Source of the DNA: Flavobacteriaceae bacterium | GTDB taxonomy: Bacteria > Bacteroidota > Bacteroidia > Flavobacteriales > Flavobacteriaceae | Length of the DNA stretch: 64,000 nucleotides | Assembly: GCA_030830005.1 (NCBI GenBank) | Contig: JAURNV010000027.1 | Coordinates: 1 to 64,000 of the forward strand | Reading direction: 5' to 3' | Part shown: positions 1-64,000 of the stretch, one piece after another | How positions within the stretch are numbered: the stretch's first letter is position 1 | Layout: every line of letters starts with the position of its first letter | Notes under the pieces: generated by a model | Seen by the model: the letters and a program-made list of their open reading frames with translations, nothing else | Databases searched by the model: none | What the model was told of the DNA's origin: nothing | Program-made: the position numbers and the translations under genes

Positions 1-70
1 GAGTTCGAACCCCAAAAGTGAACGCTATTTTTGGCTCAATCCCAATTTTATCGAAGGAAATCTCAAACAT

Positions 71-107
71 AAAAAAAGGAGAACCAATTCCTGTGAATCA
101 ATTCTCC
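71..107 (-). terminator. Rho-independent terminator of tRNA-Arg
   Basis: On the minus strand a 13-bp stem (GGAGAATTGATTC paired with GAATTGGTTCTCC, three G-T wobbles, ACAG loop) is followed directly by seven T. It lies 8 bases after the tRNA-Arg 3' end, so it should end that transcript and possibly read-through from yqeY. Confidence 0.85.
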
Positions 108-114
108 GATTGCG

Positions 115-188
115 TGACCCAGGGAGGATTCGAACCCCCAACCCTCAGAGCCGAAATCTGATATTCTATCCAGTTGAACTACTGGGCC
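115..188 (-). tRNA. tRNA-Arg (anticodon TCG)
   Basis: The minus-strand sequence folds as a full cloverleaf. The acceptor pairs GGCCCAG with CTGGGTC, the D stem is GTTC/GAAT, the anticodon stem TCAGA/TCTGA carries loop TTTCGGC (anticodon TCG), and the T arm is GGGGG-TTCGAAT-CCTCC. The discriminator base is A and CCA is not encoded. It should read CGN arginine codons, with CGA as the direct match. It sits 33 bases downstream of yqeY on the same strand. Confidence 0.95.
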
Positions 189-221
189 AATGGTTGGTAA
201 AAATACGTTTTTAACAACTTG

Positions 222-668
222 TTACGTTAATTTTTGACGGACTATTGTAGAAATGGTTTTACCATCAGCTTTTCCAGATAGTTGCTTACTTGCAATCCCC
301 ATAACCTTGCCCATATCTTTCATGCCCTCAGCGTTGGTCTGTGCAATAATTTCATCTATTAGCTTGGCAATAGCGGCTTCATCTAACTGCTCGGGCAAAA
401 ACTTTTCAATAACTTTAATTTGTGCCTCTTCGGGCTCGGCTAAATCTTCTCTTCCCTGCTGACGGAAAATTTCTGCACTGTCCTTTCGTTGCTTTACTAA
501 CTTTTGTACCAGTTTAATTTCATCTTCAGAAGTAAGTTCTTTTGCACCAGCTTGGGTATGCGCTATTAAAATAGCAGATTTTATTGCCCGTAACGATTCC
601 AATGCTACCGTATCTTTAGCCTTCATCGCAACTTTTAGTTGTTCTGTAACCTGATCTTGTAAATTCAT
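222..668 (-). CDS. yqeY: GatB/YqeY domain-containing protein
   Basis: A 148-residue protein of the YqeY family, which resembles the C-terminal tail domain of the GatB amidotransferase subunit. The whole length matches: an N-terminal helical part starting MNLQDQVTEQLKVAMKAKD, a central segment with EIFRQQGREDLAEPE and FLPEQLDEA, and the closing G-K-V-M-G / VRQKL motif. The molecular role of free-standing YqeY is not settled; a tRNA-related function is usually assumed from the GatB link. It starts one base after the ftsZ stop, so it is probably the last gene of the dcw transcript, as in many Flavobacteriia. Confidence 0.9.
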   Translation of the reverse strand: MNLQDQVTEQLKVAMKAKDTVALESLRAIKSAILIAHTQAGAKELTSEDEIKLVQKLVKQRKDSAEIFRQQGREDLAEPEEAQIKVIEKFLPEQLDEAAIAKLIDEIIAQTNAEGMKDMGKVMGIASKQLSGKADGKTISTIVRQKLT

Positions 669-669
669 A

Positions 670-2490
670 CTAGTCTACGTTGTCGTGTAAAAAAGAATTA
701 TTCGTGCGGAATTGCAACTCGTCTTTGCTGTCCATGCTCAATGAAGTACGTGATGCATCTGTGTCATTATCTGGTGGTGTTAATTCAATGTCCTGACGTT
801 TATATGCAGGCTCACGCTCCATGTCTTCTATCCTATTGTTTTGATTAAAGCGATAATTGAACTGCTTGAGTTTATCTTTGCGTTCCTCTGCTCTTAATGC
901 CAATCCCTCTTCTATAGTCCCATCAACGGGCGAGAAGGATTTTTCATTAAGTTCTGTTTTAGTTTCAGCAACAGTTGCTATCGCTTTTTGAGGCTTTGGC
1001 ACAGAGGCTTCTTCTTCCTCCATTTCTAATACAAATCGTTTTATTTCTCCTTCAGAAGACGTTTTTTCTACAGGCTGACTATCTTCCTCTAATTGAAAAA
1101 GCACGGGAGGAATATTTTGCTCTGTAGAGCCATTCAAGGGTAACGGCTCGTCTAGTGGAGAAGCGGTCTCTTTTTCAGGTATAAGTTCTTCAGCATCTAT
1201 AACTTCAATATCATGTAACGTAGGGGTAACATCGTGGATGGTAAACGAACTTATTGGCGTCTGTTCAACATCGCTTGGTGCACTAATGGTTTCAAATAAG
1301 GTTTCTATTTCACATATTGTTTCTGTGGTAGGCACATAGTCTGCAAAGGGTGTTTCTTCATTTGACGCATTATCTGGCTGAACGGAATGAGAAGGGAATA
1401 CCTCATGATCAAACAAAGGAATTTGTCCTAAAGACAAATCATGAGTAACTTTTTGGTCATCATCTAATGAATGTATGATTTTCTGCGGATCGGCATGAAC
1501 AATTTCTTGTTGCATATCGGGAGCAAATCCCGTTGCAATAATAGTAACAGAAATAGCATTATCAAGGGTTTCATCTTCGCCAATACCCATAATAATATTG
1601 GTGCTATTTCCTGCCTCTTTTTGAATAAATTCATTGATAGCACTAATCTCATCAATAGTAACTTCATCGCTGCCCGAAACAATAAGAAGTAATACATTTT
1701 TAGCTCCCAAGATTTTATTGTCATTCAGCAGTGGTGAGTCTAATGCTTGTACTATGGCTTCGTGTGCCCGTTGGCTTCCCGCTGCTGTTCCCGACCCCAT
1801 AATTGCAGTTCCGCTATTTGCTAAAACAGTCTTTGCATCGCGCAAATCAATGTTTTGAGTATAATGATTGGTAATGACTTCAGCTATTCCTCTAGATGCT
1901 TTAGCAAGTACTTCGTCTGCTTTGGCAAAACCTTGCTTAAAGCCCAAGTCACCATAAACTTCACGCAGTTTGTTGTTGTTTATTACAATAAGTGAATCGA
2001 CATGCTTACGCAAATTATTGAGTCCTAATTGGGCTTGGTCGTTTCTGGTTTTGCCTTCAAATTGAAAAGGCATGGTCACAATACCGACCGTCAAAATACC
2101 TAGTTCTTGGGCAAGTTTGGCAATAACGGGGGCGGCACCTGTGCCTGTTCCTCCTCCCATTCCTGCCGTAATAAAAAGCATTTTGGTGTTTACGCTAAGT
2201 GCTTTTTCGATTTGATCAAGACTCTCAATTGCTGATTGTGCTCCCACATCAGGATCTGCACCTGCACCTAGCCCCTCGGTGAGCGAAACTCCGAGTTGTA
2301 TTTTATTCGGAACTGGACTATTTTCTAAAGCTTGAGAATCCGTATTACACACCATAAAATCAACGCCGTTAATCCCTTGCTGATACATATAATTTAATGC
2401 GTTACTCCCGCCGCCGCCAACGCCAATCACTTTAATGACATTGCTTCTGTTTTTTGGTAAATCGAATGTGATATTGTCAAATGAATCCAT
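670..2490 (-). CDS. ftsZ: Cell division GTPase FtsZ
   Basis: Tubulin-like GTPase that polymerises into the Z ring at mid-cell. The GTP-binding signature GGGTGTG lies at residues 112-118, and the N-terminal [12 protein letters not shown] loop and the NNDKLREV-like T6/T7 region ([13 protein letters not shown]) are intact. At 606 residues it is far longer than the roughly 380 of E. coli FtsZ. The excess is an acidic, low-complexity linker from about residue 330 onward, ending in a short conserved-looking tail (NSFLHDNVD) that probably contacts FtsA. Long linkers are normal in Bacteroidetes. It follows ftsA by six bases. Confidence 0.98.
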
Positions 2491-2496
2491 AAAAAA

Positions 2497-3804
2497 TTAT
2501 TCTGCGCTTTCTAAAAATGTTTTTAATCGTTCAGTAAATCGGTCAATAACTGAGGTGCGTTTTTCTTGTTTCTGCACTTGTTCTACATGCTCACTTTGGG
2601 GATCGGTTTCATCGCCTTCTTCCAAATCATCTAGATTTTTTAATTGGCTTTCGGCTGCATTCATTACTAATCCAACAGCAGTAGCAAAAAGCGGGCTAGC
2701 CGTAGATGCATCTGTATCTCCTGCTAAATGTTCGTTAGGATATCCAATCCGAGTATCCATTCCCGTAATATATTCCACTAACTGCTTTAAGTGCTTAACT
2801 TGACTTCCGCCACCTGTAAGCACAATCCCTGCAATAAGTTTCTTCTTCTGCTCTTCGTGTCCATAATTTTTAATTTCAGCATAAACCTGCTCTATAATTT
2901 CCTGAACTCGAGCATGGATGATTTTAGAAAGGTTTTTTAGAGTAATTTCCTTGGGGTCACGGCCTCTTAACCCTGGAATAGAAACAATTTCATTGTCTTT
3001 ATTCTCTCCTGGCCATGCAGATCCAAATTTTATTTTTAACAACTCTGCTTGTTTTTCTATAATGGAACAGCCCTCCTTTATGTCTTCTGTGATGACATTG
3101 CCTCCAAAAGGAATTACCGCTGTATGACGAATAATACCGTCTTTGAAAATTGCCAAATCTGTAGTTCCACCTCCAATATCAATGAGTGCAACTCCCGCCT
3201 CTTTCTCTTCTTGACTTAACACTGCATCAGCAGAAGCAAGGGGTTCTAGAGTAATACCGCCAAAATCTAAGCCCGCAGATTTTACACAACGCATAATGTT
3301 ACGAATAGATGAAACTTGGCCAACGACGACATGAAAATTAGCCTCTAAACGGCCACCATACATTCCAATAGGTTCTTTTATTTCTGCTTGACCATCAACC
3401 TTATACTCTTGAGGTAAAACGTGAATAATTTCTTCACCAGGAAGCATAACCAATTTGAAAACTTGATTCTTTAAGCGCTCAATATCCGATTCATCAATTA
3501 CTGCTTCCGGATTAGTTCTTGTAATATAATCGCTGTGTTGTAAACTTCGAATATGTTGCCCTGCAATTCCTACAACAACGCTTTCAATCTTTTTACCCGA
3601 AACGTCCTCTGCCTCCTGAGCAGCCGCCTGAATAGATTGAATCGTTTGCGTAATATTATTAACTACACCACGATGAACACCTTGGCTTTTTGATTTTCCA
3701 ATACCGACAATTTCAAGTTTGCCATACTCATTTTTGCTGCCTAACATAGCCACAATTTTTGTGGTTCCAATGTCTAATCCGACGGCGATTTTTTCTTGTT
3801 CCAT
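2497..3804 (-). CDS. ftsA: Cell division protein FtsA (actin-like Z-ring anchor)
   Basis: Actin-fold ATPase that tethers FtsZ to the inner membrane. The phosphate-1 motif (AVGLDIGTTKIVAML) starts at residue 7. The FtsA-specific 1C domain (residues ~80-165) and phosphate-2 motif LIDIGGGTTDLAIF (around residue 205) follow, then the adenosine motif IVLTGGGSQ. The C-terminus after residue ~395 is charged and ends with an amphipathic stretch (VIDRFTERLKTFLESAE), the expected membrane-binding helix. Its position between ftsQ and ftsZ is the standard dcw order. Confidence 0.97.
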   Translation of the reverse strand: MEQEKIAVGLDIGTTKIVAMLGSKNEYGKLEIVGIGKSKSQGVHRGVVNNITQTIQSIQAAAQEAEDVSGKKIESVVVGIAGQHIRSLQHSDYITRTNPEAVIDESDIERLKNQVFKLVMLPGEEIIHVLPQEYKVDGQAEIKEPIGMYGGRLEANFHVVVGQVSSIRNIMRCVKSAGLDFGGITLEPLASADAVLSQEEKEAGVALIDIGGGTTDLAIFKDGIIRHTAVIPFGGNVITEDIKEGCSIIEKQAELLKIKFGSAWPGENKDNEIVSIPGLRGRDPKEITLKNLSKIIHARVQEIIEQVYAEIKNYGHEEQKKKLIAGIVLTGGGSQVKHLKQLVEYITGMDTRIGYPNEHLAGDTDASTASPLFATAVGLVMNAAESQLKNLDDLEEGDETDPQSEHVEQVQKQEKRTSVIDRFTERLKTFLESAE

Positions 3805-3811
3805 ACTTATT

Positions 3812-4516
3812 TTATTTTGAACAAACGACTTGTCCGTGAAACGAAAGGTTTACTTTTTTATAGGTTTTTAATACTGTGCTGTCTTGCATCATGGCGTAAA
3901 AAGCTTTGTATTTTTTAAACTTTTGCTTAAGCTCATTTGGAACGCCTAAAACAATTTGATACTCTTGATTCCGAGGTTCCATTGCCAAGCCCTCAGAAAG
4001 CCACTCATAGGCAACTACATGATTTGACATAAAAGAATCTTGATTAGTTTTTTGAACTGCATCAATAAGCATCCGACGCTGATAGTCGTTTGGATTGCCG
4101 TAAAAAATTGGCACCACCACCGATTGGTGACTTGAAAGTGGAAAAGGTTGCCCGCTTCCATCAAGATAATAACTACTATCGCCTTGTACTCGCACTATTG
4201 GTAATTTGGATGTTAAGTGAACACCTACTCCACCGTCTATATACATGAAACTTTGGGCATTTTCAACCCAAACATTTTGATTAAGCGTGTGTTCAATGTT
4301 TCTCAAATTTATACCACTTTTAGACGCATATGCGCTGTCACTCAAAACAACTTTCAACAATTTATTAACGGAGTCTTGATCGACCAATATTGGACGATTT
4401 TCTTTCCAAACAATTGGTGTTAGTGAAACAAAACGCATGTCGTTTTGCTGATGCATAAAAACACTCAACATTACCATAAAAACAAATACCACTGCTGCTA
4501 AAATCATTTTATTCAT
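3812..4516 (-). CDS. ftsQ: Cell division protein FtsQ/DivIB
   Basis: Bitopic divisome protein linking cytoplasmic and periplasmic division factors. One N-terminal membrane helix (ILAAVVFVFMVMLSVFM) is followed by a periplasmic part with a POTRA-like beginning (LRNIEHTLNQNVWVENAQ) and the IVRVQGDSSYYLDGSGQ strand region typical of FtsQ. I chose the ATG at 4516, not an upstream ATG inside murC, because it gives MNKMILAAV directly before the membrane helix and overlaps the murC stop in the compact junction ATGAATAA. The sequence is weakly conserved, as is usual for FtsQ; identity rests partly on the position between murC and ftsA. Confidence 0.88.
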   Translation of the reverse strand: MNKMILAAVVFVFMVMLSVFMHQQNDMRFVSLTPIVWKENRPILVDQDSVNKLLKVVLSDSAYASKSGINLRNIEHTLNQNVWVENAQSFMYIDGGVGVHLTSKLPIVRVQGDSSYYLDGSGQPFPLSSHQSVVVPIFYGNPNDYQRRMLIDAVQKTNQDSFMSNHVVAYEWLSEGLAMEPRNQEYQIVLGVPNELKQKFKKYKAFYAMMQDSTVLKTYKKVNLSFHGQVVCSK

Positions 4517-5846
4517 TCGGTTGATTTTTAAGGGTTTGTAGTATTGTTTGTACTTCAAATGCAATATCTCCAGCGCCCATTATAGCTACCACTTCTGCAC
4601 TAGATTCTACAATTTTTGAAGGCAGATCAACTTTAGAAATCAACTGTGTGTTTGCGTGAGTATTATCAATCAACAAACGGCTTGTTACCCCTTCCATTGG
4701 CAACTCACGCGCTGGATAAATATCTAAAAGCAACACTTCGTCAAAGCGAGCTAAGGCTTTTTTAAAGCCTTCAACAAAGTCAATAGTCCGTGAAAACAAA
4801 TGTGGCTGAAATACCCCAAGCTTCCGTTTATTGGGATAAAACTCCACAAGGGCATCTGCAACTGCATTTATTTCTGTGGGATGGTGGGCGTAATCATCTA
4901 TTACTATTTTTGGAGATTTCATCCGAATACTAAACCTCCTATCAACACCCTTAAAGCTTGCTAATCCACTCTGTAACGTCTCCACTTCACAACCCACTTC
5001 CAAAGCCAATGCTAATGCCGCAGCGGCATTGAGCAAATTGTGTTGTCCAGGGTATGGAAGCTTTAAATTACTCAGTTTAGTGTTTGGTGTCTTGAAATCA
5101 AAAACATAGCAGCCCTCTTGAGTGCGTAAATTAACAATACGGTAATCTCCTTCCTCAATACCAAATGTTTGGCCATCAACCTGTAGTCCGAAACGGACAA
5201 AACGTTTTTCTGGCATAACTTTCTGAGTGAATGCTTTGAATGTTTTTCTAAGCTCTTCACCAGTACCATAAATATCCAAGTGATCCGCATCCATAGAGGT
5301 TAACGCAAGTGTTGTAGGACACAAATGCATGAATGACCGATCAAACTCATCGGCTTCTGCAACCATAACCTCTTGACCATCAAGCAAAAAATTACTTCCA
5401 ATATTTTCAGCAATTCCGCCTAAAAAAGCTGTACTTTTTTTACCACTAGATCGTAGTAAGTGCATTAACAATGACGTAGTTGTAGTTTTTCCGTGAGTAC
5501 CAGCAACTGCTAAGCAAGGCATGGTAGCACTAATTTCGCCAATAATTTCAGCTCGTTTTTTAAGTGTAAATCCGCCCAACATAAAATAAGTCAATAAAGG
5601 AGATCTAGAAGGGATCGCGGGCGTGTAAATGACTTTGGTTTTTAACGGATTTGTAAAGGCCTCTGGAATTTCACTTACCTCTTCTCTATCAGTAACTTCT
5701 GCGCCTAACGAAACCAACTTATCTGTGAGGGGCGTAAGGGTTCTGTCATATCCTGCTACAGGATGTCCTTGCGCCAAAAAGTACTGTGCCACGCCTGACA
5801 TACCAATACCGCCAATTCCCACAAAATATATCGGTTCCTTAATCAT
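4509..5846 (-). CDS. murC: UDP-N-acetylmuramate--L-alanine ligase
   Basis: ATP-dependent Mur ligase that adds the first residue, L-Ala, to UDP-MurNAc in the cytoplasm. The N-terminal UDP-binding glycine loop VGIGGIGMSGVA, the Mur ligase P-loop AVAGTHGKTTTTSLL (around residue 115) and the C-terminal VIDDYAHHPTEI motif that is diagnostic for MurC are all present. At 445 residues it has normal length. It overlaps murG by eight bases and ftsQ by eight bases. Confidence 0.97.
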   Translation of the reverse strand: MIKEPIYFVGIGGIGMSGVAQYFLAQGHPVAGYDRTLTPLTDKLVSLGAEVTDREEVSEIPEAFTNPLKTKVIYTPAIPSRSPLLTYFMLGGFTLKKRAEIIGEISATMPCLAVAGTHGKTTTTSLLMHLLRSSGKKSTAFLGGIAENIGSNFLLDGQEVMVAEADEFDRSFMHLCPTTLALTSMDADHLDIYGTGEELRKTFKAFTQKVMPEKRFVRFGLQVDGQTFGIEEGDYRIVNLRTQEGCYVFDFKTPNTKLSNLKLPYPGQHNLLNAAAALALALEVGCEVETLQSGLASFKGVDRRFSIRMKSPKIVIDDYAHHPTEINAVADALVEFYPNKRKLGVFQPHLFSRTIDFVEGFKKALARFDEVLLLDIYPARELPMEGVTSRLLIDNTHANTQLISKVDLPSKIVESSAEVVAIMGAGDIAFEVQTILQTLKNQPNE

Positions 5847-6930
5847 TAGCTATGAGTTGAGTTATTTTACTAACAATTTTTTTTGAAGCGTTTGGATGAG
5901 CAAAAGACTGAATGTTTTTTGCAAGGGTTTTTCGTAAAGCCTCGTCCTCAACAAGACCTTGAAGTGTAATCCAAAAGTCAGTGTCCGCATTGCGTTCCAC
6001 AACCATTTTGGCTGCATTATGATCAACTAAAGCTTGTGCGTTTTTCTCTTGGTGATTTTCAGCAACATTTGGAGATGGAATAAACAACGTAGGTTTTCCA
6101 ACCAAACACAATTCTGATATGGCTAAAGCGCCTGCACGAGATACAACTACATCAGCGGCAGCATAAGCGGCAGCCATATCATCGATAAAAGGCAGCACCG
6201 TGATATTTTCACTGGAAAGATGCTGATAATCTGAGGCATATAGATAGCCGCATTGCCAGATGATTTGGATGTGATGCCGTTGCATATCCTCTAAATGAGC
6301 GTAAATAAGTTGATTCATTTTTCGAGCACCCAAACTTCCACCAAGCACCAACAAGGTAAATTTTTCACAAGAAATATTTATGCGTTCACACCCCTCGGCT
6401 TTAGATAATGGTTTTTGGAGTGCTGACCGAACTGGATTGCCTGTTATATGCACTTTGTGGGGAGGGAAGAATTTTTGAGCTGCTTCACTTCCCAAACAGA
6501 TTGCAGTTGCTCTTGCCGCAAGGCGTTTGTTTGTTACGCCAGGAAAAGCGTTTTGCTCTTGCAAAATAGAGGGAATACCTAAAAGTGAAGCCACAAAAAC
6601 CAATGGCCCACTGGCGAACCCCCCTGTTCCAATAACAACTTTTGGCCTAAATCGAATCAGAATGGCCAATGATTGAGCTATACTCCAGATTAATTTTAGT
6701 GGAAAAAAGACGTTGCGCAACATATTCTTTCTGTCAAAACCTGAAATCCAAAGTCCTTTAATGGGATATCCAGCTTTAGGAACTCGCTGCATCTCCATTC
6801 GGTTACAAGCCCCCACAAATAAAATGGAAGCTTGTGGCAATTGCAGCTTTAGTTCGTCAGCAATTGCCAATGCAGGGAAAATATGCCCTCCCGTTCCACC
6901 ACCAGAAATAATAAACTTAGGTTTCATCAT
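5839..6930 (-). CDS. murG: UDP-GlcNAc:lipid I N-acetylglucosaminyltransferase
   Basis: GT28 glycosyltransferase that converts lipid I to lipid II on the inner face of the membrane. The N-terminal GGGTGGHIFPALAIA loop, the GTGGFASGP motif and the C-terminal donor-binding region with SRAGALAISEL and VAENHQEKNAQAL are clear. Length 363 is typical. The start codon may be the first or second of two adjacent ATGs; both overlap the ftsW stop. Confidence 0.97.
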   Translation of the reverse strand: MMKPKFIISGGGTGGHIFPALAIADELKLQLPQASILFVGACNRMEMQRVPKAGYPIKGLWISGFDRKNMLRNVFFPLKLIWSIAQSLAILIRFRPKVVIGTGGFASGPLVFVASLLGIPSILQEQNAFPGVTNKRLAARATAICLGSEAAQKFFPPHKVHITGNPVRSALQKPLSKAEGCERINISCEKFTLLVLGGSLGARKMNQLIYAHLEDMQRHHIQIIWQCGYLYASDYQHLSSENITVLPFIDDMAAAYAAADVVVSRAGALAISELCLVGKPTLFIPSPNVAENHQEKNAQALVDHNAAKMVVERNADTDFWITLQGLVEDEALRKTLAKNIQSFAHPNASKKIVSKITQLIAND

Positions 6931-8101
6931 TAAATGCAGCTAAAGGGTTCGACATTTGCTCACTAGTTGTTACAGCTCTATTTGCGCTTACACTGAGTAT
7001 AATACCCACGGCTAAAAAAGTCATCCATAACGACGTTCCGCCACTGCTAATTAGGGGTAAGGGTTGTCCCGTAACAGGCAATAATGCAACTGCAACACCC
7101 ATATTTATAAATGCTTGAGTAACAATGGGAAGCCCCATGGCAAGAACGAGTAATTGACCAAAAAAACTTTGAGATTTATTGGCATTTATAAGGATCCTGA
7201 ACATAAAAAGTAAGAACAAAAACAACAGAAAAAGTGCCCCTATCATTCCATATTCTTCAGCAATAATAGCATAAATAAAATCAGATGAGCTTTGTGGTAA
7301 AACATTTTTCATCATACTTTTTCCTGCGCCAATACCCATCACACCACCAACAGCGACAGCTGCTTTGGCTCGTTCAATTTGATAGTTTGTTGTAGCAGTA
7401 CCTTCACCTGTAAAACTTTCAACTCGACTAATCCATGTATCTACCCTGTTTGGAAAGGCATCGGGATACGCTTTCGCTAGGAGCACAAAAAGAACTAAAA
7501 ACAATATAGCCAGCCCCAGCAAACTGATTAAATATTTAAAAGGATATCCTCCTAAAAATGCAACTACAACAACCATTAAAAGAAGCAATAAAGCAGTAGA
7601 TAAATTAGCAGGCAAAATGAGTCCAACAACAATTAATACAGGCAGCCAAAGCGGTAAAATACTTTGAACAAATCGAATCTCTGATTCTTTCTTTGACGCA
7701 AAATAGTCTGCTACGTATGCTAATAAAACTACAGTTGCAAGAGCTGATGTCTGGAAAGACATACCAATAATAGGAATGTTTAACCAGCGACTTGCATTAG
7801 CACCGTCAATGGTTTTTCCTTGCATCGCTGTAATCACTAATAAGATTACTACTATAGGCATTCCAATTTTGGCAAGACCCGAAAAATAACGAAAGGGCAA
7901 AAGATGTACTGCATACATTATAACCCAACCCACACACACTATAGCCACATGCTTGAGAAGATGTCCAAAAACTGAGCCAGTACCCACTACATAAACAAGG
8001 TTTGAACTTGCGCTATAAACAGGTAAAAATGAAAACATAGACAGTAATACAACCACTCCCCATATCGATTTATCTCCTTGCAAGTACTGACTTAGTCTCA
8101 T
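6917..8101 (-). CDS. ftsW: Peptidoglycan glycosyltransferase FtsW (SEDS family)
   Basis: Polytopic SEDS-family protein that polymerises lipid II at the septum together with the class B penicillin-binding protein encoded upstream. About ten hydrophobic segments are visible in 394 residues. SEDS motifs include WLNIPIIGMSFQ near the middle, VAVGGVMGIGAGKSMMK, FIYAIIAEEYGMIG, and the terminal PLISSGGTSLW. A rod-shape RodA assignment is less likely because the gene lies between murD and murG in the dcw cluster. Confidence 0.95.
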   Translation of the reverse strand: MRLSQYLQGDKSIWGVVVLLSMFSFLPVYSASSNLVYVVGTGSVFGHLLKHVAIVCVGWVIMYAVHLLPFRYFSGLAKIGMPIVVILLVITAMQGKTIDGANASRWLNIPIIGMSFQTSALATVVLLAYVADYFASKKESEIRFVQSILPLWLPVLIVVGLILPANLSTALLLLLMVVVVAFLGGYPFKYLISLLGLAILFLVLFVLLAKAYPDAFPNRVDTWISRVESFTGEGTATTNYQIERAKAAVAVGGVMGIGAGKSMMKNVLPQSSSDFIYAIIAEEYGMIGALFLLFLFLLFMFRILINANKSQSFFGQLLVLAMGLPIVTQAFINMGVAVALLPVTGQPLPLISSGGTSLWMTFLAVGIILSVSANRAVTTSEQMSNPLAAFNDET

Positions 8102-8104
8102 GAC

Positions 8105-9382
8105 TTATAATTTTCTAACCGCGGCTTTAAATTGATCTCCTCTATCCTCATAGTTTTTAAACAAATCAAAACTTGCACAGGCGGGTGATAATAATACTGC
8201 ATCTCCTTTAGATGCGTGGTTATAAGAAGCTATTACAGCCGCTTCCATACTTTGTGTTTCTACTAGAACGTCAACCACTGGCGCAAACACATCCATGATT
8301 TTTTGGTTGTCTACGCCAAGACAAATAATAGCCTTAACTTTTTTATTAACCAACGGAAGTAAACTTGAATAATCGTTGCCTTTGTCTACACCACCAACAA
8401 TCCAAACTGTGGGCTTACTCATGCTTTCAAGAGCATAAAAAGTGGCATTTACATTTGTCGCTTTTGAGTCGTTGATATATGCGACTTTTAAAATATTTAC
8501 AACATGTTCTAAGCGATGAGCAGCCCCTTGAAAGGTCTGCAAACTTGCTTGAATTTTTTGATTGCTCAATTGAAAGAGTTGGGCAATTGTAGCAGCAGCC
8601 ATAGCGTTTTTTGCGTTGTGGCGTCCAAGGAGTGAAGGGTTGTTAATTGCAAACATAGGTTTTGAATTAGAGTTTGTGTAAGGATGCTGCTGAGCATTTA
8701 CCTTATGTCGGGCTAAGCCCGATACAATAGTTTTGTCATCAGCGTCGTATAAAAAGTGGTCGTTTTTTGTTTGGTTTTGAATGAGATTGAATTTTGTATC
8801 ACAATACGCTTCAAAAGAATTGCCATACCGGTCCAAATGGTCGGGGGTCAAATTGGTAATTACCGCAATGTGTGGGTGAAATTTTTTGATATGTTCTAAT
8901 TGAAAACTACTGATTTCTAACACATAAACTTCTCGTTGATCTTCAATAAGGGCCTTAGCAAAGCTTTTGCCAATGTTTCCTGCAAGACCAACATCAATAC
9001 CCCCTTCAGAAAGCAAATGATGGGTTAGCATGGCTGTAGTAGTTTTGCCATTACTTCCAGTAATGCCAATCAATATGGCATTTGTATAGGTGCTAGCAAA
9101 TTCTATTTCGGAAGCAATGGTAATCCCTGCTTCTTGAATTGCAGTTATAACGGGAATGTCGTTGGGGATTCCTGGGCTTTTCACAATTAGTTGGGCAGAA
9201 AGAATTTTATCCGTCGTGTGTCCGCCATCTTCCCACGCTATCTTATGAGTGTCCAATTCCTTTTTAGCTGTATCAGATAATTTACCAGCATCAGACACCA
9301 ACACCTGCCAAGCGTTGCGTTGAGCCAACAATGCTGCCCCAATGCCACTTTCACCTCCGCCAAGCACAACCAGTTTTTTCAT
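8105..9382 (-). CDS. murD: UDP-N-acetylmuramoyl-L-alanine--D-glutamate ligase
   Basis: Mur ligase that adds D-Glu to UDP-MurNAc-L-Ala. The N-terminal nucleotide-binding start KKLVVLGGGESGIGAALLA, the P-loop GITGSNGKTTTAML (around residue 108), the NLTPDHLDRYGN motif and the C-terminal LLSPACASFDLFKNYEDRG motif specific to MurD are present. Length 425. Its ATG overlaps the mraY stop (TAATG). Confidence 0.97.
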   Translation of the reverse strand: MKKLVVLGGGESGIGAALLAQRNAWQVLVSDAGKLSDTAKKELDTHKIAWEDGGHTTDKILSAQLIVKSPGIPNDIPVITAIQEAGITIASEIEFASTYTNAILIGITGSNGKTTTAMLTHHLLSEGGIDVGLAGNIGKSFAKALIEDQREVYVLEISSFQLEHIKKFHPHIAVITNLTPDHLDRYGNSFEAYCDTKFNLIQNQTKNDHFLYDADDKTIVSGLARHKVNAQQHPYTNSNSKPMFAINNPSLLGRHNAKNAMAAATIAQLFQLSNQKIQASLQTFQGAAHRLEHVVNILKVAYINDSKATNVNATFYALESMSKPTVWIVGGVDKGNDYSSLLPLVNKKVKAIICLGVDNQKIMDVFAPVVDVLVETQSMEAAVIASYNHASKGDAVLLSPACASFDLFKNYEDRGDQFKAAVRKL

Positions 9383-10578
9383 TATCTAACTTTTAGCGTT
9401 ACAAGGCTTATTATGGCAAGCATTATGGCAACAATCCAAAAACGACTTACAATTTTACTTTCGTGATATCCTAATTTTTGATAATGATGATGTAAGGGTG
9501 CCATTTTGAAAATACGCTTACCTGCTCCAAATTTCTTTTTGGTATATTTAAAATAAGTCACTTGAAGTACTACTGAAAAACTCTCTATAAAGAATACGCC
9601 ACATAAAACCGGAATAAGCAATTCTTTTCTTACAGCTAGCGCCAATACGGCAATTACTCCTCCAATTGTTAAACTTCCGGTATCCCCCATAAACACCTGA
9701 GCGGGATAGGTATTATACCACAAAAACCCCACAAGTGCGCCAACAAATGCAGCTACAAATACGACAACCTCACTAACGTGCGGGATATACATTACATTGA
9801 GGTAGTCAGCAAAAATGATATTCCCTGAAACCCAAGCAAAGAGGCCTAGAGTAAGCACAGCTATAGAAGCTGTTCCTGCAGCTAAACCATCAATACCATC
9901 TGTAAGGTTTGCTCCATTAGAAACCGCAGTTACGATAAAGATAACTGCTGGAATAAAAATAAGCCAAGCATAGTCTGTTACTCCAGCCCCAGCCCAAGCA
10001 ATAAACTCACTGTAGTCAAATTCGTTATTTTTAAGTAATGGAATGGTAGTTTTGGTAGATTTTTCTTCTTGTAAAAAGGCTCCTCCTCCGTCAACTTGTT
10101 GTTTAATGGTTACTTCAGGATGAAAATACAGGACCATACCTACAACTAGTCCAAGGCTAATTTGCCCCACAACTTTGAACTTCCCCTTTAGGCCTGCCTT
10201 ATCTTTCCTCTTAATTTTTAAATAGTCATCAACAAAACCTATAAGTCCCATCCATATTGTTGTGGTAATAAGTAAAATAATATAAATGTTTTCCAGATTA
10301 GTAAGCAGTAAAACCGGAATAAGCGTTCCAAAAATAATCATCAAGCCGCCCATTGTTGGAGTGCCTGCTTTTTCTTGTTGACCCTCTAAACCTAAGTCGC
10401 GAATGGTCTCACCCATTTGATAGTGTTGCAGCATCGCAATGATTCGCTTACCTAAAACTGCCGTTACTAATAGCGAACAAATAATTGCCACTGCAGCCCT
10501 AAAGGTTAAGTATCCAAACAATGAAGCTCCAGGAAATTGATAGGTTTTTTCAAGATATTCAAACAAGTAGTACAACAT
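9382..10578 (-). CDS. mraY: Phospho-N-acetylmuramoyl-pentapeptide transferase
   Basis: Integral membrane enzyme that links phospho-MurNAc-pentapeptide to undecaprenyl phosphate, forming lipid I. The catalytic FVDDYLK motif, the [15 protein letters not shown] loop, FMGDTGSL and the MAPLHHHYQ segment of MraY are all visible among about ten membrane helices. At 398 residues it is longer than the roughly 360 of E. coli. The extra sequence is a hydrophilic insert after the fifth helix (around residues 165-190), common in Bacteroidetes. Confidence 0.97.
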
Positions 10579-12035
10579 TATTTAATGGTTTGAAGGTTTT
10601 GTTTTAGTTCTGCGACATCATCAAAAGGTAAGCGGGAGCCGTTTTGCTCTTGATATGTTTCGTGTCCTTTTCCGGCAACCAATATGATGTCTTGCTCTTG
10701 GGCAATCGTGCAAGCGGTTTTTATCGCTTGCGCTCGGTCTACAACAGTTAAGTATTTATGATTTGCCTCCATCGGAACACCTTTAATCATGTCTTTGATA
10801 ATTTCGTCTGGATTTTCGTTTCTAGGGTTGTCAGATGTAAAAATGGTCAAGTCGCTTTTTTCTACTGCAACTTTTGCCATAATTGGGCGTTTTGTTTTGT
10901 CTCGATTTCCACCACAACCGACTATGGTAATGAGCTTTTCATTTCGAGTCCTAATTGCGGATATTGTTTCTAATACTTGTGTTAAAGCATCTGGCGTATG
11001 AGCATAATCAACAATGGTTGTAACCGGACGGGTAGTTACCGTTTGAAAGCGCCCTAGGGCACCTTTCAATATACTTAACGTTGCTAGTAGATTTGTTTTA
11101 TCTAAGCCCAATATCATCCCAATAGCGTAAACGCAAACAAAATTGGAAGCATTAAACAACCCAACGAGTGGTGTCCATACCTCATCATGTTGCAGTTTTA
11201 ACAACATTCCTGAAAAACTCTCCTCCAGTACTTTCACTTGAAAATCTGCTACACTTCTCATACCATAAAACTTCGTCGAAGCCTTGGTGTTTTGCAACAT
11301 AAATTTCCCGTTTTTGTCATCTGCATTTGAAAGCGAAAAAGCTTCTTTAGGCAATTGATCAAAAAATCTCTTCTTTGTGTCACGATAGCTTTTAAAATCT
11401 TTGTGGTAGTCTAAGTGGTCATGGGTAAGATTGGTAAAGACCCCACCCGAAAAACTAAGAGCTGCTATTCTGTCTTGGTCAATTCCATGTGATGAAACCT
11501 CCATAAAGCAATGGGTAACCCCTTGATCAACCATTTTTCTTAAGGCGTTATTTATTGTCAGCACATCAGGTGTTGTCTGAGTGCTTGGTAAAACTTGACT
11601 GCCAATTCTAATTTCTACGGTGGACAATAAGCCTGTCATGTGCCCCGTGTTTTGAAATAATTGATAAGCCATTGTTGCTACTGAAGTTTTACCGTTTGTG
11701 CCTGTTATACCTATTAGCTTTAATGCTGCACTTGGATTATCATACCAAAGTGAAGCAACAGTAGCCAACGCATGACGTGTGCTAACACATGAAACGTATG
11801 TCACTTCATTTTGAAGAGATTCAGGAATTTTCTCACACAAAATTGCAACTGCCCCTTTTTTGACAGCATCTGTTATATTCAGGTGTCCATCGTGAGACAT
11901 GCCGTTTATCGCAATAAACAGCATTCCCTTTTTTACTTTTCTTGAGTCAAAAACAACATCACTAATCTTTATGTGAGTACTTCCCGAAACCATTTGTACG
12001 GAAACCCCAAACAATACGTCTTTTAATACTTTCAT
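10578..12035 (-). CDS. murE: UDP-N-acetylmuramoyl-tripeptide ligase MurE
   Basis: Mur ligase that adds the third peptide residue. The P-loop [14 protein letters not shown] lies around residue 110, [15 protein letters not shown] follows, and the acceptor-recognition loop reads [14 protein letters not shown] at this point is the signature for meso-diaminopimelate specificity. The [11 protein letters not shown] motif marks the C-terminal domain. Length 485. It overlaps the penicillin-binding protein gene at ATGA and mraY by one base. Confidence 0.97.
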
Positions 12036-14026
12036 GTTAGGGTAAGTGTTACGGTTTGACTTTTTTTAATGTATTCTCCTGGCTTTTGTGATTGCCTAGA
12101 CACCTTTCCTTTTCCTACAAGCTTTACTTCTATGCCTAGGTTTTCCAATACAGTTATTGCATCCATTGCCGACCATCCACGAACATCTGGCATTTGTTGT
12201 AAATTGAGGTAATCGTTAGTGTTTATTTTGTAATCTACATTGTTAAGAGAGGCCACCTTATTTAAATCTAAGATGCTGTTTTGAGGAATATTGTGAATTA
12301 CTGATGCTGCAATTTCTTTGACTACTGGGGCAGCCACCACATTTCCATAATATCCAATTTTTTTGTTGGGTTTATGAATTACAACTATACACGAATAGGT
12401 TGGATCATGAGCAGGGAAATATCCCACAAAACTTGATACATATTGCATATTATCTGTTGTATAATCAACTTGACAGGTTCCTGTTTTACCAGCAATAGAC
12501 AAGGTTTTATCATAGATATTACGCGCTGTACCCCACTCATTTTTAACCACTCCTTCCATTAGTTTTTGCAAAACTTTAAGGGTTTCTTCAGAGCATATGG
12601 CAGGGTTCAGTACCCTTTTTGGAAATGATTCAACAACTTTACCGTCAAGGGTACGAACAGATGAAACAAAGCGCGGTAATACAAGTTCGCCGCCATTAGC
12701 AATAGCATTATAGTAACTCAATGTTTGTAAAGGCGTAAGAGATACCCCGTAGCCGAATGCCATCCATGGCAAATCTAAACCGTCCCAATCGGCATCTTTA
12801 GGGTGTGGAATTTTAGGAGTTCCTTCCCCCGTAATGGCCAGTCCTAAAGGTTTGTCTAATCCAATTGCCAATAGTCTATCTGTAAATTGAGAAGGATTTT
12901 CTTTATAATTATCGTAGATAAGTTTTACAATACCCGTGTTTGAAGAGCGCTCAAAAACTTGGCTTGCCGGAATAACCCCATAGCCTCCCCGCTTTGAATC
13001 ACGAACATGATATTTGCCATAAAATGTTAGTTTTCCTCCTTGAGTATCAACCATAGTTGTTGTATCAATTACCTTATCCTCAAGAGCAGCCATCATGGCA
13101 AATAACTTAAAAGTAGACCCTGGTTCATGGGCTTCACCAACAGCATAGTTTAAGCGCTCATAATATTTATTGCCTTTTGTGCGCCCCAAGTTTGAGATCG
13201 CTTTAATTGCGCCTGTTTTTGTTTCCATGACAACAACTGAACCATGCTCGGCCTCATATTTTTCAAGTGCGCCTAGCAATGCATGGTGGGCAACATCTTG
13301 CAAATTAGTATCAAGAGTAGTCCACACGTCAAGACCATCAATTGGCTCTTGCTGATAATCATTAGTAATTGGTTTCCACTCTCCGCTAGCAGTACGTTGA
13401 CGTAACTGTCGTCCAGATTGTCCCCTAAGCGGAATTCCATAAGCCCCTTCGAGGCCTACTTTTATAAAGGTTCCATTAGGATTCTTTTGTTCATATCCAA
13501 TTGTTCGTTCTGCTATTTTACCAAGAGGTAAATCGCGAACAAATTCACGATTGACAATAAATCCACCTTTAACACCCCCGAGGTTAAAAATGGGAAACTT
13601 TCTAATGCGCTGGTATTGCATATAGGAAAGCCTACGTGCAATAATTTGATATCGACTTTGTTTAGCCCTAGCATTTGTCAAGAGCTTTCTATAGTCTTCA
13701 CTAGTTTTTCCAAGCATAATTGCTAAGGAATCACTAAGAGCGCTTAAATGTTGTTGGAAAATACGTTCGCTAACAGTAACAGCATCAAAATGAATGCTAT
13801 ATTTTGAAACAGATGTTGCCAATAAACTCCCATCTTCAGTATAGATATTCCCACGTATGGGTAAAATTTCAAAATTTTGAATGCTACGCTTTTCTGCAAA
13901 TTCACGATATTTTTCTCCTTGTGTAAGCTGTAAATAAACCAACCGATATCCTACAGAAACCCCCAAAACAAAAAGCACAAAAACCACCAAATAACCACGA
14001 GACAATATGTTTTTTTGCTTATTCAT
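12032..14026 (-). CDS. ftsI: Septal peptidoglycan transpeptidase (class B PBP, FtsI-like) with PASTA domain
   Basis: Class B penicillin-binding protein that cross-links septal peptidoglycan in the periplasm. One N-terminal membrane helix (residues ~10-30) is followed by the PBP dimerisation region and the transpeptidase domain. Its active-site motifs are EPGSTFKLF (Ser nucleophile), SSNTG (SxN) and AGKTGTCQ (KTG). A PASTA domain occupies the last ~65 residues (MPDVRGWSAMDAITVLENLG). The ATG at 14026 is preferred over one 12 bases upstream because it forms the ATGAATAA overlap with ftsL, the same junction as murC/ftsQ. Confidence 0.94.
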   Translation of the reverse strand: MNKQKNILSRGYLVVFVLFVLGVSVGYRLVYLQLTQGEKYREFAEKRSIQNFEILPIRGNIYTEDGSLLATSVSKYSIHFDAVTVSERIFQQHLSALSDSLAIMLGKTSEDYRKLLTNARAKQSRYQIIARRLSYMQYQRIRKFPIFNLGGVKGGFIVNREFVRDLPLGKIAERTIGYEQKNPNGTFIKVGLEGAYGIPLRGQSGRQLRQRTASGEWKPITNDYQQEPIDGLDVWTTLDTNLQDVAHHALLGALEKYEAEHGSVVVMETKTGAIKAISNLGRTKGNKYYERLNYAVGEAHEPGSTFKLFAMMAALEDKVIDTTTMVDTQGGKLTFYGKYHVRDSKRGGYGVIPASQVFERSSNTGIVKLIYDNYKENPSQFTDRLLAIGLDKPLGLAITGEGTPKIPHPKDADWDGLDLPWMAFGYGVSLTPLQTLSYYNAIANGGELVLPRFVSSVRTLDGKVVESFPKRVLNPAICSEETLKVLQKLMEGVVKNEWGTARNIYDKTLSIAGKTGTCQVDYTTDNMQYVSSFVGYFPAHDPTYSCIVVIHKPNKKIGYYGNVVAAPVVKEIAASVIHNIPQNSILDLNKVASLNNVDYKINTNDYLNLQQMPDVRGWSAMDAITVLENLGIEVKLVGKGKVSRQSQKPGEYIKKSQTVTLTLT

Positions 14027-14336
14027 TTGTCTGTACAATTATTTTAATTGCTGCCTTATCTGGCGGAAAAATGCCATGACTTTGAAGCTTGCTGGCAAGT
14101 TGTGTTTCCATACGTTTGTGCATTACTTGCTCTCTAAGCGACACAAACTCACTACGAACAGATTGAAGCTCATTATTAGCTTTTGCGATTTGTATTACCT
14201 TTTGATCCACTTTATGAGATGCTGTAATCATTAGCCCCGCCAGAAAAAAAACGAATAGTATAAAACGCCAGTTTTTTGACGCCCCTTCTTGGACCAAAAA
14301 TGTTCCCTTAAGCAGTTTTATAAATCCTAACTTCAT
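14019..14336 (-). CDS. ftsL: FtsL-like divisome membrane protein
   Basis: Small bitopic protein of 105 residues: a short basic cytoplasmic start, one membrane helix (ILFVFFLAGLMITAS), then a periplasmic coiled-coil-like helix rich in heptad hydrophobics (KVIQIAKANNELQSVRSEFVSLREQV). FtsL proteins share this layout and little sequence, so the call rests on architecture and on the position between rsmH and the class B PBP. In this role it would support activation of FtsW and the PBP with a DivIC-type partner. Confidence 0.8.
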   Translation of the reverse strand: MKLGFIKLLKGTFLVQEGASKNWRFILFVFFLAGLMITASHKVDQKVIQIAKANNELQSVRSEFVSLREQVMHKRMETQLASKLQSHGIFPPDKAAIKIIVQTNE

Positions 14337-15238
14337 ATTCGTTCTGCTATTCGTAATTTCGCACTACGTGCTCTGTTATTCCTTTTAATTTCTTCATCAG
14401 AAGGGGCTTGCAATCCACCACATTTTTTAAAAAATTGGGTCGTGTTTCCAAAAACATCCTTCTCTGGTTCGTTATCGAAATTTCCATTTTGAATAAAACG
14501 TTTAACAAGCCTGTCTTCAATGGAATGATAACTTATCACACTAAGACGCCCGCCTACCTTTATGATGTCTTTACACTGCACAAGAAAATCCTTCAACACT
14601 TGGACTTCATCGTTAACTTCAATACGAAGTGCTTGATAAATTTTTGCAAGCACTTTATTTTCATTACCCTGAGGCAAAAATCCAACTAACAATGTCCTTA
14701 ACTGCTCAGTGGTTTTGATTTCTGAGGTTCTGTTATCTACAATGAAATTTGCTATTGATCGAGCGTTTCGTAAATCGCCATAGTTAAAAAAGATATCAGC
14801 CAATGCAGAAGCCGTATATTCATTAACCACATCTTTCGCAGAAGTTAGCTGAAGTGTATTCATACGCATATCCAACGGGCCGTCGTAACGAATAGAAAAC
14901 CCTCTATCAGGGGTGTTAAACTGGTGGGACGAAACACCCAAATCAGCGAGAACACCATCTACTTTATCAATTTTGTAAAACCTTAGAAAACGTTTTAAAT
15001 GTTTGAAATTTTGAGGAATTAACGTAAATCGTGAATCATCAATAGTGTTTTGCTGTGCGTCTTGGTCTTGATCAAAAGCAAACAATTTGCTTTGACTATC
15101 TAATTGGTTTAATATTTCTTTTGAATGTCCGCCTCCTCCAAATGTTGCATCAACGTAAACCGATTTGGGTTTAATTTGTAACCCTGTCACAGACTCCGTG
15201 AGTAAAACCGGTTTATGATACGCTGTCTCCATCATCAC
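14333..15238 (-). CDS. rsmH: 16S rRNA (cytosine-1402-N4)-methyltransferase
   Basis: SAM-dependent methyltransferase of the decoding-site cytosine 1402 of 16S rRNA. The start HKPVLLTESV, the SAM-binding VDATFGGGGHSKEIL motif, GVLADLGVSSHQFNTPDRGFS and the C-terminal VISYHSIEDRLVKRF are the classical MraW signatures. Length 301. Three consecutive ATG codons open the frame, all inside the end of mraZ, so the exact start is uncertain by up to two codons. Confidence 0.97.
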   Translation of the reverse strand: MMMETAYHKPVLLTESVTGLQIKPKSVYVDATFGGGGHSKEILNQLDSQSKLFAFDQDQDAQQNTIDDSRFTLIPQNFKHLKRFLRFYKIDKVDGVLADLGVSSHQFNTPDRGFSIRYDGPLDMRMNTLQLTSAKDVVNEYTASALADIFFNYGDLRNARSIANFIVDNRTSEIKTTEQLRTLLVGFLPQGNENKVLAKIYQALRIEVNDEVQVLKDFLVQCKDIIKVGGRLSVISYHSIEDRLVKRFIQNGNFDNEPEKDVFGNTTQFFKKCGGLQAPSDEEIKRNNRARSAKLRIAERI

Positions 15239-15677
15239 CCATTACTTCTTCTGCCAATGCAGCAAAATCTATTGCAGCCTCATCAATAGCTTTCTCATAA
15301 TTGGCTGCATCCCAAATCTCAATAATATTTACTGCAGCTGACAATACAACCTCTTTTTCAATTCCAGCTATCCGCGCCAGATCTCGGGGGATTAGCAATC
15401 TTTCAGTAGCGTCTAGTTCAACTACTTTTACTCCTGCGGTAAAGCGACGAATAAAGTCGTTGTTTTTCTTCTTAAACCGATTTAGCCCATTAACCTTTTC
15501 CATTAACAATTTCCACTCTTGAAGCGAATACAGTTCTAAACAAGGCTGAAAAACCGCGCGCTTGATAACAAAGGTCTGATGTCGAGCCTCTGACAACTGC
15601 TTTGATAAGGCAGTGGGAATTTTGACCCTTCCTTTAGGGTCTGCCTTACATTGATATGTTCCAATAAGATGTGACAC
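15213..15677 (-). CDS. mraZ: Transcriptional regulator MraZ
   Basis: First gene of the dcw cluster: a double-AbrB-like DNA-binding protein forming ring-shaped oligomers and, where tested, controlling its own operon. Two repeats are visible: GTYQCKADPKGRVKIP near the start and VKVVELDATERLLIPRDLA around residues 85-100, each with the D-x-K/E-x-R signature. The frame opens with GTG at 15677, about 23 bases after a good -7 promoter element; I see no alternative ATG. Length 154 is normal. Confidence 0.93.
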   Translation of the reverse strand: MSHLIGTYQCKADPKGRVKIPTALSKQLSEARHQTFVIKRAVFQPCLELYSLQEWKLLMEKVNGLNRFKKKNNDFIRRFTAGVKVVELDATERLLIPRDLARIAGIEKEVVLSAAVNIIEIWDAANYEKAIDEAAIDFAALAEEVMGDDGDSVS

Positions 15678-15699
15678 GCTGATTATTTAGTCAATGATT

Positions 15700-15763
15700 C
15701 AAATGTAATTAAATTTTACCACATTTTACCACATTTTACCACATTGTTGATAAGTTTTACCAC
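15700..15763 (-). promoter_or_regulatory. dcw operon promoter overlapped by GTGGTAAAAT direct repeats (probable MraZ sites)
   Basis: On the minus strand the Bacteroidetes -7 box TACATTTG lies at 15700-15707. Immediately upstream are three perfect tandem copies of GTGGTAAAAT (15713-15742) and one near copy, GTGGTAAAAC, 21 bases further (15754-15763), where a fourth would fall after one skipped repeat. The repeats cover the -33 region. A 10-bp period places all copies on one face of the helix, as expected for a ring-shaped repressor; MraZ is known in other bacteria to bind short direct repeats in its own promoter. Assigning these repeats to MraZ is inference. Confidence 0.75.
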
Positions 15764-15899
15764 CGCATAAAAAACATAATTAACTAATTGTTTTACAGCG
15801 TATTATAAAACAGTTTGAAAGAATAATGAATAATTCACAAACGCATTTTCCATCAAAGATGTTCTAGCGGGAATCGGTATATTATGGAATAGAATTACT

Positions 15900-15907
15900 T
15901 ATATTTG
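15900..15907 (+). promoter_or_regulatory. -7 promoter box for the hydrolase-engB pair
   Basis: TATATTTG matches TAnnTTTG exactly and ends 11 bases before the first ATG of the hydrolase gene. I see no convincing -33 TTTG at the right distance. Confidence 0.5.
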
Positions 15908-15918
15908 CTTTTCATTTT

Positions 15919-16689
15919 ATGCAAATGCACAATACACTTAAAGTGTCAGGACGCTATAAATACTTTGAAAAAGGAGAAGGCGTCCCACTTTTAATTCTAC
16001 ATGGTTTAATGGGAGGGTTAAGCAATTTTGATGGGGTTGCAAGTCATTTTCCATCAATGGGCTACAAAGTTATTATTCCTGAACTTCCCATTTATGACTT
16101 GCCATTATTAAAAACCAATGTAAAAGAATTTGCAATTTATGTGCGTGATTTAATTTCTCATTTAGGATTAAAAGAAGTAGTGTTGATTGGTAACTCATTG
16201 GGGGGGCATATAGGTTTGCTTCATACAAAATTATTCCCTGAAAAAGTGAAGGGCTTGTTGATTACTGGAAGTTCGGGTTTATATGAAAATTCAATGGGGG
16301 AAAGCTATCCAAAACGGGAGAATTACGAATACATTAAAAAGAAAACAGAAGATGTTTTTTATGATCCTAAAGTAGCTACCAAAGAAGTAGTAGATGATGT
16401 CTTCAAGACTGTGAATGATCGTAAAAAACTTATTAAAATTCTTGCTATTGCCAAAAGTGCTATTCGTCACAACATGGCAAAAGAGTTGCCTAAAATCACA
16501 ACTCCAATAGGGATAATTTGGGGAAAACAAGATGCAGTAACTCCTCCAAAAGTAGGTGAGGAGTTTAATAAGCTTTTGCCAAACTCTACGCTGTTCTGGA
16601 TTGATAAATGTGGGCATGCGCCAATGATGGAACATCCAGACACTTTCAATGAATACATGACGGACTGGCTTGCTGCCAACAATATGTAA
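15919..16689 (+). CDS. Alpha/beta-fold hydrolase
   Basis: A 256-residue alpha/beta hydrolase of unknown substrate. The oxyanion-hole segment LILHGLMGGLSNF comes first, then the nucleophile elbow GNSLGGH (Ser near residue 96), the acid in WGKQDAVTPP and the catalytic His in DKCGHAPMMEHP. The triad is therefore complete. The fold matches haloperoxidase/esterase-type hydrolases common in Flavobacteriia next to engB. Either of two ATGs (15919 or 15925) could be the start; the promoter leaves a very short leader. It is followed after three bases by engB, so the two are probably co-transcribed. Confidence 0.88.
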   Translation: MQMHNTLKVSGRYKYFEKGEGVPLLILHGLMGGLSNFDGVASHFPSMGYKVIIPELPIYDLPLLKTNVKEFAIYVRDLISHLGLKEVVLIGNSLGGHIGLLHTKLFPEKVKGLLITGSSGLYENSMGESYPKRENYEYIKKKTEDVFYDPKVATKEVVDDVFKTVNDRKKLIKILAIAKSAIRHNMAKELPKITTPIGIIWGKQDAVTPPKVGEEFNKLLPNSTLFWIDKCGHAPMMEHPDTFNEYMTDWLAANNM

Positions 16690-16692
16690 GTC

Positions 16693-17283
16693 ATGCGTAT
16701 AAAAGACGCAAGATTTATCGTGAGCAATGCTAATGTAGGACAATGTCCTAGCGCTCAAATACCCGAGTTTGCATTCATAGGGCGTTCTAATGTGGGCAAA
16801 TCTTCTCTAATTAACATGCTAACAGCTAAAAAAAGATTAGCAAAAACATCAGGCAAACCTGGGAAGACGCAACTTATAAATCACTTTCTTATTAACAGCC
16901 ATTGGCACCTTGTTGATTTGCCTGGATATGGGTATGCAAAAGTCTCAAAAAAAGACAAAAAAGTATTTCAACGATACATAACAGATTATTTTTTGGAACG
17001 CGAGCAATTGGTTGTTGCATTTGTACTAATTGATATACGTCATGAACCTCAAAAAATTGATGTTGAGTTTATGGAATGGATGGGCATCAATCAGATTCCA
17101 TTCGCCATCATTTTTACCAAAGCTGACAAGCTTTCTGAACGCACTATCGAGCCTCATGCAACCACATACCTCAATAAACTTTTAGAGGGGGCATGGGCTA
17201 AAGCCCCACCACACTTTATTACTTCATCTACCTCAACTCTTGGAAAGGAAGAAGTGCTTCGTTATATCGAAACATTGCTTTAG
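16693..17283 (+). CDS. engB: Ribosome biogenesis GTPase EngB (YsxC/YihA)
   Basis: Small GTPase required for 50S subunit maturation. All G motifs are present: G1 FIGRSNVGKSSL, G3 VDLPGYGYAKV, G4 FTKADKLS and a G5-like TSSTS. Length 196 is typical of the single-domain family. It converges with gldC, and the two coding regions overlap by four bases. Confidence 0.96.
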   Translation: MRIKDARFIVSNANVGQCPSAQIPEFAFIGRSNVGKSSLINMLTAKKRLAKTSGKPGKTQLINHFLINSHWHLVDLPGYGYAKVSKKDKKVFQRYITDYFLEREQLVVAFVLIDIRHEPQKIDVEFMEWMGINQIPFAIIFTKADKLSERTIEPHATTYLNKLLEGAWAKAPPHFITSSTSTLGKEEVLRYIETLL

Positions 17284-17624
17284 GTATTTTTTTTAACTTG
17301 CTTTAAGTTACGTTCTGAAGCAAAAAAATCGCAAAACTGTTGCATTGCCTCGGCCATCTTAACGTCCTCAGTAGCCCTTAAGTACGACTCGCGTAAACCC
17401 AAAAGAGTTTGATGCACAAATACCTGCATTTGATCAACAGGCATTTCTTTAGACCAAAGATCTATTCGAGCACTTTCTTGGGTCTCTTTATCCCATGTGC
17501 TCAGAAAAAAAGCTTCCATGGGTTGTTGTTTTACCCCACCGTCAGGAGCAGACCAATGCATTTTTTCAGGAGTATGGTTGTCGTCTAGTGTTATGTTTAG
17601 AGTAATAGCTGTTTTTCTAGGCAT
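17280..17624 (-). CDS. gldC: Gliding motility protein GldC
   Basis: A 114-residue soluble protein matching GldC of gliding Bacteroidetes across its length (KTAITLNITLDDNHTPEKM; the APDGGVKQQPMEAFFLSTWD stretch; DLWSKEMPVDQM). Genetic work in Flavobacterium johnsoniae links it to gliding as an accessory component. It lacks a signal peptide or membrane segment. It starts one base after gldB ends, so the two form an operon. Presence of this pair suggests, but does not prove, a gliding/type IX machinery elsewhere in the genome. Confidence 0.92.
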   Translation of the reverse strand: MPRKTAITLNITLDDNHTPEKMHWSAPDGGVKQQPMEAFFLSTWDKETQESARIDLWSKEMPVDQMQVFVHQTLLGLRESYLRATEDVKMAEAMQQFCDFFASERNLKQVKKNT

Positions 17625-17625
17625 C

Positions 17626-18606
17626 TTATGGATTATATCTTGATTTTTTTAATAGTTCTTGTGTGTCTGTAGTCAACACTTGATGAAGGCTTGCTCCTGT
17701 TCGTTTTTGATAGGCTTGAATAATACGATATCCAATCCACTGTCCAATTCTACCGGGAGAATTTGTGTCAAGGAAGGTGTAAAACTTTGAATACGGACCT
17801 GGTGAAAGAAAACGATGCTTGAGATTTTCATTAGTTGAAAACAAATATTCATTATCAACAAAAAAACGCCATATTTCTGACTCATGCGTTTCTGCCCACT
17901 TCCATGCTTTTTCAGAATACTGGATTTTATGAATAGCTAACACATCTGGGGCAAAATAGTCGTGAAGCATAAGACGCTTCCCTTCATGTAAACACTGTGC
18001 CAAAAACGTTCTATCTTCAACTTTGGGCAAAAACCTATGAGATAGTGCATCAATTATTTCAGCTTCCAAATGGTTTGGTGATAAGGTTTCTTTGATATAC
18101 TTTGGAATACCTTCATAAAGTGGATGATTATCTCCAAGATACGTGTCAATCGAAATCAACAATAAGCTATCGGCATCTACGGCTCTAAGTGAATAATCGA
18201 CATCGGTTTGTAATGTGACGATTTTATTGGGTAGCTTTTCGCTAGGGAAATAAAATTTGGCATACTTAAAAACCTTTTCCACTCGCCCTTTTAATTCGTT
18301 TTTAGGAAGTGATTGTGTGGCTTCGTAAAGGACTTGCTGCAGTGAGTCTGTTCGCTTTTCTATCCAAACAGTGTCATCTGTAAATGCTGGGAATAAATAT
18401 GGGAATGTGGTTTTTAGCTTTTGCAAAGGCACTTCCAAATCCCCATAAAAAAGAGCTTCAAAGCGAACCAACTCCACCGCTATTTTAGGTAATTCGCTTT
18501 TCTTAGGCTTAGTAGTCGTAGTGCATCCACATAGCAAGAAACACACAACAAAAACCATCGCTTTTGCGTGCCAAAAAAATGACTTAATTTTACCGTTGAT
18601 TCCCAT
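17626..18606 (-). CDS. gldB: Gliding motility lipoprotein GldB
   Basis: Lipoprotein of about 325 residues of the GldB family, needed for gliding in Flavobacterium. A basic N-terminus is followed by a hydrophobic stretch and a lipobox ending LLCGC, so it should be lipid-anchored after export. The mature part shows family segments such as FPYLFPAFTDDTVW and PGRIGQWIGYRIIQAY. Start choice: an ATG at 18621 exists, but a -7-like box (TATCTTTA, 18621-18628) overlaps it, so translation probably begins at the ATG at 18606. nadE diverges only about 30 bases away. Confidence 0.88.
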   Translation of the reverse strand: MGINGKIKSFFWHAKAMVFVVCFLLCGCTTTTKPKKSELPKIAVELVRFEALFYGDLEVPLQKLKTTFPYLFPAFTDDTVWIEKRTDSLQQVLYEATQSLPKNELKGRVEKVFKYAKFYFPSEKLPNKIVTLQTDVDYSLRAVDADSLLLISIDTYLGDNHPLYEGIPKYIKETLSPNHLEAEIIDALSHRFLPKVEDRTFLAQCLHEGKRLMLHDYFAPDVLAIHKIQYSEKAWKWAETHESEIWRFFVDNEYLFSTNENLKHRFLSPGPYSKFYTFLDTNSPGRIGQWIGYRIIQAYQKRTGASLHQVLTTDTQELLKKSRYNP

Positions 18607-18636
18607 TGCCTTAGCGGACATAAAGATACGAATGCT

Positions 18637-19425
18637 ATGAAAAAAAATGAAGTTATCAATTATATCTCCAATTGGTTGGCGTCTTATGCCAAAAAAAACA
18701 ACATGGCAGGGTTTGTTGTAGGTGTTTCAGGCGGTATTGACTCTGCACTTACTTCTACCCTTTGCGCCAAAACAGGACTGCCTACATTATGCTTAGAAAT
18801 GCCTATTAAACAGAAGCAAAATCAAGTTGATCGTGCTCAAGAACACCTTTCATGGCTGACACAACAGTTCCCTAATGTTACAGGAAAAACAGTTGTTTTA
18901 GATACCGTATTTGATTCATTTTCGGAAGTTACGAGCGAAGAAGACACTAGTGATCCTGCTCTTTTAGCTCTTGCCAATAGTCGTTCTCGGTTGCGAATGG
19001 TTACTTTATATTACTTTGCTAGTCGATACCGCTATTTGGTTGCAGGTACTGGAAATAAAGTAGAAGACTTTGGTGTTGGCTTTTACACAAAATACGGAGA
19101 TGGAGGAGTTGATTTAAGTCCCATAGCTGATTTAATGAAGACCGAAGTTCGGGCTTTGGCGAAAGAATTAGGGATTTGTGATGCTATTCTAAATGCGCCT
19201 CCTACGGACGGTCTTTGGGACGACGACAGGGATGACGAGCAACAGCTTGGCGCCACTTATGAGCAATTGGAGTGGGCTATGGAGCAACGTAATTTAGGTA
19301 AAAATCAAGATGATTTTACGGGAGAAAACGCACAAATTATGGCTATATTTTTAAGCCATCACAAAGCCAATAAACATAAAATGAATCCTATTCCGGTTTG
19401 TGTAATTCCTCAAGAATTTATGTGA
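18637..19425 (+). CDS. nadE: NH3-dependent NAD+ synthetase
   Basis: Amidates deamido-NAD+ to NAD+ using ammonia and ATP. The ATP-pyrophosphatase P-loop SGGIDSAL is at residues ~30-37, and the substrate-binding segments VAGTGNKVEDFGVGFYTKYGD and DDRDDEQQLGATYEQLEWA follow. There is no N-terminal glutaminase domain, so ammonia is the likely nitrogen source. Length 262 fits the short class. The neighbouring response regulator gene follows on the same strand after 83 bases. Confidence 0.95.
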   Translation: MKKNEVINYISNWLASYAKKNNMAGFVVGVSGGIDSALTSTLCAKTGLPTLCLEMPIKQKQNQVDRAQEHLSWLTQQFPNVTGKTVVLDTVFDSFSEVTSEEDTSDPALLALANSRSRLRMVTLYYFASRYRYLVAGTGNKVEDFGVGFYTKYGDGGVDLSPIADLMKTEVRALAKELGICDAILNAPPTDGLWDDDRDDEQQLGATYEQLEWAMEQRNLGKNQDDFTGENAQIMAIFLSHHKANKHKMNPIPVCVIPQEFM

Positions 19426-19508
19426 AAATTGAGGAACTTATCATATAAAGTATAACTCTCACTCTTTTCATGTGCTTTTTTTATATTTTTATACTCAACA
19501 TATAAAAA

Positions 19509-20159
19509 ATGATTCGCGTTTTTGTAGCAGATGCTCACCCAATAATATACAAAGGAATTAAAGCCGTGTTTCGGAATTCTACCGAAATCAATATTGTAGG
19601 GAAAGGACTTCATTATCAAGAGCTAGTAGATTTCTTAGCTACAAAAAAAGCCAATATTGTCTTGTTGGAATTAGAGCTCCCCGGGTTTGAAGGAATCCAT
19701 CTTTTGAGAAATCTCAAAGACAAATACCAAAATGTACGTTTTTTGGTTTTCAGCACCCTCAAAGAAGATTTATATGCTGTCAGTACTCTTAAAGCTGGGG
19801 CATCGGGATATTTATCTAAAACCAATCCGTTAAGCCGGTTGCGAGAAGCCATTCTAAAAATTAGTACTGGAGGTGTATATATCACCAACGATTTAGCAGA
19901 AGTTATAGCATTCAATAAAACCAAATCGAATCAATATGCTAATATTGATCAACTTTCTAGACGCGAAATTCAAGTACTCCGTTTATTGGTTAACGGTCGG
20001 AAGAATATTGAAATTGCTGGTATATTAAGTATAAGTGACAAGACTGTCAGTACATATAGAAGAAGAGTCATGAAAAAGTTGAATGTAAAAAATATCATTG
20101 ATTTGGCGCGTCAAACTCAGGGCTTAGACTTAGATATGTATTTAAACGACCCTATTTAG
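19509..20159 (+). CDS. NarL/FixJ-type response regulator with Glu at the phospho-acceptor position
   Basis: A 216-residue two-domain regulator: receiver domain (residues 1-~125) and a LuxR-type helix-turn-helix (LSRREIQVLRLLVNGRKNIEIA; then ISDKTVSTYRRRVMKKLNV). The receiver is atypical. The phospho-acceptor Asp is replaced by Glu54 in VLLELELPG, and the acidic pair near the start is reduced to one Asp (VADAHP instead of an Asp-Asp). The conserved Ser and Lys (VFSTLK, SGYLSK) remain. It probably acts without phosphorylation, perhaps locked active by the Glu. No histidine kinase is adjacent. It converges with dnaG, overlapping by 18 bases. Confidence 0.9.
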   Translation: MIRVFVADAHPIIYKGIKAVFRNSTEINIVGKGLHYQELVDFLATKKANIVLLELELPGFEGIHLLRNLKDKYQNVRFLVFSTLKEDLYAVSTLKAGASGYLSKTNPLSRLREAILKISTGGVYITNDLAEVIAFNKTKSNQYANIDQLSRREIQVLRLLVNGRKNIEIAGILSISDKTVSTYRRRVMKKLNVKNIIDLARQTQGLDLDMYLNDPI

Positions 20160-22094
20160 CCGTCCACTCAATATATTTTTGAGTTTGTGATATTGCACAA
20201 TTTCTTCCAATAATTCTGCGTGGTGTTCTTTATGATCTTGCTCTGTTTTTTCTTGAAGGGTAGAAACCTTTTCATCTATAAGCTGACAACGAAAGCGAAG
20301 CATAATTTCAAGTATCCACTGAGGCAGCGAAGCTGCTTTATTTAACACATAAATATTTTTTCTTTCCCAGTCATGTAGGGCATATTGCTCGTCATTAAGC
20401 AATAAAGAGGATACTTCTGAGGCTAAATCTGGTGGCAAAGTGGCTACAAATGCATCTATCTGCAGGACATCTTGCACATTTAGAGCGTTTAATATTTTAG
20501 GGTATAGCGATTTGAATGTATGAGTGGTAAAGGCTATTTCATCTTGTTGTAAATCCAAGTATATTTTTTCAAAAACCCGCGCTTTTACTTTAGAAGGAAT
20601 CATTTTCAAGTCTCCTGTTTTGGGGTCAGTTTCTAACATAGGTTCTTCAAAAAAAATCTCTTCATGACCATGCAACAATAAGATTTTAATAATATTTTTT
20701 TCGAGTTCAAAACGAGTGCTTGCTTGAGGCTTATCTGAATTTGGCACTACGGCCATAGGCTGACTACGCTGGGGTTGAGCAGAATACTTTGGTTTTTTTT
20801 GAGTTATTTGTGCTAATGTTGCAAAAAGCACTTCTTCACTAATATCCATAAGGGCTGCACATGAGCGAACATACACTTCTTGCTTAATTGGGTCAGGAAT
20901 TTTGGCAATGCTTTGAACCATTTCCCTAATAGTTTCGGACTTTTTTATGGGATCTTGAGCAGCCTCGTTGACCAATAAAGCAGCCTTAAAACGAATAAAA
21001 TCTTTCGCATTTGCTTCCAAAAAATGAACCAACTCATCTTGACTATGTGTTTTAGCAAAGCTATCCGGATCCTCTCCTTCAGTAAACGAACAAACTCGAA
21101 CATTCATTCCTGCCTCTAAAATCAAATCTATACCACGCAATGAAGCCCGTAAGCCCGCGGCATCACCATCAAATAAAACCGTAATATTTGGCGTAAGTCT
21201 GCGAATTAATCGAATTTGTTCAGGAGTCAATGCAGTTCCCGAAGAAGAAACCACATTTTTCACCCCTTTTTGATGAAACTGAATAACGTCAGTGTAACCC
21301 TCAACCAAAAAACAATTATCTGCTTTGGCGATACTTTGCTTGGCTTGGTAAAGACCATAAAGCACTTTGCTTTTATTGTAAATCTCGCTTTCGGGCGAGT
21401 TCATGTATTTGGCTGCTTTTTTATCTTGGTTAAGGATACGCCCTCCAAAGCCCAATACACGCCCCGACATACTGTGAATAGGAAACATAACCCTACCCTT
21501 AAAACGATCAAATTTTTTGTCCTCTTTTACTATGGTTAGACCAGTTTTTTCTAAAAATTCGAGCTTATAACCTGCCTTTATAGACGCATCTGTAAGAGCA
21601 CTCCAATCATCAGGTGAATATCCCAATTGAAAATCACGAACCGTTTGGTCCGTAAACCCACGCTCTCTAAAATAACTGAGCCCAATGGTTTTCCCTTGAA
21701 CCGTTTCCCAAAGCGTGTCTTGGAAATAGCTATTTGCAAACGAGCTAACCAAGTACATACTTTCTCGGGCATTGGCAGCGGCTTTTTGTTCGTCGTTTTG
21801 CTCAGTTTCTTCAATTTCAATATTGTATTTTTTGGCTAGATAACGGATAGCTTCAGGATATGAAATATGTTCGTGCTCCATTAAAAAAGCAACCACATTC
21901 CCTCCTTTTCCACTCGAAAAATCTTTCCAAATTTGTTTTACTGGTGACACCATGAAGCTTGGGGTACGCTCGTCAGTAAAAGGACTGAGCCCCTTAAAGT
22001 TAGAGCCTGATTTTTTGAGTTGAACAAAATCACCAATAACCTCCTCTAGTCGAGCGGTTTCAAATACGGCATCAATGGTGGATTTTTGAATCAC
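20142..22094 (-). CDS. dnaG: DNA primase
   Basis: Synthesises RNA primers at the replication fork. The N-terminal domain (~1-100) has the primase zinc-finger fold motif SPF...TPSF...GKGG, but the metal ligands are gone: positions equivalent to E. coli Cys40, His43, Cys61 and Cys64 are Ser37, Thr40, Asp58 and Ser61. The TOPRIM core is intact (FLVEGYTDVIQFHQ; SSSGTALT; VLFDGDAAGLRASLRG). The C-terminal helicase-binding region is long and poorly conserved. I recall the same ligand loss in other flavobacterial DnaG sequences, so it looks lineage-specific, not decay. Length 650. Confidence 0.95.
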   Translation of the reverse strand: MIQKSTIDAVFETARLEEVIGDFVQLKKSGSNFKGLSPFTDERTPSFMVSPVKQIWKDFSSGKGGNVVAFLMEHEHISYPEAIRYLAKKYNIEIEETEQNDEQKAAANARESMYLVSSFANSYFQDTLWETVQGKTIGLSYFRERGFTDQTVRDFQLGYSPDDWSALTDASIKAGYKLEFLEKTGLTIVKEDKKFDRFKGRVMFPIHSMSGRVLGFGGRILNQDKKAAKYMNSPESEIYNKSKVLYGLYQAKQSIAKADNCFLVEGYTDVIQFHQKGVKNVVSSSGTALTPEQIRLIRRLTPNITVLFDGDAAGLRASLRGIDLILEAGMNVRVCSFTEGEDPDSFAKTHSQDELVHFLEANAKDFIRFKAALLVNEAAQDPIKKSETIREMVQSIAKIPDPIKQEVYVRSCAALMDISEEVLFATLAQITQKKPKYSAQPQRSQPMAVVPNSDKPQASTRFELEKNIIKILLLHGHEEIFFEEPMLETDPKTGDLKMIPSKVKARVFEKIYLDLQQDEIAFTTHTFKSLYPKILNALNVQDVLQIDAFVATLPPDLASEVSSLLLNDEQYALHDWERKNIYVLNKAASLPQWILEIMLRFRCQLIDEKVSTLQEKTEQDHKEHHAELLEEIVQYHKLKNILSGRLNRVV

Positions 22095-22126
22095 AATTAA
22101 AAATAAGCCCTAAAATACGTATTTTG

Positions 22127-23104
22127 TTATTTCTTACGCTCTATAACATAACATACCATTTCTTCAAGGGAATCACGAAATGGGTTCTTTGAAAAGTTGT
22201 GTAATTGCTTTATCGCCATGTCTTTATAGGCATGCATTTGAGCTTCTGCATAGGCAAGTCCGCCATGCTCTTTCACATATGCAATTACTTGTCTTACACG
22301 TTTTTTGTCTTTATTGTAATGCCTAACCGATTCTAACAGCCACTTTTTGTCCTTATCGTCACAACTGTTTAATACATGAATCAGTGGAAGTGTCATCTTT
22401 TTTTCTCTGATATCAATCCCTAGAGGTTTTCCAATTTTCTTATCCCCATAGTCAAACAAATCATCTTTGATTTGAAATGCCATTCCTATATTTTCACCAA
22501 AAGAACGCATCTGCTCAGTGACCGTTTCTGAGGAATGTACTGAGGCAGCACCCAAAGCGCAACAACTCGCTATCAGTGTTGCTGTTTTTTGTCGGATGAT
22601 TTCTTTATAGACATCTTCATCAATATCTAAGCGACGGGTTTTTTCAATTTGCAAGAGCTCCCCTTGACTCATCTCACGTACTGCAACCGAAATAATCTCT
22701 AGTAAATCATAGTCTTTGTTATCTATACAAAGCAACAGGCCTTTTGATAGTAAATAGTCTCCAACCAAAACCGCAATTTTATTTTTCCAAAGGGCATTTA
22801 TAGAAAAAAAGCCGCGCCGCTGATAGCTTTCATCTACAACGTCGTCATGTACAAGTGTTGCTGTATGAATTAATTCTATTACCGACGCTGCACGGTAACT
22901 GCGCTCATTAACGCCATTTTCTTCGAGCATTTTTGCGACCAAAAAAACAAACATAGGACGCATTTGTTTCCCTTTTCGGTTTACGATATAATATGTAATT
23001 CGATTGAGTAAAGCTACATGTGACCGCATAGCTTCCGAGAACTTTTCTTCAAAAAGCTCCATTTCTTTAGCTATTGGTTGTTTGAGCAGCTCTACAATTT
23101 TCAT
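22127..23104 (-). CDS. Trans-polyprenyl diphosphate synthase
   Basis: All-trans prenyltransferase of the IspA/IspB type, elongating allylic diphosphate with isopentenyl diphosphate. The two aspartate-rich motifs are HDDVVDESYQRRG (first, ~residue 85) and KDDLFDYGDKKIGKPLG (second). GKQMRPMFVFLVAK and GDYLLSKG are further family landmarks. Product length cannot be read reliably. A long chain for menaquinone is likely because the protein is about 325 residues and belongs to the long-chain-like group common in Flavobacteriia. The ATG at 23104 (MKIVELLKQP) is preferred over one six codons upstream. Confidence 0.9.
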   Translation of the reverse strand: MKIVELLKQPIAKEMELFEEKFSEAMRSHVALLNRITYYIVNRKGKQMRPMFVFLVAKMLEENGVNERSYRAASVIELIHTATLVHDDVVDESYQRRGFFSINALWKNKIAVLVGDYLLSKGLLLCIDNKDYDLLEIISVAVREMSQGELLQIEKTRRLDIDEDVYKEIIRQKTATLIASCCALGAASVHSSETVTEQMRSFGENIGMAFQIKDDLFDYGDKKIGKPLGIDIREKKMTLPLIHVLNSCDDKDKKWLLESVRHYNKDKKRVRQVIAYVKEHGGLAYAEAQMHAYKDMAIKQLHNFSKNPFRDSLEEMVCYVIERKK

Positions 23105-23161
23105 TGGGGTATAAAGATACAACTTCGTGAGTTAGCAGAAACGAATGCCCTTATTTTTGAA

Positions 23162-24208
23162 TTATGATATTGACTTATTTGCCAGTTGTCCGCATGCTGC
23201 ATCAATATCTTTACCTCTTGAACGACGAATCGTGACAGGAATTTGATGTTTACTCAACTCCTCAACATATAGATCTATAGCGGCTGCATCAGCTTGTGCA
23301 AATTGATCGTTTCCTACAGGATTGTATTCAATTAAATTTACCTTAGAAGGTATGTGTTTACAAAAACGCACCAAGGCCATTGCTTCCTCATAGCTGTCAT
23401 TTATTCCCTTCCAAACTACATATTCATACGTTACACGCTCTTTTGTTCTTGCGTACCAATATGCAATAGCTTCTTGTAAAGCTGTTAGGGGAAAATTTTT
23501 AGTAAACGGCATGATAGAATTGCGGGTTTCTTCAATGGCGCTGTGGAGCGATACTGCTAACTTAAATTTGGGATACTCATCTGCCATTTTACAGATCATT
23601 TTAGGTATCCCTGATGTAGATACTGTAATACGCTTTGGTGACATTCCCATACCTTCAGGGCTTGTGATTTTAGAAATGGCTGAAATAACGTTGGGATAAT
23701 TCATCATGGGCTCTCCCATCCCCATAAAAACAATATTCGACAATGGGCGTTTAAAATACTCTAGGCTTTGGCGGTTTAAGGTTGCTACCTGATCGAAAAT
23801 TTCGTCAGGATTGAGATTTCGCATACGTTTAAGTTGAGCCGTAGCACAAAACGAACAATCCAAACTACAACCAACCTGACTAGACACACAAGCTGTACTG
23901 CGCGTCTTTGTTGGAATCAAGACCGACTCAACAATTTTACCGTCGTGGAGACGAACGGCATTTTTTAGGGTACCGTCGTTGCTTTGTTGCACTTGAGCAA
24001 TAGATGTATGATTTATTGTGAAATATTCGGCTAACAATTCCCGTTGGCTTATCGATAAGTTGGTCATTTGATCAAAGTCAATAGCGGCTTTTTGCCACAA
24101 CCACTCATACACTTGATTTCCACGAAAAGCTGGCAAATCATGTGTTACAAAAAAAGAACGTAGTTCCTCTTTAGTACATTGGCGGATATCTTTCCGAACC
24201 CCGCTCAT
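23162..24208 (-). CDS. rlmN: 23S rRNA (A2503-C2)/tRNA (A37-C2)-methyltransferase
   Basis: Radical-SAM dual-specificity methyltransferase. The 4Fe-4S motif CSLDCSFCA is at about residue 113, followed by the SAM-binding FMGMGEPMMNY and a C-terminal RRSRGKDIDAACGQLA segment with the catalytic Cys. An upstream conserved Cys lies in STACVSSQVGC. Length 348 is normal. It lies six bases downstream of queA, so co-transcription is likely. Confidence 0.96.
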   Translation of the reverse strand: MSGVRKDIRQCTKEELRSFFVTHDLPAFRGNQVYEWLWQKAAIDFDQMTNLSISQRELLAEYFTINHTSIAQVQQSNDGTLKNAVRLHDGKIVESVLIPTKTRSTACVSSQVGCSLDCSFCATAQLKRMRNLNPDEIFDQVATLNRQSLEYFKRPLSNIVFMGMGEPMMNYPNVISAISKITSPEGMGMSPKRITVSTSGIPKMICKMADEYPKFKLAVSLHSAIEETRNSIMPFTKNFPLTALQEAIAYWYARTKERVTYEYVVWKGINDSYEEAMALVRFCKHIPSKVNLIEYNPVGNDQFAQADAAAIDLYVEELSKHQIPVTIRRSRGKDIDAACGQLANKSIS

Positions 24209-24214
24209 ACACTA

Positions 24215-25264
24215 TTATAAAATTAGCATCGCATCTCCATAAGAGTAAAAGCGATATTTTCTGCTAATAGCCTCATCATAAGCCCGTTTGATGAAATCGT
24301 GTCCTGCAAATGCAGAAACCATCATCAACAATGTTGATTTCGGCAAATGGAAATTTGTAACCATTGCGTCCCCGATTTTAAAATCGTAAGGAGGAAAAAT
24401 AAACTTGTGGGTCCAACCTTGATATGTATTGAGTGTGTTGCTAGAAGAAACTGAAGTTTCTAATGCTCGCATAGAAGTTGTCCCAATGGCACAAACACGA
24501 TTTCCTGTAGCTTTTGCTTTATTTACTAATGCAGCAGCACGCTCATCTATTGTTAGTTCTTCGGAGTCCATTTTATGTTTTGACAAATCCTCTACTTCTA
24601 CAGGATTAAAGGTTCCCAAGCCAACGTGAAGTGTGATTTCAGCTAAATCAACTCCTTGAATTTCTAATCGTTTTAATACATGCTTTGAGAAATGGAGGCC
24701 TGCAGTAGGTGCAGCAACAGCACCTTCATGTTTTGCATAAATAGTTTGGTAACGCTCACGATCAAATTTTTCTTCAGGACGTTTGATATATTTGGGTAGT
24801 GGTGTTTGTCCAAGCTCCTTGAGTTTAGTTCTAAACTCGTCATAGCTCCCGTCAAACAAAAAGCGTAAAGTTCTACCTCTTGATGTTGTGTTATCAATTA
24901 CTTCGGCAACCAATGTGTCATCATCACCAAAATAGAGTTTATTACCAATACGGATTTTTCTTGCGGGATCAACCAACACATCCCAAAGGCGCTGTTCCTT
25001 ATTTAACTCTCTAAGTAAAAAAACTTCAATTTTAGCTCCTGTTTTTTCTTTATTCCCCATTAAACGAGCAGGAAATACTTTAGTGTTGTTTAATACCATT
25101 ACATCGCCCTCATCAAAATAGTCAGTGATGTCCTTAAACAATTTATGCTCGATAGTTTGAGTCTCCCGGTGCAATACCATGAGTTTAGACTCATCTCTAT
25201 GTTCAGCTGGATGTTCGGCTAATAAATCTTTGGGGAGGTCAAAATTAAAGTGTGAGAGTTTCAT
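24215..25264 (-). CDS. queA: S-adenosylmethionine:tRNA ribosyltransferase-isomerase
   Basis: Transfers and isomerises the ribosyl part of SAM onto preQ1 in tRNA anticodons, giving epoxyqueuosine. Family motifs are clear: [20 protein letters not shown] at the start, [17 protein letters not shown], the [13 protein letters not shown] core, [15 protein letters not shown] and [17 protein letters not shown]. Length 349. It has its own promoter although it follows aroA on the same strand. Confidence 0.97.
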
Positions 25265-25281
25265 AAAATATAAGCAAGGCG

Positions 25282-25313
25282 CAAATATACTATCTCAGAA
25301 GGGGGCTTGTCAA
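25282..25313 (-). promoter_or_regulatory. queA promoter
   Basis: Minus-strand -7 box TATATTTG (25282-25289) with a TTG -33 element (25311-25313) separated by 21 bases. This fits the Bacteroidetes sigma-ABfr consensus. The predicted start lies about 10 bases before the queA ATG. Confidence 0.65.
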
Positions 25314-25325
25314 GTGTTTGAGCAA

Positions 25326-26555
25326 TTATTTAGTTGTTTCAACACCAAATCCTAAATCTTGCAGATCCTTCCAAAAAGTAGGATATGATTTACTCACTAC
25401 TTCAGAGTCATTTATTTTAATAGGAACTAAAAGTCCAAGAGGGGCGAATGCCATTGCCATGCGATGATCATGATAAGTGTCAATTGCCACTTCTTGATGT
25501 ATAGGTTTTAGACGCGGCTTTAAATGCAGTGAATTATCTGTAATACGAATCTCTGCACCCAATTTAGTAAGCTCTGTATAAAGGGCTAATAAACGATCTG
25601 TTTCTTTAATTTTTAGTGTGTGTAGTCCTGTAAGATCACATGAAATACCCAAACCAAAGCAAGTCACAGCTATGGTTTGTGCAATGTCTGGCGACTTGAT
25701 TAAGTCCAACGAAATATGAGTTATATTCCCTTTTGATTTTGTTAACTTTAGGATATGGCCATCGAAAGTGGTTTGTACGCCCAAATGGGTATATATTTCA
25801 GCCAAAACACTATCGCCTTGAAGGCTATCTATCACATAGCTATTGATAGAAACTTTAGCATGTTTTGCCAATGCAACCATACTGAAATGATAAGACGCAG
25901 AACTCCAATCAGATTCTACAGTAATGGTTTTTGGCGAAATTTTTTCTTGTGGAAAAACACGAATCGTTTGCCCTGAAAATGCTGTTTTAACACCTACTTT
26001 TTGCAACAGCGAACATGTCATGTTTATGTATGGGATAGATGTAATTTCTCCTTTTAACTCTATCTCCAATCCATTGGGTAGTTTAGACGCAACCAACATC
26101 AATGAGGTGATGTATTGGCTACTCACATTGGCTGCCAATTCTACGTGATTTGTTTCAAGTCTTTTCCCAGAGATTCGAAGAGGTGGGTATCCATTATTTT
26201 TCACATAGCCAACCTCGGCGCCAATGGTGCGCAGCGCATCTACCAAAATTTTAATGGGGCGTTCTTGCATGCGTTTAGATCCCGTTAATTCCTTTTCTAC
26301 ACCTGGTTTGGTGGCAAAATAGGAAGTCAAAAAACGCATTGTTGTCCCTGCGTGACCAATATCAACAGTTACATCAGTTGATGACAACCCACGCTTCATG
26401 GCTTGAGTGTCATCCGAATTAGAAAGGTTTAAAAGTGTAATTTCAGGAAATAGGGCTTGTAAAATCAATAACCTATTGGATTCACTTTTTGAACCAGTAA
26501 TGGTACAACGACCCTGTAATTGTTGGGAAGTATGCGTAATACGCAGGGTGCTCAT
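25326..26555 (-). CDS. aroA: 3-phosphoshikimate 1-carboxyvinyltransferase (EPSP synthase)
   Basis: Sixth step of the shikimate pathway: transfers enolpyruvate from PEP to shikimate-3-phosphate. Recognised by GSKSESNRLLIL at the start, the DIGHAGTTMRFLTSYFA motif (the LPG-T-like PEP site of this group) and the C-terminal KETDRLLAL and DHRMAMAFAPL motifs. At 409 residues it is slightly short, as in other Flavobacteriia. Its ATG overlaps the stop of the upstream MazG-like gene (ATGA), so it is co-transcribed with the Phe/Tyr genes further upstream. Confidence 0.95.
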   Translation of the reverse strand: MSTLRITHTSQQLQGRCTITGSKSESNRLLILQALFPEITLLNLSNSDDTQAMKRGLSSTDVTVDIGHAGTTMRFLTSYFATKPGVEKELTGSKRMQERPIKILVDALRTIGAEVGYVKNNGYPPLRISGKRLETNHVELAANVSSQYITSLMLVASKLPNGLEIELKGEITSIPYINMTCSLLQKVGVKTAFSGQTIRVFPQEKISPKTITVESDWSSASYHFSMVALAKHAKVSINSYVIDSLQGDSVLAEIYTHLGVQTTFDGHILKLTKSKGNITHISLDLIKSPDIAQTIAVTCFGLGISCDLTGLHTLKIKETDRLLALYTELTKLGAEIRITDNSLHLKPRLKPIHQEVAIDTYHDHRMAMAFAPLGLLVPIKINDSEVVSKSYPTFWKDLQDLGFGVETTK

Positions 26556-26881
26556 GAGCGGAGTTTTGGATTATTGTGATGGCGCTCGTGGTCACGCTTT
26601 GTTTTGTGGTTTAACTTTTGATTAAACGCCGCCTGCAAGTCAGTATTGGTTTGATTAGCCAAACACAAGAGGACAAAAAGTACATCGGCTAGCTCTTCGC
26701 CTAAATCTTTAGATTTATCACTCTCTTTTTCAGACTGTTCTCCATAACGGCGCGCAATAATTCGAGCAACTTCACCCACTTCTTCAGTAAGCTGTGCCAT
26801 ATTGGTAAGCTCATTGAAATAGCGCACCCCATGTTTGCCAATCCATTCATCAACTTGTTTTTGGGCATTTTGAATATTCAT
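26552..26881 (-). CDS. MazG-like nucleotide pyrophosphohydrolase
   Basis: All-alpha NTP pyrophosphohydrolase of 109 residues. The metal-binding helix pair is visible as LTEEVGEVARII and LGEELADVLFVLLCLAN, matching the E-x-x-E...E-x-x-D pattern of MazG and dCTPase-like enzymes. It probably removes non-canonical or excess nucleotides; the substrate cannot be assigned. It overlaps both neighbours by four bases (ATGA junctions with dtd and aroA). Confidence 0.88.
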   Translation of the reverse strand: MNIQNAQKQVDEWIGKHGVRYFNELTNMAQLTEEVGEVARIIARRYGEQSEKESDKSKDLGEELADVLFVLLCLANQTNTDLQAAFNQKLNHKTKRDHERHHNNPKLRS

Positions 26882-27333
26882 AGGTCTTTATTTTTAGAGT
26901 CGATAATAATTGTTACAGGACCATCGTTTACTAAATCTACCTCCATAGCTGCGCCAAAAATACCGCACTGAACGGGTTTTCCCATTGCAAGAGTCGCTTT
27001 TTCTAAAAACAATTCATACAACGGTATCGCAATTTCATGTTTCGCTGCACTGCTATATGAGGGTCTATTTCCCTTTTTTGTTTGTGCAAAAAGTGTGAAC
27101 TGACTTACCACTAAAAGGTTGCCATTTAGTTCCAATAGACTTTTATTCATCATTCCTTGGTCATCGTTAAAAATACGCATATTAACAATTTTTTGAACGA
27201 GCCACAAAACATCTTTCTCTTCATCATTATGCGTAATTCCTAAGAGTACAACCAGCCCGTTTCCAATATTCCGAACATGGGTTTTGTTTGCAATTACTTG
27301 TGCTTTTGAAACGCGCTGAACTACTGCTCTCAT
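26878..27333 (-). CDS. dtd: D-aminoacyl-tRNA deacylase
   Basis: Hydrolyses D-amino acids from mischarged tRNAs. The start MRAVVQRVSKAQV, the SQFTLFAQTKKGNRPSY motif and the DGPVTIIIDS ending (the cross-subunit GPVT loop) are diagnostic. The ATG at 27333 forms an ATGA overlap with the rsgA stop and gives the conserved N-terminus; three extra upstream codons in the open frame are unlikely to be used. Confidence 0.96.
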   Translation of the reverse strand: MRAVVQRVSKAQVIANKTHVRNIGNGLVVLLGITHNDEEKDVLWLVQKIVNMRIFNDDQGMMNKSLLELNGNLLVVSQFTLFAQTKKGNRPSYSSAAKHEIAIPLYELFLEKATLAMGKPVQCGIFGAAMEVDLVNDGPVTIIIDSKNKDL

Positions 27334-28277
27334 ACCTCCCAAAAATCAGTTCTGTAATGCAAATCATCCCCCTCCAAAATTTGGGTGTAGCTTTTGTAGC
27401 GTGAAGCTGCTATTTTTCCTTGCTCTACAGCTACTTTGACTGCACACTTTGGTTCCTCCAAATGCAAACAGTTATTAAACTTACACTTTCCCTTGAGCGT
27501 AAAAAACTCACGGAAATAGTCTCCAATCTCTTCATTTTCCATGTTAACCACACCAAATCCACGAATTCCTGGTGTGTCAACAATACAAGCACCAAAATCT
27601 AGGTCATGCATTTCAGCAAAAGTGGTTGTGTGTTGCCCTTGTTGATGCATGGTGGAAATTTCAGAGGTTTTTATATTTAAACCTGGTGCTAACGTATTAA
27701 CAAGGGTTGATTTTCCAACACCACTATGCCCAGAGAGCATGCACGTTTTATTTGCCATATGCGTTTTGACCATGTCAATATTGAAACCTTTAAGCGCAGA
27801 AATTTCTATACAATCATATCCAATATCACTATAAATTTTACTGAGTTGGTTTAATTGCGCCTTTTCTTCTTCGTCATACGTATCTTCTTTATTGAAAAGC
27901 AAAATGGTTTCAATTTCATAAGCCGCAGCAGTTGCTAAAAAACGGTCAATAAAAGCTGTATGCGTTGGGGGATTATTGAGCGTAATCAACAAAAATGCAC
28001 AATCAATATTGGCGGCGATGATATGAATTTGCTTAGACAAATTCACAGATTTACGGACTATATAGTTTTTACGTTCGTGAATATGAGTAATGATGCCTTG
28101 TGTACCGTCTTGGGTATCTTTGAGCGTGGCATCTACCACATCACCAACGGCAACAGGGCTGGTACTCGTAAGCCCCTCAATACGAAACTTTCCTTTTATA
28201 CGACAAGGAATAAGCGCCCCTGTGGCATCTTTTACATGATACCAACTACCCGTCGATTTGTACACCACACCTGTCAT
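27330..28277 (-). CDS. rsgA: Ribosome small-subunit-dependent GTPase RsgA
   Basis: Circularly permuted GTPase that checks 30S maturation. An N-terminal OB fold (~1-70) is followed by motifs in permuted order: LFNKEDTY (G4), EISALKGF (G5), SGHSGVGKSTLVNTL (G1), TTTFAEMH (G2) and VDTPGIRGFG (G3). A C-terminal zinc motif CKFNNCLHLEEPKC closes the protein. Length 315. It lies 34 bases after the DAHP synthase gene on the same strand. Confidence 0.96.
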   Translation of the reverse strand: MTGVVYKSTGSWYHVKDATGALIPCRIKGKFRIEGLTSTSPVAVGDVVDATLKDTQDGTQGIITHIHERKNYIVRKSVNLSKQIHIIAANIDCAFLLITLNNPPTHTAFIDRFLATAAAYEIETILLFNKEDTYDEEEKAQLNQLSKIYSDIGYDCIEISALKGFNIDMVKTHMANKTCMLSGHSGVGKSTLVNTLAPGLNIKTSEISTMHQQGQHTTTFAEMHDLDFGACIVDTPGIRGFGVVNMENEEIGDYFREFFTLKGKCKFNNCLHLEEPKCAVKVAVEQGKIAASRYKSYTQILEGDDLHYRTDFWEV

Positions 28278-28311
28278 GTTGCCAAATTAACGGATTTTTG
28301 GTTCATAAGCA

Positions 28312-29394
28312 TTAGCTGTTGATAATCTGCTCTTGGTGATTGATAGATTCCTGATGAATTGCTTTAAAAATACGAAGGATAAATTCTTCGCTTAGGCCTT
28401 TCTCATCACCATCCAAAATCATTTTGCCTAAAATCTCATTCCATCGTTTTGATTGCAATACCGCAACATTATGGTCTTTTTTTAGAGCACCTATTTCATT
28501 GGCAATTTTCATGCGCTTACTAAGGCTCTCGAGTAATCCGCTATCAATCACATCTATTTGCGTACGAAGTGTATTGAGTTTGTTTTTGTACTCTGCATCA
28601 TCATCCGTTTCCTTTCGGATTTTTAGGTCTTCCATCATCTTAACTAGCGTGTCAGGTGTAATTTGCTGTGCAGCATCACTCCAAGCATTATCTGGGTCCC
28701 AGTGAGTTTCTACCATTAGTCCATCAAAATTTAAATCCAACGCCGTTTGACAAATATCTTGAAGGATATCTCTACGTCCCGCAATGTGTGATGGGTCGCA
28801 AATAAGTGGTAAATCAGGAAAACGGTTTTGTAACTCAACTACTATTTGCCACTCAGGGTTATTGCGGTATTTTGTTTTTTCGTAGGTAGAAAACCCACGA
28901 TGAATAACTCCTAAATTTTTGATATTAGCCGTATACAAACGCTCTATTCCGCCAAGCCATAGGGATAAATCGGGGTTTACAGGGTTTTTTACCAATACAA
29001 TTTTATCAGTCCCTTCCAGAGCATCGGCAATTTCTTGTACAATAAACGGACTCACTGTGGAGCGTGCTCCAATCCATAAAATATCAATGTCGTGCTCAAG
29101 TGCGAGTTGTACATGCGCACGGTTTGCCACTTCGGTACTAGTAAGCAGTCCCGTTTCTTCTTTTACTTTTTGCAACCACTTTAGCCCAATAGCTCCTACT
29201 CCTTCAAAATTGCCGGGGCGTGTTCGGGGTTTCCATATTCCCGCACGGTATGCAGTTACATCGGTGTCTTTGAGTTCGTGTGCAATTCGTAGCACTTGTT
29301 CTTCTGTTTCAGCACTGCAGGGACCTGCAATTACGAGTGGATGGTTAAGCCCAAAATCATTGAGCCATTTACGCATTTTTGGATTGTTTTCCAT
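28312..29394 (-). CDS. Fused 3-deoxy-7-phosphoheptulonate synthase / chorismate mutase
   Basis: Bifunctional enzyme of aromatic amino acid synthesis. Residues 1-~260 are a type I-beta (KDO8P-synthase-like) DAHP synthase: VIAGPCSAETEEQV, AGIWKPRTRPGNFEG, VKNPVNPDLSLWLGG, DPSHIAGRRD. Residues ~268-350 are an AroQ-type chorismate mutase: LRTQIDVIDSGLLESLSKRM, IGALKKDHN, RWNEILGKM. It supplies the pathway entry and the branch reaction feeding the prephenate enzymes encoded just upstream. Such C-terminal fusions are usual in Bacteroidetes. The mutase may serve as feedback sensor; that is inferred. Confidence 0.94.
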   Translation of the reverse strand: MENNPKMRKWLNDFGLNHPLVIAGPCSAETEEQVLRIAHELKDTDVTAYRAGIWKPRTRPGNFEGVGAIGLKWLQKVKEETGLLTSTEVANRAHVQLALEHDIDILWIGARSTVSPFIVQEIADALEGTDKIVLVKNPVNPDLSLWLGGIERLYTANIKNLGVIHRGFSTYEKTKYRNNPEWQIVVELQNRFPDLPLICDPSHIAGRRDILQDICQTALDLNFDGLMVETHWDPDNAWSDAAQQITPDTLVKMMEDLKIRKETDDDAEYKNKLNTLRTQIDVIDSGLLESLSKRMKIANEIGALKKDHNVAVLQSKRWNEILGKMILDGDEKGLSEEFILRIFKAIHQESINHQEQIINS

Positions 29395-29400
29395 GGGTTT

Positions 29401-30246
29401 TTATTTACGATCTAAAATTGTTCCTATTTTATTTATGTTTTTCATTTCGGTTAGCAAATCCTCAACAGCATTTGATTCTAACTTTTCTTTGAATGCGTTT
29501 AAGTTGGATATGTATTCATCCAGCGACTCCAAAACATTATGCTTGTTTTGCATAAAAATGGGCATCCACATTTCTGGTGAACTCTTGGCAAGACGAACTG
29601 TAGAGGCAAATCCACTGCCCGCCATATCAAAGATGTTTTGCTGGTCGGTTTCTTTTTCTAGAACTGTTTTTCCGAGCATAAATGAGGTGATGTGCGACAA
29701 GTGCGATACATAGGCAATATGCTTATCGTGTGCTAAGGAGGACATTTGACGAACCACCATGTTGAGTTTTTTAAGAAGCTTCTCTGCGCGGGGTAACAAA
29801 TCGGAGCGTGTTTGTTCTGCTTCACATAGTATGATCGTTTTTCCATCATACAGGTTTGGAATAGCAGCATCAGGACCTGAAAATTCGGTTCCCGCAATGG
29901 GGTGAGCCGCTAAAAACTGATTCCGTTTTGGATGATTTTTAACAGCTTCGCAAATAGCAGCTTTGGTTGAACCAAAATCAATTACCATTGTATTTTCTCC
30001 AACATTATCTAAAATTGTAGGTAAACTTGATGCAATTGCAGCAACAGGAATAGACACAAATACCCAATCGACATCGGTAAGTTGGTCTATTCTTCCCTTT
30101 TGATGAATCAGTCCAAGCTCCAAGGCGCGGTCCAATGTAGTTTCCTTTCTACTAATGCCTTGTATTACCGCTTCGGGGTAAATGCGCTGCAAATCTAACG
30201 AGAGTGACCCGTTCATCAATCCAATACCAACAAAACTGATTTTCAT
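29401..30246 (-). CDS. tyrA: Prephenate dehydrogenase
   Basis: Oxidatively decarboxylates prephenate to 4-hydroxyphenylpyruvate for tyrosine. It has an N-terminal Rossmann loop (FVGIGLMNGSLSLDL), the DFGSTKAAICEAV segment and the HPIAGTEFSGPDAA active-site motif, then the helical dimerisation domain. Length 281, without a fused ACT or mutase domain. It overlaps the aminotransferase gene by four bases. Confidence 0.94.
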   Translation of the reverse strand: MKISFVGIGLMNGSLSLDLQRIYPEAVIQGISRKETTLDRALELGLIHQKGRIDQLTDVDWVFVSIPVAAIASSLPTILDNVGENTMVIDFGSTKAAICEAVKNHPKRNQFLAAHPIAGTEFSGPDAAIPNLYDGKTIILCEAEQTRSDLLPRAEKLLKKLNMVVRQMSSLAHDKHIAYVSHLSHITSFMLGKTVLEKETDQQNIFDMAGSGFASTVRLAKSSPEMWMPIFMQNKHNVLESLDEYISNLNAFKEKLESNAVEDLLTEMKNINKIGTILDRK

Positions 30247-31391
30247 AAAGTAATTCGATTTAATGCTTCTTTAATACGTTGTTCAGAGACACAAAGTGAA
30301 AAACGAATATAGCCCTCACCTGCCGAACCAAATATGGTTCCTGGTGCTATAAAAATATGCTGTTCGTGTAGCAGCATATCGATAAAGGTTTCACTGTCGG
30401 TGGCATCTGTCGGGAGTTTTGCCCATACAAACATCCCTGCCGTGTCTTTTTGGTAGTTGGTGTTGAGCGCGTCAGCAAGTTGCCATACCAACTTTCTACG
30501 TGTTGAATACACCTCATTCATCTGTGCAAACCAATCGGTACTTTCGTTTAGTGCTGCTATTGCCCCTTGTTGAATGCCAAAAAACATCCCCGAATCCATA
30601 TTACTTTTTACCTTTAGCACTTGGTTAATATGCTCGGCACTGCCGCAAACCATACCCACGCGCCAACCTGCCATGTTATATGCCTTACTTAGTGATTGAA
30701 ACTCCATTGCAACTTCTTTAGCTCCTTCAATGGAAAGAATACTCAGAGGCTGGTTATTCATAATATGTGCATATGGGTTGTCATTCACAAGAAGAATGTC
30801 ATGTTTTTTTGCAAACGAAATCAATTTCTCAAAAAAGGTCTTGGTCGCTTTTGCCCCTGTAGGCATATGAGGGTAATTCAGCCACATCAACTTTACATTT
30901 GACAAATCCTGTTTGGTAAGCTCCTCCAAATCGGGAAGCCAATTTCGTTCAATAGTAAGTTCATAGGGAATGGCTTGTGCGCCTACAAGTTCAGTAACCG
31001 AAGCATACGTTGGATATCCTGGATTAGGGATTAAAACCCCGTCACCTTTATTTAAAAATGCCATTGAAACATGCATAATTCCTTCTTTGGAACCCATTAA
31101 TGGGAGCGCCTCATTTGTTGGGTCAAGGGACACACCAAAAAAGTTTTGGTAGTATTCTGTCATGGCTTTGCGCAATTCAGGTGTTCCTTGATAACTTTGG
31201 TATTTGTGTGCGGTGATATGCGTTACGCTTTCAGTTAGCGCATTAACAACCGATTGCGGTGGTGCCAAATCGGGGCTACCAATACCCATATTGATGATAT
31301 CCTTACCCGCGGAAATGAGTCCACGCACCTCACGCAACTTCCTAGAAAAGTAATATTCTTGAACGGTATCGAGTCGATTTGCAGGTCTCAT
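30243..31391 (-). CDS. Class I/II pyridoxal-phosphate aminotransferase (likely aromatic pathway)
   Basis: A 382-residue fold-type I aminotransferase. The PLP-binding motifs are NPGYPTYASVTEL, WLNYPHMPTGA, LLVNDNPYAHI and the Schiff-base lysine in SLSKAYNMAGWRVGM, with the carboxylate-binding Arg in IRFSLCVSEQRI. It lies between pheA and tyrA with overlaps of four bases on both sides, so it probably transaminates phenylpyruvate/4-hydroxyphenylpyruvate or prephenate. An aspartate or LL-diaminopimelate-type specificity cannot be excluded from sequence. Confidence 0.88.
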   Translation of the reverse strand: MRPANRLDTVQEYYFSRKLREVRGLISAGKDIINMGIGSPDLAPPQSVVNALTESVTHITAHKYQSYQGTPELRKAMTEYYQNFFGVSLDPTNEALPLMGSKEGIMHVSMAFLNKGDGVLIPNPGYPTYASVTELVGAQAIPYELTIERNWLPDLEELTKQDLSNVKLMWLNYPHMPTGAKATKTFFEKLISFAKKHDILLVNDNPYAHIMNNQPLSILSIEGAKEVAMEFQSLSKAYNMAGWRVGMVCGSAEHINQVLKVKSNMDSGMFFGIQQGAIAALNESTDWFAQMNEVYSTRRKLVWQLADALNTNYQKDTAGMFVWAKLPTDATDSETFIDMLLHEQHIFIAPGTIFGSAGEGYIRFSLCVSEQRIKEALNRITL

Positions 31392-32212
31392 TTAGCAAGT
31401 TTGTTTTTATAGGTCCCCAACACTTTTAAAGATTCGGTCATGATTTCTAACAGTTTTATGGCTTTGGTGTAAAACGCCACTTCATCAAAAGTAACATCCA
31501 CAAAAAAGGAATATTTCCAAGGCGTTTCCACTACCGGCATAGACTGAATTTTAGTTAGGTTGAGTTTACAGTCACTAAGTACGTTCAGCACTGCTGCCAA
31601 ACTGCCCCGCTTATGATCAAGGATAAATTTTAGCGATGCCTTGTCAATTCCATCGGAAGTTTCCGGAGATGTTTTTACTACCACAAAACGTGTCGTATTA
31701 TTAGAAATGCTGTGAATGTTAGGAGCAACAATATCCAATCCATATAATTCTGCTGCAGTTTTAGAAGCAATAGCACCAAAACCCCTGAGCTGTTTTTTGG
31801 CAATGCGCTGCGCTACTTCTGCCGTGTCGGCATCCTCAATGAGTTTAATATGAGGGTGGGTGACAAAAAAATCTTTACACTGTAATAGTGCCATTGGATG
31901 AGAAGCCACTTCAATTATTTCACTAATTTGAGTGTTTGGAAGTGCCATCAATTGATGCTCTATACAAATATATGCCTCAGCAACAATATGTAAGTTGTTT
32001 TTGTCAATTAGGGCATAGTTAGGAATAATGGAACCCGCAATGGAATTTTCGAGCGCCATAACGCCTATTGGCGCAATCCCTGCCGTAACAGCATCCACAA
32101 GGGCATCAAAGGACAGACATTCTTCTAATGAAGTGGCTGTGCCAAAGAGCTGGTCGGCTACCTCGTGATGGTAGGAACCCTTAATTCCTTGTATGGCTAT
32201 TTTTCCATTCAT
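31388..32212 (-). CDS. pheA: Prephenate dehydratase with ACT domain
   Basis: Converts prephenate to phenylpyruvate. The catalytic domain (residues 1-~180) starts IAIQGIKGSYHHEVADQLF and contains the NTTRFVVV (TRF) motif with the catalytic Thr. The ACT domain (~195-270) reads LKFILDHKRGSLAAVLNVL. The ESRP motif that binds Phe in many PheA proteins is QSMP here (KIQSMPVVETPW), so allosteric control by Phe may differ. First structural gene behind the Phe/Tyr attenuator. Confidence 0.94.
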   Translation of the reverse strand: MNGKIAIQGIKGSYHHEVADQLFGTATSLEECLSFDALVDAVTAGIAPIGVMALENSIAGSIIPNYALIDKNNLHIVAEAYICIEHQLMALPNTQISEIIEVASHPMALLQCKDFFVTHPHIKLIEDADTAEVAQRIAKKQLRGFGAIASKTAAELYGLDIVAPNIHSISNNTTRFVVVKTSPETSDGIDKASLKFILDHKRGSLAAVLNVLSDCKLNLTKIQSMPVVETPWKYSFFVDVTFDEVAFYTKAIKLLEIMTESLKVLGTYKNKLAK

Positions 32213-32232
32213 ATATATCCCATTATGGGCAT

Positions 32233-32261
32233 AAAAAAACCCCGAACATTAGCTCAGGGTT
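32233..32261 (-). terminator. Attenuator terminator of the pheA operon
   Basis: On the minus strand AACCCTGA (32261-32254) pairs with TCGGGGTT (32245-32238) around an eight-base loop, and T5 follows directly after the closing TT. It lies between the leader peptide gene and pheA. Its 5' half contains ACCCTG, which can pair instead with CAGGGT placed right after the leader stop codon, giving the classic terminator/antiterminator choice. Confidence 0.85.
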
Positions 32262-32295
32262 TACAATTCGTTTATTAAACACATTACACACCCTG

Positions 32296-32349
32296 CTACT
32301 TTCCGTAATAGAAGTAGTAAAAAGGCGTATAAAACGTGTTGTTTTTCAT
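32296..32349 (-). CDS. Phe/Tyr-rich leader peptide of the pheA operon
   Basis: A 17-codon frame opening with ATG at 32349 encodes MKNNTFYTPFYYFYYGK; eight of 17 residues are Phe or Tyr, including FYYFYY. It starts 7 bases after the -7 box, so the mRNA may be nearly leaderless. The Tyr-Tyr-Phe codons can pair with the Lys-stop codons (CTACTT/AAGTAG), and CAGGGT after the stop can pair with the terminator 5' half. A ribosome stalled for charged Phe- or Tyr-tRNA would open the first hairpin and favour the antiterminator. The peptide itself need have no function. Confidence 0.9.
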   Translation of the reverse strand: MKNNTFYTPFYYFYYGK

Positions 32350-32356
32350 TTCAGGG

Positions 32357-32387
32357 CAAAAGTACACGCAAAATCGATATAAACAAA
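32357..32387 (-). promoter_or_regulatory. pheA operon promoter
   Basis: Minus-strand TTTG (-33, 32387-32384), 19 bases, then TACTTTTG (-7, 32364-32357): an exact match to the Bacteroidetes consensus. The transcription start is expected at about 32350, at or next to the leader ATG. Confidence 0.85.
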
Positions 32388-32436
32388 TTTTTTTTAAAAT
32401 TATGTGTGTTTGATGCGTTCCCATTTAAGAAAACTT

Positions 32437-33393
32437 CTAAAACACCGCACTTGCTACTTTATGAATATTGTCCGATTTACCCATAGAGTAGTAATGTAAA
32501 AAGGGAACACCTGCATCAATCAGCTCTTTACTTTGCGCTATACACCAATCAATACCCACTTGGCGCACTGCCTCTGGTGTTTTTGCTTTTAAAACTTCTT
32601 TAATGAGCGCTTCAGGCAAATCTACATGGAACCGATGCGGAATAAGATTGAGTTGTTTTTTGGTTGCCAACGGCTTTAGTCCAGGGATAATCGGTGCCTC
32701 AATACCGGCGGCACGACAATTTTCAACAAATGAAAAAAACTTGCTGTTATCAAAAAACATTTGAGTAACAATATAATCGGCACCGCCCTCAATTTTCTTT
32801 TTCAAAAAGTGTAAATCACTTTCCATGTTAGGGGCTTCCATGTGCTTTTCGGGATATCCAGCTACACCAATACAAAAATCTGTTTGCGCAGAGTTTTGCA
32901 GGTTTTCATCCAAATACACGCCGTTATTCATATCTGAAATTTGGTTTACCAAGTCCAAGGCATAGGCATTCCCTTTGGGCTCGGGCTTAAAATAGGTTTC
33001 AGACTTTACCGCATCACCACGAAGCGCAACTACATTGTCAATGCCCAAAAATCCCATATCAATAAGAAAGTTCTCGGTGTCTTCTTTATCAAAACCGCCA
33101 CAAAGTACGTGGGGTATGGCATCTACTTTATATTTGTTTTGAATGGCAGCACAGATGCCTACCGTGCCGGGGCGTTTGCGTACAATTCGCTTTTCTAGAA
33201 GCCCATTTTGAAGTTCTTTAAATTCGTATTCTTCACGGTGATAGGTGACGTCAATAAACGGCGGATTAAACTCCATCAAAGGATCAATATTGTCAAAAAT
33301 GGTTTGAATATTTTGCCCTTTTAATGGAGGTAAAATCTCAAACGAAAACAGTGTTTTTCCGGCTGCTTTTTGAATATGTTCGGTTACTTTCAT
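32437..33393 (-). CDS. metF: Methylenetetrahydrofolate reductase
   Basis: FAD enzyme reducing 5,10-methylene-THF to 5-methyl-THF, the methyl donor for MetH. TIM-barrel landmarks: FSFEILPPLKGQN at the start (catalytic Glu), ALRGDAVKSETYF, GVAGYPEKHMEAPN, and GGADYIVTQMFFDN. Length 318. It is the last gene of the methionine operon, 35 bases after the larger metH gene. Confidence 0.96.
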   Translation of the reverse strand: MKVTEHIQKAAGKTLFSFEILPPLKGQNIQTIFDNIDPLMEFNPPFIDVTYHREEYEFKELQNGLLEKRIVRKRPGTVGICAAIQNKYKVDAIPHVLCGGFDKEDTENFLIDMGFLGIDNVVALRGDAVKSETYFKPEPKGNAYALDLVNQISDMNNGVYLDENLQNSAQTDFCIGVAGYPEKHMEAPNMESDLHFLKKKIEGGADYIVTQMFFDNSKFFSFVENCRAAGIEAPIIPGLKPLATKKQLNLIPHRFHVDLPEALIKEVLKAKTPEAVRQVGIDWCIAQSKELIDAGVPFLHYYSMGKSDNIHKVASAVF

Positions 33394-33428
33394 GGTATTA
33401 AAATTATTTTTAACCTAGCGGCTTTCTT

Positions 33429-36098
33429 TTAATTATTGATATTAGGCTGAAGCCATTGTATTGCTTTTTCTTTAGTGATTCCTTTTCGTAATGCATAGTC
33501 TTGTACTTGATCTTCCGTGATTTTTCCCAGACCGAAATATTTTGCTTCGGGGTGAGCAAAATAATAGCCTGAAACCGATGCTGCTGGCCACATAGCCATG
33601 CTTTCAGTGAGCGTAACGCCAATACGGTTTTTTACTTGCAATAAGTCCCAAATGGTTTCTTTTTCTAAGTGATCTGGACATGCTGGATAACCTGGTGCCG
33701 GTCGAATACCACGATAACTTTCTTTAATTAGCTCTTCATTTGAAAGCGATTCATTAGGTTGATAACCCCAATAGTTTATACGCACTTGTTTGTGCAAGTA
33801 CTCTGCAAAGGCTTCCGCTAATCGATCGGCGAGTGCTTTAACCATAATGCTGCTGTAATCATCGTTTCGGGCTTCAAATTCTTTGGCAAGTTCAGCTGTC
33901 CCAAAGCCGGCACATACACAAAAACATCCCATATAATCTTGAATACCCATTTCGCTTGGCGCGATATAATCCGATAATGCCCTGTAGGGTTTGCCCTTGC
34001 TTTTTTGCAATTGTTGGCGCAATGTTCTGAACACAAATTGTTGATTATCGTGAGTAATTTCAATATCATCTTGAGCGTTACTGTTGGCCTTAAACAATCC
34101 AAATACTGCTTTGGCTTTAAGAAGCTTTCCGTCAATAATTTGCCGTAACATTAGTTGAGCATCTTCAAAAAGCTTAGTGGCTTCCTCTCCAACTACATCA
34201 TCAGATAAAATATCAGGATATTTGCCGTGCAAATCCCAAGATCGAAAAAAGGGTGTCCAGTCTATAAATTCGGTTAGTGACTTTAGGTCTTGCTCCAATT
34301 GAAATACACCTAATTTATTGGGTTTTACAGGAGGTGCTTTTTGAAAATCTACTAGAGCGCGTTGCTGCCGTGCTGTTGTTAAAGGGACATAGGTTTTGTG
34401 ATCGCTGCGTTGCTGAAACCTTTCACGAAAGTCATCGTAATCTTCTTTGATTTCGGCCTTGTATTTTTTATTTGTTTGAGGCTGTAATAAGTTCCCAACT
34501 ACGGTTACGGCTCGGGAAGCATCGTTAACATGTACAACGGTATGGTCATACTGAGGAGCAATTTTTACAGCTGTATGTGCGCGTGAAGTTGTTGCGCCGC
34601 CAATCAGTACTGGAATATCCTGTCCGGTCTTGTTTAATTCTTTTACCAAATACACCATCTCATCAAGAGAGGGAGTGATTAGTCCTGATAGTCCAATAGC
34701 ATCAACGCTTTCTTTTAGAGCGGTTTCGATAATGCGTTCGGGAGGAACCATCACGCCCAAATCAATAATTTCATAATTATTACACCCTAAAACAACACTC
34801 ACAATATTTTTGCCAATATCGTGCACGTCTCCCTTTACGGTTGCCATTAATATTTTTCCTGCAGCTTCAGGTTTTCCGGACTGCGCCGCTTCTATATAAG
34901 GTAATAAATAGGCAACAGCTTTTTTCATTACCCTAGCAGACTTTACCACCTGTGGGAGAAACATTTTTCCGCTTCCAAACAAATCGCCCACTACATTCAT
35001 CCCATTCATAAGATGCCCTTCAATTACTTTAATGGGGGCTTCGGCTGCTAATCGGGCTTCTTCTATATCTATTTCAACAAACTGATCTATACCTTTAACA
35101 AGTGCATAGGTAATGCGTTCTTGAAGTGGTAACTCACGCCATGAAAGATCGTTTTTGGTTTTGGTTTTGGTATCACCTTTCACACTCTCGGCAAAATCGA
35201 GAAGACGTTCTGTGGCATCATCCCTTCGGTTGAGTAATACATCTTCAACATGCTCCAACAAATCGCTAGGGATTTGATCATAAACTTCCAGCATTGTAGG
35301 ATTTACAATACCCATGGTCATACCATGCTGAATGCCGTGGTAAAGAAAAGCAGCATGCATGGCCTCTCGCACCGTATTGTTTCCACGGAAAGAAAAAGAT
35401 ACATTACTAACACCTCCGCTTACATGTGCATATGGCAGGTTTTCTCTTATCCATTTGGTGGCTTGAAAAAAATCAAGGGCGTTGGTTTTATGCTCATCCA
35501 TTCCAGTTGCTACAGGAAAAATGTTTGGATCGAAAATGATGTCTTGTGGCGGAAAACCTACTTGATTAACTAAAATTTCATAAGACCGTTTGCAGATTTC
35601 AATTCGGCGATTTAGTGTGTCTGCTTGGCCTTTCTCATCAAATGCCATAACGATAACTGCGGCTCCGTATCGCTTAACTTTTTTGGCTTGATGAATAAAC
35701 GCTTCTTCGCCCTCTTTAAGACTAATGGAGTTAACAACGCATTTGCCTTGGACAACCTGCAATCCAGCTTCAATAATTTCCCACTTTGAACTATCAATCA
35801 TTATGGGAATTCGAGCAATATCTGGCTCAGATTGAATAAGATTTAAAAATCGTTTCATTACTGCAACGCCATCAATCATGCCCTCGTCCATATTGACGTC
35901 CAAAATCTGGGCACCGCCTTCTACTTGATCACGAGCAATCTCCAAAGCAGTTTCAAAGTCGTTTTGTTCGATAAGACGCAAAAACTTGCGTGATCCCGTA
36001 ACATTAGTGCGTTCCCCCACATTAACAAAATTGGTGTCTGGACGTACAACCAAAGGTTCCAATCCAGCAAGCGTTAAATATGGTATTTGATTAGGCAT
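33429..36098 (-). CDS. metH: Cobalamin-dependent methionine synthase, folate/B12/activation part
   Basis: The 889-residue second half of a split MetH. Domains in order: pterin-binding TIM barrel ([36 protein letters not shown]), B12 cap helices, Rossmann B12-binding domain with the His ligand in [18 protein letters not shown] and [13 protein letters not shown], and the C-terminal SAM activation domain ([17 protein letters not shown]). The homocysteine-binding domain is encoded separately in the upstream gene, with an eight-base overlap. Both polypeptides together make one full MetH. The presence of MetH implies cobalamin uptake or synthesis elsewhere. Confidence 0.96.
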
Positions 36099-37092
36099 TT
36101 TTTAAAATAGATCTTGGTTGATGTTTAGCAGCAGCCTCTACTAGTAATGAAATGTGCCTTGGCGTAGTACCACAACACCCACCGATGATATTTATAAGTT
36201 GCTCAGAAAAATAGGGCGCTATAAGTGCACACATTTCTTCAGGAGTTTGGTCATAAGCGCCAAAGGCATTGGGTAAACCTGCGTTAGGGTGCGCAGAAAC
36301 AAATTCATGAGTGTGTAACCCAAGACGCTGGACATAAGGTTTTAGTTGATCAGCACCCAAAGCGCAATTAAAACCAACACTCAACAGATTGATATGTGAA
36401 ATAGAAATCAAAAACGCTTCAACAGTTTGTCCCGAAAGGGTACGCCCAGAAGCATCGGTAATCGTACCGCTTACCATAATTGGAATATCGAGTTGTAATT
36501 CCTCCTTTATTTCATCAATAGCAAAAAGGGCAGCTTTAGCATTTAGTGTATCAAAAATAGTTTCTACCAAAAGGATATCTACACCCCCCTCAATCAGCGC
36601 TAGCGTTTGTTCGCGATAGGCATCTTTTAATTCATTGAAAGTTATAGCTCTAAATCCGGGATCATTTACATCGGGCGACATGCTTGCCGTTTTATTGGTT
36701 GGCCCAATAGATCCTGCCACAAAACGTGGTTTGTCTGGATTTTTAGCAGTGTATTCGTCAGCTGCTTTTCGAGCAATTTTAGCAGCAGTAATATTGAGCT
36801 CCTTAACACAATCTTCCAAGGCATAATCTGCCATAGCGATGCTTGTGCTTGAGAAAGTATTTGTTTCGATTATATCTGCTCCCGCTTCCAAATACTTAAC
36901 ATGAACCTCATAAATGGCATCTGGCTGGGTTATAGAAAGCAGGTCGTTGTTCCCAACAAGTGGAACGGAATGGTTATCAAATCGATTTCCGCGAAAATCT
37001 TCTTCCTCAAAAGCATAGGCCTGTAACATAGTCCCCATAGCGCCATCAAGAACCAAAATACGTTCTGCTAAAAGAGCTTTTAACTTACTCAT
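36091..37092 (-). CDS. metH: Methionine synthase homocysteine-binding subunit (MetH N-terminal domain)
   Basis: A 333-residue homocysteine S-methyltransferase domain. Landmarks are [19 protein letters not shown], the [15 protein letters not shown] segment and the zinc-ligand cysteines in VGFNCALG and [13 protein letters not shown]. It corresponds to roughly the first quarter of E. coli MetH and presents zinc-activated homocysteine to the methylcobalamin protein encoded just downstream. It overlaps the upstream MetZ-like gene by four bases. Split MetH is frequent in Bacteroidetes, so this is not a frameshift artefact. Confidence 0.94.
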
Positions 37093-38267
37093 AATACGGC
37101 ATCCAATGCAAATCTTAAATCGTTAATTATATCGTCTGTGTGTTCTAATCCTACAGAAATACGAATAAGGCCACCCGTGATATCCACCGCTAACCGGTCT
37201 TCCTCGCTTAATTTACTATGGGTAGAAAATGCAGGTTGGGTGACTATGGTTCGGGTATCTCCCAAATTGGAAGAGCGAGAACATAATTGCACCGCATCAA
37301 TGAATCGTTGTCCGCCTGCAAGTCCGCCTTTAACTTGAAAAGCAATTACATTACCACCTCGTTTCATTTGTCTTTTTGCAATTTCATATTGAGGGTGATC
37401 ATGGTGAAACGGATAGCGAACCTCTTCGACAGCATTGTGAGTGACAAGAAAGTCCACAACTTTTTCTGCATTATCACAGTGTTTATCCACACGTACGGCC
37501 AAAGTTTCTAGGCTTTTAGAAAGCGTCCATGCGTTAAAAGGCGAAATAGAAGGTCCAGTATTTCGGGCAAATAAATAAATTTCCCGAATCAAATCAGAAC
37601 GACCTACGGTAACGCCGCCCAATACTCTACCTTGTCCATCAATGAGTTTCGTGGCAGAATGAATAACCAAATCAGCACCAAAAGCAATGGGCTGTTGCAA
37701 ATAGGGAGTAGCAAAACAATTGTCAATTACTAATATAAGGTTGTGTTTTTTTGCCAGCACCCCAAGGCGTTCTAAATCCAAAACTTGAAGTCCAGGATTT
37801 GTTGGCGACTCGGCATAAATCATCTTGGTATTAGGGGTTATCAACCCTTCAAATTGATCCAAATCTGAAACGTCAAAATAAGAGGTTTGGATATTCCACT
37901 TTGGGAAATACTTTGTGAACAGTGTGTGTGTTGATCCAAATACGGCTCGTGCGGACAAAATATGATCTCCGCTATTCAATAAAGCCGCAAAGGTGCCAAA
38001 TACTGCTGCCATGCCAGTAGCAAAAGCATACCCGGCTTCAGCGCCTTCCATTTTACAAATTTTTTCTACAAATTCACTTGCATTTGGATTTGTAAACCGG
38101 CTATAAATATTCTTTTCCTTTTCTTCTGCGAAAGAGGCACGCATATCTTCGGCATCGTCAAAAACAAAACTTGAAGTAAGGTAAAGCGGTACACTATGCT
38201 CACTGTGCTGAGATCTTTCTATTTGGGTTCGAATGGCATTGGTTTCAAATTTTTTACTTTGGGACAT
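37089..38267 (-). CDS. metZ: Trans-sulfuration PLP enzyme (O-succinyl/acetylhomoserine sulfhydrylase, MetZ-like)
   Basis: A 392-residue Cys/Met-metabolism PLP enzyme. The Schiff-base lysine is in HSATKLIDGQGRVLGG, and the N-terminal TSSFVFDDAEDMRASFA and YSRFTNPNASEFVEKI motifs follow the MetZ pattern. It would incorporate sulfide into activated homoserine, giving homocysteine. A second paralogue (MetY-like) is encoded in the same operon, so a cystathionine-type activity for one of them is possible. Its start overlaps the OsmC-like gene by 14 bases. Confidence 0.88.
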   Translation of the reverse strand: MSQSKKFETNAIRTQIERSQHSEHSVPLYLTSSFVFDDAEDMRASFAEEKEKNIYSRFTNPNASEFVEKICKMEGAEAGYAFATGMAAVFGTFAALLNSGDHILSARAVFGSTHTLFTKYFPKWNIQTSYFDVSDLDQFEGLITPNTKMIYAESPTNPGLQVLDLERLGVLAKKHNLILVIDNCFATPYLQQPIAFGADLVIHSATKLIDGQGRVLGGVTVGRSDLIREIYLFARNTGPSISPFNAWTLSKSLETLAVRVDKHCDNAEKVVDFLVTHNAVEEVRYPFHHDHPQYEIAKRQMKRGGNVIAFQVKGGLAGGQRFIDAVQLCSRSSNLGDTRTIVTQPAFSTHSKLSEEDRLAVDITGGLIRISVGLEHTDDIINDLRFALDAVL

Positions 38268-38679
38268 AAGGAGTATTATTTACAATTACAGAGAAGGTGA
38301 TTTCAGCAGTAGCTGCTAGAGTTAAGGAAACGGAACAATACTTGGTGAAAGACAAATGCGCCGCGCGATAAATTTTTTCAGGATTTACTTCGCCTGTCAC
38401 ATGTAGTGTAGCATGGATTTTGGTAAATAAAGACGGGGCAGCCTTGTCTTTTCGTGCTCCATCTACATCAATTTCTAATGAATCAAAAGTCACTTTTTGC
38501 TTATTTAAAATAGCGATGATATCAATACTAGAGCAACCTGCAACTGCCATAAGTAATAGTTCCATTGGACTAGCGCCTTGCGGTGTATCCCCAGTTTTGT
38601 TATCGATAGCAATTTGATGCCCTCGATCATTCTCAATTGTAGAAAAATATCCTGATTGGTTGGTTAACTTTATATTCAT
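38254..38679 (-). CDS. OsmC/Ohr family protein
   Basis: A 141-residue OsmC-like protein with both peroxidatic/resolving cysteines in place (AVAGCSSID and FTKYCSVSL). The family reduces organic hydroperoxides through thiols. Its location inside the methionine operon, overlapping metX by four bases and metZ by 14, is common in Flavobacteriia and suggests a thiol-protective or sulfur-related job; that is inference. Confidence 0.88.
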   Translation of the reverse strand: MNIKLTNQSGYFSTIENDRGHQIAIDNKTGDTPQGASPMELLLMAVAGCSSIDIIAILNKQKVTFDSLEIDVDGARKDKAAPSLFTKIHATLHVTGEVNPEKIYRAAHLSFTKYCSVSLTLAATAEITFSVIVNNTPYVPK

Positions 38680-39653
38680 AGGGTTAGTATTTTGGTTGTA
38701 AATACTTCGCTGAGTAGTGCATTAAGTTGATCATGTTCAATGAGAAACGCATCATGTCCGTGAATGGAAGTAATGGTTTTAAAAAACATATTGGGTTTTA
38801 CGTTCATCAATCGGCGATAGGTTTCGCGGTTGTCTTCGTGTGTAAAAAACAAATCCGTATCGATGGAAACTAGGTAAATATTGCCTGCTATTTTAGCCAC
38901 TACCTTTTCAAAGGAATCGCGGTCTTGACAAATATCAACAGTTCCCAAGAGGTGATTCATGGTCTTGTAAGCACGCACATCAAAACGTGCTGCGAGTTTA
39001 TTGCCATGATGCATTAACCAAGTTTCAACATTATAACGCTTAAGCTGAGGGTGCGTAGAACGTCCAAAACGCGATTTAAACGACTGTGGTGTGCGGTAAC
39101 ACAACATGGCATGAATACGTGCATCTTCCAGTGGATTGTCCGAATTTTTTAGTAGTCGCTCCTGCAATAAAACATTAGCCAATATCCAATCCGACGACTG
39201 CCAATGACATGCTATTGGAATTACATTTTGAATAAAATTTGGATGAGAAACCGCCATTTCCCACGCTAATGCACCTCCAATTGAGCCTCCAATGGCAGCA
39301 TAAAGCTGTTTTACACCAAGCTCGCCTAAAACAACCTTAAATGCTTCCGACACGTCACGTAAAATCCAATCTTGATAATCAACTAAAAAATTGTCATCAT
39401 ATCCATTTCCAGGAAAGTTAAAAGCGATAACACTATATACTTCCGTATCGATCAACATCCTTGGTCCAATAATATCATTCCACCATCCTTCTTTGCCTGT
39501 AACATTAGAGTTACCTGTTAGTGAATGATTGACTAATACCACAGGTGCTTTATCTAACGGCTGCCCAAATACTTGGTAAGAAAGCGACAAAGAAATAACT
39601 TTACCGCTGCACAATTGAAAAGAAGGAAGTAAATGTTTTTGAAGTGACGACAT
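38676..39653 (-). CDS. metX: Homoserine O-acyltransferase (MetX-like, alpha/beta hydrolase)
   Basis: Activates homoserine by acylation (acetyl-CoA most likely) for direct sulfhydrylation. Alpha/beta-hydrolase landmarks: LVNHSLTGNSNV, nucleophile elbow GGSIGGALAWEMA, IACHWQSSDWILAN typical of MetX, and the terminal His in SIHGHDAFLIEHDQL. At 325 residues it is a little short for MetX. Acetyl- versus succinyl-specificity is not decided here. It lies 23 bases after metY. Confidence 0.9.
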   Translation of the reverse strand: MSSLQKHLLPSFQLCSGKVISLSLSYQVFGQPLDKAPVVLVNHSLTGNSNVTGKEGWWNDIIGPRMLIDTEVYSVIAFNFPGNGYDDNFLVDYQDWILRDVSEAFKVVLGELGVKQLYAAIGGSIGGALAWEMAVSHPNFIQNVIPIACHWQSSDWILANVLLQERLLKNSDNPLEDARIHAMLCYRTPQSFKSRFGRSTHPQLKRYNVETWLMHHGNKLAARFDVRAYKTMNHLLGTVDICQDRDSFEKVVAKIAGNIYLVSIDTDLFFTHEDNRETYRRLMNVKPNMFFKTITSIHGHDAFLIEHDQLNALLSEVFTTKILTL

Positions 39654-39676
39654 ATTGCCAATAACCCTTTTAAATT

Positions 39677-40951
39677 TTATAACGTGTCAAATGCAGCTTG
39701 AAGGTCTGCCTTCAAATCATTAATATCCTCCAACCCAACAGATAAACGGATAAGATCGTTTGTTACTCCTGTATCTTCTTGTTGTTCAGGTGTAAGCTGC
39801 TGATGAGTAGTACTTGCGTTATGAATAATCAAGGATTTAGAATCTCCAAAGTTTGCAAGCAATGAGAAAATTTTGGTGTTATCCGCAATTTTCTTTGCCG
39901 CTTCAAATCCGCCTCTAGCACCAAATGTCACTACTCCGCTTTGTCCTTTAGAAAGGTATTCGTCAGAGAGTGCTTTATATTTACTGGATTCCAATCCAGG
40001 ATAATTTACCCACTCCACGGCGTCGTTTTCACTTAACCATTTTGCTAATTCGAGTGCATTTTGACTATGCTTTTGCATTCTTACCTCAAGAGTTTCAAGG
40101 CCTTGAATAATCTGGAAAGAGTTAAACGGACTTATGGAACCTCCTAAGTCACGTAGTCCTTCAATACGAACACGAGCAATATATGCTGCAGGACCAAGCG
40201 CTTCGTGATAATTGAGTCCATGATAGGATGGAGACGGAGAAGTAAATTCAGGAAACTTACCGCTAGACCAATCAAATGTTCCTGCATCAATAATCACACC
40301 CCCCATAGCTGTTCCATTACCGTTGATGTATTTAGTAAGCGAGTGAATTACAATGTTTGCTCCATGCTCAATAGGGTTTAATAGTGCAGGCGTAGCTACC
40401 GTATTATCTACCATAAAAGGAATTTTATGCTTTTTAGCAACTTCGGAAATTGATTTTAAGTCTAATACATCCAATTTTGGATTCCCTAATGATTCTGCAA
40501 AAATCAAACGGGTATTATCTTGTATCGCTTTATCAAAGTTTGATACATCGTTTGGATCAACAAATGTGGTTGTAATGCCAAATCGTGGCAACATAGACTT
40601 TAGCATATTGTAAGAACCTCCATACAAGCTATTTGATGAAACAATATGATCCCCTGCTTTTAAGAAAGTCAAAATTCCTGTTGATGCAGCTGCCGTTCCA
40701 GAGCAAGTTGCCACTGCAGCAATACCACCCTCAAGAGCAGCCATCCGCTGTTCTAACACATCAGTTGTTGGATTATTTAATCGGGTGTAGATATAGCCAG
40801 GCTCTGCAAGAGCAAATAAGTTGGCCGCATGCTCGGCGTTCTTAAAAACGTACGAGGTGGATTGGTACAACGGTACTGCTCGCGTTCCCTGTGTTTGGGT
40901 TACATCATGCCCAACATGAAGGGCATTGGTTGAAAATTTAGTATTACTCAT
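39677..40951 (-). CDS. metY: O-acetylhomoserine sulfhydrylase
   Basis: A 424-residue PLP enzyme that makes homocysteine from O-acetylhomoserine and sulfide. It opens with TNALHVGHDVTQTQGTRAVP. The lysine is in HSLTKYINGNGTAMGG, and the MetY-type insertion with FPEFTSPSPSYHGLNYHE follows. The ending (HQQLTPEQQEDTGVTNDLIR) is also MetY-like. It starts four bases after metK. Confidence 0.93.
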   Translation of the reverse strand: MSNTKFSTNALHVGHDVTQTQGTRAVPLYQSTSYVFKNAEHAANLFALAEPGYIYTRLNNPTTDVLEQRMAALEGGIAAVATCSGTAAASTGILTFLKAGDHIVSSNSLYGGSYNMLKSMLPRFGITTTFVDPNDVSNFDKAIQDNTRLIFAESLGNPKLDVLDLKSISEVAKKHKIPFMVDNTVATPALLNPIEHGANIVIHSLTKYINGNGTAMGGVIIDAGTFDWSSGKFPEFTSPSPSYHGLNYHEALGPAAYIARVRIEGLRDLGGSISPFNSFQIIQGLETLEVRMQKHSQNALELAKWLSENDAVEWVNYPGLESSKYKALSDEYLSKGQSGVVTFGARGGFEAAKKIADNTKIFSLLANFGDSKSLIIHNASTTHQQLTPEQQEDTGVTNDLIRLSVGLEDINDLKADLQAAFDTL

Positions 40952-40955
40952 ATAA

Positions 40956-42209
40956 TTATGTTAAAAATTGATTTTTGAAAGTGGTTACTAAGTCGAGTTT
41001 TTCCCACGTGAATAATTCCACTGTACAGTCTATGCGACCGTTATAAGGTGACTCGAATGTCTTTGTTACAGTTTTGGGTACTCTACCCATATGCCCATAA
41101 GCTGCTGTCTCTAGATAAATAGGGTTTCTGAGCTTTAGTCGTTTTTCAATGCCGTATGGGGTTAAATCAACAAGGCTTGAAATGTTCTTAGCAATTTCAG
41201 AATCACTCATAAGGGTTTTAGCCGTTCCATAAGTATTGATGAAAATCGATGTTGGTGCAGCTACCCCAATGGCATAGCTCAACTGAACAAGAACCTCGCT
41301 ACAAACACCCGCCGCAACTAAGTTTTTAGCAATGTGACGTGCAGCATATGCTGCGCTTCTATCTACTTTAGATGGATCTTTCCCGCTAAATGCACCTCCG
41401 CCGTGAGCGCCTTTTCCCCCATATGTGTCTACAATTATTTTACGACCAGTAAGTCCAGTATCGCCATGAGGTCCTCCGATTACAAACTTTCCCGTTGGGT
41501 TGATATGGTAGGAGATGTCTTTTCCAAATAAGGCTTGTATTCCCTCTGGATAACTGGAAATTACTTTCGGCATCACTATATCGGTCAAATCTTTTCTGAT
41601 TTTGGCTAACATTGCCTCGTCTTCGTCAAACGCATCGTGTTGGGTAGAAATCACAATGGTGTCTACACGAATAGGATGATGGTCATCAGAATATTCTAAG
41701 GTTACCTGCGATTTTGCATCTGGTCTTAAATATGGAATTTGTGATTTCTCGCGTCTAAATTCGGAAAGTGTACGCATGATATTGTGGGCAATATCCAGCG
41801 CCAAAGGCATGTAGTTTTCGGTTTCATTATTGGCGTATCCAAACATAATACCTTGGTCTCCAGCCCCTTGCTGAGCGTCTTCTTCTCGTTCTACTCCCTG
41901 ATTGATGTCGGCAGATTGTTCGTGAATAAGTGAAATTACACCACACGAATCTCCCGAAAATTGGTAGGCATCCTCGGTATATCCAATTCGGTTAATGGTG
42001 TCTCGTGCTATAGACTGAAGGTCTAAATACGTTTTGCTTTTTACTTCTCCTGCAACAATTGCTTGACCTGTGGTCACTAAAGTTTCGCAGGCAACCTTAC
42101 TATTGGGGTCAAAGGCGATAAAATGATCTAATAGTGCATCGCTAATTTGATCTGAAACTTTATCTGGGTGTCCTTCACCTACTGATTCTGATGTGAAAAA
42201 ATATGACAT
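40956..42209 (-). CDS. metK: S-adenosylmethionine synthetase
   Basis: Makes SAM from methionine and ATP. Signatures: [20 protein letters not shown] at the start, [12 protein letters not shown] (ATP site), [20 protein letters not shown] and [19 protein letters not shown] (P-loop). Length 417. It is the first gene of the methionine operon and follows a SAM-sensing leader, so the enzyme product can repress its own pathway. Confidence 0.97.
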
Positions 42210-42258
42210 ATACTTGCTTTTTTGAAGAATTGAGACCGATTGTACTCATAAAAAGCAA

Positions 42259-42309
42259 GCTGTTTTAGCAGTTTTTTTGAGAGGTTGCAATCAGTCAAAT
42301 CCTTCCTCT
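42259..42309 (-). ncRNA. SAM-II-type riboswitch of the metK-metF operon
   Basis: On the minus strand P1 pairs AGAGG (42309-42305) with CCTCT (42284-42280). The loop contains GGATTTGACTGATTGCAA, matching the SAM-II core pattern GAUUUaAC-x-G-x-AUUGCAA, and the 3' segment contains the conserved GCTAAAA. A pseudoknot is possible between CTG of the loop and CAG after GCTAAAA. A further hairpin (CTTGCTTTTT at 42259-42250 with AAAAAGCAAG at 42222-42213) ends four bases before the metK ATG, so control is probably translational. The class was defined mainly in Alphaproteobacteria; the match here is by eye. Confidence 0.82.
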
Positions 42310-42316
42310 GGTGGCA

Positions 42317-42347
42317 CAAATATACAACCTCCTCAAAAAAATACAAT
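42317..42347 (-). promoter_or_regulatory. Methionine operon promoter
   Basis: Minus-strand ATTG (-33, 42347-42344), 19 bases, then TATATTTG (-7, 42324-42317). The expected start falls at the 5' edge of the riboswitch P1 stem, so the RNA begins with the aptamer. Confidence 0.78.
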
Positions 42348-42353
42348 ACTTTC

Positions 42354-43340
42354 TTAACGGAAACTGAAAGAAACACCCGCATTTAGGGTGTTAAACTCCT
42401 GAAGAGTATAGTTGGCAAAGATTTTTAAGAATAATAGGTTGGCTCTAAGCCCAATCAATGCATGAGTTCCCGTATACGTGTTTTCAGATTTTAGTGGGTC
42501 TTTAAGGGATCTAGTAGTCATGTCGGCTAAGGAAATTTCATAATTCCCTAACATTTGCATGCTAGCATCTCCTTTGCCATAGCCAAAACCACCCACAACG
42601 CTAATTATTGGAAAGTCTAATGAGGCCAAGGCTTGGATTAAAAATGTATCAACATCATAAGTGATTTTTTGGTTTGAATTGGTACTACTCAATTGGTAAT
42701 CAATATTCATTTTGGAATATGCTGCAATGGCTGATACATTTAAAGGGAGTTTATCTAGTAAGCCCAAATATTGCATCAAGTTATGCTTTAGTGCAACACC
42801 CGTAAGTCCAAATTCAGCACCTTGATTTTCAATTTTTGGAATGTATCTAATAATAATGTCTGTATCAAAAAATAATCCCACTCCCGCTTGTATGTATGGC
42901 GTAGGTAACGAATTCATAACCAAATCATCTTCAATACCCCCCGGTAAAGTAATTGATTGAGTAATTGAAGTTCCTGGAAGAGTATAAGTAAATTCGGTTC
43001 CCACATCTTTACCAAATATTGTGCTGGAAGAATTAGAACTTGGAAGAAGTTGTTTAAGTCCCAAACTATTAGGATTAAAGGACTTTGCTCCATCAGAAAC
43101 ACTGGGAGAAACTGCTCCAAAGGTAAGGTCAAAACCGAATTTCTTGTGCGTCTTTGCTGATGATGCCCATCCGCTATTAAGGCTGTATGTAAGCGATTGG
43201 CCCAAGGGTGCAACATAGGCGTCTACCAGAAGTTGAGCGTCTTCTGTTGTGGCTGCTAAGACGCTATCGAGGTTGTCGAAAAGTTGTGCGGAAGAGAAAA
43301 AGGTTGATAAAAAAGCGAAAAATAAAATAAGGCGTTTCAT
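42354..43340 (-). CDS. DUF6588-like outer-membrane/exported protein
   Basis: A 328-residue protein with a cleavable signal peptide (MKRLILFFAFLSTFFSSAQ). After it come alternating hydrophobic/polar stretches ending in aromatic residues, and the C-terminus reads LNAGVSFSFR, typical of an outer-membrane beta-barrel. It resembles the DUF6588 family of Bacteroidetes; I am not certain of the family and no function is known to me. Its stop lies only 30 bases before the metK promoter -7 box, on the same strand, but the riboswitch separates the two units. Confidence 0.75.
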   Translation of the reverse strand: MKRLILFFAFLSTFFSSAQLFDNLDSVLAATTEDAQLLVDAYVAPLGQSLTYSLNSGWASSAKTHKKFGFDLTFGAVSPSVSDGAKSFNPNSLGLKQLLPSSNSSSTIFGKDVGTEFTYTLPGTSITQSITLPGGIEDDLVMNSLPTPYIQAGVGLFFDTDIIIRYIPKIENQGAEFGLTGVALKHNLMQYLGLLDKLPLNVSAIAAYSKMNIDYQLSSTNSNQKITYDVDTFLIQALASLDFPIISVVGGFGYGKGDASMQMLGNYEISLADMTTRSLKDPLKSENTYTGTHALIGLRANLLFLKIFANYTLQEFNTLNAGVSFSFR

Positions 43341-43365
43341 AATAAGAGGTTTAAGTTTAATGATT

Positions 43366-43373
43366 CAAATATA
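43366..43373 (-). promoter_or_regulatory. -7 box for the DUF6588-like gene
   Basis: Minus-strand TATATTTG, 25 bases before the ATG. No -33 element at 19-21 bases is evident. Confidence 0.45.
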
Positions 43374-43473
43374 TAACAAAGGGAAGCTTATTCTTTACAA
43401 AGAGTGAGATTAGAACCAATTTATATGAATTTCTTTTTGGAAAGATACTTATATTGTGGCTTAATTTTTTAGT

Positions 43474-44094
43474 ATGCATATAGCCATAGCGGGAAACATA
43501 GGAGCCGGAAAAACATCGCTAACCGAGTTGTTACATAAACATTATAACTGGGAAGCCCTATATGAAGATGTTGTTAAAAATCCATACTTAGACGACTTTT
43601 ATGCAGAAATGGAACGTTGGTCATTTAATCTTCAGATTTATTTTCTAAACAGTAGGTTTCGACAGCTATTAGAAATCCAAAAGAACGGCAACAATGTTGT
43701 TCAAGATCGCTCCATATATGAAGACGCACACATATTTGCGCCCAACTTACATGCTATGGGACTTATGACGCACCGTGATTTTAGCAACTATACAGCAGTC
43801 TTTGAATTGATGGAATCTTTAGTCAAAGGCCCGGATTTGATGATTTACCTAAGAAGTTCTATATCAAACTTGGTATCGCAAATTCATAAACGCGGTAGAG
43901 AGTATGAAAACTCTATAAGCATTGAATATTTGAGTAGGCTCAACGAACGTTACGAAGCCTGGGTACACAATTATGACAAAGGAAAGCTACTTATTATTGA
44001 TGTAGATGAGCTTAACTTTGTTGACATCAAAGAAGACCTTGGCGTTGTAATTGAAAAAATTGATGCCGAGCTAAGCGGACTTTTCGCAAGTTAA
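43474..44094 (+). CDS. Deoxynucleoside kinase
   Basis: Phosphorylates deoxynucleosides for salvage. The P-loop GNIGAGKTSLTELL is at residues 7-20, the DRS motif (VVQDRSIYEDAHIFA) around residue 80, and the lid Arg region is QIHKRGREYENSI. Length 206 matches the dNK/dGK family. It converges with the pyrophosphatase gene, overlapping by four bases. Confidence 0.92.
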   Translation: MHIAIAGNIGAGKTSLTELLHKHYNWEALYEDVVKNPYLDDFYAEMERWSFNLQIYFLNSRFRQLLEIQKNGNNVVQDRSIYEDAHIFAPNLHAMGLMTHRDFSNYTAVFELMESLVKGPDLMIYLRSSISNLVSQIHKRGREYENSISIEYLSRLNERYEAWVHNYDKGKLLIIDVDELNFVDIKEDLGVVIEKIDAELSGLFAS

Positions 44095-46421
44095 AGTGCT
44101 TTTTCAGCGTTTTGTAAAGCTGCTTTAACTTCTGCTTCGCTTCCTTCAAAAACCTTTACTTTCTCTATTTCTTTACCTTCTTTCAATGATATAACGGTTA
44201 GGGTACCTTTTGCCACACCCTCATCTGTACGTTCTATACGTACATCAACCTGTAAGACCTCTTCTGCGCCATGCCCTTCACCCAAAAGTGGCGCTAGGAC
44301 AAGACCAATCAAACATGTCAGTTTAATAAGAATATTCATGGATGGCCCTGAAGTATCTTTAAATGGATCTCCAACGGTATCACCAGTAACGGCAGCTTTA
44401 TGTGCATCGCTTCCTTTATAAACCATTTCACCATCTATTTCTACACCAGCCTCAAAAGACTTTTTAGCGTTGTCCCAAGCACCGCCAGCGTTGTTTTGAA
44501 AAATTGCCCACATAACACCCGAAACACAAACTCCAGCCATATATCCGCCAAGGGGTTCTGCTCCGAATAATAAACCTATAATAATTGGAGTAATAATGGT
44601 AATAAGTCCAGGTATTAGCATTTCTTTTAGGGCAGCTTTGGTAGAAATATCCACACATTTAGCATACTCGGGTTTTCCTTTTCCTTCAAGAATTCCTGGG
44701 ATTTCTTTAAATTGTCGACGTACCTCATAAACCATTTCCATAGCAGCTTTTCCAACAGACTGCATGGCAAGGGCAGAAAACACAACCGGAATCATTCCGC
44801 CCACAAAAAGCATCGCAAGAACGTCTGCTTTAAAAATATTTATTCCATCAATACCCGTAAAAGTTACATAGGCAGCAAAAAGGGCGAGTGCGGTTAGCGC
44901 CGCAGAAGCAATAGCAAATCCTTTGCCAACCGCCGCAGTAGTATTCCCTACAGAATCTAAAATATCGGTACGCTCACGGACCTCTGGGTCAAGTTCACTC
45001 ATTTCGGCTACCCCCCCAGCATTATCAGCAATAGGACCAAAAGCATCAATTGCCAACTGCATTGCCGTTGTAGCCATCATGGCAGATGCGGCAAGGGCAA
45101 CCCCATAAAATCCTGCCAAAGTATACGAAGCAAAAATTGCAGCAGCAAAAAGGATTACAGATAAAAATGTAGATTTCATTCCAACAGCCAGACCAGCAAT
45201 AATATTTGTTGCAGCTCCTGTAGAACTATTTTGGACGATATCCATGACGGGCTTTTTGCCTAAAGAGGTGTAATATGCCGTTACCATAGAAATAAGAGCG
45301 CCTACGGCAAGGCCAATACAAGCTGCCCAAAACACATTAATGGAAGGAACTAAAATGACCCCTTCACCAAAAAAATCCATATTTATAGTTTTTGGAAGCA
45401 TGCAATCAATGAAGAACCAACTTGCACCAAGAGTAAGTAAAATGGCAACCCAGTTACCTGTGTCAAGAGCTCTTTGAACTTGAACCTCTTTAGCATCGTT
45501 ATTTTTTATACGAACAAAAAGTGTTCCAACTATAGATGCTACAACACCAAAACCAGCAATTACTAGTGGAAGTAAAATAGGTCCCATCCCATTAAAATCT
45601 GTTAACACTGTACCTGCATCTGAAATATCTTTAATAACATAGTTTCCAAGTACCATAGCGGCAAGTACTGTTGCCACATAAGATCCGAACAAATCAGCAC
45701 CCATACCAGCTACATCACCTACATTATCTCCAACATTATCAGCAATCGTTGCAGGATTTCGAGGGTCATCTTCAGGGATACCCGCCTCTACTTTACCTAC
45801 CAAATCAGCGCCTACATCGGCGGCTTTTGTATAAATTCCTCCACCTACTCTTGCAAAAAGCGCAATAGACTCAGCACCCAGAGAAAACCCAGCTAAGGTT
45901 TCAAGAACCAAAGTCATTTGTGTGTAAAAATCTCCGCTTTCGCCGATAAATTTTCCAATAAAAAACAAAAACAATAAGCTCAAGCCTAAAACGGCTAGCC
46001 CTGCTACTCCAAGCCCCATTACCGTGCCTCCACCAAAAGAAACTTTTAATGCGTTTGGCAAACTTGTTTTTGCAGCTTCTGCAGTCCTTGCATTAGCGTC
46101 TGTGGCAATGCGCATACCTATATTGCCTGCAAAAGCACTAAAAATGGCTCCTAAAATAAACGCAGGCACAATCATCCAGTGGGTAGTGTCAACAAGAGTT
46201 GAAACAAAGTACAAGGCAATTGATGCGCCCAATACAAAGAAAAATAAAAGGCGATATTCAGCACTCAAAAAGGCTAGTGCACCCTCTTTGATAGCACTTG
46301 AAATTTCTTGCATTTTGGATCCACCAGCAGATTGTTTGCGAACCCATTGGGCTTTAACAAGCATTACTAATAAGCCGATTACAGCTAAGACAACTGGAAC
46401 ATAAAAAATAAATGAACTCAT
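44091..46421 (-). CDS. hppA: Membrane-bound ion-pumping pyrophosphatase (K+-dependent type)
   Basis: A 776-residue membrane pyrophosphatase with about 16 hydrophobic helices, coupling PPi hydrolysis to export of H+ or Na+. Catalytic segments are [20 protein letters not shown] (residues ~201-220) and the [11 protein letters not shown] loop. [12 protein letters not shown] has Ala where K+-independent enzymes have Lys, so K+ dependence is expected. At position 246, where Na+-pumping enzymes carry a gate Glu, the residue is Gly (ADLFGSY), so the pumped ion cannot be inferred simply. A soluble C-terminal extension of ~55 residues ([15 protein letters not shown] onward) is an addition to the core. 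Confidence 0.93.
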
Positions 46422-46440
46422 ATTTAAAGAAATGATTGGT

Positions 46441-47415
46441 TTAGTTTAAAACTTTTTTTACAGCACGAATTACATCTTCATGATTGGGAAGCCATTCTTG
46501 AAGCAGCACTGGAGAATACGGTGCAGGAGTATCTGCTGTATTGATTTTTTGAATAGGAGCATCCAAGTAATCAAATATTTGATTTTGAACTTGATACGTA
46601 ATTTCAGTCGAGATATTTCCAAAAGGCCATGACTCTTCTAAAATAACCAAACGATTCGTTTTTTTCACCGACTCAATAATGGTATTGATATCTAATGGAC
46701 GAATGGTTCTTAAGTCAATAAGCTCGCATGAAATATTTTCTTTTGACAATGCCTCAGCGGCTTTTTGTGCTTCTTTAAAAATTTTACCGAAAGACACCAA
46801 AGTAACATCAGTGCCTTGTTGTTTAATGTCAGCAACTCCAATAGGAAGAACATACTCGCCTTCTGGAACTTCTCCTTTATCACCATACATTTGCTCAGAC
46901 TCCATAAAAATTACAGGGTCATTGTCCCGAATTGCGGCTTTTAATAGTCCCTTTGCATCGTATGGGTTAGAGGGAACTATAACCTTGAGGCCTGGGCAAT
47001 TGGCGTACCAACTTTCAAATGCTTGAGAATGAGTTGCCGCAAGTTGACCTGCTGAAGCTGTAGGTCCTCGAAAAACTATTGGACAAGGAAATTGACCTCC
47101 TGACATTTGACGGATTTTTGCGGCATTATTTATGATTTGATCAATACCAACAAGGGCAAAGTTAAAGGTCATAAATTCGATGATTGGTCGATTTCCAGTC
47201 ATAGTTGAGCCTACACCTATTCCAGCAAATCCAAGTTCAGAAATTGGTGTGTCGATAACACGTTTTTCGCCAAACTCATCCAACATACCTTTTGAGGCTT
47301 TGTAAGCTCCGTTGTATTCGGCAACTTCCTCACCCATAAGATAGATACTTTCATCTCGGCGCATTTCCTCAGTCATGGCCTCACAAATAGCTTCTCTGAA
47401 TTGAATGGTTCTCAT
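46441..47415 (-). CDS. pdhB: Pyruvate dehydrogenase E1 component, beta subunit
   Basis: Transketolase-like beta subunit of the E1 pyruvate decarboxylase. It begins MRTIQFREAICEAMTEEM and contains YLMGEEVAEYNGAYKASKG, DTPISELGFAGIGVGS and the C-terminal LRTIRPLDINTI motif. Length ~325. The open frame extends 40 codons further upstream, but that part lies across the promoter and is not homologous, so the ATG at 47415 is chosen. The alpha subunit is not in this window. Confidence 0.95.
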   Translation of the reverse strand: MRTIQFREAICEAMTEEMRRDESIYLMGEEVAEYNGAYKASKGMLDEFGEKRVIDTPISELGFAGIGVGSTMTGNRPIIEFMTFNFALVGIDQIINNAAKIRQMSGGQFPCPIVFRGPTASAGQLAATHSQAFESWYANCPGLKVIVPSNPYDAKGLLKAAIRDNDPVIFMESEQMYGDKGEVPEGEYVLPIGVADIKQQGTDVTLVSFGKIFKEAQKAAEALSKENISCELIDLRTIRPLDINTIIESVKKTNRLVILEESWPFGNISTEITYQVQNQIFDYLDAPIQKINTADTPAPYSPVLLQEWLPNHEDVIRAVKKVLN

Positions 47416-47432
47416 AGCTGGTTTAAGTGGCG

Positions 47433-47463
47433 CAAAAGTAGCAATAAAATGACCAATCACAAA
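47433..47463 (-). promoter_or_regulatory. pdhB promoter
   Basis: Minus-strand TTTG (-33, 47463-47460), 19 bases, TACTTTTG (-7, 47440-47433). It fits the consensus exactly and leaves a leader of roughly 10 bases. Confidence 0.8.
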
Positions 47464-47508
47464 AGAGTTTGTTTTATTATGCGTGCATAATAAATTTAAT
47501 CTTTTTTG

Positions 47509-47516
47509 TACATTTG
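47509..47516 (+). promoter_or_regulatory. -7 box for etfB-etfA
   Basis: TACATTTG matches TAnnTTTG, 17 bases before the etfB ATG. No clear -33 element is seen. Confidence 0.5.
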
Positions 47517-47533
47517 TAAAAAATCCAACTCTC

Positions 47534-48280
47534 ATGAATATTTTAGTGTGTATTAGTCATGTTCCAGACACTACATCCAAAATAAATTTTAAAGACAATC
47601 AAACGGTGTTTGATACTACTGGTGTTCAATATATTTTAAACCCAAACGATGAATTTGGGCTTACTAGAGCTATTTGGTTTAAAGAAAAACAAGGGGCTCA
47701 TGTTCACGTAATTCACGTGGGCACTTCAGAAGCTGACCCAACCCTAAGAAAATGTTTGGCAATTGGTGCAGACAAGGCCTTTCGGATCGACACTCGCGCT
47801 GTAGATGGTACTTCTGTGGCTGGTGAGCTCGCTACATTTGTAAAAAACAACCCCTATGATCTGATTATTGCAGGGAGAGAATCCATAGATTACAACGGTG
47901 CCATGGTGCCAGGGATGTTGGCAGCATTGTTGGACATCCCTTTTGTACCCAATTGTGTTGGATTAGAAGTAAATGGAAACCAAGCTATAGCTGAACGTGA
48001 AATTGATGGTGGAAGAGAAAAACTCAAAGGAAACCTTCCCATGGTTATAGGTGGACAAAAAGGGCTAGTTGAAGAATCTGATCTTCGCATACCCAATATG
48101 CGGGGAATCATGCAAGCACGACAGAAGCCTTTTGAATTAGTGCCTGCACAGCAAATTACTGCTGCCACTAATGATATTACATTTGAAAAGCCGCTGCCTA
48201 AACAAGATGTAAAGCTGGTACCCGCAGAAGACCTAGATCAACTTATAGAGTTGCTCCACAAAGAAGCTAACGTAATCTAA
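47534..48280 (+). CDS. etfB: Electron transfer flavoprotein, beta subunit
   Basis: AMP-binding ETF subunit that accepts electrons from acyl-CoA dehydrogenases. It starts MNILVCISHVPDTTSKI and contains DLIIAGRESIDYNGAMVPGM and EREIDGGREKLKGNLPMVI. The ATG at 47534 follows the promoter; an earlier in-frame ATG at 47483 lies upstream of the -7 box. Length 248. etfA follows after 11 bases. Confidence 0.95.
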   Translation: MNILVCISHVPDTTSKINFKDNQTVFDTTGVQYILNPNDEFGLTRAIWFKEKQGAHVHVIHVGTSEADPTLRKCLAIGADKAFRIDTRAVDGTSVAGELATFVKNNPYDLIIAGRESIDYNGAMVPGMLAALLDIPFVPNCVGLEVNGNQAIAEREIDGGREKLKGNLPMVIGGQKGLVEESDLRIPNMRGIMQARQKPFELVPAQQITAATNDITFEKPLPKQDVKLVPAEDLDQLIELLHKEANVI

Positions 48281-48291
48281 TTTATTTTATC

Positions 48292-49248
48292 ATGTCTGTA
48301 TTTGTTATTGCCGAGTCAGAAAACAAAACACTAAAGCGTAACGCTGGCGAAGTTTCATCATATGCTGTTGCCTTAGCCTCAAAATTAGGAGTTAATTGCA
48401 CTGCCATTTCGTTTAATGCTGATAATGCTGATGTCTTAGGGCAATTTGGCGTTACCCAGGCGATTAATATCAAGAACGCACCCCTACATTTCGACGCAAA
48501 CTACTATGCATCAGCCATTGTGAAGCATGTACAAAGCTTAAATGCTACTCACATCGTGTTGGGAAGTAGTGCTGACGCCAAGTTTTTGGCCCCTATACTT
48601 GCGGCAAAACTTGGGGCTGCTTATGTGCCAAATGTTGTTGCCTTACCTACAAATTACGACCCGTTAACAGTTAAACATACTGCCTTTACAAATAAAGCTT
48701 TTGCCTTCACTCAACTCAATAGTGAGTGTAACATTATTGGCGTTGGGAATAATGCGTATGGAAATATTGAAAGTCCCGTAGCATGTAGCGTAGAAAATGT
48801 TGAAATTTCAAATTTAGTGTCAAATCTAGAGCAAGTTTCTATTGAAAAAATTAGTGGAAAAGCTACTATTGCTGATGCAGATGTGGTGGTTTCAGGTGGA
48901 AGAGGGCTAAAAGGTCCCGAAAACTGGCATTTGGTAGAGAATCTTGCCGAAGTTTTGGGAGCTGCTACGGCCTGCTCAAAACCCGTTTCTGACATGGGTT
49001 GGCGTTCACACGATGAGCACGTTGGACAAACAGGAAAACCTGTCTCTACTAACCTGTACATTGCCATAGGCATTTCTGGGGCTATTCAACATTTGGCGGG
49101 GGTAAACGCTTCGAAAATAAAAGTGGTTATCAACAATGACCCCGAGGCTCCCTTTTTTAAAGCAGCTGACTACGGTGTGGTAGGAGACGCGTTTGAAGTT
49201 GTGCCTGTACTAACAGAAAAATTAAAAGCATTTAAGGCACAAAGGTAG
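48292..49248 (+). CDS. etfA: Electron transfer flavoprotein, alpha subunit
   Basis: FAD-binding ETF subunit of 318 residues. The FAD site is visible as VVSGGRGLKGPENW, GAATACSKPVSDMGWRSHD, HVGQTGKPVSTNLYIAIGI and SGAIQHLAG. It forms the heterodimer with EtfB and passes electrons to the quinone pool through ETF:quinone oxidoreductase, which is not in this window. Confidence 0.95.
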   Translation: MSVFVIAESENKTLKRNAGEVSSYAVALASKLGVNCTAISFNADNADVLGQFGVTQAINIKNAPLHFDANYYASAIVKHVQSLNATHIVLGSSADAKFLAPILAAKLGAAYVPNVVALPTNYDPLTVKHTAFTNKAFAFTQLNSECNIIGVGNNAYGNIESPVACSVENVEISNLVSNLEQVSIEKISGKATIADADVVVSGGRGLKGPENWHLVENLAEVLGAATACSKPVSDMGWRSHDEHVGQTGKPVSTNLYIAIGISGAIQHLAGVNASKIKVVINNDPEAPFFKAADYGVVGDAFEVVPVLTEKLKAFKAQR

Positions 49249-49285
49249 TTGCTGAATTTTGTACTTTTAGATTTTTAATAGAACC

Positions 49286-49879
49286 ATGAGTCTTGTTCAA
49301 CTTCGTGTAAACCGAATTTCTTACAGTAAAAACCAAAGTGGTGCATACGCTATGATTTTAGATGAAGTGGACGGAAAACGAAAACTACCTGTTGTTATTG
49401 GTGAGTTTGAAGCACAGTCCATTGCGGTTGTCTTAGACAAGGAAATCAAACCACATCGCCCCTTTACTCATGATTTATTTAAAAATTTTGCGTACCGTTT
49501 TGATATTGCTATTAAGCGGGTTATTATCACCAAACTTGTTGATGGCGTCTTCTATTCAAGTTTGATTTGTGAACGTGATAAAATAGAAGAAATTATAGAT
49601 TCTCGTACTTCAGATGCTATTTCCCTTGCCCTAAGATTTAAGGCACCCATTTACACTCACGAATCTGTTTTAGAAAAAGCGGGGATTATAATTGATCAAG
49701 ATGAAAATCCTTCTAAAAGAATCGCTGTGGATGAACTGTCTGATGATGAAAATTATACAAATTTATCCGTTGAAGAATTAGAAAAGGCTATAAAAAAAGC
49801 AGTCAAAAAAGAAGACTATGAAATGGCTGCTCGCCTTAGAGATGAAATTTCTAAACGCACAGATAATGCTGACCAATAA
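49286..49879 (+). CDS. Bifunctional nuclease (DUF151) family protein with UVR motif
   Basis: A 197-residue protein. Residues ~1-145 form a bifunctional-nuclease domain (LDEVDGKRKLPVVIGEFEA and SRTSDAISLALRFKAPIY). Residues ~165-195 form a UvrB/UvrC-like helix pair (LEKAIKKAVKKEDYEMAARL). The domain combination is common in Bacteroidetes; in plants the nuclease domain is active on DNA and RNA, while the bacterial role is unclear. A TACTTTTA -7-like sequence lies 16 bases before its ATG. Confidence 0.9.
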   Translation: MSLVQLRVNRISYSKNQSGAYAMILDEVDGKRKLPVVIGEFEAQSIAVVLDKEIKPHRPFTHDLFKNFAYRFDIAIKRVIITKLVDGVFYSSLICERDKIEEIIDSRTSDAISLALRFKAPIYTHESVLEKAGIIIDQDENPSKRIAVDELSDDENYTNLSVEELEKAIKKAVKKEDYEMAARLRDEISKRTDNADQ

Positions 49880-49941
49880 GGTTTTAAAATCTTCTCAAAT
49901 CGTTGAAAAACTTTTAAAAAACTATCTTCATAGTTGTGCGA

Positions 49942-49949
49942 TATTTTTG
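49942..49949 (+). promoter_or_regulatory. -7 box for thyA
   Basis: TATTTTTG matches TAnnTTTG, 30 bases before the thyA ATG. A short inverted repeat (AACTAT-CTTC-ATAGTT) just upstream occupies the spacer region. Confidence 0.45.
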
Positions 49950-49979
49950 ATATAGATTTTATTTTTACAAAAACAACTC

Positions 49980-50804
49980 ATGCAACAATATTTAGATTTG
50001 GTACGACGAGCCTTAAATGAAGGCGCAGTCAAAGGAGACCGAACAGGAACAGGAACTCGAAGTGTATTTGGGCATCAAATGCGCTTTAATTTAGCAGAAG
50101 GTTTCCCTCTTGTTACTACCAAAAAAATACATCTCAAATCGGTAATTCACGAGTTGTTGTGGTTTATAAAAGGAGACACCAACATTGACTATTTGACCGA
50201 AAACGGAGTGCGAATTTGGAACGAATGGGCTGACGAAAACGGAAACTTAGGACCAGTGTACGGACACCAATGGCGCAACTGGAATAGTGATGGTTATGAT
50301 CAACTTGCTATGGTTGTTGATTCCTTAAAAACCAACCCCAATAGTCGTCGTATGTTAATTTCTGCTTGGAACCCAAGTGTATTGCCCGACACTTCTAAAT
50401 CTTTTAGCGAGAATGTCGCCAACGGCAAAGCCGCACTTCCGCCCTGTCATGCCTTTTTTCAGTTTTATGTTGCTGACGGTAAATTATCCTGCCAGCTTTA
50501 TCAACGCAGTGCGGATATTTTTTTGGGTGTCCCTTTTAATATTGCTTCTTATGCCTTGCTTACCGAAATGATGGCACAAGTGTGTGGTTATAAGGCAGGT
50601 GAATTTATACACACATTGGGTGATGCACACATTTACACCAATCATATGGAGCAAGTTGAACTTCAACTTAGCCGAGATACAAGACCCCTACCCACGCTAA
50701 AACTCAACCCAGACGTTAACGATTTATTTGCGTTTCGATATGAGGATATAGAAATTCTTAATTATGATCCTCACCCTAGTATTAAAGGGGCTGTTGCGGT
50801 CTAA
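49980..50804 (+). CDS. thyA: Thymidylate synthase
   Basis: Methylates dUMP to dTMP with methylene-THF, producing dihydrofolate for the reductase encoded next. The N-terminal [17 protein letters not shown], the catalytic Cys in [12 protein letters not shown], the [18 protein letters not shown] motif and [13 protein letters not shown] are intact. Length 274. Confidence 0.97.
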
Positions 50805-50814
50805 ATCTTACCTT

Positions 50815-51717
50815 ATGTTTTTTAAAAAAAAGCCACAAACCACCATCAATCCCCAACAAGTTGCTCTTGTTGAGCACGCCCAACAACGTATTTCACAAAA
50901 ACGAGGTTTTAATACGCACTTACTCATTTCATTGTTTTTACTTTTTTTTGCACTTGTGCTTAATTTTGCTTTTGGGTACAAAGCAGATTTTAGACCTTTC
51001 AATTCCGATTGGTCTATTGCTTTAGCTGCACTTTTAGGCCTATTCTTAGTCGTTCATTTTCTTAAGGTATACGTATTCCACTCCTTTATGGGTAAAGCTT
51101 GGGAGACTAAGCAAATGGACTTTTTACTAGATAAACAAGCTGTAAAAGTTGAAAAGCTGAAACGAAATCTTGACAAAGAAGCTGCCTTAAAAGCAAGTGC
51201 AGAATGGGAGCGTGAAAAACAACAAAAAAACATTACCATTATTGCTGCGGTTGCAGAAAATAATGCCCTTGGCAAAGACAATAAGCTCATTTGGCACCTC
51301 TCAGACGACCTCAAACATTTTAAAAATCTTACCAAAGGACATCATGTAATTATGGGAAGAAAAACGTTTGAGTCAATGCCAAGAGCACTCCCAAATCGTA
51401 CTAATATTGTAATCTCTCGAAACCCAAGCTATAGTGCTGAAAACACACATGTTGTGAAGTCGTTAGAGGCTGCGCTGGCTTTTGCTCAAGAAGACGACCG
51501 TCCCTTTATCATTGGCGGTGGAGAAATATATCGCCAAGCCCTAACATATGCCGACTGTATAGAGCTCACTAGAGTGCATGATCATTTTGATGCAGATACT
51601 TTTTTCCCTGAAATAGATCCTGCTGTTTGGAGAGAGGTTTGGCGCGAAAACCACGATAAGGACGAAAATCACGCACACGCATTTTCATTTATTAGATACG
51701 AAAAAATAGACTCATGA
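50815..51717 (+). CDS. folA: Dihydrofolate reductase fused to an N-terminal two-helix membrane domain
   Basis: A 300-residue fusion. Residues ~17-105 form a 2TM-type domain with two hydrophobic helices (about 34-54 and 67-85). A charged, probably coiled-coil linker follows (~105-138), then a complete DHFR from ~139: AAVAENNALGKDNKLIWHL, MGRKTFESMP, NIVISRNPSY, FIIGGGEIYRQAL. The enzyme should be tethered to the inner membrane with DHFR in the cytoplasm. In relatives I recall a 2TM-domain gene and a separate folA between thyA and fabD, so this looks like fusion of two adjacent genes. The ATG at 50815 gives MFFKKKPQ; an earlier frame start lies inside thyA. Confidence 0.9.
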   Translation: MFFKKKPQTTINPQQVALVEHAQQRISQKRGFNTHLLISLFLLFFALVLNFAFGYKADFRPFNSDWSIALAALLGLFLVVHFLKVYVFHSFMGKAWETKQMDFLLDKQAVKVEKLKRNLDKEAALKASAEWEREKQQKNITIIAAVAENNALGKDNKLIWHLSDDLKHFKNLTKGHHVIMGRKTFESMPRALPNRTNIVISRNPSYSAENTHVVKSLEAALAFAQEDDRPFIIGGGEIYRQALTYADCIELTRVHDHFDADTFFPEIDPAVWREVWRENHDKDENHAHAFSFIRYEKIDS

Positions 51718-52595
51718 ATGTAGCCATGTTTCCCGGACAAGGAGCCCAATTTGTAGGTATGGGTAAAGACTTGTATGACACAAAAACACTTGCGCAAGAG
51801 CGCTTCAATGCTGCCAACGGAATTTTAGGCTTTGCAATTACGGACATAATGTTTGAAGGCAATGCCGAAGCTTTAAAAGAAACCCGAGTAACCCAACCCG
51901 CCATTTTTTTGCATTCGGTTATTTCCTATGAAGTGGCTCAAAAAACAACACCCAATATGGCAGCTGGACATTCTTTGGGTGAATTTTCAGCACTTACTGC
52001 AATTGGGGCGTTATCGTTTGAAGATGGTTTACGTTTGGTTTCAAAGCGTGCACAAGCTATGCAAGCCGCCTGTGAAGTTGCTAAAGGCACTATGGCAGCT
52101 GTGCTTGCATTAGACGATGCTGTAGTTGAAGATGTATGTAGAAACATTGAAGGAATTGTAGTTGCAGCTAATTACAACTGCCCGGGACAATTGGTTATTT
52201 CAGGGGCATACACAGCTGTGGAAAGCGCCTGTGAAATTCTTAAAGAAAAAGGGGCTAAGCGCGCCCTACTCCTTCCCGTTGGTGGAGCCTTTCACTCCCC
52301 GCTTATGGAACCCGCCCGAGAAGAACTTGCAAAAGCTATTTTAGAAACTACCATTCACGCACCTAGTTGTCCTATTTATCAAAATGTTACCGCTAAGTCT
52401 ACTCAAGATCCATCAGTCATTAAAGAAAATTTGATTGCACAACTTACTGGTCCCGTAAAATGGACGCAAAGTATTCAGCAGATGTGCCAAGACGGCGCAA
52501 CGCTATTCACTGAATACGGTCCGGGAAAAGTTTTACAAGGATTGGTACGTAAAATTGATAGTGCGGCTGAAGTGCAATCCGCGCAAATGGACTAA
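51714..52595 (+). CDS. fabD: Malonyl-CoA:acyl carrier protein transacylase
   Basis: Loads malonyl groups onto ACP for fatty acid synthesis. FPGQGAQFVGMG at the start, the nucleophile motif AGHSLGEFSAL, the His in GGAFHSPLMEPA and the terminal TEYGPGKVLQGL are characteristic. Length 293. It overlaps the DHFR gene by four bases and converges with the DegT gene with a four-base overlap. Confidence 0.96.
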   Translation: MNVAMFPGQGAQFVGMGKDLYDTKTLAQERFNAANGILGFAITDIMFEGNAEALKETRVTQPAIFLHSVISYEVAQKTTPNMAAGHSLGEFSALTAIGALSFEDGLRLVSKRAQAMQAACEVAKGTMAAVLALDDAVVEDVCRNIEGIVVAANYNCPGQLVISGAYTAVESACEILKEKGAKRALLLPVGGAFHSPLMEPAREELAKAILETTIHAPSCPIYQNVTAKSTQDPSVIKENLIAQLTGPVKWTQSIQQMCQDGATLFTEYGPGKVLQGLVRKIDSAAEVQSAQMD

Positions 52596-53722
52596 CCTAA
52601 AAACGTCAATAACGTTTTGCATATGTATTGAATTTGTTCTTCATCCAGTTCACTGTGCATAGGCAACGAAATTACCTCTTTGATTAGCTGATTTGTGACC
52701 GAAAAATCTGCTTCGCTATACCTAGTATCCGTGTACGCTTTTTGCAAGTGCAATGGAATAGGATAGTACACCCCACACGGAATATCTAATCCTTGAAAAT
52801 GTGCCACAACTGCATCTCGATCGGTATCAATCAAACGTAAGGTGTACTGATGATAAACATGAGAATCGCAGTCGCCTGAGGTAACAGGAGTTATAATTTT
52901 TGGATGATTTTCTAAAAGTTGCGTGTAGCGAATAGCCGCCCACTTTCGGCGTTCGTTGTAAAAGTCGAGGAGCTTTAGTTTTTCGTTTAGCACTACCGCC
53001 TGCAAGCTATCTAATCTGGAGTTTACACCCACCACATCATGATGATAACGTTTGTACATGCCGTGATTTACCACACCTCGTATAATATGTGCCAGGTCAT
53101 CATCATTAGTAAAAATAGCACCCCCATCGCCGTAGCAGCCCAAATTTTTAGAAGGAAAAAAAGAAGTTGAACCCACATGACCTATTCCACCTGTTTTGAT
53201 TTTAACCCCCTCTTTGCCTGTATAATTCGCACCTATTCCCTGAGCATTATCTTCAATTACATAGAGGTTGTGCCTATGCGCAATATCCATAATGCGTTCC
53301 ATATCGGCGACTTGCCCAAAAAGGTGCACCGGAACAATGGCTTTGGTATTGGAGGTAATCGCGTTTTCAATAGCATCAGGATCAATATTGAAGGTGTCGG
53401 GTAATACATCTACCAAAACGGGCGTAAGCCCCAAGAGTGCAATAACCTCAACGGTAGCTGCAAAAGTAAAATCCGCGGTAATGACCTCGTCTCCGGGTTT
53501 CAAACCCAATCCCATCATGGCTATTTGTAGGGCATCGGTGCCATTAGCACATGGAATTACGTGTTTTACACCAAGGTATTCTTCAAGATTGGTTTGAAAT
53601 GTTTTGACGGCAGGACCGTTTATAAACTGAGTAGAAGAAAGTACTTCTTGCATACCAGCATCTACTTGTGGCTTAATGAACTGATACTGGGTCTGCAAAT
53701 CGACCATTTGGATTTTTCGCAT
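52592..53722 (-). CDS. DegT/DnrJ/EryC1/StrS-family sugar aminotransferase
   Basis: PLP aminotransferase of about 376 residues acting on nucleotide-linked keto-sugars. Landmarks: MVDLQTQYQFIKPQVDAG, PCANGTDALQIAMMGLG, TADFTFAATVEVIALLG, VIEDNAQGIGA and the PLP lysine in TSFFPSKNLGCYGDGGAIF. It probably builds an amino sugar for surface polysaccharide. The start at 53722 (MRKIQMVDL) is preferred because the -7 box TAAATTTG lies at 53741-53748. Confidence 0.9.
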   Translation of the reverse strand: MRKIQMVDLQTQYQFIKPQVDAGMQEVLSSTQFINGPAVKTFQTNLEEYLGVKHVIPCANGTDALQIAMMGLGLKPGDEVITADFTFAATVEVIALLGLTPVLVDVLPDTFNIDPDAIENAITSNTKAIVPVHLFGQVADMERIMDIAHRHNLYVIEDNAQGIGANYTGKEGVKIKTGGIGHVGSTSFFPSKNLGCYGDGGAIFTNDDDLAHIIRGVVNHGMYKRYHHDVVGVNSRLDSLQAVVLNEKLKLLDFYNERRKWAAIRYTQLLENHPKIITPVTSGDCDSHVYHQYTLRLIDTDRDAVVAHFQGLDIPCGVYYPIPLHLQKAYTDTRYSEADFSVTNQLIKEVISLPMHSELDEEQIQYICKTLLTFLG

Positions 53723-53740
53723 CGCAATTTTTTGGTGCAG

Positions 53741-53748
53741 CAAATTTA
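53741..53748 (-). promoter_or_regulatory. -7 box for the DegT-family gene
   Basis: Minus-strand TAAATTTG, 18 bases before the chosen ATG. It also argues against the upstream in-frame ATG at 53758. Confidence 0.5.
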
Positions 53749-53778
53749 CAAAAAACAATTACCTCTTTTCGAATTAAG

Positions 53779-53786
53779 TATCTTTG
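53779..53786 (+). promoter_or_regulatory. -7 box for waaA
   Basis: TATCTTTG matches TAnnTTTG, with only four bases before the waaA ATG, so the mRNA may be nearly leaderless. Confidence 0.5.
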
Positions 53787-53790
53787 AAGC

Positions 53791-55014
53791 ATGTTAAAAT
53801 CCTATTCGCTTTTGGTTTCAACGGCAAAGACCTTGGCTCCATTTTTGGCAACATCCAAAAAAGGAAATGCTTTTGTTTGTGGCCGAAAAGAGATATGGAA
53901 TCAACTGGCAACTATCCCAAAAACCGCCAAAGTGATATGGATGCACTGCGCCTCTTTGGGTGAATACGAACAAGGGCTTCCCGTTTTGAAAGGACTAAAA
54001 ACAGCCCATCCCGACTATTTTTATCTTTTAACCTTTTTTTCCCCTTCAGGATATGAGGTGCGAAAAAACCAGGGAGTTGCTGATTTGGTTACTTATGTGC
54101 CGTGGGACACCCCATCGGATGTTAAACGCTTTATAGCCATAGCAAAACCCTCGCTAGCGCTATTTGTCAAATATGAGTTTTGGCCAAATCTTATTAGTGA
54201 AATACATCGGAAACAGATTCCCATTTTTTTGGTTTCGGGCTTATTCCGAAAGAATCAACTCTTTTTTAAGCCATGGGGGGGCAGATACCGAAAATTACTC
54301 AATGGATTTAAGCATTTGTTTGTGCAAAATGAGCAATCATTAGCGCTTCTAAAAGAAATAGGGATTGAACAAGCAAGTGTTTCGGGTGATACCCGTTTTG
54401 ATCGTGTGGGAACGGCAAAAGACCCTCTGCCGTTTATTGAAGCATTTTGCAATGGGCGTAACTGCATAGTTGCTGGCAGTACGTGGCCTGAAGATGAAAA
54501 CGTACTTTTGGATGCCTTGGCGCAAACACCCTCCGATTGGTGTTGGCTAATTGCCCCGCACGAAATGCACGAAGATAAACTCACTCAATTAATGCAAAAA
54601 TTACCCCAAGGAAGTATGCGCTACACGCAAAGAAACGAATCGGAATTTAGCAGTTGTCCTGTGTTGGTTCTTGATACAGTAGGGTTACTTAGCCAATGTT
54701 ATGCCTATGGCCACATTGCCTATGTGGGTGGCGGTATGGGCACTTCGGGATTGCACAACATTCTAGAACCTGCCGCTGAAGGCATGCCCATACTTATTGG
54801 AAAAAATTACAGCAAATTTCCTGAAGCCAAAGCCCTAATTGATTTGGGCGGGGTTGTTTCCATTTCCTCAGTTGAGGAATGTCACCATTCCCTATTTGAA
54901 CTTATTCAAAATAAAACCTTGCGACACAAAAAAGGAGACACTAACCGTACCTATGTAACCCAAAATCAAGGGGCTACCCAACATTCCCTTACCCTTTTAG
55001 AACATTACTTATGA
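53791..55014 (+). CDS. waaA: 3-deoxy-D-manno-octulosonic acid (Kdo) transferase
   Basis: GT30 enzyme adding Kdo to lipid A precursor at the inner membrane. An N-terminal hydrophobic stretch is followed by IWMHCASLGEYEQGLPVL, LFVKYEFWPNLI, VSGDTRFDRV, VAGSTWPEDE, and the C-terminal AYVGGGMGTSGLHNILEPA motif. Length 407. It shows that the organism makes Kdo-containing lipopolysaccharide. Confidence 0.95.
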   Translation: MLKSYSLLVSTAKTLAPFLATSKKGNAFVCGRKEIWNQLATIPKTAKVIWMHCASLGEYEQGLPVLKGLKTAHPDYFYLLTFFSPSGYEVRKNQGVADLVTYVPWDTPSDVKRFIAIAKPSLALFVKYEFWPNLISEIHRKQIPIFLVSGLFRKNQLFFKPWGGRYRKLLNGFKHLFVQNEQSLALLKEIGIEQASVSGDTRFDRVGTAKDPLPFIEAFCNGRNCIVAGSTWPEDENVLLDALAQTPSDWCWLIAPHEMHEDKLTQLMQKLPQGSMRYTQRNESEFSSCPVLVLDTVGLLSQCYAYGHIAYVGGGMGTSGLHNILEPAAEGMPILIGKNYSKFPEAKALIDLGGVVSISSVEECHHSLFELIQNKTLRHKKGDTNRTYVTQNQGATQHSLTLLEHYL

Positions 55015-55205
55015 TTTGTATCCCCGTTGAAATTCCAGAAGAACTCTGCGCCATAGACGATGAGTTAAAAGCGATTTACCACAGTAAGGACAGTGTCTGC
55101 ATTTGGGTGTTTAAAACCCGAAAAGATCGCAACCACTTTATGGAAAATACCATCGGTATGAGCAAAGAAGCACGTGTGGAGTATTATGCAAAGTATTTTG
55201 GGTAA
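55011..55205 (+). CDS. Small hypothetical protein
   Basis: A 64-residue acidic-to-neutral protein starting at an ATGA overlap with the waaA stop, which supports translation. It has no signal peptide or membrane helix; sequence includes PVEIPEELCAIDDELKAIY and EARVEYYAKYFG. I do not recognise a family. Confidence 0.5.
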   Translation: MICIPVEIPEELCAIDDELKAIYHSKDSVCIWVFKTRKDRNHFMENTIGMSKEARVEYYAKYFG

Positions 55206-55419
55206 GGTTAACTCATTATATACACATCATAACCCTTTTGTAGTTACTACTATGAAGTCAATATAAGCTGATAAAAGGATTGGCATTTGCGCGAATACTT
55301 TTTTAAGCGATAATAATAAAGCCTTATTTTCTTCATAATTCAAAAATTTAATGAGACTGATTCTTCACAAAAATACAATAAATTTACAATTTGTTTACAT
55401 TTAGTTAACATTTGAGTGT
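55206..55419. other. AT-rich intergenic region
   Basis: About 210 bases between the small gene after waaA and the tRNA-Leu terminator. I see no open frame, RNA fold or repeat worth naming. Confidence 0.6.
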
Positions 55420-55424
55420 CACAT

Positions 55425-55455
55425 AAAATAAAACCCCAACATTAGTTGAGGTTTT
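55425..55455 (-). terminator. Terminator of tRNA-Leu
   Basis: Minus-strand stem AAAACCTCAAC / GTTGGGGTTTT (11 bp, one T-G wobble) with loop TAAT, ending in TTTTATTTTATG. It starts two bases after the tRNA 3' end. Confidence 0.85.
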
Positions 55456-55456
55456 G

Positions 55457-55538
55457 TGCGGGTGAAGGGACTCGAACCCCCAAGCCGTGAAGCACTAGAT
55501 CCTAAGTCTAGCGTGTCTACCAATTTCACCACACCCGC
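55457..55538 (-). tRNA. tRNA-Leu (anticodon TAG)
   Basis: An 82-base class II tRNA. Acceptor GCGGGTG/CACCCGC, D arm with GGTAGAC, anticodon stem CTAGA/TCTAG with loop CTTAGGA (anticodon TAG), an extended variable arm (TGCTTCACGGCTTG) as expected for Leu, and T loop TTCGAGT. Discriminator A; CCA not encoded. Confidence 0.95.
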
Positions 55539-55548
55539 ATGTGGAGCG

Positions 55549-55556
55549 CAAATATA
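55549..55556 (-). promoter_or_regulatory. -7 box for tRNA-Leu
   Basis: Minus-strand TATATTTG, 10 bases upstream of the tRNA 5' end. Confidence 0.6.
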
Positions 55557-55629
55557 AGGATGTTTCCCAAATTTGATGACTCCTTTTGTCAAGAACAACA
55601 ATTTTATACCTTCGTGTAAAATTCAACCC

Positions 55630-57027
55630 ATGAACACTATTAAAAATTACATCCAATCGCATCAACAACGCTTCTTGGAGGAACTGTTTGCCCTTATACG
55701 AATTCCTTCTATTAGTGCCGATTCGGCTTATGCATCACATATGCAACAAGCTGCTCAGACTGTTGCCGATGCACTCTCGGTTGCAGGATGCACCCATACC
55801 GAATTATGTCCCACCAAAGGCTACCCCATTGTATATGGGGAGAAAATTGTTGATCCTAAATTGCCAACCGTTTTGGTTTATGGGCATTATGATGTACAAC
55901 CCCCTGACCCTTTAGACCTTTGGGAAACACCGCCGTTTGAACCCGAAATTCGCAAAACCGACCTCCACCCCGAGGGTGCTATTTTTGCACGCGGTGCCTG
56001 TGACGATAAGGGGCAAATGTTTATGCACATAAAAGCCCTAGAAGTCATGGAACGAAATGGCGGTTTGCCCTGTAATATTAAGTTTATGATAGAAGGCGAG
56101 GAAGAAGTGGGCAGCGATAACCTTGGAGACTTTGTTCGTGCCAATACCGAAAAACTAAAAAACGATGTGATTCTAATTTCAGATACTGGTATGCTGGCAA
56201 ATGACATTCCCTCAATAACAACTGGACTGCGAGGACTGAGCTATGTAGAAGTAGAAGTTACGGGACCTAATCGGGACTTGCATTCAGGTTTATACGGAGG
56301 AGCCGTTGCGAATCCGATTAATATTCTATCACAAATGATTGCTGCGCTTCATGTTAAAAATAATCATGTCACTATTCCCGGTTTTTACGATAATGTAGAA
56401 GTAGTAAGTGATGCTCATCGTGCTGAAATGAACACTGTTCCGTTTTCTTTGGACGAATACAAAAAAGCCTTAGATATTGCTGACATTCACGGAGAAATGG
56501 GGTATACTACGCTGGAACGAAAATCCATTCGTCCTACACTAGACGTAAACGGTATTTGGGGAGGATATACCGGCGAAGGCGCCAAAACCGTTATCCCAAG
56601 TAAGGCATATGCCAAAATTTCCATGCGGTTGGTGCCAAATCAAAAATCAAGAGAGATTACAGCATTATTTACCAAACACTTTACAGCTCTGGCTCCCAAA
56701 AGTGTTGCTGTGAAAGTAACACCACACCACGGAGGCGAAGGTTATGTGATGCATCCTAATGGGCTGGAATTTCAAGCTGCAAGTAAAGCTTATCTGGAAA
56801 CCTTTGGAAAAGCTCCACTTGCTTTTCGAGACGGCGGAAGTATTCCAATTGTGGCTCTTTTTGAAGAAACACTTCAAAGTAAAACCGTTTTAATGGGATT
56901 TGGATTAGATAGCGACGCCATACACTCGCCAAATGAGCATTTTGGGGTTTTCAATTTTTTAAAAGGAATCGAAACCATTCCTCATTTTTTCCATCACTTT
57001 ACAGTGATGTATCAAGAAAATCGATAA
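55630..57027 (+). CDS. M20-family dipeptidase/metallopeptidase
   Basis: Zinc metallopeptidase of about 465 residues. The catalytic segment LVYGHYDVQPPDPLDLWETP (metal His and catalytic Asp), the bridging ARGACDDKGQ aspartate, the general base in EGEEEVGSDN and the C-terminal metal His in IHSPNEHFGV are all present, with the lid domain in between. It resembles cytosolic M20 dipeptidases of the CNDP/DapE-like group. The start at 55630 (MNTIKNYIQSHQQ) matches the family; upstream codons overlap the spacer after the tRNA. It converges with hemW, overlapping 29 bases. Confidence 0.92.
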   Translation: MNTIKNYIQSHQQRFLEELFALIRIPSISADSAYASHMQQAAQTVADALSVAGCTHTELCPTKGYPIVYGEKIVDPKLPTVLVYGHYDVQPPDPLDLWETPPFEPEIRKTDLHPEGAIFARGACDDKGQMFMHIKALEVMERNGGLPCNIKFMIEGEEEVGSDNLGDFVRANTEKLKNDVILISDTGMLANDIPSITTGLRGLSYVEVEVTGPNRDLHSGLYGGAVANPINILSQMIAALHVKNNHVTIPGFYDNVEVVSDAHRAEMNTVPFSLDEYKKALDIADIHGEMGYTTLERKSIRPTLDVNGIWGGYTGEGAKTVIPSKAYAKISMRLVPNQKSREITALFTKHFTALAPKSVAVKVTPHHGGEGYVMHPNGLEFQAASKAYLETFGKAPLAFRDGGSIPIVALFEETLQSKTVLMGFGLDSDAIHSPNEHFGVFNFLKGIETIPHFFHHFTVMYQENR

Positions 57028-58141
57028 GAAATAATTCAGCGGCAATGCCGTCAGCTAAGAACATACCTTTGGGAGTGGTTTTTAAGCATTCTTCTTCTAT
57101 AGATAATAATCCCTCGTTTACATAACGTTGGGCTTGTGTTTCTAAATACCGGCGATACCTAATGCCTAACCCTTGTTCCATTTGAGGTAACGATACGCCC
57201 CAAGACGCACGCAGCCCTATCATAATCGCTTCATTGAATTTATCCACAACACTCAATTTTTCAATCGTTTGCGGCAATTGTTTTTCGTTAATTCTTTTCA
57301 TGTACTGAGCGTTGTTGCTTACATTCCAATAGCGGCTATTCCCATTATACCCATGCGCCGATGGACCAATACCCAAATAGGACTTTCCCTTCCAATACGC
57401 GGTGTTATTTTTTGAATGATAGCCTGGTTTTCCAAAACTGGATAACTCATAATGTTCATAACCAGAGGTAATTAATATATTCCTTAAATGTAAAAATTGC
57501 TCCTCCACATCCTGCTCATCCAACAAAGAAACTACCCCCTTTTTTACAAAATGTTCTAAGGCTGTTTTGGGCTCTAGTGTCAAAGCATAAGAAGAAATAT
57601 GCGACACATCTAAAGAGAGTGCCGTAGTTAGATTTTGTTGCCAATCAACAAAAGTGGTATGCGGTGTGCCGTAGAGTAAATCAATAGAGATATTATTAAA
57701 AACCTCCTTTGCCCACAAAACCGCTTGGATAGCTTGTTTACTATTATGAGCGCGATTCATAAGCACTAATTCCTTATCACTAAACGACTGAATACCAATA
57801 GACAATCGATTAACTCCAAGATTATATATTGCCTTTATATAGTTTTTAGACAAGTCATCAGGATTGACTTCAAAAGTAATTTCAGGGGTTTGAATTACAT
57901 CAAAACACGAAGTAACTTGTTTAATAAGTACTTCTACTTGAATGGCGCTAAGAATTGAAGGGGTCCCCCCGCCAAAATAAATGGTTTCTATAGGGAGCTT
58001 CACTTCATGCTTACGAAGTTCTATTTCCTTTTTTAGTGCCAACACCATTGCATCAGCATAATTTGCTGAAGTTGAAAAATGGAAATTACAGTAGTGACAT
58101 GCTTTTCTGCAAAAAGGAACATGAATGTAAATCCCTGACAT
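56999..58141 (-). CDS. hemW: Radical SAM heme chaperone HemW
   Basis: A 380-residue radical-SAM protein. The cluster motif CRKACHYCNF sits near the start (IYIHVPFCRKACHYC), followed by YFGGGTPSIL, FEVNPDDL and GVNRLSIGIQSFSDKEL. These fit HemW and its CPDH-like relatives. True coproporphyrinogen dehydrogenase HemN is longer, so heme delivery is the more likely role. Confidence 0.92.
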   Translation of the reverse strand: MSGIYIHVPFCRKACHYCNFHFSTSANYADAMVLALKKEIELRKHEVKLPIETIYFGGGTPSILSAIQVEVLIKQVTSCFDVIQTPEITFEVNPDDLSKNYIKAIYNLGVNRLSIGIQSFSDKELVLMNRAHNSKQAIQAVLWAKEVFNNISIDLLYGTPHTTFVDWQQNLTTALSLDVSHISSYALTLEPKTALEHFVKKGVVSLLDEQDVEEQFLHLRNILITSGYEHYELSSFGKPGYHSKNNTAYWKGKSYLGIGPSAHGYNGNSRYWNVSNNAQYMKRINEKQLPQTIEKLSVVDKFNEAIMIGLRASWGVSLPQMEQGLGIRYRRYLETQAQRYVNEGLLSIEEECLKTTPKGMFLADGIAAELFLIDFLDTSL

Positions 58142-58143
58142 AC

Positions 58144-58698
58144 TTATTTTTTAATCCGGTGTGCTTCTTGTTGCACAAAGGCACTCCATCCAGAATAACC
58201 TTTTTCAGTTTGTTGTTCGGGGTTAAAAGTATGACACACGGCAGCAGCTAATCCGTCAGTGGCATCAAGATTCTTGGGTAACGGGGGAAGTTGTTGCACC
58301 ATTTGTTGTAACATTTTGGCGACCTGCTCTTTTGAAGCATTTCCATTTCCTGTAATTGCCATTTTAATTTTTCGCGGGGAGTATTCATATATTTTTAGGT
58401 CATGAGCAATTCCTGCAGCGATTGCAACCCCTTGCGCCCGACCTAACTTTAACATTGATTGTACGTTTTTTCCAAAAAAGGGAGCTTCAAGAGCCATTTC
58501 AACAGGCTGGTAGGTTTTAATTAGTTCTGATGTTCGTGCATAAATGTGTCCTAAACGTACATAATGGCTATCGTACTTACTAAGTTTTAATTCATTGAGT
58601 TGAAGGCAGGTGAGTTTCTGCCCCTCTACATGAATTACTCCAAACCCCATAATGGTTGTTCCAGGGTCTACGCCTAAAATAATTCTTGATTCGGTCAT
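58144..58698 (-). CDS. ruvC: Holliday junction resolvase RuvC
   Basis: Endonuclease resolving four-way junctions. The acidic residues are in ILGVDPGTTIMGFGV (first Asp), ALEAPFFGKN (Glu) and the final DATDGLAAAVCH. Length 184. It starts two bases before hemW on the same strand. Confidence 0.96.
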   Translation of the reverse strand: MTESRIILGVDPGTTIMGFGVIHVEGQKLTCLQLNELKLSKYDSHYVRLGHIYARTSELIKTYQPVEMALEAPFFGKNVQSMLKLGRAQGVAIAAGIAHDLKIYEYSPRKIKMAITGNGNASKEQVAKMLQQMVQQLPPLPKNLDATDGLAAAVCHTFNPEQQTEKGYSGWSAFVQQEAHRIKK

Positions 58699-58720
58699 AT
58701 GTAAAAATAGGAATTAAACA

Positions 58721-59167
58721 CTACTTAGAAACATATATCGGTAAGGTCCAAGATACCTCTACTGGGATTTCTAGATTTGTCTTGAATGCAGGTTGAAACC
58801 TAGGTAATGAAGCAACGACATCCTCAACAGCAGAAAAAACTATTGGAGAAATGGTATTCTTGTTAATATTAGAATATCCAATAATAGAAAGCTGCCCAAT
58901 AGTATCAACTTTTAATGTGATAAAGAGAGTATCCATAATCGCTATTCCAGATAGACTCTTTTTGTCAAATTTCTGATCCAATTGGTGTTGCAATATTTCA
59001 GAAAAACAGTGTAAATTTTCTTTAGTGTCTTCTTTAGGGCAATCCGGAAACATCGGAGGCTCATCAAATGGCGTCCAATTTATGTTGGGAGGCTTCGGTT
59101 TAGTCGAAGGCTGTACGCAACTCAAAAACAAAGATAACGTCACAAAAAGAAGCCCAACATATTTCAT
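58721..59167 (-). CDS. Putative lipoprotein with TonB-C-like domain
   Basis: A 148-residue protein with a lipoprotein signal (MKYVGLLFVTLSLFLSC; lipid Cys at 17). The C-terminal half resembles the TonB C-terminal domain (LKVDTIGQLSIIGYSN, then VVASLPRFQPAFKT and VEVSWTLPIYV), but there is no membrane anchor or Pro-rich spanner as in TonB. Function unknown; a periplasmic or outer-membrane partner role is possible. Confidence 0.75.
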   Translation of the reverse strand: MKYVGLLFVTLSLFLSCVQPSTKPKPPNINWTPFDEPPMFPDCPKEDTKENLHCFSEILQHQLDQKFDKKSLSGIAIMDTLFITLKVDTIGQLSIIGYSNINKNTISPIVFSAVEDVVASLPRFQPAFKTNLEIPVEVSWTLPIYVSK

Positions 59168-59235
59168 TCTATAAAAGTAAAAAAATAAAAAGGTGTTATC
59201 CGTTTGGCACTTAAATAATTTGTAGTTTCGAAACT

Positions 59236-59727
59236 ATGGATATTGTTTTGTTATGCCTTGGAGTATTGCTAATTATGGTTGGACTTGCAGGAAGTTTTCT
59301 TCCGGTAATTCCTGGTCCTTTGACAAGTTGGTTCGGGTTGTTGACATTGCATTACACAACTAAAGTTGAACAAGATTGGAATTTTCTTGGTTGGACACTT
59401 GCAGTAGCCTTAATAATTATGCTACTCGATTACCTAATCCCCATTTGGGGAACAAAAGCATTTGGAGGCACAAAAGCTGGAGCTGTTGGTTCAACAATTG
59501 GATTGGTAGTCGGTATATTCTTTCCGCCTTTTGGTATTATTCTTGGTCCATTTATTGGTGCTTATGTAGGTGAACTAAGTAAAAATGCTAATCAAAAGAT
59601 AGCATTCAAAGCGGCTGTTGGCTCATTTTTAGGGTTTCTTTCTGGAGTAGCTTTAAAATTAATTGTATCACTGCTATATATGATATTTTTTGTTTCGTCA
59701 GCTTGGAAAGGGTTTCAATTTTTTTAA
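59236..59727 (+). CDS. DUF456 family membrane protein
   Basis: A 163-residue hydrophobic protein with four to five membrane segments and glycine-rich turns (SFLPVIPGPLTSWFGLL; AFGGTKAGAVGSTIGLVVG; FPPFGIILGPFIGAYVGEL), the pattern of DUF456. Function unknown. It points towards the 3' end of the cas9-like gene. Confidence 0.85.
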   Translation: MDIVLLCLGVLLIMVGLAGSFLPVIPGPLTSWFGLLTLHYTTKVEQDWNFLGWTLAVALIIMLLDYLIPIWGTKAFGGTKAGAVGSTIGLVVGIFFPPFGIILGPFIGAYVGELSKNANQKIAFKAAVGSFLGFLSGVALKLIVSLLYMIFFVSSAWKGFQFF

Positions 59728-59740
59728 AAGAACCAGAGGC

Positions 59741-59761
59741 AAAAAGGAAGTGTGTACACTT
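59741..59761 (-). terminator. Terminator-like hairpin after the crRNA-like repeats
   Basis: Minus-strand AAGTG-TACA-CACTT followed by CC and five T. It begins two bases after the second 13-nt repeat, so a transcript running from cas9 through the repeats would end here. The stem is only 5 bp, so it is weak. Confidence 0.5.
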
Positions 59762-59762
59762 T

Positions 59763-59827
59763 TCAAATCACAATACTATACTTATTAAAATACGTGTACT
59801 GAAGTTGTTTTGTATCAAATCACAATA
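59763..59827 (-). CRISPR. Two-copy CRISPR-like mini-array with short repeats
   Basis: The 13-nt sequence TATTGTGATTTGA occurs twice on the minus strand, at 59827-59815 and 59775-59763, 39 bases apart (period 52), directly after the cas9 stop. TTGTGATTTG is how I recall type II-C repeats of flavobacteria beginning. The first nine bases are exactly complementary to ATCACAATA in the tracrRNA-like gene at 63276-63284; after a UU/UU mismatch G-A pairs again. The copies diverge after 13-14 nt, so these are shortened repeats. Candidate guides are the ~20-38 bases before each copy (59828-59865 and 59776-59814). No other repeat is seen nearby. Confidence 0.6.
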
Positions 59828-59865
59828 AATTTTAACTAAACAAAACAATAATAACAGTGTCTTCC

Positions 59866-62265
59866 TTAATGCATCTCTGGAGCTTTTAATTGTTTATAAA
59901 ACGGCCTAATATTCCCTAGTAAATCTATAGTGATTTTAAAGGGGTTATGTGTAAGCCAACCCGTCTTTTTGTCGCCAAAGTTCAATATACGGATGTAATT
60001 TGGGTAGGTTTGATTATATGAATCTAAGTCATAAACCTGTCTAAACTCGTAATATTTACTTGAAATCCGTTGCACTTTATATACATTTTCCCATAAACTA
60101 TCGCCTTGGGCCAAGCGTTGGTAAATTTCTTTTTGACTTAACCCTAAAATAAAACAATCATTACTGTGAAGTGTAGTCACAACCATTCGTCCGTCGTCGG
60201 GAAGTTGATAAAGCGGCTCTTTATTCCTCACACGCCTTACTGCCTCCCAAAAAGAAACAATATTCTCTTGATATACATTATCTAGAGATTGATATATCAT
60301 TACATGATGATTATTACGAGGGTTCACATACTTGTTTTGTTCAGGTGTTAATTGTACCGCATTACTCACATTTTCTCGAATGCGCACCTTTCTAACAGGC
60401 ACTTTATCTCCTCGTTTGTTTGGTAAAAAAATAGTGGTTTCCCAGCCGTACTCTGTTTGCTTAGATAGTGCATTTTTTGGAATCTTACCATTTATAAATC
60501 CTCCACATAAATCTATTTGATCGTAAATCAATTCCCGAATGCTTTGATCAACAACTTTACTTACTTGCTTTGCCGTTGTTAGTGAATTGATAGGTTTTTT
60601 AATGTGAAATGAATCTGCTTTTCCTGCACCTAAATGTTTTCCGTAAAAACTGTCTTTATGCAATTTTCCTCTTGGAGAAGGGCTAAAAACCATAGCCTTA
60701 GAATTTTGAGGAATTTTTCTAAGAACGGTATGGTTTGTGTCAATTGAAACTGAAATACTACTGTACGCATCAAGAGCATCACGAGTAAATTGTTTCCAAG
60801 GAGATGGAAAAACTTCTCTGTATGGTATGGGCTCATATCTGTTCCAATGCCTTAATTCATCTAGATATTTAGGCTCGTTCATTGCCGTTACCAACGCAAT
60901 GAGAGCTGATTCTCTAACATCTAAATGCCTTGGTTTAACCATAAAGGATTTGGGCGAACTAATACCCCATTTTCGGCGCAAACTACTGATAGAATTTCCC
61001 CTTGCAGCAATAACATTAGGGCTAACGCGGCTTAAAAAATTTTTTACTTTAAGAGCAATGTGGTGTTGGTCATTAAACTCTTGTCCAATACTGTCTTTAG
61101 CATATGTTGTCAACACAAAATGCCTGAACTTTTGGTAGGGCGCATGCTTAGCCGAACCCTTTAACAATTGTTCTAATACACGTGTTTTTACTCCTTCCCA
61201 AACCCCAGATGGTTGTTTACTAAAATATTCAAATGGGGTGACATTCAAAATATTCTCTTTAAAGTAGCTCATACACAAGGCCTTATTCCTGTCTGAATCA
61301 TTAAAAAATCTATTCCAAGGTTGTATGTAAACTATGGAGACTTGATCTGTGTAAAGCTGCTCATATGGAATAGGGTCACCCGTATATGGACACATTTTAT
61401 TCCACTCTAACCATAATTTGTATTTAATCAAATTGCTATGAGTAGGATTTTGACCGGCATCAACAACAGCATCATGAATTTGGGGCAGCTCTTGTCTACG
61501 TACTTTTTTTGAGATGTATAAGGATTTTCGCTGTTTCGCATTTACCTTAACCTCGTTTGAAAGCACAAAATTTATATTATCTATTATGCCGTATTCGGAG
61601 ATTAGTTTATTGACCAACTTACGAAGTTCAAAAATGGGTTTTTGAGCTACTGGTTTAAAAATGCGCAGTATATCCTGGTCTTCTGCTGGACTTGAGGGCA
61701 GTAAATCTTGCTTATCTGCATGCTGATGGATTAAATAGAGTTTTTTTGGGTTAAGCTTAACACTAAATGCGTCAAAAAAATGTGATAACCAAAGTGCCCC
61801 ATGGATTTTATCCTCCTCTATGGATGCTTCTATGAAATATATAATTGCTGATTTTTTTTCATCATCTATGTTGTCCCAGCATTTTTCACCTAAAGCGTTT
61901 TTTACACCTCCTAAAATGATTGCGTTTTTTGTGTCAATTCCGTCTCTAAGGAATTTCAAAATCAATCGTGCAGCTTTCATGCTTATTTTAGAAAATCCTG
62001 GCTTAAGCTTAAACACGGCTAAAGCTTTGGCTTTATCAATTGTCAATCCCCATTTACTTCTCAATCTTTCAACCAATTTCTCGTTGTCGGTATAGAAGTG
62101 TAAATCATGCCAAAGTTCATGCTGTTCTTTGTCAGAAAATTGCAAAAATTTTGTTCCAAATGCTGTTTTACGAGCCAAATGAGTAATTGTATGAGCTAAA
62201 AATATTTTTTCTCCGTCTTCATAATTAAATGCTTCAAAATCGTCTATTTCTAATGCGACTCTTAC
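59866..62265 (-). CDS. cas9: Nuclease-dead Cas9 homologue, C-terminal two thirds (after frameshift)
   Basis: The frame is open from 62265 and ends at 59866. The only bacterial start inside it is a TTG at 62178, which would cut into a conserved stretch (FNYEDGEKIFLAHTITHLA), so this is not a separate gene. Counting from that TTG: the RuvC-II Glu is Val205 (NINFVLSNE against HIEMARE-type motifs); the HNH Asp/Glu-His is Val283-Tyr284 (SIVYIQPWNR) while the HNH Asn is kept (Asn298 in DRNKAL); RuvC-III has VRESALIALVTA with neither the His nor the Asp. Flanking structure is well kept: KLWLEWNKMCPYTGDPI, GKLHKDSFYGKH and VPVRKVRIREN of the C-terminal PAM-interacting region. Tyr for His and Val for Asp/Glu exclude cleavage by known chemistry. 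Confidence 0.85.
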   Translation of the reverse strand, partial: VRVALEIDDFEAFNYEDGEKIFLAHTITHLARKTAFGTKFLQFSDKEQHELWHDLHFYTDNEKLVERLRSKWGLTIDKAKALAVFKLKPGFSKISMKAARLILKFLRDGIDTKNAIILGGVKNALGEKCWDNIDDEKKSAIIYFIEASIEEDKIHGALWLSHFFDAFSVKLNPKKLYLIHQHADKQDLLPSSPAEDQDILRIFKPVAQKPIFELRKLVNKLISEYGIIDNINFVLSNEVKVNAKQRKSLYISKKVRRQELPQIHDAVVDAGQNPTHSNLIKYKLWLEWNKMCPYTGDPIPYEQLYTDQVSIVYIQPWNRFFNDSDRNKALCMSYFKENILNVTPFEYFSKQPSGVWEGVKTRVLEQLLKGSAKHAPYQKFRHFVLTTYAKDSIGQEFNDQHHIALKVKNFLSRVSPNVIAARGNSISSLRRKWGISSPKSFMVKPRHLDVRESALIALVTAMNEPKYLDELRHWNRYEPIPYREVFPSPWKQFTRDALDAYSSISVSIDTNHTVLRKIPQNSKAMVFSPSPRGKLHKDSFYGKHLGAGKADSFHIKKPINSLTTAKQVSKVVDQSIRELIYDQIDLCGGFINGKIPKNALSKQTEYGWETTIFLPNKRGDKVPVRKVRIRENVSNAVQLTPEQNKYVNPRNNHHVMIYQSLDNVYQENIVSFWEAVRRVRNKEPLYQLPDDGRMVVTTLHSNDCFILGLSQKEIYQRLAQGDSLWENVYKVQRISSKYYEFRQVYDLDSYNQTYPNYIRILNFGDKKTGWLTHNPFKITIDLLGNIRPFYKQLKAPEMH

Positions 62266-63244
62266 TTTTTTTAAACAAAAAACTTGAAAAGTGAGTAGCT
62301 ATCTTAATCGCTTGCTTTCGTTGGTGGTGATTAAGTGGTTCGCCATATAATTTAATGGAGTCAACCCAACAATAGATATTAAACCATTCATTAAGAGGAT
62401 GGCTCTGCCACATTGTTTTTTTCCCTTTTTCAAATTCACAAGAGGTTGCGCTATTCCCTTGTTTTCTATATTGCGCAGGGCGTTGAGAATACAAAATTCC
62501 TTTGTTACTCTCTTTTCCTAATAATGATTTTCTAAAGTCTTTGTCAAGAAATTCGTGATGGTGTTGCTGTTGCTTTAGTATAGCATCCAACTCATTTAGG
62601 TACATGCTGCGGCTTAGGTACCGATTTCGTATACGCGCTTCATTGTAGGAGTAGGGAGCACAATGAGTTGGTAATAGCGAATTTAAATATTCTCCTAAAT
62701 ACTGATTTTTTAAAAAATGTTTGGTGTCGTTAATGCCTCGACGATTTGCTAAAGGAAGTCCATTTAGTAAAATATTGGCATTTGTAGAATCAATACCATT
62801 CATTATTTTACCTCTACGCTGAGCAAAATGATACAACACTCTACCTAGCTCTAGCCTTGATAATTTCTCGTGAATTCCAATAGCACGTAACTCATATGGA
62901 TTTAAGGCCATCCATTGGTTCATTTTAATAGAAAGGGTTTTATGCTTATTGTCTTTGCTCCATTTAGAAAGCTCTTTAAGTGTAAGTGGGCATAACTTGT
63001 TTGATGCTAAAAAAGAGAGTGTGTTTTGCTTTCTAAAATTCTTACGCATTTGAAGCTTCCTCACATTTCTAACTTGGGTTCGAAGAGTTGCATTAGAAGT
63101 TTCACGCTCTCCCTCACCCAAATAATTTAAAAAAGAGGAAAAAACTCGCGTACCCATAGCGACAATACGAGGATTGGTAGAATATCTTACAAGCGACCAT
63201 CCTATCGATTCTGTTCCAACATATATGCCTAACGTTTGTTTCAC
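62234..63244 (-). CDS. cas9: Nuclease-dead Cas9 homologue, N-terminal part (before frameshift)
   Basis: A 336-codon frame from a GTG at 63244. RuvC-I reads LGIYVGTESIGWSLV: the catalytic Asp of LGLDLGTNSIGW is Tyr8, with Gly10 and the SIGW end conserved. The Arg-rich bridge helix (TLRTQVRNVRKLQMRKNFRK) spans ~53-72, and recognition-lobe landmarks LYHFAQRRGKI, LYSQRPAQYRKQG and SHPLNEWFNIYCW match type II-C Cas9. The last ~11 residues (KSKSRIRNRRF) are out of frame: at the run of seven A (62266-62272) the rest of the protein continues in the +1 frame. With one A fewer the whole product is about 1125 residues. The bases before the GTG show no TAnnTTTG box. Confidence 0.85.
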   Translation of the reverse strand: MKQTLGIYVGTESIGWSLVRYSTNPRIVAMGTRVFSSFLNYLGEGERETSNATLRTQVRNVRKLQMRKNFRKQNTLSFLASNKLCPLTLKELSKWSKDNKHKTLSIKMNQWMALNPYELRAIGIHEKLSRLELGRVLYHFAQRRGKIMNGIDSTNANILLNGLPLANRRGINDTKHFLKNQYLGEYLNSLLPTHCAPYSYNEARIRNRYLSRSMYLNELDAILKQQQHHHEFLDKDFRKSLLGKESNKGILYSQRPAQYRKQGNSATSCEFEKGKKTMWQSHPLNEWFNIYCWVDSIKLYGEPLNHHQRKQAIKIATHFSSFLFKKSKSRIRNRRF

Positions 63245-63266
63245 TTAAAATTTTTTTTTATATTTG
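63235..63266 (+). promoter_or_regulatory. Promoter of the tracrRNA-like gene
   Basis: TTTG (-33, 63235-63238), 20 bases, TATATTTG (-7, 63259-63266): a full consensus match on the plus strand. The -33 box lies within the first codons of cas9 on the other strand, so anything binding here would affect both genes. Start expected near 63271. Confidence 0.78.
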
Positions 63267-63269
63267 TGA

Positions 63270-63341
63270 CATCTTATCACAATAAGGCTAATGCCGTGGA
63301 CAACATGTCCAGCGTCCCGCTTAGGTGGAACATTTTTTTTT
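63270..63341 (+). ncRNA. tracrRNA-like small RNA divergent from cas9
   Basis: About 70 nt with the modular layout of a type II-C tracrRNA: anti-repeat ATCTTATCACAATA (63271-63284) running into AAGGC as in known tracrRNAs (ACAAUAAGGC), nexus hairpin GGC-TAAT-GCC (63286-63295), hairpin GGACA-ACA-TGTCC (63298-63310), and a last hairpin GTCCCGC-TTAG-GTGGAAC with one mismatch (63314-63331) followed after one base by T9 (63333-63341), a good terminator. The anti-repeat is short and pairs with the two repeats behind cas9. Identity is from architecture, not from a database match. Confidence 0.78.
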
Positions 63342-63430
63342 GCTTCACTTTGATTTTAATTAAAGGGGAAGCCGAGTAGATTCTCGACTTGACCCCTTAT
63401 AATGTAGCATAACAATCAAAGCAAAAAATG
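63331..63430. repeat. 100-bp imperfect inverted repeat enclosing a GC-rich hairpin
   Basis: CATTTTTTTTTGCTT-CAC-TTTGATT (63331-63355) is complementary to AATCAAAGCAAAAAATG (63414-63430) apart from short insertions. Inside lies the hairpin 63363-63398. The left arm contains the T9 of the tracrRNA-like terminator. It could be a MITE-like insertion or an RNA fold. Confidence 0.5.
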
Positions 63431-63536
63431 TCGGTTCATCTGCTACGAAAGAACCTATATTCGGGCAAAAAAGGTAGTGGGCACAACTGCTCTTTTCAAA
63501 TTGGTTGTCTAAATACGATTCCCACTTGTAGCAAAT
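63361..63536 (-). ncRNA. Possible structured RNA on the minus strand
   Basis: Three nested stems are possible: ATTTGCTAC/GTAGCAGAT (63536-63528 with 63446-63438), AGTGGG/CCCACT (63526-63521 with 63481-63476) and ACAAC/GTTGT (63508-63504 with 63487-63483). A hairpin follows, AAGGGG-TC-AAGTCGAG / CTCGGCTT-CCCCTT, with TTTAATT after it, terminator-like. In two stems one pair is T-G on this strand but A-C on the other, which points to a minus-strand transcript. A 60-codon frame across it looks spurious. Relation to cas9 unknown. Confidence 0.4.
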
Positions 63537-63645
63537 ATGCATGTGCTGTTAGCTAAGCGCGCTAACAACTATCAAAATGACATTCAAATAAGTTGAAGTA
63601 ACCCCGTGAGGAGTTGAATTTTAAAAAAAGTATAGTTTTTGAGTT

Positions 63646-63673
63646 GTACTATAAATCTTACTATTTATAGTAC
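63646..63673. repeat. Perfect 11-bp inverted repeat after the PpiD-like gene
   Basis: GTACTATAAAT and ATTTATAGTAC with a six-base loop, four bases from the stop codon of the PpiD-like gene. It may act as transcript end or mRNA-stabilising hairpin; no T run follows on either strand. Confidence 0.55.
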
Positions 63674-63677
63674 TTCA

Positions 63678-64000
63678 CTAATAATATTGCGGCCTGTTAT
63701 CAATAATCTCGTATGAATCTTTTACTGCATCGGCTACGCGGGTTTCTACATTAAGTCTCAATGTATTTGCAATTGAAGATTTATAACCCGCATAATTTGT
63801 AAGTTCTTGGGCTTTATTTAAAGCTTTTAGCTGAACTACATAAACACCTGATTCACCAACAATTGGTTTAGAAATATCATTTAAACGCATACCAAATACA
63901 GCGCCAACAACTCCGGGCTCTTTAGCAGCCCCTGCAAGCATGGTAGTAAAACGATTAACTGCATTTGAAGTGCTTACCGAAACATCAAATTGCTTTGCTA
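63678..64000 (-). CDS. PpiD/SurA-like peptidyl-prolyl isomerase (C-terminal part, 5' end outside window)
   Basis: The last ~106 codons of a larger gene that continues past 64000; the frame is open to the window edge (AKQFDVSVSTSNAV before the first internal Met). KEPGVVGAVFGMRLNDISKP, IVGESGVYVVQLKALNKA and the ending YEIIDNRPQYY match the C-terminus of flavobacterial PpiD-type foldases, periplasmic chaperones anchored in the inner membrane. An ATG at 63941 is internal, not the start. Confidence 0.85.
   Translation of the reverse strand, partial: AKQFDVSVSTSNAVNRFTTMLAGAAKEPGVVGAVFGMRLNDISKPIVGESGVYVVQLKALNKAQELTNYAGYKSSIANTLRLNVETRVADAVKDSYEIIDNRPQYY

Follow-up and report, generated by a model that had tools for sequence, protein, structure and literature searches.

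Putative MraZ operator and adjoining DnaA-like box upstream of the division and cell wall operon in Flavobacteriales

Upstream of mraZ, a member of the Flavobacteriaceae carries three tandem GTGG boxes and, two base pairs from the first of them, the word TTATYAACA. On balance, we favour the reading that this stretch, the predicted operator-promoter of the dcw (division and cell wall) operon, combines an MraZ operator with an adjoining DnaA box. What is new is the DnaA-like box, which abuts the predicted MraZ operator in most of the order Flavobacteriales. Through the adjoining MraZ and DnaA-like sites, cell division may be linked to DNA replication. We infer from sequence that MraZ and DnaA bind here, in which direction they regulate and that replication is coupled to division.

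Results

The window, as we call the whole 64-kb stretch of DNA analysed, encodes on its minus strand mraZ (15,213–15,677, GTG start; PF02381, E 4.6e-25), whose product is the presumed binder of the boxes, and rsmH/mraW (14,333–15,238; PF01795, E 5.3e-88), the second gene of the dcw operon. GTG and TTG are the only start codons listed for mraZ in all 17 genus genomes, and an ATG start is also missing in a number of relatives outside the genus. On the minus strand, the region 5' of mraZ reads GTGGTAAAAC TTATCAACA AT GTGGTAAAAT GTGGTAAAAT GTGGTAAAAT TTAAT TACATTTG. MraZ boxes 1, 2 and 3 are perfect copies of the 10-bp unit GTGGTAAAAT in exact tandem (15,742–15,733, 15,732–15,723 and 15,722–15,713, respectively). 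A distal MraZ-type box, GTGGTAAAAC at 15,763–15,754 on the same strand, lies 21 bp upstream of the first tandem copy and matches GTGGTAAAAT in nine of ten bases. The earlier note on this DNA had counted three perfect tandem copies and a fourth at this distance; all four are present, but the fourth carries one mismatch and is not perfect. Within the window, the triple is the sole perfect threefold tandem of a 10-bp unit, and it ranks top among the six tandem arrays detected by TRF (score 66, 100% matches). In the assembly (1.55 Mb, 88% complete), the double box GTGGTAAAANGTGGTAAAA with up to two mismatches gave two overlapping hits, confined to the mraZ promoter, and the reversed-pattern control gave none.

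MraZ is present in 57 of the 60 genomes searched (the window's own included), and the upstream regions of all 57, which belong to the order Flavobacteriales, were aligned in the best-scoring register of the boxes. This is the comparison among relatives that the earlier note had proposed, and its outcome agrees with the claim: the repeats are found before mraZ in each of the 16 genus relatives, box 2 reads GTGG at every base in 57 of 57 genomes, and 46 of these have perfect GTGG in all three boxes. Similarly, 72 of 80 named loci, which include Aquimarina, Polaribacter, Winogradskyella and Salegentibacter and overlap with the 57-genome set, show GTGG three times, and the remaining eight read GTGG-ATGG-GTGG; the first twelve of these loci (MraZ 82–88% identical) are probably from the same genus as the window. 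The distal box, present as the earlier note had it, is mostly a genus trait: its position reads GTGG in 15 of 17 genomes of the genus, but in 9 of 40 relatives outside it and in 12 of the 80 named loci. All ten further class members have a triple that scores at least 10 of 12. Boxes of GTGGG type with the same period occur in several of the 30 best-scoring loci of the phylum (for example L094, L096, L098, L107, L108 and L118), and some of the 30 have no clear triple (for example L092). The class-level family f18 (L097, L099, L103, L109 and L421) carries a different array, GTGG(G/T)AAAAA-GTGTTATTTT-GTG, in which the middle box is GTGT and not GTGG; in L104 of this family, it is the third box that reads GTGT. 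The register and spacing of the boxes, conserved across families of the order, exclude chance. For the same reason a young, functionless tandem duplication, as which the three identical copies in the window might be taken, has next to no probability.

The boxes go together with mraZ. MraZ was not detected in 14 genomes of the phylum, and among the 12 of these in which rsmH was found there is no convincing GTGG triple before rsmH. The best triple scores 6–8 of 12 in 11 of them and 10 in one, versus 10 (three genomes), 11 (eight genomes) or 12 (46 genomes) in the 57 mraZ-bearing genomes, with the limit that family f36 alone accounts for eight of the 12, so that independent losses are few. Shuffles of the MraZ-less upstream regions reached scores of 8–10, those of the 10-scoring genome reaching 9. 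Since rsmH is kept and MraZ undetected in G047, G048, G051, G064 and family f36, the phylum seems to have lost mraZ on more than one occasion. For the window's MraZ, the AF2 model (mean pLDDT 85.7) matches structures of M. genitalium MraZ bound to its promoter, 9sz7 (titled 4 box promoter) and 9r4j. We find direct repeats with a GTG(G) core and a 10-bp period upstream of mraZ, and these very probably form a standard MraZ operator, of a known kind and in an unusual position. The sequence supports the operator reading that the earlier note had put forward. Its proposal that the helical phasing suits a ring of MraZ subunits agrees with excerpts of PMC7761207, in which MraZ of other bacteria binds four repeats at a 10-bp period, presumably as an octameric ring.

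The predicted −7 promoter element TACATTTG, of TAnnTTTG type, lies at 15,700–15,707 on the minus strand, at a fixed distance from the boxes. Promoters of Bacteroidota have the consensus −33 TTG / −7 TAnnTTTG. At mraZ, TAnnTTT[GA] stands 34–36 bp from the start of box 1 in all 80 named loci and in 50 of the 57 relatives. By contrast, a −33 TTG at a spacing of 16–22 from the −7 motif was found in 0 of 118 distinct mraZ promoters (both sets pooled, identical 75-base segments merged, promoters lacking the −7 motif dropped), whereas all of the first 14 hup promoters have ACTTGC about 20 bp before TAnnTTTG, as judged by eye. Box 2 falls where the −33 element would be, and the boxes thus do cover the −33 region of the mraZ promoter as had been claimed.

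A promoter in which TTG is missing from −33 could be one to which MraZ, bound to its boxes, recruits RNA polymerase as an activator. The position of the boxes upstream of −7, not downstream, would suit this role, and MraZ is described as an activator in mycoplasmas in an excerpt of PMC7761207. However, the boxes overlap the −33 site itself and, according to an excerpt of PMC8475190, loss of mraZ in M. genitalium raises other dcw genes, so that we regard an activating MraZ as unlikely. We prefer MraZ as a repressor: its ring, seated on the GTGG boxes with one box per helical turn, would cover the −33 region of this Bacteroidota-type promoter and shut down its own operon.

Between the distal box and box 1 lies a conserved TTATYAACA, which the earlier note had overlooked; in the window it reads TTATCAACA (15,753–15,745, minus strand, 2 bp from box 1). 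TTATYAACA occurs at −10 to −12 from box 1, that is with a gap of one to three bases, in 47 of the 57 genomes and at −11 (2-base gap) in 43, versus a mean of 0.018 and a maximum of 1 of 57 in shuffled upstream regions. The exact word is missing in 10 of the 57 relatives, where near-misses include TTATCAATA and TTTTCAACA. Locus L051 was scored as lacking it only since its boxes were registered one turn off, and TTATTAACAAAGTGG is present there. When T is also allowed at position 8 (TTATYAAYA), the word stands next to the boxes in 69 of the 80 named loci. Among the ten further class members, none has TTATYAACA beside its MraZ boxes. L116, a class member outside the order with two boxes only, carries TTATCAACA nearby.

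In the window, TTATYAACA fills the one helical turn that separates box 1 from the distal box, as it would if it did no more than extend the MraZ site or serve as a bendable spacer that keeps two groups of boxes on one ring. Either is quite improbable: 31 of 40 relatives outside the genus lack the distal GTGG, yet most of them keep TTATYAACA, and the word recurs at hup, dnaB and rpiB–rnr, where no GTGG triple was noticed by eye. TTATYAACA differs in one base from the DnaA consensus TTATCCACA given in an excerpt of PMC8203912. Measured against the canonical DnaA-box pattern TTATNCACA, TTATCAACA has A for C at position 6 and therefore falls outside it, so that we claim a shifted DnaA box and not a canonical one. 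Judged from its conservation, an oriC-like region and the promoters of replication genes, the word at mraZ is probably such a lineage-shifted DnaA box, with one family that fits poorly.

Of 60 Flavobacteriaceae genomes, 56 contain TTATYAACA twice within 30 bp, at 106 places in all versus 20 for the reversed pattern; the window's own genome has no such pair. We examined 30 of the 106 paired loci, of which 21 lie upstream of an HU gene (fmt–hup), four upstream of dnaB (accA–dnaB) and five at other places. Twenty further places, picked by eye, comprised nine at dnaB, three at hup, one each at a ribonucleotide reductase small chain gene and a tyrosine recombinase gene, and six others, one of them inside a gene. 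The looser pair TTATYMACA (at most 14 bp apart) occurs in 14 of 19 genomes from other families of the order; among 20 loci obtained with it, five are clearly hup (L293, L294, L295, L299 and L305), six are intragenic (two being the same place) and the rest lie elsewhere. Pfam confirmed one HU, one DnaB, the reductase and the recombinase as well as RNB (rnr), RpiB, GyrA and Clp of the window's own genome, the other assignments being made by eye.

Counted across the whole of the window's own genome, TTATYAACAA shows no clear overall enrichment (30 versus 23 reversed); a crude ORF scan places 26 copies in genes and four between genes (gyrA–clpC, mraZ, rpiB–rnr and a purL-like neighbourhood). Genome-wide, TTATCAACA is depleted in G030 (52 versus 104 reversed) and enriched in G038 (120 versus 60 reversed). 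At two further groups of the word, the genes were named by eye. At L139 (G030:C1:3873311-3873343), three TTATYAACA follow each other in 12-bp steps within a sixA-like frame near a polyphosphate-kinase-like gene, which may be a coincidence of coding or a DnaA site. At L302 (G059:C24), a frame flanked by hemE-like and hemC-like genes holds four TTATCAACA and one TTTTTAACA within some 180 bp; some bacteria have their origin in the neighbourhood of hemE.

The rpiB–rnr intergenic region is a putative oriC, a candidate origin by skew in one genome (G030). Our search of 40 Flavobacteriaceae genomes gave 30 rpiB–rnr loci, five of which (L383, L384, L389, L393 and L396) were dropped as no rnr-like start was recognised, leaving 25 intergenic regions with 18.2 kb. 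They contain 40 copies of TTATYAACA, spread over 21 of the 25 regions, versus 2.5 in base shuffles (16-fold), and ten copies of TTATYCACA versus 0.9. Also enriched are TTATRAACA (24 versus 2.5), the control word TAATYAACA (16 versus 2.4) and TTATYGACA (6 versus 0.7); TTATYTACA, TTTTYAACA and four scrambled words are near chance (1–4 versus 2.3–2.6). At one position, which could be matched in 16 of the 25 regions, we read TTATCAACA seven times, TTATCCACA three times, TTATTAACA and TTATTCACA twice each, and TTATAAACA and TTATCTACA once each, although the TTATCTACA case may be a different position. TTATYAACA and TTATYCACA thus alternate at one site, and this site precedes an A+T-rich stretch and a TTTTCTTTTAAAA-like tract. 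The rpiB–rnr region of the window's own genome (G000:C30, L172/L368), a candidate origin, measures 414 bp, is AT-rich (78%) and carries TTATTAACA and TTATCAACA.

In G030, the cumulative GC skew has its minimum near 890 kb (520–920 kb read, coarse samples elsewhere). Its rpiB–rnr region lies at 911 kb, about 20 kb from this minimum and, by eye, close to an rnpA-like gene, and dnaA is far from the minimum in this one genome tested. In G206 the skew is noisy and no rnr start was seen in the 1 kb beyond rpiB. We rejected an origin next to dnaA, as no box clusters were found in 16–20 kb around dnaA of G000, G038 and G053; in G030 a few boxes cluster some 9 kb away from dnaA (9826–9886), yet the skew minimum of this genome is near 890 kb. 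Canonical TTATCCACA was likewise rejected as the origin box, with 24 copies versus 108 reversed in G030, 24 versus 66 reversed in G038 and no tight cluster. Two TTATCCACA near 790 kb in G030 have no box neighbours.

The recognition helix of DnaA reads DHATV in G000, G030 and G038, and DHTTV in all five solved DnaA sequences found. Family f5 fits poorly with the DnaA reading: DnaA of G053 has DHST, the origin-like cluster of that genome consists of five TTATCCACA, and TTATYAACA, although present at mraZ in both G053 and G040, forms no pair within 14 bp in either genome. This would agree with TTATYAACA being bound not by DnaA but by some other regulator that acts on replication and division genes, beside a correctly recognised MraZ operator. 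The absence of TTATNMACA from the dnaA promoters of G000 and G030, the two checked, points the same way, and the sharing of the word by hup and dnaB fits any such regulator. On the other hand, the word stands a single letter from the DnaA consensus and interchanges with TTATYCACA at one rpiB–rnr position, the recognition helix of DnaA is altered, and nrdAB, dnaB, ftsZ and ftsL are among the reported or predicted targets of DnaA elsewhere (from an excerpt of PMC8203912). We therefore consider a regulator other than DnaA rather unlikely, and retain the shifted DnaA box as our preferred reading.

Discussion

In the mechanism we propose, TTATYAACA 2 bp from box 1 would be a DnaA box in the shifted form used by Flavobacteriaceae, and DnaA bound there would compete with MraZ or sit beside it. 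Because the promoter lacks a −33 TTG, DnaA may be an activator that recruits polymerase, and the dcw operon would then respond to MraZ level as well as to replication state. Only tentatively do we extend this to a composite dcw switch throughout the Flavobacteriales, in which DnaA activates a promoter without a −33 TTG, MraZ on three abutting boxes shuts it off, and the DnaA helix and its box have shifted together (DHATV, TTATYAACA). If such a switch exists, replication state would be wired directly to the expression of division genes, within a wider DnaA regulon that would include HU, DnaB helicase and, in at least one genome, ribonucleotide reductase. A DnaA-like box at a fixed distance from an MraZ operator would offer a clean, mutable test site for a link between replication and division, and the analysis yields a candidate DnaA box together with a candidate origin (rpiB–rnr) for Flavobacteriaceae. 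Titles and opening lines of abstracts among the literature matches listed named neither MraZ boxes nor a DnaA box at mraZ in Bacteroidota. The origin-like cluster of TTATCCACA in G053 may be compared with Elizabethkingia, for which an excerpt of PMC8994065 gives a predicted oriC with three TTATCCACA boxes.

The closest known systems share parts of this arrangement. Upstream of mraZ, E. coli K-12 (NC_000913) reads GTGGGAAATT GTGGGGCAAA GTGGGAATAA GGGG and thus shares the GTGG core and the 10-bp period with the window. The earlier note had set the window's site apart from a TGGG type of E. coli; this distinction falls, since core and period are identical in K-12. MraZ boxes of Escherichia coli mraZ are reportedly the subject of Eraso et al. 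2014. The fifth base of the boxes is usually T here, not G, and the 120 upstream bases of E. coli that were compared contain no TTATYAACA, unlike the window. MraZ represses dcw in E. coli, as stated in an excerpt of PMC8475190. The boxes of E. coli and B. cenocepacia are located downstream of −10 (excerpt of PMC7761207), whereas those of the window lie upstream of −7 and over −33.

Mollicutes, with M. genitalium, have in common with the window repeated GTG(G) boxes before mraZ and a matching MraZ fold. Their MraZ boxes are AAAGTG[T/G] repeats (Fisunov et al. 2016, as cited in an excerpt of PMC8475190); the word AAAGTGG occurs in relatives of the window with tandem GTGGTAAAAA, whereas in the window, where the tenth base is T, the sequence is AAATGTGG. 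Unlike Mollicutes, the order to which the window belongs has three tandem boxes with an occasional distal one, and TTATYAACA as their neighbour. DnaA sites at the promoters of division genes are described for C. crescentus ftsZ and B. subtilis ftsL in an excerpt of PMC8203912. The window likewise has a site for the initiator, here a predicted one, at a division-gene promoter, but this putative DnaA box abuts an MraZ operator at the head of the dcw operon, and its word is TTATYAACA, not TTATCCACA.

What the first reader, a model, noticed from the sequence alone, without database searches (positions are those of the whole stretch)
59763..59827. Two short direct repeats behind cas9 match the tracr anti-repeat
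TATTGTGATTTGA occurs twice with a 52-base period between the cas9 stop and a terminator-like hairpin. TATTGTGAT pairs perfectly with ATCACAATA of the tracr-like RNA. If the repeat is taken as 22 nt, the spacer before the second copy is 30 nt, the usual type II-C spacer length. This is a minimal, apparently fixed guide set, with the repeats trimmed to the part that pairs with the tracrRNA.
Basis: partly seen in the sequence, partly recalled or inferred. Interest (0 to 1): 0.8.

Follow-up and report, generated by a model that had tools for sequence, protein, structure and literature searches.

The report
Nuclease-dead Cas9 with two fixed guides
A group of marine bacteria has kept a Cas9 protein that has lost its DNA-cutting residues, together with its helper RNA and two tiny guide RNAs that have hardly changed across two genera, which suggests that evolution turned an immune scissors into a gene switch.

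Summary
The two direct repeats are real. They are the 5' ends of a type II-C CRISPR repeat, cut back to the part that pairs with a tracrRNA, and each follows a short guide that does not vary. The adjacent Cas9 belongs to a clade that has lost nearly all catalytic residues of both nuclease domains. The clade has one origin (support 100/100) and sits at the same place (ppiD-cas9-DUF456) in two Flavobacteriaceae genera. Synonymous sites in cas9 are mostly saturated, yet dN/dS is about 0.1, and the 24-nt core AGTTAAAATTT-ATTGTGATTTGAT is identical in nine species of both genera. Cas1 is absent from all 11 carriers and present in all four active controls. Best reading: a stand-alone, fixed-guide, nuclease-dead Cas9 that works as an RNA-guided DNA-binding regulator, like scaRNA/tracr-L or TldR but with the nuclease lost. 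The target was not found: no conserved chromosomal site matches guide 1 over 10 nt or more, and sites at TonB-receptor gene starts are a weak, post hoc lead. In the window's species cas9 carries a +1 frameshift, and many species of the genus have lost the system.

The parts
62234..63244 (-). cas9, N-terminal half (336 aa): RuvC-I Asp replaced by Tyr (GIYVGTES), arginine-rich bridge helix kept
   Evidence: TIGR01865 137 bits; alignments
62266..62272 (-). A7 run with a +1 frameshift that splits cas9 in this species; relatives have A6 or an equivalent and an open frame
59866..62178 (-). cas9, C-terminal half (listed from TTG; the frame is open up to the A7 run): RuvC-II Glu, HNH Asp/Glu-His and RuvC-III His/Asp lost
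   Evidence: TIGR01865 211 bits, HNH_4; alignments
59827..59846 (-). guide 1, GTTTTGTTTAGTTAAAATTT; 20 nt invariant in the genus, 3' 11 nt (AGTTAAAATTT) invariant in two genera
59814..59826 (-). repeat 1, ATTGTGATTTGAT, truncated II-C repeat that pairs with the tracr
59805..59848 (-). hairpin TTGTTTTGT/ACAAAACAA enclosing unit 1; one U-A/C-G covarying pair in the genus, replaced by GACCTT/AAGGTC in the sister genus
59775..59783 (-). guide 2, AAGTATAGT (9 nt invariant in the genus; GAGAATAGT in the sister genus)
59763..59774 (-). repeat 2, ATTGTGATTTGA (ATTGTGGTTTGA in the sister genus)
59744..59867 (-). region enclosed by AAGGAAG (59861-59867) and CTTCCTT (59744-59750); possible closing stem of the RNA that carries both units
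   Evidence: little covariation
63235..63266 (+). Bacteroidota-type promoter TTTG-N20-TATATTTG of the tracr
   Evidence: motif scan: the only hits in the scanned loci are at tracr, in four species
63271..63341 (+). tracrRNA with shortened anti-repeat (ATCTTATCACAAT), nexus (AAGGCTAATGCCGT), hairpins and T-run; ends approximate
63404..63474 (.). conserved block with a possible pseudoknot (GTAGC/GCTAC, GGTTC/GAACC); present in all genus loci that keep tracr, not seen where the system is lost; strand and role unknown

Best explanation
A type II-C CRISPR-Cas9 locus has been turned into a fixed RNA-guided DNA-binding regulator. A Cas9 without catalytic residues binds a tracrRNA made from its own promoter; the tracrRNA pairs with one of two short crRNA-like RNAs encoded behind cas9, whose repeats are reduced to the tracr-pairing 12-13 nt. 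The complex would use the 9-11 nt next to the repeat as its guide, form a partial R-loop at chromosomal sites and block transcription there without cutting. Shown here: loss of the catalytic residues, purifying selection, invariant guides and tracr anti-repeat, tracr promoter, absence of Cas1, the same locus in two genera. Inferred: expression, complex formation, DNA binding, repression. Unknown: the target.
For: Catalytic residues of HNH and RuvC lost in all genus members and in the sister genus, single clade 100/100. Open 1122-1163 aa frames in five species although synonymous sites are mostly saturated; dN/dS 0.05-0.12 in the genus where dS can be estimated. Guide-repeat units invariant while the flanks diverge. 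Tracr, promoter and shortened anti-repeat kept. Same synteny in both genera. Cas1 absent in 11 of 11 carriers, present in 4 of 4 active controls. Published precedents: 11-bp scaRNA repression by FnCas9 (PMC12231574), tracr-L (PMC11417352), 6-nt guides of TldR (PMC13418256).
Against: No conserved chromosomal target found for guide 1. cas9 is frameshifted in the window's species and in G010, truncated in G008 and G015, lost in others. No expression data. G013 keeps the RuvC-I Asp, although its other catalytic residues are gone.
Confidence: 0.65

Rival explanations
1. Decaying relic: an old CRISPR-Cas9 locus is being lost in streamlined genomes, and tracr and repeats are leftovers without function.
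For: Frameshifts or truncations in G000, G010, G008, G015, G279 and loss in G002-G004, G006, G009. No Cas1, no array.
Against: Intact frames of 1122-1163 aa with low dN/dS in five species of two genera; non-coding units invariant over the same divergence. Relics elsewhere in the genus do decay (G003, G004). Loss in some lineages does not explain conservation in the others.
Confidence: 0.12
2. The complex acts on RNA, or on its own locus: the two units in the cas9 3' region bind tracr and control cas9 or tracr levels, or the guides pair with mRNA leaders.
For: Units lie in the 3' region of cas9 on the same strand and may fold into hairpins with guide and repeat partly paired. A 9-nt guide-1 match lies in the tracr promoter of G000 and G011. 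The 10-nt core is complementary to the leaders of several genes.
Against: The promoter match is not conserved in the other species. Pure structure would allow compensatory changes inside the guide, but none is seen.
Confidence: 0.12
3. Interference by binding against a mobile element, as for nuclease-dead type V-C and V-M: the guides block a phage or plasmid without cutting.
For: No chromosomal target found; patchy retention is typical of defence. The 2025 classification describes V-C and V-M as interfering by blocking transcription (PMC12669027).
Against: The 19-nt guide 1 has no excess of matches in IMG/VR: 8 stretches against 12 for the reversed control. Fixed guides without adaptation are unlikely to track an evolving element across two genera.
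Confidence: 0.08

Closest known systems
scaRNA-FnCas9 of Francisella novicida (type II-B; PMC12231574)
   Same: Cas9 with tracrRNA and a short fixed RNA; about 11 bp of pairing gives repression of a chromosomal gene instead of cutting.
   Different: FnCas9 is catalytically active and also serves an immune system; here the nuclease is lost, Cas1 and the array are gone, and the target is unknown.
tracr-L of Streptococcus pyogenes (type II-A; PMC11417352)
   Same: A Cas9-bound fixed RNA represses transcription by binding DNA.
   Different: There the guide is part of a long tracrRNA, the target is the cas promoter and Cas9 is active; here the guides are separate units with trimmed repeats, and no conserved match in the cas9/tracr promoter was found.
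TldR, nuclease-dead TnpB repressors (PMC13418256 and its reference 5)
   Same: Nuclease inactivation with guide RNA kept; very short guides (6 nt) suffice; RNA-guided transcription factor.
   Different: Different protein family (TnpB, RuvC only), phage-encoded or associated with its target gene; here Cas9 with tracrRNA, chromosomal, target gene not adjacent or unknown.
Phage-encoded II-C2 Cas9 variant with inactivated RuvC (PMC12669027)
   Same: A natural Cas9 with an inactivated nuclease domain.
   Different: There HNH appears active, the gene lies in phage genomes and an anti-CRISPR role is proposed; here both domains are inactive and the locus is chromosomal.
Nuclease-dead type V effectors V-C and V-M (PMC12669027)
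   Same: Crispr effector without cutting that acts by binding and blocking transcription.
   Different: Cas12 with arrays for immunity; here Cas9 with two fixed guides.

Membership tests
Type II-C CRISPR-Cas | Cas9 homologue of full length | tested here: met
   TIGR01865 over cut-off for both halves; 1122-1132 aa frames in relatives; about 38% identity to active flavobacterial Cas9
Type II-C CRISPR-Cas | catalytic HNH and RuvC residues | tested here: not met
   IEHI to IVYI, RuvC-II Glu lost, RuvC-III His/Asp lost, RuvC-I Asp lost except in G013
Type II-C CRISPR-Cas | tracrRNA with anti-repeat and nexus | tested here: met
Type II-C CRISPR-Cas | adaptation genes (cas1, cas2) | tested here: not met
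   Cas1 absent in 11 of 11 carriers, present in 4 of 4 active controls; cas2 not searched, and the genus genomes are incomplete
Type II-C CRISPR-Cas | array of full-length repeats with variable spacers | tested here: not met
   only two 12-13 nt repeats at the locus, with invariant guides; arrays elsewhere in the genomes were not searched for systematically
scaRNA / tracr-L type Cas9 regulation | fixed RNA that recruits Cas9 by tracr pairing or as part of tracr | tested here: met
   predicted pairing and conservation only; expression not tested
scaRNA / tracr-L type Cas9 regulation | partial match (about 11 nt) to a defined chromosomal promoter or leader | tested here: inconclusive
   no conserved target found; weak TonB-receptor lead
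TldR | TnpB-derived protein | tested here: not met
   the protein is Cas9 with an HNH domain
TldR | inactivated nuclease with retained guide RNA | tested here: met
   works like it, is not a member
Nuclease-dead RNA-guided transcription regulator (general) | binds DNA and changes transcription in cells | not testable with these tools
   needs RNA-seq, ChIP-seq or reporter assays

The most novel reading that the evidence does not exclude
A natural, vertically inherited dCas9: a Cas9 without nuclease activity in either domain, kept for its binding alone, with a private tracrRNA and two hard-wired guides, acting as an RNA-guided transcription factor of a bacterial chromosome.
Probability: 0.55. 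Interest if true: 0.9.

Novelty: new variant of a known kind. Interest (0 to 1): 0.8.

Why it matters
Engineered dCas9 is a standard laboratory tool, and natural nuclease-dead TnpB and Cas12 regulators are known. I found no report of a chromosomal Cas9 lineage that lost both nucleases yet is under purifying selection (preprints and most subscription papers could not be searched). If confirmed, it would show that the dCas9 solution arose in nature, how repeat and anti-repeat shrink once adaptation is gone, and which genes a bacterium controls this way. It makes the question of Cas9 exaptation directly testable with one protein and three short RNAs.

Tried and rejected
(1) Target by 19-mer with up to 3 mismatches in 17 genomes: no conserved site. 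The recurrent TTTTGTTTAGTTTAAAGTT was read at one locus (L082) as the glnK/amtB junction, with mismatches in the PAM-proximal part. (2) 11-mer and 10-mer seeds: conserved hits were mostly coding (rplO, mreB). (3) otsA upstream site shared by G011 and G016: otsA was not found in the window's genome and several other carriers, but is present in genomes without cas9. (4) Porin leader in G014 (16-nt match): not kept in orthologues. (5) Autoregulation at the tracr/cas9 promoter: a 9-nt seed match only in G000 and G011. (6) TonB-receptor gene starts: the 10-nt core lies antisense at 4 of 19 sites in G059; in the 46% of G059 read in full, 2 sites against 0.014 expected from shuffled decamers (P = 0.002, post hoc), but no excess for shorter seeds and no conserved regulon; A/T-rich leaders and signal-peptide codons may explain it. 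(7) Viral protospacers: fewer than for the reversed control. (8) AlphaFold of the G016 protein: shallow alignment, mean pLDDT 55, not used. (9) Rfam: nothing of note.

Full report
What is there. On the minus strand behind cas9 the window has GTTTTGTTTAGTTAAAATTT-ATTGTGATTTGAT and, 52 bases on, AAGTATAGT-ATTGTGATTTGA. On the plus strand, divergent from cas9, lies a tracr-like RNA, ATCTTATCACAATAAGGCTAATGCCGTGGAC..., with the nexus and T-run terminator of flavobacterial tracrRNAs. Its anti-repeat is cut back to about 13 nt. A Bacteroidota promoter (TTTG-N20/21-TANNTTTG) puts the start at that point in four species, and these are the only hits to the motif in the loci scanned. Repeats and anti-repeat have therefore shrunk together.

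The protein. The ORFs 62234-63244 and 59866-62178 are the two halves of one Cas9, split by an extra A in an A7 run; relatives have A6 or an equivalent and an open frame. Against active flavobacterial Cas9s of the same family, every genus member read over these regions lacks the HNH Asp/Glu-His pair (IEHI becomes IVYI), the RuvC-II Glu and the aligned RuvC-III His and Asp. RuvC-I Asp is His, Phe or Tyr, and is kept only in G013. The sister genus (G059, 99% complete) is dead as well: Asp to Ser, Glu to Thr, the same VY in HNH, and RLHAMH in RuvC-III. The HNH Asn (NK after DDS) and the arginines of the bridge-helix region are kept.

Relatives. Ten of 17 genus genomes have cas9 sequence, and the locus is syntenic, with DUF456 next to the units. 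In G059 and G279 it lies between ppiD and DUF456-ruvC-hemW, as in the window, so the locus predates the split of the two genera. The dead proteins form one clade (100/100). Synonymous differences are saturated between most species; where dS can be estimated within the genus, dN/dS is 0.05-0.12. A frame of more than 1,100 codons does not stay open over such a divergence without selection.

The guides. In ten genus loci, 34 nt of unit 1 and 22 nt of unit 2 are invariant, except for one change in a cas9 relic, while the flanks differ in sequence and length. In the sister genus unit 1 shares only AGTTAAAATTT-ATTGTGATTTGAT, and unit 2 reads GAGAATAGT-ATTGTGGTTTGAT. The stem that encloses unit 1 changes from GTTTTGT/ACARAAC to GACCTT/AAGGTC, with one covarying pair inside the genus. 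So guide 1 has an 11-nt core and guide 2 about 9 nt. The unit-1 22-mer has no exact copy outside these two genera in 397 family genomes, and the 2-mismatch hits are at control level; it has none in viral contigs. Genomes that lost cas9 lose or blur the units: G002 keeps only unit 2, G003 a decayed unit 2, G009 a fusion of tracr and unit 2, while G006 keeps both, apparently after a recent loss.

No immune system around it. Cas1 is absent in all 11 carriers tested and present in all four active controls. No array was seen at the locus. Cas2 was not searched.

Mechanism. The shortest reading is RNA-guided binding without cutting. About eleven base pairs suffice for scaRNA-directed repression by FnCas9 (PMC12231574), six nucleotides for TldR (PMC13418256), and tracr-L shows that Cas9 can repress a promoter with a fixed RNA (PMC11417352). 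Expression, complex formation, binding and repression are inferred here.

Target. It was not found. Searches with the 19-mer, the 11-mer, the 10-mer with orthology tests and at the locus itself gave no conserved site. The 10-nt core lies antisense at the starts of four TonB-dependent receptor genes in G059 and of single receptor genes in G016, G014 and G279 (TonB plug domain confirmed for three of the G059 proteins). In the part of G059 read in full this is more than shuffled decamers give (2 against 0.014, P = 0.002). I noticed it after the fact, shorter seeds show no such excess, and most sites are not shared by orthologues. It is a lead, not a result.

A further part. A block of about 70 bp next to tracr, with a 20-nt stretch that is invariant in six loci and a possible pseudoknot, is present in every genus locus that keeps tracr, and was not seen where the system is lost. 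Its role and strand are unknown.

Limits. All genus genomes are incomplete (64-89%); the window's own gene is frameshifted; many species have lost the system. Preprints and most subscription papers could not be searched, so novelty is provisional. From memory, not checked here: a nuclease-dead Cas12f with an associated sigma factor has been described in Bacteroidota.

Noticed in passing
window 63404-63474; also L044-L048, L057: Conserved block GTAGCATAACAATCAAAGCA... with a possible H-type pseudoknot (GTAGC/GCTAC and GGTTC/GAACC; GGCTC/GAGCC in G013). It tracks the presence of tracr in the genus and was not seen in the sister genus.
   Followed up: partly
window 62266-62272: cas9 of this species has an A7 run (+1 frameshift) where relatives have A6 or an equivalent; it could be a mutation, slippage or an assembly error.
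   Followed up: partly
L152 and L151 (G279): In G279 cas9 seems to have a large internal deletion: tracr, the C-terminal part and both guide units remain, on two contigs.
   Followed up: partly
L050 (G008), L051 (G015): cas9 is cut down to its last 141-148 codons and tracr is not found, yet both guide units are intact; probably recent losses.
   Followed up: no
L150 4150-4450 and L152: Another conserved non-coding stretch lies downstream of tracr in the sister genus (G059 and G279), different from the pseudoknot block of the window's genus.
   Followed up: no
L210, L213, L217, L223 (G059); L251 (G016); L361 (G014); L382 (G279): The guide-1 10-nt core lies antisense at the starts of TonB-dependent receptor genes more often than shuffled decamers predict; post hoc and not conserved as a regulon.
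   Followed up: partly
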